Positions 1-19,548 of a stretch of 19,548 nt of DNA are shown piece by piece. Position 1 is the first letter of the stretch. Each line of letters begins with the position of its first letter. The DNA is from an uncultured Lachnospiraceae bacterium (lineage in GTDB: Bacteria; Bacillota; Clostridia; Lachnospirales; Lachnospiraceae), in contig CALGGL010000094.1 in assembly GCA_937915975.1 (NCBI GenBank), forward strand, positions 1-19,548, written 5' to 3'. Both the position numbers and the translations under genes were made by a program. The notes beneath the pieces are model-generated. The model did no database searches. It was not told where the DNA came from and was given only the letters and a program-made list of their open reading frames with translations.

Positions 1-1
1 G

Positions 2-1021
2 CTCGACGAGTATGTAGTCGGACAGGAATATGCCAAAAAGGCTATTTCGGTTGCGGTCTATAACCACTACAAGAGAGTTATCACCAACACCATGGATGAT
101 ATAGAAATAGAAAAATCCAATATGCTCATGCTCGGTCCTACAGGCTGTGGCAAGACCTATCTTGTAAAAACCATTGCAAGACTTTTAAATGTTCCTCTTG
201 CCATAACGGATGCAACATCTCTTACCGAAGCAGGCTACATAGGTGATGACGTAGAGAGTATTCTTTCAAAGCTTCTTGCAGTTGCCGACAATGATGTTGA
301 AAAGGCAGAGCGTGGAATTGTATTTATAGATGAGATAGACAAGATAGCAAAGAAAAAGGAAACCAGAAGCCGGGATGTAAGCGGTGAGTCGGTTCAGCAG
401 GGACTTCTTAAAATAATCGAGGGTGCGGAGGTTGAGGTGCCTGTCGGTTCGGGAAGCAAAAATGCCATGACACCGATGACAACTATGAATACCCAGAATA
501 TTTTATTTATATGTGGCGGAGCATTTCCTGACATCGAGGATATCATCAAGGAAAGACTTACCAAGCAGTCCTCTATGGGCTTCAATGCTGACCTTAAGGA
601 CAAATTTGACAATGAACCTAATCTTATGAAAGAGGTAACTGTTGATGACCTTAGAGATTTCGGAATGATACCTGAGTTCTTGGGAAGACTGCCTGTTATA
701 TTTACACTTGATGCACTTGATAAGGATATGTATATCAAGATTTTAAAGGAACCGAAAAATGCAATCCTAAAGCAGTACCAAAAGCTGCTTGCTTTGGATG
801 AGGTTAATCTTTTATTTGATGATTCCGCTTATGAGGCAATTGCCGAAAAGGCTATGGAAAAGAAAACCGGTGCCAGAGCACTTCGTGCAATAATCGAGAA
901 ATTTATGCTTGATATAATGTATGAGATTCCTCGTGACGACAGTATCGGAACAGTAACCATAACCGGTGATTACATAAACGGCAAGGGCTCACCGATTATA
1001 GAACTGAGAGGAACAAACTAA
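2..1021 (+). CDS. clpX: ClpX-type AAA+ unfoldase, 5' end outside window
   Basis: ATP-driven unfoldase that normally feeds substrates to the ClpP peptidase in the cytoplasm. The frame is open from base 2, upstream of the first ATG at 92, and the first residues (LDEYVVGQEYAKK) match the start of the ClpX AAA+ module, so the true start and any zinc-binding N-domain lie outside the window. In the 339 visible residues: Walker A GPTGCGKT (45-52), pore loop GYIG (78-81, usually GYVG), Walker B ending FIDE (108-111), an MGF tripeptide (192-194) where ClpP-binding ClpX has IGF, an arginine-finger region EFLGRLPV (226-232), and sensor 2 TGAR (289-292). The usual RKH loop before the FICGGAF segment is replaced by a Ser/Thr/Met-rich stretch (149-164). 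This could be a divergent second ClpX rather than the housekeeping copy. It ends 10 bases before the next gene, so the two are probably co-transcribed. Confidence 0.9.
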   Translation, partial: LDEYVVGQEYAKKAISVAVYNHYKRVITNTMDDIEIEKSNMLMLGPTGCGKTYLVKTIARLLNVPLAITDATSLTEAGYIGDDVESILSKLLAVADNDVEKAERGIVFIDEIDKIAKKKETRSRDVSGESVQQGLLKIIEGAEVEVPVGSGSKNAMTPMTTMNTQNILFICGGAFPDIEDIIKERLTKQSSMGFNADLKDKFDNEPNLMKEVTVDDLRDFGMIPEFLGRLPVIFTLDALDKDMYIKILKEPKNAILKQYQKLLALDEVNLLFDDSAYEAIAEKAMEKKTGARALRAIIEKFMLDIMYEIPRDDSIGTVTITGDYINGKGSPIIELRGTN

Positions 1022-1031
1022 AGGAGGTAAT

Positions 1032-1784
1032 ATGAAGCCTGTAATTATAGCACATCGTGGTGCAAGCGCGCTTGCTCATCACGAGAACACTTTGGAAGCA
1101 TTTAAAATTGCAATTAAATTAAAAGCTGACTATGTGGAATTCGATATCAGAAAAACCAAGGATAATCAGCTTATAGTTTTTCATGATGACGATATAGAAG
1201 GGAAAGAAATATCCTCTCTTACCTATGACAAGCTTTGCGGCATAACCGCAAAGGATAATTATCGTGTGCCTCTTTTATCAGAGGTGCTTGAACTTTGCAA
1301 AGGAAAGATTAAGCTTGACATAGAATTAAAGGAAGCAGGATATGAAAAGCGTGTTATAGACATGGTAACAAGACTTTACCGCTATGATGAATTTATGATG
1401 AAGTCATTTATCGACAGTACAGTTAAGTCCATACACGAATATGATCCGTACATAAAGACAGGGCTTTTACTCGGAAAAAAAGGCGGTTCACTGAAAACAA
1501 AGCTGCATGAATTTTTCCCTATGACAAGGCTTGCGGCATGCAACGCCGACTTTGTATCACCTTACTACAAAATTGCAACTCCGGGCTTTATGAAGCGTAT
1601 GATGCTTTATAACAAGCCTGTATATGTCTGGACAGTAAACCGTGCACGTAATATGGGCAAATGTATCTTAAATCATGTCGACGGTATCATAACAGACAAA
1701 CCAAACATTGCCTTAAAAGTCAGAGCATACATGCTTGATGACATAGAAAAGAAAAAAAGATTCTTAAGGCGAAAAGCAAAATAG
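1032..1784 (+). CDS. Glycerophosphodiester phosphodiesterase
   Basis: Predicted to hydrolyse glycerophosphodiesters (deacylated phospholipid head groups) to glycerol-3-phosphate and an alcohol. The 250-residue protein is a complete GDPD-type TIM barrel. It has the HRG signature at 8-10, ENT at 18-20, E36 and D38 in the EFDIR strand, H51 in VFHDD, DIELK at 96-100, WTVN at 200-203, and DGIITDKP at 217-224. These are the expected metal and catalytic positions. There is no signal peptide, so it should be cytoplasmic, like many short Gram-positive members. The tail is very basic (KKKRFLRRKAK), which might hold it at the membrane surface; that is inference. The start is fixed by a strong AAAGGAGGT about 4 bases before the ATG. 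The upstream gene ends 10 bases before the start. Physiological substrate is not evident. Confidence 0.92.
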   Translation: MKPVIIAHRGASALAHHENTLEAFKIAIKLKADYVEFDIRKTKDNQLIVFHDDDIEGKEISSLTYDKLCGITAKDNYRVPLLSEVLELCKGKIKLDIELKEAGYEKRVIDMVTRLYRYDEFMMKSFIDSTVKSIHEYDPYIKTGLLLGKKGGSLKTKLHEFFPMTRLAACNADFVSPYYKIATPGFMKRMMLYNKPVYVWTVNRARNMGKCILNHVDGIITDKPNIALKVRAYMLDDIEKKKRFLRRKAK

Positions 1785-1821
1785 AGATGATAAAAAAGCA
1801 CATAAAGAAAGGAATTAAAAA

Positions 1822-2622
1822 ATGAAATACAAGGTAGGTTTTATAGGCTGCGGCAATATGGCCAAAGCCATCATAGGAGGACTTATAAATAATGCAGGTA
1901 TTACACCTAAGGAAATAATTGCAGCAGATGCATCGGATGCTGCTATTAAAAAAGCATCAGATAATATTGGTATTGATACAACTCTTAACAATAAAGAAGT
2001 TGCTTCTAATTCCGATGTATTATTTTTATCAGTAAAGCCCCAGTTTTATGAGACAGTTATCGCCGAAATAAAAGATACAATTTCATCCAATCAGATTGTA
2101 GTAACAATTGCACCGGGCAAAACCCTTGCCTGGCTTGCAGAAAGAATCGGTTCTGATGTAAAGCTTGTCAGAACCATGCCAAACACTCCTGCACTTGTGG
2201 GCGAGGGCATAACTGCAGTTTGTAAAAACACACTTGTAAACGAAGAAGAATTCTCATACATAATGTCATTACTATCAAGCTTCGGACTTGCAGAAGAAAT
2301 ATCAGAAAATCTTATGGATGTTGTCGTATCCGTAAGCGGAAGCTCTCCTGCATATGTATTTATGTTTATCGAAGCTATGGCAGATGCTGCTGTACTTGAC
2401 GGTATGCCAAGAGACAAGGCATATAAGTTTGCGGCACAGGCAGTACTTGGAAGTGCCAAGATGGTTATCGAAACCGGCAAGCATCCCGGTGAGTTAAAAG
2501 ATATGGTATGCTCTCCTGCCGGCACAACAATAGAAGCGGTTCGCATACTTGAAGAAAAAGGCTTCCGCAGCTCCGTCATCGAAGCCATGAAAGCCTGCAC
2601 AGATAAATCAAGAAGCTTATAA
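1822..2622 (+). CDS. proC: Pyrroline-5-carboxylate reductase
   Basis: Last enzyme of proline synthesis, reducing 1-pyrroline-5-carboxylate to proline with NAD(P)H in the cytoplasm. The 266 residues match the usual family length. The N-terminal Rossmann fold has VGFIGCGNMA at 5-14 (dinucleotide-binding glycines G9 and G11), followed by VKPQ at 71-74. The C-terminal dimerisation domain carries the SGSSPAYVF segment and PAGTTIEAVR at 232-241, typical of ProC. An AGAAAGGA ribosome binding site lies a short distance before the ATG. It sits 37 bases after the phosphodiesterase gene in the same direction, so it is probably in the same transcript. No proline-related regulatory element was seen in the short leader. 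Confidence 0.95.
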   Translation: MKYKVGFIGCGNMAKAIIGGLINNAGITPKEIIAADASDAAIKKASDNIGIDTTLNNKEVASNSDVLFLSVKPQFYETVIAEIKDTISSNQIVVTIAPGKTLAWLAERIGSDVKLVRTMPNTPALVGEGITAVCKNTLVNEEEFSYIMSLLSSFGLAEEISENLMDVVVSVSGSSPAYVFMFIEAMADAAVLDGMPRDKAYKFAAQAVLGSAKMVIETGKHPGELKDMVCSPAGTTIEAVRILEEKGFRSSVIEAMKACTDKSRSL

Positions 2623-2656
2623 AAATAAGATTTCCCTTTTTCACGCGAAGCGTGTT

Positions 2657-2778
2657 GGTTATATAGGGGTGTAAATAATGAGAGGTATCAAAAAGGTGCT
2701 AAGCAAATCGTGAGCGCTAGTGAGATTTGCGTGTACCTATTTTGATACCTCTCATTATTTATACCTATCTATATAACC
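2657..2778. repeat. Long imperfect inverted repeat between convergent genes
   Basis: Two arms of 53 and 55 bases (2657-2709 and 2724-2778) are near-perfect reverse complements around a 14-base loop. The arms share a 10-base outer block (GGTTATATAG / CTATATAACC), an uninterrupted 22-base core (2672-2693 against 2740-2761) and a 7-base inner block (GCAAATC / GATTTGC), with a few mismatches and small bulges between. It starts 35 bases after the proC stop and ends 9 bases from the secDF stop, so it could act as a two-way transcription barrier. There is no clear T-tract on either side, so a textbook intrinsic terminator is not supported. A non-autonomous repeat element (MITE-like) is an alternative. 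A separate 5-bp hairpin (CACGC GAA GCGTG, 2642-2654) lies just beside it. Confidence 0.85.
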
Positions 2779-2787
2779 GACCGAATG

Positions 2788-4995
2788 TTAAGCGGTCTCT
2801 TCCTTTTTCTTTCCGATGTGCTTCTTGAAGAAGTACCACATAGGACCTGTGATGCAGATTGATGAATAAGCACCGCAGACGATACCTGCCATAAGTGTAA
2901 ATGTGAATTCCTTAAGTGCAGGAACACCCATTATGAAGAGTACAAGAACCATGATGAAAGTTGTAAGTGAAGTATAGATACTTCTTGTAAGTGTCTGCGC
3001 GATACTTGTATTAACTACTTCGTCAAGCTCTACATTTCTATCCATAATCTTCATATTTTCACGGATACGGTCAAATATGATGATAGTTGCGTTGATTGAG
3101 TAACCAACGATTGTAAGCATACATGCTATGAAGGTATTACCAACCGAAAGTCTTGCTACTGCATAAATAGCAAACACAACCATAACATCATGGATAAGTG
3201 CCAATACCGCAGATGCACCAAATCTTAAATCCGAGAATCTTATTGCAATATAGATAAGCATAAGAATGGATGCAATGATGATAGCTATAATGGCGTCCTT
3301 CTTCATCTCACCGCTTATGGTTGAGCTTATACTCTGCTCACTGATTTCCGAAACTTCAAATTTATCCTTGATTGCTTTTTCAAAGCTTGTTGCCTGATCC
3401 TCGGTAAGCTCAGGAGTCTTAAAGATTACCTGATTAGAATCCTCAACTGTCTGAATCTGAATATTTGCGGCAGATAATCCGGTTGCATCAGTTATAACAG
3501 GAACGACCTCATTTTCTGCTTTTTCAAGATCAAAGACCTCTTCTCCATCAAATGTAACAGTAGTTGAAGTACCGCCTGTAAACTCAAGTGCATAATTAAG
3601 AGATGATCCCTTTCTTGACTTGTTAACAGGAAGGAAGATAAGTCCTCCGATTATTACTACAAGAGAGATAACAATACAAACTCTTGAAATCTTAATATAG
3701 TTAACTTTCTTAGGTGGCTTAGCCGAACCGTAAAGCTTTTTATTGGTAAGTCCAAGATCTACCGCAATCTTAAGTAAAAGCTTAGTGATAACAATAGCGG
3801 TAAACATTGAAAGGATAATACCTATCATAAGTGTGGTAGCAAATCCTTTAATACTACCTGTACCAAGCATCATAAGAACGAATGCTGCGATAAGAGTTGT
3901 GATGTTACCATCAAGGATTGCCGAAAGAGCCTTATGGAAACCTGCCTCAACAGCGTTTCTTACACCCTTATCGGCGGCTATCTCTTCTCTGATACGGGTA
4001 AAGATGATGACATTTGCATCAACCGCCATACCGATTGAAAGGATAATACCTGCTATACCCGGAAGGGTAAGGGTAACAGTTCTCACACTGAGAACAAGAA
4101 GCATAAGAACGATATATGAAACAAGTGCAACTGAAGCAAGTAAGCCCGGTAAAAGGTAAAGTATAATCATAAGAAGACATACAAGACCGAAACCGATTGC
4201 ACCTGCCATAAGGCTGGTAGATATAGCTTCTCTACCAAGCTTTGCACCTACTATATTATACTGAAGCTGTGAAAGTTCAAGAGGAAGTGCACCGATTTTG
4301 ATGGTTGATGCAAGTCTCTCTGCCTCATCATAATCAGCCATTCCGTCTATAACTGCACTACCGCCGGTAATTGCAGTCTTTACTCTCGGTGCACTTACAA
4401 CTGCACCATCATAAATGATATAAATGATATTACCGACATTTGCAGATGTGATATCAGCAAACTTTTCAGCACCTTCATCAGTAAACTGAAGCTGTACCAA
4501 ATACTCTCTGATACCTGTAGTATCATTGGTATCAGTAGCCGGATTAGCTTCCTTTACATCGGAACCGGTAAGAGCGGCCTCATAATCAAGTCCCTGAGAC
4601 CAGTATGCATAATTTGTCTCATCCAAGAATAAAAGCTGTCCCGGCTGACCGAGCTCATCCAAGATGTCGTGAGCATCATACTTCGAAGTATCAACAGGAA
4701 TCTCAACTGTGATTCTGTCATCGCCTTCCTTGTAAACCTCACCCTCACTGCTGTACTCATCAACTCTTCGCTGAAGTTTGTCGATGGTAGCATCAATCTC
4801 TTCATCGGAAGGCTTACTATCAACTATCTGATAGGTAACACTAAGACCACCCTGAAGGTCAAGACCTAAAGGAATATCCTCAGCCTTACCCGTTTTTTCC
4901 TTTCCTACTCCTGCAACTGCCATATAAATTGCTCCTGCAAGTAAAAGCAAAAATACAAGCAGCTTAATTACAGCATCTCTTTTAGCTTTCTTCAT
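2788..4995 (-). CDS. secDF: Fused protein translocase subunit SecDF
   Basis: Membrane accessory of the Sec translocon that uses the proton gradient to help pull exported proteins across. The 735 residues contain SecD then SecF in one chain, close to the length of fused SecDF in Bacillus. SecD part: membrane helix about 10-30, LGLDLQGG at 43-50, a large external domain to about 255, then five helices including AVDANVIIFTRIREE with the conserved acidic D327. SecF part: helix about 437-453, FTGGTSTTV, then helices from about 568 including GYSINATIIIFDRIREN. Many SecF proteins have Asp in that NAT position; here it is Ala (A636). R671 in TLTRSIYTS is present. The ATG lies inside the end of scfB (14-base overlap), with AGGAG 8 bases upstream in the scfB coding sequence, so translation is probably coupled. 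Confidence 0.95.
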   Translation of the reverse strand: MKKAKRDAVIKLLVFLLLLAGAIYMAVAGVGKEKTGKAEDIPLGLDLQGGLSVTYQIVDSKPSDEEIDATIDKLQRRVDEYSSEGEVYKEGDDRITVEIPVDTSKYDAHDILDELGQPGQLLFLDETNYAYWSQGLDYEAALTGSDVKEANPATDTNDTTGIREYLVQLQFTDEGAEKFADITSANVGNIIYIIYDGAVVSAPRVKTAITGGSAVIDGMADYDEAERLASTIKIGALPLELSQLQYNIVGAKLGREAISTSLMAGAIGFGLVCLLMIILYLLPGLLASVALVSYIVLMLLVLSVRTVTLTLPGIAGIILSIGMAVDANVIIFTRIREEIAADKGVRNAVEAGFHKALSAILDGNITTLIAAFVLMMLGTGSIKGFATTLMIGIILSMFTAIVITKLLLKIAVDLGLTNKKLYGSAKPPKKVNYIKISRVCIVISLVVIIGGLIFLPVNKSRKGSSLNYALEFTGGTSTTVTFDGEEVFDLEKAENEVVPVITDATGLSAANIQIQTVEDSNQVIFKTPELTEDQATSFEKAIKDKFEVSEISEQSISSTISGEMKKDAIIAIIIASILMLIYIAIRFSDLRFGASAVLALIHDVMVVFAIYAVARLSVGNTFIACMLTIVGYSINATIIIFDRIRENMKIMDRNVELDEVVNTSIAQTLTRSIYTSLTTFIMVLVLFIMGVPALKEFTFTLMAGIVCGAYSSICITGPMWYFFKKHIGKKKEETA

Positions 4996-6379
4996 TTTTA
5001 CACTCCTCTTCTAAATCGGCTAAAGCAGCCTTTATCATTATTGCACATTCGACACGCTTTTGCTGCATCTTACAGCCGATGTCATATGTATCAAGTATAC
5101 CGCCGCTATAAAGGTAAGAATTCGCTGCGCAGCCACCGCTGCAATAAAATCTTGCAAAGCAGTCCTTACAATTGTCCTTGGCGTATACATTACAAAGCTT
5201 GAACTCATTAACTACATCAGTATTGTCAATTCCGTCATATACATTTCCAAGCTTAAACCCATCTATACCAACAAACTGATGACACGGATAAAGTTCACCC
5301 TGAGGTGTTACCGCCAGGTACTCGGTTCCCGAGCCACAGCCTGAAAGTCTCTTATATACACAAGGTCCGCCGTTTAGATCCAGCATATAATGGAAAAATG
5401 TAACCGGCTTTCCTTTCTTATGCCTGTCTATGATATCCAAAGCGAGCTTATCATACTCTTCAAAAATCTGAGGCAGATCCTCTTCCCGAATCGAGTAATC
5501 CTCAGTAGGTGCGGCAACCACAGGCTCAATGGAAATCTCCTTGAATCCCAAGTCAGCCATTTCCTTAAAGTCATTAAAGAAGTCCAGATTATTTCTTGTA
5601 AATGTACCTCTTACGTAGTAGCTCTTGTCACCGCGCTTTTCCACAAAGTTCTTAAACTTCGGAACTATAATATCATAGCTTCCCTTACCGTTTCGGGTAG
5701 GACGCATAAGATCATTTATATTTTTTCTTCCATCCAGGCTTAAAACCACATTGGATATTTCCTTATTACAAAATTCTATAACTTCGTCATCCAGTAAAAC
5801 TCCGTTTGTAGTAAGGGTAAACCTGAAATTCTTATTATGTTCCTTTTCCTTGCTTCGACCGTATTCAACAATTTTCTTAACAACGTCGAAATTCATAAGC
5901 GGCTCACCGCCGAAAAAGTCAACCTCAAGATTAACCCTGTTGCCTGAATTTTCTATTAGAAAGTCAATGGCCTTTTTGCCAACCTCAAGACTCATAAGCT
6001 CACGCTTTTGACCATGGTACTCACCCTCATCCGCAAAGCAGTACTTACAGGCAAGATTACAGTCATGAGCTATGTGAAGGCATAGAGCTTTGACAACTGT
6101 TTTTCTCTTTTTAAAATCAATAATAACATCCTTATATACATCCTCGGTAAACAGCTGTCCGCTATCCTTTAATTCCTCTATATCCGAGTACGCTTCATAG
6201 ATGTCGTAATCCGAATACTTGTTACCGTACTTATCTTTGATTGCCGACGCAAGAGATTTCCTATCCTTTTTCTCAAACAAAGCAATCATATCATATACAA
6301 GCTCGTCCACAACGTGAACCGAACCGCTGCATACATCAAGAACGATATAATATCCGTTATTGATATACTGATAAACCAT
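4982..6379 (-). CDS. scfB: SCIFF radical SAM maturase (SPASM type)
   Basis: Radical S-adenosylmethionine enzyme expected to install thioether cross-links in the SCIFF peptide encoded just upstream. In the 465 residues: an N-terminal PqqD-like peptide-recognition domain (about 1-85); the radical SAM motif CNLACKYC with C107, C111 and C114 binding the first [4Fe-4S] cluster; the GGEP motif around 157; and a C-terminal SPASM domain with C348, C366, C404, C407, C413, C417 and C436 for two auxiliary clusters (CKDC, FYCSGGC). Length and layout fit characterised SCIFF maturases such as CteB. GGGAG precedes the ATG by 8 bases. Its last codons contain the start and ribosome binding site of secDF. Assignment is strong because the substrate gene is adjacent. 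Confidence 0.95.
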   Translation of the reverse strand: MVYQYINNGYYIVLDVCSGSVHVVDELVYDMIALFEKKDRKSLASAIKDKYGNKYSDYDIYEAYSDIEELKDSGQLFTEDVYKDVIIDFKKRKTVVKALCLHIAHDCNLACKYCFADEGEYHGQKRELMSLEVGKKAIDFLIENSGNRVNLEVDFFGGEPLMNFDVVKKIVEYGRSKEKEHNKNFRFTLTTNGVLLDDEVIEFCNKEISNVVLSLDGRKNINDLMRPTRNGKGSYDIIVPKFKNFVEKRGDKSYYVRGTFTRNNLDFFNDFKEMADLGFKEISIEPVVAAPTEDYSIREEDLPQIFEEYDKLALDIIDRHKKGKPVTFFHYMLDLNGGPCVYKRLSGCGSGTEYLAVTPQGELYPCHQFVGIDGFKLGNVYDGIDNTDVVNEFKLCNVYAKDNCKDCFARFYCSGGCAANSYLYSGGILDTYDIGCKMQQKRVECAIMIKAALADLEEECKNEES

Positions 6380-6430
6380 CTGTGTTACTCCCAGTTTTTT
6401 ACAAATACTTGCTCTTTTAATAACGCAACT

Positions 6431-6459
6431 AAAGAGGACTATCCAAGATAATCCCCTTT
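6431..6459 (-). promoter_or_regulatory. Hairpin between scfA and scfB
   Basis: Two 12-base arms (AAAGAGGACTAT and ATAATCCCCTTT) pair at 10 of 12 positions around a 5-base loop. In the minus-strand transcript it lies after the scfA stop and about 50 bases before the scfB start. No U-run follows. It may stabilise the short scfA message or partly reduce readthrough into scfB, so that more peptide than enzyme is made; this role is inference. Confidence 0.45.
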
Positions 6460-6487
6460 AATTAGGATATTATGTATTATCTTACAA

Positions 6488-6628
6488 TTATTTATTCTCG
6501 CAGCTCTGGTTACCTACTGTGCATGAAGTCTTACATGCTGACTGACATGAAGTCTGGCACTCACCACAGCCACCCTTAACTACTGTGCTGTTTAAAGTCT
6601 TATCTGTTAAAGTCTTAATTCTCTTCAT
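6488..6628 (-). CDS. scfA: SCIFF ranthipeptide precursor, six cysteines
   Basis: Substrate peptide for the adjacent radical SAM maturase. This 46-residue gene (47 codons with stop) is too short for many gene finders. The N-terminus MKRIKTLTDKTLNST is the leader-like recognition part. The core has six cysteines at 21, 24, 28, 32, 36 and 43, in the conserved pattern CGECQTSCQSACKTSC followed by TVGNQSC. The family name (six cysteines in forty-five residues) fits exactly. In the characterised CteA homologue a thioether was reported between Cys32 and Thr37; both positions are present here (C32, T37). A GGAGG lies 7 bases before the ATG. It is followed by scfB 108 bases later. SCIFF products are classed as ranthipeptides (non-alpha thioethers), and a signalling role has been proposed in clostridia. 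The mature form and export route are unknown here. Confidence 0.95.
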   Translation of the reverse strand: MKRIKTLTDKTLNSTVVKGGCGECQTSCQSACKTSCTVGNQSCENK

Positions 6629-6653
6629 CTTTTATCCTCCTGCTTTTATCCGG

Positions 6654-6667
6654 TCAAATTAATTTGA
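6654..6667. promoter_or_regulatory. Perfect 14-base palindrome in scfA leader
   Basis: TCAAATTAATTTGA is a perfect palindrome 25 bases upstream of the scfA start, inside the predicted untranslated leader. It could be an operator half-site pair or simply AT-rich sequence. No known regulator is assigned. Confidence 0.35.
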
Positions 6668-6715
6668 TTAAAAGAAGATTTATCGCAAAATATATATTTG
6701 CTTTGCTTATTCTTC

Positions 6716-6737
6716 CTTTCGTTTGCATACACGAAAG
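6716..6737. promoter_or_regulatory. Inverted repeat over predicted scfA start site
   Basis: CTTTCGT and ACGAAAG are perfect 7-base arms separated by 8 bases. On the minus strand the repeat begins 2 bases after the predicted -10 box, so it covers the likely transcription start. It would form either an operator blocking polymerase or a hairpin at the extreme 5' end of the message. Which of the two cannot be told from sequence. Confidence 0.45.
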
Positions 6738-6739
6738 TT

Positions 6740-6768
6740 ATTATATCACATAAATCCCATATTGAAAA
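6740..6768 (-). promoter_or_regulatory. Sigma-A-type promoter for the scf operon
   Basis: On the minus strand, a perfect -10 box TATAAT (6740-6745) is preceded by TGA, giving an extended -10. A -35-like TTTTCA (6763-6768, 4 of 6 to consensus) lies 17 bases upstream. The predicted start near 6733 gives a leader of about 105 bases before scfA. The -35 lies close to the end of the upstream membrane-protein gene, inside a weak 7-bp inverted repeat (6762-6781). Confidence 0.65.
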
Positions 6769-6777
6769 GCTATTTTT

Positions 6778-7140
6778 TCAACTAATCATTCCGCCAAGAG
6801 TACCGCCTAAAAGACAAAGTATTATGGTACTTACGCCCTTTGCCGCTATCACATTTTCTCCATGTGAAACAAGAATTGATGCTATAAGAATCACTCCCAC
6901 ATAAAGAGCTCCAAGCAAAAGTCCCCAGATGAACTTTTTCTCCTGCATACTTTTTCCTATAACTATACCGCCTATAGCACTTGAGAGAATATAGGGAAGG
7001 GTAATGGCAAAATTCACCTTGCTCTCACCAAGTCCAAGCTTATACATTAGAAATGCTACGACAAGAAGCATCACTCCCGTAACCAAATAGGATATTATCA
7101 GTGCTCTTAAAACACTTGCAAACCTTTTAGCTACCGACAA
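6778..7140 (-). CDS. Small membrane protein, YrzE/TIGR04086-like
   Basis: Four predicted hydrophobic helices in about 120 residues: a first helix in ALIISYLVTGVMLLVVAFLMY, then a short charged loop (GLGESKVN), AITLPYILSSAIGGIVIGK, FIWGLLLGALYVGVILIASIL, and a Gly-rich last helix ending CLLGGTLGGMIS. The pattern and length match the uncharacterised clostridial membrane family known as TIGR04086 or DUF3792. I recall the family often sitting near SCIFF and Sec genes, consistent with its place directly upstream of scfA. An ATG at 7155 has no ribosome binding site, whereas GGAGGTGG lies just inside it, 8 bases before a TTG at 7140, so TTG is preferred (another TTG at 7143 is possible). Function is unknown; a helper for export or membrane insertion is only a guess. 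Confidence 0.75.
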   Translation of the reverse strand: MSVAKRFASVLRALIISYLVTGVMLLVVAFLMYKLGLGESKVNFAITLPYILSSAIGGIVIGKSMQEKKFIWGLLLGALYVGVILIASILVSHGENVIAAKGVSTIILCLLGGTLGGMIS

Positions 7141-7230
7141 CAAAACCACCTCCATACATTTAATTATTAACTATGCTAATAATAAATATATGTGGTGATT
7201 TTAGTATTTATGAAAACTTCAAACAATAAA

Positions 7231-8409
7231 TTATTGGCTAACGGTTATCTCTCCGGCTTTCTTAAGCACGGTCTTGGTAATCACAGGGCCAAGAAGCTCA
7301 TATATAACAACGCCGCATAAAACTATGGTTTTTATCTTGCCTCCATACTCAGGCAGCGTAGATGCCGCCGATGATGCAAGACCGATTGCAACACCCTCCT
7401 GAGGGATAAGTGTAAGTCCAAGCCACTTGACAACAGGCTTAGGCGCCTTGGTAATCCTTGCTCCAAAGGATGCTCCTAAAGCTTTTCCGATAACACGACC
7501 GATAACGTAGATTGAGCCAACAGCACCGACTGTCGCTATAACCGTAACATCAAGCGATGCACCCGAGATGATGAAAAACATCATATATATAGGCGGGGTA
7601 ATTCTATCCACGGGCTCGTAAATCTTATCGGAAAATTTGGACAGATTTACAAAGGTTGCGGAGAGCATCATGCACGCCAAAAGAGATGAGAAGCCAACCT
7701 CGTCCGAAATTCCCAAACACACAAAAATCATCATTATGGTGACCGCAAGTCTGTTACCCCTTCCGGTATACAATTTTACCAGAAACGTCATAATTATACC
7801 GAGTATAATACCAAATGCTATACCGCCAAGAAGCTCTATACAAGGCTCAAGCATAAGCCTTGTAAACGATACCTTTCCGTGTGCCATAATAACATTGGCA
7901 ACCGCCATTGATATACCAAATGCCATAAGCGCTACCGCATCATCTAAAGCAACAACCGGTAATAGTGTCTGAGTAACCGGGCCTTTTGCTTTATACTGCT
8001 TAACTATCATAAGAGTTGATGCCGCTGCCGTTGCAGAGGCTATGGCTCCCATAGCAAGTGCAAATGTAACATCAAATCCGCATACAAGCATAATAGTATC
8101 TACAACAACTACTGCTCCGAGTCCTTCCGTTATGCCGATTACAATAGGTGCTTTTCCGATTTTCTTCAAGAATTTAATCTTAAACTCCGCACCTATGGAA
8201 AATGCTATAAACCCTAGTGCCACCTCCGAGATAATCGAAACACTGTTAAGAAAATCCTGTGACAAAAGCTTAAAGCAGTTAGGTCCGATTAAAAGACCTA
8301 TCACCAGATAACCGGTAACATTCGGAAGCTTAAGTTTTTTAACAATCTTTCCGGCTATAAGAGCAGCCAAAAGCATTATAGCCAGATTCGTAAGAGTATT
8401 AAGTCCCAT
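7231..8409 (-). CDS. CPA2-type cation/proton antiporter (Kef-like membrane domain)
   Basis: Predicted monovalent cation (Na+ or K+)/H+ antiporter of the inner membrane. The 392 residues are almost wholly membrane helices, about 11-13, with family hallmarks: LKLPNVTGYLVIGLLIGP near the N-terminus, the GAIASATAAASTL discontinuous-helix segment around 121-133, and the ion-binding pair in ALDDAVAL (D156, D157). The conserved PQEGVAIGLA segment follows late in the chain. Unlike KefB/KefC it has no C-terminal RCK (TrkA-N) regulatory domain. The upstream PII-like gene ends TAA one base before this ATG (TAAGATG), implying translational coupling; upstream TTG (8421) and GTG (8418) starts are also possible, with GAGGG better spaced for GTG. 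Ion specificity cannot be read from sequence. Confidence 0.85.
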   Translation of the reverse strand: MGLNTLTNLAIMLLAALIAGKIVKKLKLPNVTGYLVIGLLIGPNCFKLLSQDFLNSVSIISEVALGFIAFSIGAEFKIKFLKKIGKAPIVIGITEGLGAVVVVDTIMLVCGFDVTFALAMGAIASATAAASTLMIVKQYKAKGPVTQTLLPVVALDDAVALMAFGISMAVANVIMAHGKVSFTRLMLEPCIELLGGIAFGIILGIIMTFLVKLYTGRGNRLAVTIMMIFVCLGISDEVGFSSLLACMMLSATFVNLSKFSDKIYEPVDRITPPIYMMFFIISGASLDVTVIATVGAVGSIYVIGRVIGKALGASFGARITKAPKPVVKWLGLTLIPQEGVAIGLASSAASTLPEYGGKIKTIVLCGVVIYELLGPVITKTVLKKAGEITVSQ

Positions 8410-8410
8410 C

Positions 8411-8749
8411 TTATGCACCAAGTCCCTCTACAAATAATACAGGCACAGCAAACATAATTCCTGTGTTAGGCTCATCAAGACCTACAACATCTCTGATTAT
8501 CTTTCTTGCCTTTTCAAGCTCTTCATCGCTCATAACAAAAAGCATAGTCTTAACGGTTTCGTTTTCATCATCATCCGCAAGAATAGCCTTAAGCATACTG
8601 AACATAGGAAGGTCGTCCATCTTCTCGATTATACTTGCCATACCGACGCCATCAAGGATTGTACCGCCGTGTACACCGTTTTCAGCAAGCTCCTTGCAAA
8701 GCTCATTAACCAAATTAGCTTTCTTTAAAATAACAAATAAAAGATTCAT
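8411..8749 (-). CDS. PII-like signalling protein
   Basis: Small cytoplasmic regulator of the PII superfamily, which bind nucleotides as trimers and usually control transporters or enzymes. The 112 residues show the ferredoxin-like pattern: strand LLFVILKKA (3-11), helix NLVNELCKELAENG, strand GGTILDGVGMA (28-38), a T-loop-like stretch (about 39-60, rich in acidic residues), strand VKTMLFVM (66-73), helix DEELEKARKIIRDVVG, and a C-terminal TGIMFAVPV (96-104) like the PII GKIFVLPV strand. The canonical PII T-loop sequence and its uridylylation tyrosine are not seen, so ordinary GlnB function is unlikely. AAGGGGGA precedes the ATG. Its position one base before the antiporter gene suggests it regulates that transporter. 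Confidence 0.75.
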   Translation of the reverse strand: MNLLFVILKKANLVNELCKELAENGVHGGTILDGVGMASIIEKMDDLPMFSMLKAILADDDENETVKTMLFVMSDEELEKARKIIRDVVGLDEPNTGIMFAVPVLFVEGLGA

Positions 8750-8760
8750 AGCTTCCCCCT

Positions 8761-9408
8761 TTATATCAATTCACAAATTTGTCTGATATTTTCATATACC
8801 TGTTTTGCATATTTTTCTGTGACTTCGTTTGGCTTAATCAGGTCGATTACCATAACGGGATACATACCCGCACGTCCCGCCGATACGATTCCGTTTATGG
8901 AATCCTCAACTGCAATTGCCTTTGACGGTTCAACACCAAGTGCAGCACATGCCTTTAAATAAATATCCGGATCAGGTTTACTGTGTTCAACCATATCACC
9001 ATAAATAAATATATCAAAATATTTATTCATATCGTTTGCATTAAGATATTTTTTAGCACGGGAACTCTGTGTGGATGTGGCAAGTGCGGTTTTAATATTT
9101 TTTTCTTTCAGATATTCAAGAGTTTCTACTGCTCCGTCCTTAAACTCCACACCGTTTTCAACGACATATGCTTCAAAGTTTTCCATCACCCTGTCACGAA
9201 ATTCCAGGTACTCTATACCTCGACCCACAACAGACTCAAACCGCGGTTTGTTATCATACTTGGTTCCGCCCGCTACTATTTCACATGCCTTAATCATTAT
9301 GTCGGAGGGCACACCTCTTTTTTCGCCCTCTTCCATATAAAATCTTCTGTACAGCTTTTCCGTATCAAAGATTACTCCGTCCATATCAAAAACTACTGCT
9401 TCAAACAT
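8761..9408 (-). CDS. HAD-family hydrolase, beta-phosphoglucomutase-like
   Basis: Haloacid dehalogenase superfamily phosphatase or phosphomutase, cytoplasmic, 215 residues. Motif I is DMDGVIFDTE with nucleophile D8 and acid/base D10; a helical cap follows (about 17-85); motif II is ATST (110-113); motif III is K144 in SKPDPDIY; motif IV is EDS (168-170) in the typical VEDSINGIVSAGRAGM. The DGVIFDTE and SKPDPDIY signatures match the beta-phosphoglucomutase/phosphatase subfamily, but these enzymes are often broad, and substrate cannot be assigned. GGAG lies 8 bases before the ATG. A strong hairpin ends 17 bases upstream, and the PII-like gene follows after 11 bases. Confidence 0.88.
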   Translation of the reverse strand: MFEAVVFDMDGVIFDTEKLYRRFYMEEGEKRGVPSDIMIKACEIVAGGTKYDNKPRFESVVGRGIEYLEFRDRVMENFEAYVVENGVEFKDGAVETLEYLKEKNIKTALATSTQSSRAKKYLNANDMNKYFDIFIYGDMVEHSKPDPDIYLKACAALGVEPSKAIAVEDSINGIVSAGRAGMYPVMVIDLIKPNEVTEKYAKQVYENIRQICELI

Positions 9409-9425
9409 ATTTCTTTCTCCACATC

Positions 9426-9461
9426 AAATCGGAGAATTAAGTTTCCTTAATTCTCCGATTT
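9426..9461 (-). terminator. Perfect 16-bp hairpin after the Ig-protein gene
   Basis: Arms 9426-9441 and 9446-9461 are perfectly complementary (AAATCGGAGAATTAAG and its partner) with a 4-base loop that reads GAAA in the minus-strand RNA. It lies 28 bases past the stop of the Ig-like gene. Only three U residues follow the stem, so termination may be partial, or the stem may be a processing barrier. The next gene starts only 17 bases later, with no room for a promoter after the hairpin. Confidence 0.65.
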
Positions 9462-9489
9462 AGTTAACTTATAAATTTAAAATTTCATT

Positions 9490-12400
9490 TTATTCATTAT
9501 CCTTTTTTCTCTTAAGCAGGATGAATATAAATCCTCCTTCCGCAAGTACGGCTGCAACAACTATAGCCCACATCCACCAGTGGCTTGCTGCTTTTTCCAC
9601 AGCATTTGTTACCACTGTGGCAACACTCTCCTCACCGAAGGTGAATGTTATGGTCTGCTCAGCTTCATTTCCCGCTTCATCATAAGCCTTCATATAAAGC
9701 TCATACTCGCCCTTGTCAGTTACATTCAATGTTGCAACATTATTTTTAACGGTTATTTCACTGTCATTCAACTTAACCGTATCAAGCGTATCCTCATCCA
9801 ACTGAAGAGAAACCTCTATGCTGTACGAATCATTTCTAATCTCTCCGTCTTCAACACCTGTTACTATGAAAATCGGCTCCTTAGTATCAAGTATAAAGGT
9901 TACACTCTTCTCGCTTGTATGACCAAGCTCATCCTCAGCAGTTATAAGAAGCGTATATGAACCATCCTCAATATCAGATATTCCGTCGTACTCACTACCG
10001 TTTAAGTACATACGCACATCGCATACCGTAAGATCCGATACAAGCTCGTCAAGATCCAAATCAAGATCTACATCTTCAAATGTCTTGGCATTGAATGTCT
10101 TATTGTCAAACATTGATAAATCGCCTATTACAGGATCAGATGTATCAATCGTAAAATGTACGCTACTGGTTGAGGTATTTCCCGCAATATCAGTTGATGC
10201 TATGGTAATGTCGTAAATTCCTTCTTCCGTAAATGTATCATTTATAGTTGTCGGATTGGCGGTTGAAGCAAATGGTGAAAAGCTTACCGGCGTCTTCTTA
10301 CCTGTTGCATCTGTTCTTGTTCCTGTTGCGGAAACCGTCTTGTTGGCATAGAATTCATCAGATATAGTTGCGGATATACTTACAGCTCCATCTGTTGAAT
10401 CATAATTCTTAACACCTGAAAGTATAATCTCAGGCTTATTTCTGTCAACGGTTATCCTCTGACTGGCAGTTGCAGTATGACCTACTCTGTCCTCTGCATT
10501 GAACTCAAACCTGTAAATACCCGTATCGGACAATAACTCCGAAAGTGAGTATGAACGCTGTGTAGGTGTAATAGTAAGTGTCTTATAAAGTGTTTCATCG
10601 ACACCGTCACCTGCCTTGCGGTAAATCTCTACAGTTCCCTTTGCATCAGCCCAAAATGCCTCGTTGATGTTAAAGCTTATTGAGGCAGCACTTGCAGATG
10701 TGCCTCCGTTTGCACCCGTTATGGTAAGCTGAGGTGCCGTTGTATCAACTCTGAAGCTTATGGTTCTTGTAGGTCCCTGATTGTTTGCCCTATCAATCGC
10801 AAATATATTTACAACATAATCGGCTTCATCAGAGAATGTAAATGTCCTCTCACTTGTCGGAACGAATTCCGAGGTTGTGGTTGCCTGATCAGGTACGGTC
10901 TTTATAATCTGAACTCTTAAGTCTCCTGCATCTACATTAGTATCTGTTATAGAAGCGGTAAGTGTTAAAGGACCTGTAAGATAGAGTGTTCCTCTGCTCT
11001 CTGTATAAGCCTGGCCTCCGTTTACAAGCAACGAAACCGTAGGTACTGTCTTATCGATTACAAATGAAACCTGCTTTGCCTCTGCAGCAAGGCCTGCCTT
11101 ATCATTACCTGTAATTCTTACATTATGTAAGCCTTCTGCTGAAGCAGTGTAATCAGCGTAGTAAAAATCATTTCCCGTTTTCCACTCTACGCTCACCGCC
11201 GAACCGTTATCGGTAATTGACATAGCAAGCGGATCAAAGTTTACATCAGTACACGTAAGTCTTACGGTAACATTTGAATTATAATATTCGTTATTTTTTC
11301 CCGAAGCTCCATCTATTATGCTTGCACCTACAACAGGAACGGTATTATCTACAACAAATGTTGTGGTAGCAACATTTGAGCCTCTGTCCGACTTATCCTT
11401 TGCGGATATGCTTACTGTGTACTTGCCATCCTTAAGTTCTTTACTTCCAAGAACCTGCTGTAAGGTGTGGCTTATGCCTTCTTCGGTTGCATCCTTCTCA
11501 ACCGAAACCGGATATACTGCATACGCTTTATCATTATATTTAACGGTCACCGCATAATCCTTAACAGTAAGGTTATCGGTTATAGTTGATGTAAGCTGTG
11601 GTGTACCTGCTATAACTGTTGCTCCTGATACAGCTTCACCATTTACCTTAATATCTGCTACAGTAGGATTAGTTTTGTCGACTTTAACATATATCTGATT
11701 TGTTGAAGTATCTATGGTATTATCAGCTTTATCTTTTGCATCAAATACAATCTTTGTTCCTACAAGTGATGTAGATTCAGGAACATTTATAGATTGACCA
11801 TCCTTGCTATGTGTTCCATCTATCTCAATTGCGGTTGCTGCACCACCATCTATAGTATAACTTGCATTTTCAAGTGCAGACTCTACAGCACTTTTGCCGG
11901 AAACAAGTGAGTAATTAAGCGGATATTCCTGATACCATGTATTGGAATTTAATACACCGTTATTTTCAACTACCGGCTGAGTATTGTCATAAAGTAAATC
12001 TCCAAGAGCTATACTTTTAGTCCTTCCATTTGAATCTTCAATTTTAATACTCATAACACTTAACAATTGGTTTTCTGTGCCTATAGGAAGAACAAATGAG
12101 AGTTCCCCTGTTGTATATAAGCCCGTTACATCATTATTCGAATTCCCAACATCAGTGCCGCTGTATGAATAATATATATCAGTACCTTTATATAATGTAA
12201 CATTACTTATATCGTAACCTGATGTTGCCTGTAAAGAAAATGTATAAATTCCTTTATAATTTTTATTTTCAAAATAATTTGATATATCATCTCCTGCCTC
12301 TATATCTGCAGCAATTGATGTACCATTATATTTTATTGATTTAAGATTTGCAATTATAGCAGAATCAATTTCTTTAATAGGTGTAAGTGCCTGCGATACT

Positions 12401-14214
12401 GAATTACCCGCCTTATCTTCGACGACAGCAGTAAGGGAAATCATTGAAGCTGTATTAATTGAATCAAACGGAACAGTATATACATAAAATCCTTCTCCAT
12501 CAGCCTCATTAAATGTAAAGCTTTGCTTTTCACCATTTTCATCATTAATCTTTAATGTCGAGAAATTAGTATCTGCTGCTTTGATTTTAAATCTTAAACC
12601 GTCAAATAAAACCTTATTAACTAAATAATTACCATTAGTTAGGTCTGCTTCAGTAACAGTCTGCCAAACATCTGCTCCAGCTCCAACTGCATGTCTTTGG
12701 AGAATTACTTCATTTAACACAGGATCAATTGTGTCTAATGTAAATGTATTGGTGGTATATATTGTTACAGCATTATTTCCAGCCGCATCATAAGGAAATA
12801 CATTCAAAGTATATGTTCCATCATAGGTATGACCTGATAATGCTCCACCTGCTCCTCCAGGATTTAATACATCGCTCAAATTAAACGAATAATTACATGT
12901 TCCAATTTCTACAGTTGCAATAGGAATATCAACCGCTGTTATATCTGTACTATCCTTTGTTCCGGTTACATGAAGTTTCGCAACACCTGATGTTGTATCA
13001 AATGCTACACCGCTTAATCCAACATCAGCGCTATTATTAAGTTTAACAAAGCCTCCATCGGTTCTTCCTTCAACAGCCAAAGAAGAAATAGATGGACTTT
13101 CTGTATCTACGTTAAATGTAAATGTTCCATCAGTTGAGTCATTGGTATTTTCTGCCGCATCTGTAGCAGTTACTACTATAACATTTGCTCCGTTTGAAAC
13201 ATTTGAAAGTGTATATGTACCATTATTATTATCAGTCAAAGAAGCAGCAGTTCCACCAACAGTAGCAGTAACACTTAATATAGGCGTCTCATCAGTGGTT
13301 CCACCTGATGTTACTGTAAATACTATGCTATCAGTTGTATACCATTTATCTGAATTTAAATCTTCTGTTCCAACCTTTGCAGTTATTATCGGTTTCGTTT
13401 GATCATATATGAGAGTCGAAAATTCTACATCTAATATTGGATTTGTATCAGAAATAGATGTTACCGCACTAATAACTTTATCTGTATAAGTTACGTTTTC
13501 ATCTCCTGAAAACGTATAAGTGTATCTATATGTTGTAAGACCGGACTGATTATTTGAAACAACAGCTATATTATTGTTTGTTGTCGGATCAAAATCCGTA
13601 ACAGATTGATCTAATATATTTAAGCCTGTTAATGTTCCTGTTGTCTGTACTTCAACAGTTAATGTGTCACCACTTTTATAATAACCGACATTAACATTAC
13701 CTGTAATCGGAGTCTCTCCATGCTTTACTGTCATGGTATTAACTGCATCCTGTTTTGTAATTGTAACAGGCACTCCAAGAGTTGCTGCAGTACTAGCATA
13801 AGAATACGTCCAATTAAATGAAACAAAATCATCAAATTCTATATCAATTTTATGTAGCGTTCCTTCCAAACCCGTATAACTTGAAAAATCAAAAGATGTT
13901 ATTTCTGTACCTTCTGACCCCGTTAATTCACTTCCATCCGTTTTATAACGAATCTTTTCAATAGTATTCTCTTTTTGATTAATAAAAATAGCAAACATTC
14001 TTTCGGTCTTACTACCAACCGCACCATCCGTTACTTTATTCCAATTATTACCGTTGTCATCCGAATACGCCAAAAAAGCTTCCGGATTCCCTTCTGCCTT
14101 CGCCACATACTTCTTCTCAAAATGGAAATACATAGTAGTGCCGACCATGACGACGGTAAGCAAAACTGCTATAATCTTGTAAAACAAACTTGTTTTTTTC
14201 CAAATTTCTTTCAT
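9490..14214 (-). CDS. Giant membrane-anchored surface protein with Ig-like repeats
   Basis: Predicted cell-surface protein of 1,574 residues. It starts with a basic stretch and a signal/anchor helix (about 11-31, FYKIIAVLLTVVMVGTTMY). A very long external part holds about eleven Ig-like (bacterial Big-type) modules. They are marked by linker motifs such as VDTESP, LDTIDP, VDKTNP, VDNTVP, IDKTVP, VDTTAP, VDRNKP, IDTSDP and LDTKEP, each followed by a beta-rich segment ending in a YxxxxxAxDxAGN pattern. A C-terminal helix (about 1546-1567) precedes the basic tail KRKKDNE. There is no LPXTG motif, so anchoring is by membrane helix rather than sortase. The ATG at 14214 is chosen because AAAGGAG lies 10 bases upstream and it gives a proper signal sequence; a TTG at 14259 would overlap the previous gene. 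It is the last gene of the kinase/phosphatase/FHA operon. Adhesin, stalk or envelope sensor are all possible. Confidence 0.85.
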   Translation of the reverse strand: MKEIWKKTSLFYKIIAVLLTVVMVGTTMYFHFEKKYVAKAEGNPEAFLAYSDDNGNNWNKVTDGAVGSKTERMFAIFINQKENTIEKIRYKTDGSELTGSEGTEITSFDFSSYTGLEGTLHKIDIEFDDFVSFNWTYSYASTAATLGVPVTITKQDAVNTMTVKHGETPITGNVNVGYYKSGDTLTVEVQTTGTLTGLNILDQSVTDFDPTTNNNIAVVSNNQSGLTTYRYTYTFSGDENVTYTDKVISAVTSISDTNPILDVEFSTLIYDQTKPIITAKVGTEDLNSDKWYTTDSIVFTVTSGGTTDETPILSVTATVGGTAASLTDNNNGTYTLSNVSNGANVIVVTATDAAENTNDSTDGTFTFNVDTESPSISSLAVEGRTDGGFVKLNNSADVGLSGVAFDTTSGVAKLHVTGTKDSTDITAVDIPIATVEIGTCNYSFNLSDVLNPGGAGGALSGHTYDGTYTLNVFPYDAAGNNAVTIYTTNTFTLDTIDPVLNEVILQRHAVGAGADVWQTVTEADLTNGNYLVNKVLFDGLRFKIKAADTNFSTLKINDENGEKQSFTFNEADGEGFYVYTVPFDSINTASMISLTAVVEDKAGNSVSQALTPIKEIDSAIIANLKSIKYNGTSIAADIEAGDDISNYFENKNYKGIYTFSLQATSGYDISNVTLYKGTDIYYSYSGTDVGNSNNDVTGLYTTGELSFVLPIGTENQLLSVMSIKIEDSNGRTKSIALGDLLYDNTQPVVENNGVLNSNTWYQEYPLNYSLVSGKSAVESALENASYTIDGGAATAIEIDGTHSKDGQSINVPESTSLVGTKIVFDAKDKADNTIDTSTNQIYVKVDKTNPTVADIKVNGEAVSGATVIAGTPQLTSTITDNLTVKDYAVTVKYNDKAYAVYPVSVEKDATEEGISHTLQQVLGSKELKDGKYTVSISAKDKSDRGSNVATTTFVVDNTVPVVGASIIDGASGKNNEYYNSNVTVRLTCTDVNFDPLAMSITDNGSAVSVEWKTGNDFYYADYTASAEGLHNVRITGNDKAGLAAEAKQVSFVIDKTVPTVSLLVNGGQAYTESRGTLYLTGPLTLTASITDTNVDAGDLRVQIIKTVPDQATTTSEFVPTSERTFTFSDEADYVVNIFAIDRANNQGPTRTISFRVDTTAPQLTITGANGGTSASAASISFNINEAFWADAKGTVEIYRKAGDGVDETLYKTLTITPTQRSYSLSELLSDTGIYRFEFNAEDRVGHTATASQRITVDRNKPEIILSGVKNYDSTDGAVSISATISDEFYANKTVSATGTRTDATGKKTPVSFSPFASTANPTTINDTFTEEGIYDITIASTDIAGNTSTSSVHFTIDTSDPVIGDLSMFDNKTFNAKTFEDVDLDLDLDELVSDLTVCDVRMYLNGSEYDGISDIEDGSYTLLITAEDELGHTSEKSVTFILDTKEPIFIVTGVEDGEIRNDSYSIEVSLQLDEDTLDTVKLNDSEITVKNNVATLNVTDKGEYELYMKAYDEAGNEAEQTITFTFGEESVATVVTNAVEKAASHWWMWAIVVAAVLAEGGFIFILLKRKKDNE

Positions 14215-14233
14215 CCTTGATTTTCTCCTTTCC

Positions 14234-15121
14234 CTATAAGCTTTCCTCTGTATGAACAATTACTACATCATAGATATATCTCTTATCATCTTTTGTATCC
14301 TTTATATTATCGGCTGAAAGAACTGTAGTTGCTTCTTCGTCCTTTTTGCCTGCTAATACGGTTGTTGCTTCTTCATCATCGGAAACTTTTAAGATGTCTG
14401 TTGCTTCTTCGTCCGTTGTTTCTTTTGCTCTTAGGACATCCGTTTCTTCGTCGTCGCCATCATCAGGTGCCCTTAGGACATCTGTTTCTCCGTCAGGATC
14501 GAAATCATCGTCTGCATCATCACTATCAGGTGTTCTTAGAATATCCGTCTCTCCATCAGGATCAAAGTCATCGTCTGCGCTGTCATCTGCTTTTAAGACA
14601 TCCGTTTCTCCATCAGGATTGAAATCGTCTTCTTGGCTATCAGTCTTGCCCTTCGTGCTGCCAAGGATTGTTGTTTCCTCTTCGCCCTTCGAACCGCCGA
14701 GGATTGTTGTCTCTTCCTCACCCTTTGAACCGCCTATCGAAGCTTTGTAGATGTCATCCTCATCACCGGGTCTTAGGATATCTGTTTCTCTTTCCTCAGG
14801 CATTACACGCGGTGACTTTGCATCGCTTGTGATCTTAACCGTTTCATCCTCATTTGTTGCGGAATCTCTGATTGTAATCTTGCCCGTATCCTGATTATAA
14901 TATTTTTTCTGTTCCTGTTTAAGAATCTTGCTGCTGTCACTCTTTTCGGTTCCGCCCTTTTTCTTTTGCTTTTCGGCAATCTCCTTACGGGCATTTCTAC
15001 CTGTTAAGTCGCCTATTACCTTAGGTATCTTAAATACAGCAAACAATACTACACTGACTATCAGTAAGATTATGGCGAGTGTAAGTCCGCCATAAAAGCA
15101 AATATTGTAAATGTCTTTCAT
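14234..15121 (-). CDS. Single-pass membrane protein with ten-fold threonine motif array
   Basis: No family recognised. The 295 residues begin with one membrane helix (about 8-30) followed by a basic segment (GRNARKEIAEKQKKK), which predicts that the long C-terminal part is in the cytoplasm. From about residue 110 the chain is highly acidic and repeats [E/A]-T-[D/T]-[I/V]-L ten times, with first threonines at 113, 138, 150, 173, 192, 213, 227, 241, 253 and 265 (for example ETDILR, ETTILG, ATTVLA). FHA domains bind phosphothreonine with preference at the +3 residue, here always Leu, and acidic TT-type sites are known kinase targets in actinobacterial FHA proteins. A short non-repeat tail (RYIYDVVIVHTEE) follows. 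The upstream kinase stop is 5 bases before this ATG, which has GGAGAG nearby; a GTG at 15130 is an alternative. It is probably a phosphorylatable docking scaffold (inference). Confidence 0.8.
   Translation of the reverse strand: MKDIYNICFYGGLTLAIILLIVSVVLFAVFKIPKVIGDLTGRNARKEIAEKQKKKGGTEKSDSSKILKQEQKKYYNQDTGKITIRDSATNEDETVKITSDAKSPRVMPEERETDILRPGDEDDIYKASIGGSKGEEETTILGGSKGEEETTILGSTKGKTDSQEDDFNPDGETDVLKADDSADDDFDPDGETDILRTPDSDDADDDFDPDGETDVLRAPDDGDDEETDVLRAKETTDEEATDILKVSDDEEATTVLAGKKDEEATTVLSADNIKDTKDDKRYIYDVVIVHTEESL
14471..14632 (-). repeat. Three DDFDPDGETD(V/I)L repeats in the scaffold gene
   Basis: Three 14-residue units (EDDFNPDGETDVLK, DDDFDPDGETDILR, DDDFDPDGETDVLR) start 19 and 21 codons apart. 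The DNA copies are near-identical, suggesting recent in-frame duplication. Each unit also reads as D-x-[D/N]-x-D-G, the core of several calcium-binding loops. Confidence 0.8.
14663..14734 (-). repeat. Direct tandem duplication of 36 bases in the scaffold gene
   Basis: Two adjacent 12-residue units, GGSKGEEETTIL repeated back to back, followed by the start of a third (GSTKG). Each unit contributes one ETTIL motif to the threonine array. The DNA copies have diverged at several wobble positions while the protein is unchanged. Confidence 0.8.
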
Positions 15122-15126
15122 AGCTA

Positions 15127-17319
15127 TCACTCTCCTATCTTTTCATTTTCAGTTGTCTCGGTTTCATCTCCGGCAGCTTCTTCATTTTCTTCCGTGGTTT
15201 CATCCTCCTGCTTTTTCATAGTTCCGTTGGCAAGGGATGAAACTGTATCCTTACGCTTTTTCCACGTCTTGTTACTGTCTATGGACGGCACCTTCGAGCC
15301 CTCCTCATATATGCTTATCAAATCCGCAAGCTTATCCGGACATTGATCTGACCAATATGCAGGATCACGATTGACAGCTTCACATACCGTGTAGATATAA
15401 TCAAGGTGCTCTGCATATACCTTGTTGCTCAGCACATTTTCTGTTCCGAGCACTGACTCAAGCTCCTTTAATACGGATAACGCATTATCATATTCGCCCA
15501 TCTGCTCATAGCAGTAAGCCTTTTTCATCATCTTGTTGTAATAGCTTGTATTGAAAATGTTATCATTATCACCACCATATCCTATCTCGCCGTTTTCTTC
15601 GACCTTTATATCAAGTATGGTAAGATAATCATCACAGTACGCTATAACCTCATCATAATATGTATATGCTTCAGACTCGTTTTCGCTTGTCTTGGCAAGC
15701 TGTTCGTAGATAACCGACAGATTATCATAATATGCATAATAATAATCGTTGGTGTTAAGCTTGGTGCCTGTATATTCATCCAAGTCCTCAACAGCCTGTG
15801 TCATTATCTCCTCTGCCTGCTTTGCAACACCTTCTGTATTGATGTATGTTGCATATATCTGTCCGATTGTTTTATAATTTATAAATTTGTTTTCATTCTG
15901 GTTTGTGTATTCGCGCTGATTGTACGCTGCAAAATCATTTATCTCTCCCAAAAGCTCATCTATATTAACAGATGTACTTGACAGAATAAGTGATACCGAA
16001 CCGTAATAATCAGCAAGCTCACCGAAGTTTTTATCCTTCTTATCCACCATATTGAAATACTTCGTAGCAGTCTTATAATCTCCCAGCTCATCAAAGTATG
16101 TAATAGCCATCTTATATAAGACCTCGTCGTTTTTATCGACATTTGCATAGCCTGACTTAATACGGTTAGCTACAACATTAAGTCCTGTCTGCAAATCAAG
16201 AGGTGTTGTTCCGTCCTCATTTATCTCATGAGATGCATCTATATATGTCTGAATAAATTTATCGTACGCCTCCGCATCGGTTCCGTCCAGCTCAAACGCT
16301 TTCTTGTACTCCTCTACTGCCTTTGCATAGTCCTCTTCAACCTTATACTCATTACCCGCCTCGATATAGGCATTGTAATTATCCATCTTTATCTTTTTTA
16401 ATCCCGTATAACCGATTATCGCTACTATCGCAGCAACAACCGTAAGCACCGATGTGGTTATAAATATTCCGAGCTTTCTTTTATTTTTCTTTCTGTGCGA
16501 ATCATCCAGCTCCGTATAATGCTCAAGGTCATATATAAGCTCCGAACAATTCTGATATCTTTTAGCCGGATCATCCTCAGTACACTTAAGAAGAATTTTT
16601 TCAAGTCCCGATGAAAGTGCCGGATTCATCTCTCTTATCGGATGAACACCGTAAGGAGGATCACAAGGATTATTTCCCGTAACCATATGATACATGGTTG
16701 CTCCCAAATTATATATATCGGTTCTTGCATCAGTATTATATATACCTCGTCCCTGTTTATCACCAAACTGCTCGGGTGCAGCATATCCTCTGGTACCGAG
16801 AGCTGTTGTATCCGCATTATTTTCTACATCATATTCCTTTGCGGTACCGAAATCTATAAGCTTAACTCCGCCCTCCGGCTTTATCATAACGTTGGACGGC
16901 TTCATATCTCTGTATATTACAGGAGGGTTCATATTGTGAAGATAATCCAACGCTCCCGCAAGCTGTATGCCCCACTCAACAACAAGTTCCTGAGATTGTG
17001 CACCTTCTTTTTTAAGTCTGTCGCTTATGGTTTCACCCTCGATAAAGTCCATAACAACATATATAGTATTATCCTGATTTATGATATCTACTATTCTCGG
17101 TAAAACAGGATGGTCAACATTCTTTAAAATGTTTGCCTCTCGCTCAAGGCCTTTAAGCAATGTCTTTGCAGACTTTGAGCCGTCATTTTTTATTTCCTTG
17201 ACAGCCCACTGCTTGTTGAGTCGGTTATCTCTCGCAAGGTAAACAATGGACATACCTCCACGGCCAACCTCTTTCCATATTTCATATTTACCGTCTAAAA
17301 CAGTACCTTCCTTAGTCAT
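15127..17319 (-). CDS. Transmembrane Ser/Thr protein kinase with external TPR-like region
   Basis: Hanks-type kinase of 730 residues. The cytoplasmic catalytic domain (about 10-268) has the glycine loop GRGGMS (19-24), ATP-binding K41, helix-C E61, catalytic YRDMKPSN (136-143, Tyr for the usual His), DFG (156-158), an activation loop with T171, T172 and T176, and APE (181-183). All essential residues are present. A basic patch (KKNKRK) leads into one membrane helix (about 284-306). The external part (about 312-690) contains TPR-like helix pairs, clearest at 313-350, 399-432 and 593-625, then an acidic tail ending in the cytosol-like sequence ETTENEKIGE. PASTA domains, usual in Gram-positive envelope kinases, are absent, so muropeptide binding by PASTA is not expected. 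GAAGGA precedes the ATG. It is flanked by its probable phosphatase and probable substrate genes. Confidence 0.93.
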   Translation of the reverse strand: MTKEGTVLDGKYEIWKEVGRGGMSIVYLARDNRLNKQWAVKEIKNDGSKSAKTLLKGLEREANILKNVDHPVLPRIVDIINQDNTIYVVMDFIEGETISDRLKKEGAQSQELVVEWGIQLAGALDYLHNMNPPVIYRDMKPSNVMIKPEGGVKLIDFGTAKEYDVENNADTTALGTRGYAAPEQFGDKQGRGIYNTDARTDIYNLGATMYHMVTGNNPCDPPYGVHPIREMNPALSSGLEKILLKCTEDDPAKRYQNCSELIYDLEHYTELDDSHRKKNKRKLGIFITTSVLTVVAAIVAIIGYTGLKKIKMDNYNAYIEAGNEYKVEEDYAKAVEEYKKAFELDGTDAEAYDKFIQTYIDASHEINEDGTTPLDLQTGLNVVANRIKSGYANVDKNDEVLYKMAITYFDELGDYKTATKYFNMVDKKDKNFGELADYYGSVSLILSSTSVNIDELLGEINDFAAYNQREYTNQNENKFINYKTIGQIYATYINTEGVAKQAEEIMTQAVEDLDEYTGTKLNTNDYYYAYYDNLSVIYEQLAKTSENESEAYTYYDEVIAYCDDYLTILDIKVEENGEIGYGGDNDNIFNTSYYNKMMKKAYCYEQMGEYDNALSVLKELESVLGTENVLSNKVYAEHLDYIYTVCEAVNRDPAYWSDQCPDKLADLISIYEEGSKVPSIDSNKTWKKRKDTVSSLANGTMKKQEDETTEENEEAAGDETETTENEKIGE

Positions 17320-17354
17320 ATTAAATCCTTCCCTACAAATATATCAAAAATATA

Positions 17355-18128
17355 TTATACCGTCTTTATAAGACCGACTGTAATATTATCCGATTCTCTT
17401 CTTTCTTTTACAAGTTCGGTAAGATATATGCATCCGTCCTTCATACTTTCCTCATCAGCTGCATTTTGAGGCCCGATTTTCGAAATGATTTCTTCCTCGG
17501 ATATCTGATGCCTAAAACCGTCCGAGCATATCAAATACACCGTATTAGGCATAATTATCCCTGTTGAAAAATCAGGTTCAACCACCTCGGACGCACCCAC
17601 GCATTGTAGCAAAACACTTCTTCTCGGATCCGTTTTTGACTGTTCTACAGTCATTCTTCCCGCTGCGATTTCCCTTGCTATAAATGTCTGATCATTCGTA
17701 AGCTGATACATATTTTTCCCTGTTATCTGATATATTCTACTATCGCCTACATGTACAATATGATATCTTCCTTTATATAGAAGAATTGCGGAAATTGTTG
17801 TTCCGAGCTGAAGATTATTCTCTTTTCCGTAATTGCCAAGCTTTATATTCTGATTTTGAATTATGGAATTCCATTCATCATTAAGATTGGCAGTGTTATA
17901 CTCGCCGTCTCTAACAGCTTCCATAAATGTGTGGTCAAACCAATTCATAAAAGCAAGTATTACTTCCTTACTTGCAAGCTCACCCTTGGCAAGACCTCCC
18001 ATTCCGTCACACACTATTCCAAATGCTGCCTGTCCGATATTTGTCTCTATTATTTTTATTCCCAGTGAATCCTGATTAGTCTTTTTTGTTAATCCTACAT
18101 CCGTATGATAAGCGGCGATAAAATTCAT
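17355..18128 (-). CDS. PP2C-family protein phosphatase
   Basis: Metal-dependent Ser/Thr phosphatase expected to reverse the action of the neighbouring kinase in the cytoplasm. The 257 residues carry all main PP2C motifs: NQDS (18-21), the metal-binding DGMGG (41-45), GTTISAIL (109-116), HVGDSRIY (126-133), SDGFRHQ (202-208), and ESDNITVGL (245-253, metal ligand D247). There is no membrane helix. The length is typical of the small bacterial PrpC/Stp type. GTGAGG lies 9 bases before the ATG. The kinase gene follows after 35 bases in the same direction, the standard kinase/phosphatase pairing. Confidence 0.93.
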   Translation of the reverse strand: MNFIAAYHTDVGLTKKTNQDSLGIKIIETNIGQAAFGIVCDGMGGLAKGELASKEVILAFMNWFDHTFMEAVRDGEYNTANLNDEWNSIIQNQNIKLGNYGKENNLQLGTTISAILLYKGRYHIVHVGDSRIYQITGKNMYQLTNDQTFIAREIAAGRMTVEQSKTDPRRSVLLQCVGASEVVEPDFSTGIIMPNTVYLICSDGFRHQISEEEIISKIGPQNAADEESMKDGCIYLTELVKERRESDNITVGLIKTV

Positions 18129-18158
18129 ACATCGTTACCTCACAAATTCTTTTGCTTC

Positions 18159-18170
18159 ACAAAATTTTGT
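18159..18170. promoter_or_regulatory. Perfect 12-base palindrome upstream of phosphatase gene
   Basis: ACAAAATTTTGT is a perfect palindrome 31 bases before the phosphatase start, in the longest gap inside this operon. It could be an operator, but AT-rich palindromes of this size also occur by chance. Confidence 0.3.
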
Positions 18171-18192
18171 ACTGTCCTTTATAATGTCATCC

Positions 18193-18219
18193 AGCCGGAC
18201 TATAAAATATAATCCGGCT
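18193..18219 (-). promoter_or_regulatory. Intercistronic hairpin after the FHA gene
   Basis: AGCCGGA and TCCGGCT form a GC-rich 7-bp stem. After one mismatch, a TATA/TATA inner stem continues it. It lies 9 bases past the FHA stop. No U-run follows on the minus strand, so an attenuator or message-stabilising hairpin is more likely than a full terminator. Confidence 0.5.
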
Positions 18220-18228
18220 ATGGCATAA

Positions 18229-19473
18229 TTATTCTTTTCTTAAAAGGAAGGTGAATTCTTCATCTCCCATTTTAACTGTTGTCTTGTTTTTAAGAAGAAC
18301 CTCTTTACCCGGTTCAAGCTCCACACCATTAAGATATGTATGATTGGTGGAGTTGTTGTCCTTAATGTAGTTTACTCCATCCTTCTGGACAATTATACAG
18401 TGAACTCTGCTTACAGCGGTATTATCGGTAATTGTATAATCCGCTTTCGATTCGGATTTTCCTATAGAAAACTCCGGCTTGGTTATATTGATTATTTCAC
18501 CTGTTTTTACCCTTACAAGATGAGGAACCGGCTTTGAACCGAGTTGACCTACAAGATCACCCATCATAGGTACAGGTCCGCCTGCCATCGGACTTGGAGT
18601 TTCCGGCTTCGGAACTTCCGGCTGTGGTATTCCCGACTGCGGTGCAGGAGCTCCCGGCTGAAGTGACATAGGTAATACAGGCTGTGGTACAGGGCCTTCT
18701 TCAGGTTTAACCGGAGTCGGTATCTCCTGTGTAGGCAATGTATCTTCTATAACAGGCTTAACCTCAGACATTGGTTTTGCTTCAGGTATCGGCTTAGCTT
18801 CAGGTATGGATGCAAAATCAGGAATCGGCTTAGCCTCCTCTTTTACTTCGTCCTTTACTTCTTCTATATTATCTTCTATTTTTTCTTCAATTTTTTCTTT
18901 TTTTTCATCTGTTTTTGCTTCAATTGACTCTTCCATCTTAGGCACAGGCTGACCCATCATAGGTGGTATTCCCTGTGGACCTTGGTTCTGTGGTGCAGCT
19001 CCCATCATTGGCGGCACTCCTACAGGAGGCATTCCCTGCGGCGGCATCTGTCCCATCATAGGTGGTACTCCTACAGGTCCTTTATTCTGTGGTGCAGCTC
19101 CCATCATTGGTGGCTGTCCCATAGGCGCCATTCCCTGCGGTGGCTGATTCTGTGGTTTAGCTCCCATCATTGGTGGCTGTCCCATAGGCGCCATTCCCTG
19201 CGGTGCCTGATTCTGTGGTTTAGCCCCCATCATTGGTGGCTGTCCCATAGGTGGCATTCCCTGCGGTGCCTGATTCTGTGGTTTAGCCCCCATCATTGGC
19301 GGCTGTCCCATAGGCGGCATTCCCTGTGGTGCCTGATTCTGTGGTGCAGCTCCCATCATTGGCGGCTGTCCCATAGGCGCCATTCCCATTGGAGGCATTC
19401 CCTGTGGCGGCATCTGTCCCATAGGCGCCATTCCCATCGGCATCTGTCCCATAGGCGGCTGCGAATTCTGCAT
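18229..19473 (-). CDS. FHA-domain protein with Met/Pro/Gly/Gln repeat region
   Basis: Phosphothreonine-binding adaptor. The 414 residues from this ATG comprise a low-complexity region (1-175) rich in PPMG, PPMMGA and PQNQ; a charged, possibly coiled segment (about 178-216, Glu/Lys-rich); a proline-rich linker (217-310); and a C-terminal FHA domain (about 319-414). The FHA core residues are intact: GKS (338-340), SRVH with S355, R356 and H358, and NSTNHTYLNG (374-383) where His replaces the usual Gly. No membrane helix is seen, so it should be cytoplasmic. The frame stays open for all 25 codons from this ATG to the window edge, and the nearest GGGAG is 11 bases away, so the real start may be upstream and the gene 5'-truncated. 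It heads the visible phosphatase/kinase/scaffold operon. Confidence 0.88.
   Translation of the reverse strand: MQNSQPPMGQMPMGMAPMGQMPPQGMPPMGMAPMGQPPMMGAAPQNQAPQGMPPMGQPPMMGAKPQNQAPQGMPPMGQPPMMGAKPQNQAPQGMAPMGQPPMMGAKPQNQPPQGMAPMGQPPMMGAAPQNKGPVGVPPMMGQMPPQGMPPVGVPPMMGAAPQNQGPQGIPPMMGQPVPKMEESIEAKTDEKKEKIEEKIEDNIEEVKDEVKEEAKPIPDFASIPEAKPIPEAKPMSEVKPVIEDTLPTQEIPTPVKPEEGPVPQPVLPMSLQPGAPAPQSGIPQPEVPKPETPSPMAGGPVPMMGDLVGQLGSKPVPHLVRVKTGEIINITKPEFSIGKSESKADYTITDNTAVSRVHCIIVQKDGVNYIKDNNSTNHTYLNGVELEPGKEVLLKNKTTVKMGDEEFTFLLRKE
19054..19368 (-). repeat. 63-base tandem repeat, five units, in the FHA gene
   Basis: The landmark GGCTGTCCCAT recurs at exact 63-base steps (from 19112, 19175, 19238, 19301 and 19364). 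Each unit encodes 21 residues beginning QPPMMGA and ending PMG; units start at Q36, Q57, Q78, Q99 and Q120. The first four are nearly identical and the fifth diverges after PQN. This fits unequal exchange or slippage, and unit number may vary among strains. Confidence 0.9.
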
Positions 19474-19548
19474 ATTATTAATTACTCCCAGCTTATTAAC
19501 CTTAATATTCTTATTCTGTCCCGAAGGTCCTCCTGCACTTATACTTGT

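Follow-up and report, generated by a model that had tools for sequence, protein, structure and literature searches.

A TseK-like membrane protein with ten threonine motifs, encoded beside kinase, phosphatase and FHA genes in Lachnospiraceae

The closest described relatives of the protein treated here come from a 2024 survey of type VII secretion (PMC11217815), which describes TseK of the T7SSe as having a single helix and a cytoplasmic stretch that lacks structure. An Ig-like component is described there as well. The three places that name TseK or TsjK in the main text of that survey give no threonine motif, and the main-text passages of openly licensed papers among the matches listed describe neither a T-x-[VI]-L array nor phosphorylation of TseK. 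Other bacterial systems join threonine phosphorylation to FHA domains. FHA domains strictly require phosphothreonine (pThr), and of the two FHA motifs catalogued, one is pTxx[I/L/V] (PMC8786283). In the Actinobacterial proteins GarA and OdhI, a pThr motif (ETTS) in a disordered extension is bound by the protein's own FHA domain (PMC5448819). Rv1747 of Mycobacterium tuberculosis forms condensates and membrane nanoclusters that are tuned by phosphorylation, by PknF and by PstP (PMC9312465). In the threonine phosphorylation pathway of type VI secretion (PpkA/PppA/Fha), Fha phosphorylation and PpkA/Fha condensates recruit parts of the machine (PMC12607579).

The operon and its conservation

The stretch of DNA analysed, called the window, is a 19,548-nucleotide contig region from an uncultured Lachnospiraceae bacterium of gut and rumen. 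Its minus strand encodes, in order, an FHA protein, a PP2C phosphatase, a Ser/Thr kinase of 730 residues, the array protein of 295 residues, and an Ig-like protein of 1,589 residues (Table 1). The array-protein frame has codons from 15121 down to 14237 and its stop at 14234; the kinase stop codon, at 15127-15129, lies just upstream of its start. The kinase consists of a kinase domain, one transmembrane (TM) segment near residue 281, and then a TPR region that would lie outside the cell. A reading made from the sequence alone had placed kinase, PP2C and FHA genes directly upstream of the array gene. They are there as claimed, with the qualifications that the FHA gene is incomplete in the window and that relatives carry a second FHA gene further upstream.

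Table 1. Coordinates of features of the array gene and its neighbours in the window
Feature	Coordinates	Strand	Basis or remark
Array protein (TseK-like, K), 295 aa	14234..15121	-	ATG start; homologues and profile match to TseK-like group
Transmembrane helix, residues about 2-29	15035..15118	-	AlphaFold2 helix 2-29 and hydropathy
Family box IPKVIGDLTGRNAR, just inside membrane	14987..15028	-	common to most clear TseK homologues
Second conserved box EQKKYYNQDTGKITIR (KYYNQDTGKIT box)	14867..14914	-	family alignment
Motif 1, ETDIL, Thr113	14774..14788	-	
Motif 2, ETTIL, Thr138	14699..14713	-	
Motif 3, ETTIL, Thr150	14663..14677	-	
Motif 4, ETDVL, Thr173	14594..14608	-	
Motif 5, ETDIL, Thr192	14537..14551	-	
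Motif 6, ETDVL, Thr213	14474..14488	-	
Motif 7, ETDVL, Thr227	14432..14446	-	
Motif 8, ATDIL, Thr241	14390..14404	-	
Motif 9, ATTVL, Thr253	14354..14368	-	
Motif 10, ATTVL, Thr265	14318..14332	-	
Conserved C-terminal peptide ..YIYDVVIVHTEESL (VVIVHTEESL)	14237..14284	-	family alignment
Membrane Ser/Thr kinase, 730 aa, TseD/TsjD-like	15127..17319	-	Pfam Pkinase and TPR
PP2C/PPM phosphatase, 257 aa, TseF-like	17355..18128	-	DGMGG, GDSR, SDG, DNIT motifs present; Pfam
FHA2 protein, C-terminal part	18229..19548	-	gene runs past window end, last 439 codons present
FHA domain with G-K, S-R-x-H, S-T-N-H-T pocket residues conserved	18265..18468	-	Pfam, alignment, model
Large Ig-like (Big) protein, TseI/TsdI-like	9490..14259	-	N-terminal signal/TM, C-terminal TM; Pfam; likely ATG start 14214

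A scan with the kinase found 35 loci, one of them a Paenibacillus kinase at 32% identity. The other 34 (L031-L064) have PP2C and FHA genes upstream and the array gene directly downstream, and the co-occurrence of the array with the kinase/PP2C/FHA trio thus stands at 34 of 34 array-operon loci. Full-length kinase orthologues retain RDxKPxN and DFG in 34/34 cases, and the catalytic-Lys pattern in 31/34. The Ig-like gene follows the array gene at 27 of the 34 loci. For six of those remaining, the contig ends within about 2 kb; at L055 the Ig-like gene is absent although the sequence continues past the array gene. The nearest genome compared (G001) has 24% of sampled 31-mers in common with the window. 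Within its genus, an orthologous kinase occurs in 34 of 37 genomes, all 34 of which have the array gene. Neither gene was found in G012 or G030, and G017 gave only a partial array match together with a more distant kinase; these assemblies are 64-80% complete.

Longer loci carry the second FHA gene (FHA1) further upstream, and in L032 and L058 its product combines DUF6382 with an FHA domain, DUF6382 being absent from FHA2 of the same loci. A YceG/MltG gene lies immediately upstream of FHA1 in all 16 loci that reach that far (L032, L036, L040, L042, L045, L047, L048, L049, L052-L055, L058, L059, L063 and L064), while MltG is found in no stretch of the cassette survey described below. As a guess from gene order, this constant neighbour hints at wall synthesis as the output of the module.

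Two further genes were observed near the module. A second, divergent PP2C-like gene lies downstream of it in L040 (16162-16947; 22-27% identity to the first PP2C), with equivalents in L041, L043, L045, L047, L048, L051, L052, L055, L056, L062 and L063, the Pfam assignment applying to the L040 copy, and with no copy in the window. At window positions 8411-8749, between HAD and Na+/H+ antiporter genes, lies a gene for a small P-II-like protein with a weak Pfam match; such a gene occurs downstream of the module in many relatives.

The threonine motif array and the FHA domains

AlphaFold2 models the array protein as a membrane helix at residues 2-29, short helices up to residue 74, and no regular structure thereafter. 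The pLDDT is mostly below 50 over residues 84-269, with block means of 40-47 over residues 81-270, and the tail is accordingly predicted to be disordered. Basic residues after the helix, by the positive-inside rule, predict that the C-terminal tail is cytoplasmic. A Pfam match to DUF4834 was rejected as sub-threshold, and the automated name TatA carried by homologues P0055 and P0124 was judged a misannotation.

Ten copies of [E/A]-T-[D/T]-[I/V]-L had been claimed for this tail at 14315-14788, and a residue-by-residue check confirms all ten. The coordinates are right, since the codon of residue 112 starts at 14788 and motif 10 finishes at 14318. The pattern T-x-[VIL]-L, seen 10 times in the 270-residue tail, averages 0.23 occurrences in 20,000 shuffles, which reach a maximum of 3. 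TTSVL-type matches in the kinase were left uncounted because they fall inside its transmembrane segment. The acidic context that had been described holds as well: the array stretch has 37 Asp and 23 Glu in 167 residues, for a net charge of -45. Every site has an aliphatic residue at +3 (10/10), and this residue is invariably Leu, as had been noted, such that Thr with its +3 Leu fits the published FHA ligand pTxx[ILV]. Motif codons vary between copies (ACA, ACG or ACT for Thr; CTA, CTC, CTT or TTA for Leu), and the array is therefore not a homogenised DNA repeat.

A protein search with the array protein returned 343 homologues. Among the matches listed, 120 of 120 contain 6 to 14 copies of T-x-[ILVMF]-L, counted over the whole protein, and the named ones are from Lachnospiraceae, including the gut species Coprococcus eutactus (P0095). 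Fifty non-redundant tails were drawn from 120 plus 64 sequences, a few of them cut by contig ends. These tails contain 460 instances of T-x-[VIL]-L, compared with 14.5 +/- 3.9 after shuffling, and only 5 of S-x-[VIL]-L, fewer than the 9.4 that shuffling gives on average. Counts with Ala, Asp, Glu, Asn or Gln in place of the Thr likewise fall below their shuffle means. An FHA reader would be expected to enforce just this preference for Thr over Ser, because FHA domains need pThr. In the same tails, position -1 is Ala in 40% and Glu in 29%, positions -2 to -4 are mostly acidic, +1 is Asp in 56%, and +2, within the search pattern, is Val in 82%.

The FHA domain in the window is modelled by AlphaFold with a pLDDT of 92.7. 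Its closest fold in the PDB is the FHA domain of DgcB, in a structure that includes a phosphorylated peptide; EmbR and TB39.8 (FhaA) come next. Across 50 FHA domains of array-operon loci, the pocket residues Gly, Ser, Arg, His, Ser, Thr, Asn and Thr are invariant. The residue after the Gly is basic in all 50, Lys in 49 and Arg in 1, and the same position is Lys or Arg in 35/35 survey FHA domains. Textbook FHA domains have Arg at this pocket position. The Lys that replaces it in the array-operon domains is conserved and basic, but it may affect pThr binding and counts against the docking reading. A possible relation between a Ser-to-Gly change in the FHA domain and loss of the motif was dropped as too weak, since Gly occurs in 9 of 35 survey FHA domains, some with the motif and some without.

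Ahead of its FHA domain, FHA2 has a linker rich in Pro, Met, Gln and Gly. A 100-residue stretch with at least 29 Pro occurs in FHA2 of the window and of 12/14 relatives. Taken with the multivalent array, the Pro-rich FHA2 points to clustering or phase separation, although only suggestively.

TseK-like proteins in related cassettes

The sequence-only reading knew of no described family with this architecture. That statement does not survive: the array protein is, by sequence, homologous to TseK of the T7SSe (PMC11217815) and a member of the TseK family, a name that comes from the gene set and from homology and not from comparison with any named TseK sequence. Like TseK and TsjK, it has a single TM segment and, in the AlphaFold2 model, an unstructured cytoplasmic region. 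In the window and in 34/34 array-operon loci, its gene comes directly after the kinase gene in a cassette of FHA protein (J), PP2C (F), kinase (D), K and, commonly, Ig-like protein (I). By hhalign, the array family matches the TseK-like set A3 (the K-like proteins of L113 and relatives, including that of L071) with 99.8% probability and an E-value of 1.8e-28 over about the first 90 residues. BLASTP of the array protein against the 127-residue K protein of L071 gives an E-value of 2e-9 for the pair. The L071 K tail contains three T-x-[VI]-L motifs. The array protein and the TseK-like set have the IP-VIGDLTG box in common and both end in HT[DE]E; several TseK homologues terminate in ..IHTDEVI or ..IHTDEII. 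Locus L071, from genome G040 of another family, encodes, in this order, an ATPase, a small YukD-like protein, two WXG100-like proteins, a 120-residue ORF, J, F, D, K, a small TM protein and an Ig-like protein. Its A, B and H components are assigned by size, by order and by the published description, without Pfam, and its K is identified as TseK from the T7SSe-like gene set.

PP2C homologues with E <= 1e-30 occur in 47 of 294 genomes of the order and in 10 of 398 genomes of the phylum. Forty stretches round PP2C matches, plus three T7SS loci (L066, L071 and L101), make up a survey that yielded 36 pairs of neighbouring F and D genes. In 34 of these the next ORF is K-like, the exceptions being L139 and L149. 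Together with L066, where D stands in the stretch without an adjacent F, this gives 35 positional K proteins of 79-228 residues. For those of L141-L143 (79-80 residues) and a few others, position is the sole ground for calling them K; the next ORF in L149 encodes a SAF-domain protein and is not K, and the K proteins of L118 and L129 were recovered from behind an antisense ORF. The survey shuffle test used 33 non-redundant next-ORF proteins, with L149 included and L118 and L129 missing. A regular expression for the juxtamembrane box was set aside over the survey K proteins as too loose. A separate search with the K protein of L113 gave 459 matches. Among 120 listed, 112 are at least 140 residues long, and these 112 TseK-like proteins, a set not thinned for redundancy, contain 460 Thr motifs against 26 in shuffled sequence, and 3 Ser versions.

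The tail motif T-x-[VIL]-L is present in 31 of the 35 positional K proteins, at 0-9 copies over the set. Homologues that lack the motifs while keeping the operon had been named as refuting the docking proposal. The motif is largely retained in the TseK counterparts, but four K proteins (L116, L124, L129 and L130) do lack it, which goes part of the way towards that refutation, and the array in K is therefore not indispensable to the cassette everywhere. In L116 and L130 two copies occur in the FHA protein instead. The L124 FHA ORF is a 150-residue piece that is also without the motif. In L129, where J, F, D and K are all retained, T-x-[VIL]-L is missing both from K, which has TVEL and TAEL, and from the region just before the FHA domain. 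More widely, in 26 of 34 survey FHA proteins the motif lies no more than 90 residues from the FHA region, with two or more copies in 19 of them, where the count scores L145 as having none and a separate count gives its FHA protein two. In array-operon loci a motif precedes the FHA domain in 0/15 FHA1 and 1/33 FHA2 proteins, as sorted by a short sequence pattern that may misplace a few.

Other observations on these cassettes concern their FHA proteins and surroundings. One or two ETTVL-type motifs sit just before the FHA domain, in GarA-like fashion, in TseJ-like proteins of L071, L113, L114, L116, L119, L125, L127, L130, L140 and others, and in L067 an FHA-like protein (recognised by eye; 17125-18084) beside a T7SS has a lone ETTVL. 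Seven survey cassettes share their stretch with a T7SS-type ATPase (L066, L071, L101, L123, L137, L144 and L147), and eight adjoin Tad-type genes (TadE, Tad, DUF5702, A24 peptidase): L113, L116, L122, L124, L125, L129, L148 and L149. At these eight Tad/Flp-side loci, where a SAF domain is found among the neighbours of the FHA-PP2C cassette, kinase and K are present in six. Near the cassette in L116, at 15731-17170, is a gene for a TadE-like protein with a C-terminal TNT-family toxin domain.

The window operon was considered as a T7SS locus. Counterparts of the kinase, PPM phosphatase, DUF6382-FHA and Ig-like components of T7SSe and T7SSj are all found, DUF6382 lying in FHA1 of relatives and the window holding part of FHA2 only. 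By Pfam, no FtsK-like TsxC ATPase is among the 14 window proteins, and the T7SS parts of L066 and L071, ATPase and WXG100 included, have no BLAST match among the ORFs of the window or of L001-L065. Eleven genomes of the genus were searched for an EssC-type frame of about 1,500 residues, and none was found in the six array-bearing genomes G001, G007, G014, G022, G029 and G036; the FtsK/SpoIIIE domain search gave in these six an FtsK-sized match and otherwise weak matches in frames of at most 1,079 residues. WXG100 was searched in eight genomes, with no match in the same six and matches in G024 and G002. One of the six, G007, is a single contig and 99% complete. G024 has the array operon and, separately, a T7SS with its own TseK beside it. 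Identification of the window operon as a T7SS locus was rejected on the lack of EssC-type ATPase and WXG100 in the six relatives and of BLAST matches in the window. We infer that the array operon is a free-standing module without a T7SS, where for the genome of the window itself this is extrapolated from relatives. The array protein is thus, judged by its sequence, an expanded and free-standing variant of the TseK kind.

A candidate phosphothreonine docking platform

The tail is probably a multivalent pThr platform at the membrane, written by the kinase, erased by PP2C and read by FHA domains. One transmembrane helix would anchor the long, disordered, acidic cytoplasmic tail with its ten T-x-[I/V]-L sites. 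The membrane kinase of the operon would phosphorylate the tail threonines and PP2C would strip the phosphates from them, while the FHA domains of FHA1 (with DUF6382) and FHA2 (with its Pro-rich linker) would bind pThr sites via a pocket for the +3 Leu. A single tail could in this way collect several FHA proteins at the membrane, close to the kinase and the large Ig-like surface protein. A docking platform, possibly graded by the number of occupied sites, had been proposed from the sequence alone, and the platform remains the best-supported reading, given the selectivity for Thr over Ser, the fixed +3 Leu, the predicted disorder, the FHA pocket and the operon. Those features, with the array itself, its conservation and its family, are computed; phosphorylation, FHA binding, multivalent clustering and any envelope output are inferred. 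Because the motif that matches the FHA consensus is short, a reader other than FHA is possible. A steric argument from spacing was not kept in general form. Successive sites in array-operon tails lie 9 or more residues apart, but 24 of 63 site gaps in the K proteins of the survey measure 6-8 residues. Space for an FHA domain at each site can therefore not be assumed throughout, and neighbouring sites in those proteins may not be occupiable simultaneously.

Those short gaps, which are frequent in the survey tails, would suit a tail acting as a substrate sink or timer, in which the kinase fills many sites so as to compete with other substrates or to set a threshold, FHA binding being secondary. 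So would the multitude of equivalent sites, encoded next to kinase and phosphatase genes, and the copy number that varies from 8 to 12 among close relatives (P0001-P0005). A pure kinase sink, however, should tolerate Ser, which at this site is rarer than chance; the +3 Leu that FHA domains select is fixed, and TseK homologues with fewer copies keep the same motif. We regard a sink or timer as unlikely. The strongly kept aliphatic pair at +2 and +3, together with the L129 K protein, which keeps T-x-x-L without an aliphatic +2, would agree with a docking peptide that binds DUF6382, the kinase or another partner independently of phosphorylation, its Thr retained for packing. Against such a peptide stand the 460:5 ratio of Thr to Ser, the depletion of all five other residues tried at the Thr position, and the kinase, PP2C and FHA genes that adjoin in every one of the 34 loci; it is distinctly unlikely.

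Homology to TseK and the matching gene set would be expected if the array protein were an orthodox T7SSe part whose tail serves the T7SS ATPase, for which FHA domains are reported to keep a pThr site, and not a separate module. This is very improbable in view of the six array-bearing relatives without EssC-type frame or WXG100, the single-contig G007 among them, the lack of BLAST matches to the L066 and L071 parts, and the two coexisting systems of G024, with a separate TseK beside the T7SS. It is scarcely credible that the array is a low-complexity acidic repeat of no specific function: copies do expand and contract, but synonymous codons vary while Thr and Leu stay fixed, and the motif is kept across families with unlike flanks.

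Set beside the described systems, the pThr platform proposed here shares features with each. The array protein resembles TseK and TsjK in its topology and in the place of its gene next to the kinase within an FHA-PPM-kinase-K-Ig set (PMC11217815), but with 10 copies in 295 residues it exceeds every K protein of the survey, and no T7SS ATPase or WXG100 gene is recognised near its gene. GarA and OdhI likewise carry a pThr motif in a disordered extension, an arrangement echoed by the FHA proteins of related cassettes with ETTVL-type motifs just before the FHA domain; in the array operon, by contrast, the sites are in a separate membrane-anchored protein, tenfold, and the FHA proteins are almost without the motif. 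The Rv1747/PknF/PstP system has FHA domains, a disordered region, a kinase and a phosphatase in common with the array operon, but Rv1747 is an ABC transporter carrying its own FHA domains, and we know of no tandem T-x-[VI]-L array there. The type VI pathway also pairs a membrane kinase with an FHA scaffold; to our knowledge it serves an unrelated machine and has no TseK-like tail.

A broader and more tentative proposal, which we think possible though less than an even prospect, is that FHA-PP2C-kinase-TseK-Ig is a portable pThr signalling cassette taken up by different envelope machines: T7SS, Tad pili and, in the window, a free-standing form tied to MltG. In the group of the window, the ligand sites might have moved out of the FHA protein and into TseK, where they increased to about ten, giving a high-valence membrane platform that condenses Pro-rich FHA proteins when the kinase is on.

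The family was already known; what this analysis would add is a proposed function for TseK and its expanded, free-standing form. Within recently described secretion systems, a component with no assigned role thereby receives a predicted job, with residues named. The proposal also suggests that several envelope machines in Bacillota are served by a single kinase/phosphatase/FHA module whose tail has many sites, and the natural series of 0 to 15 sites would let valence in bacterial pThr signalling be probed directly.
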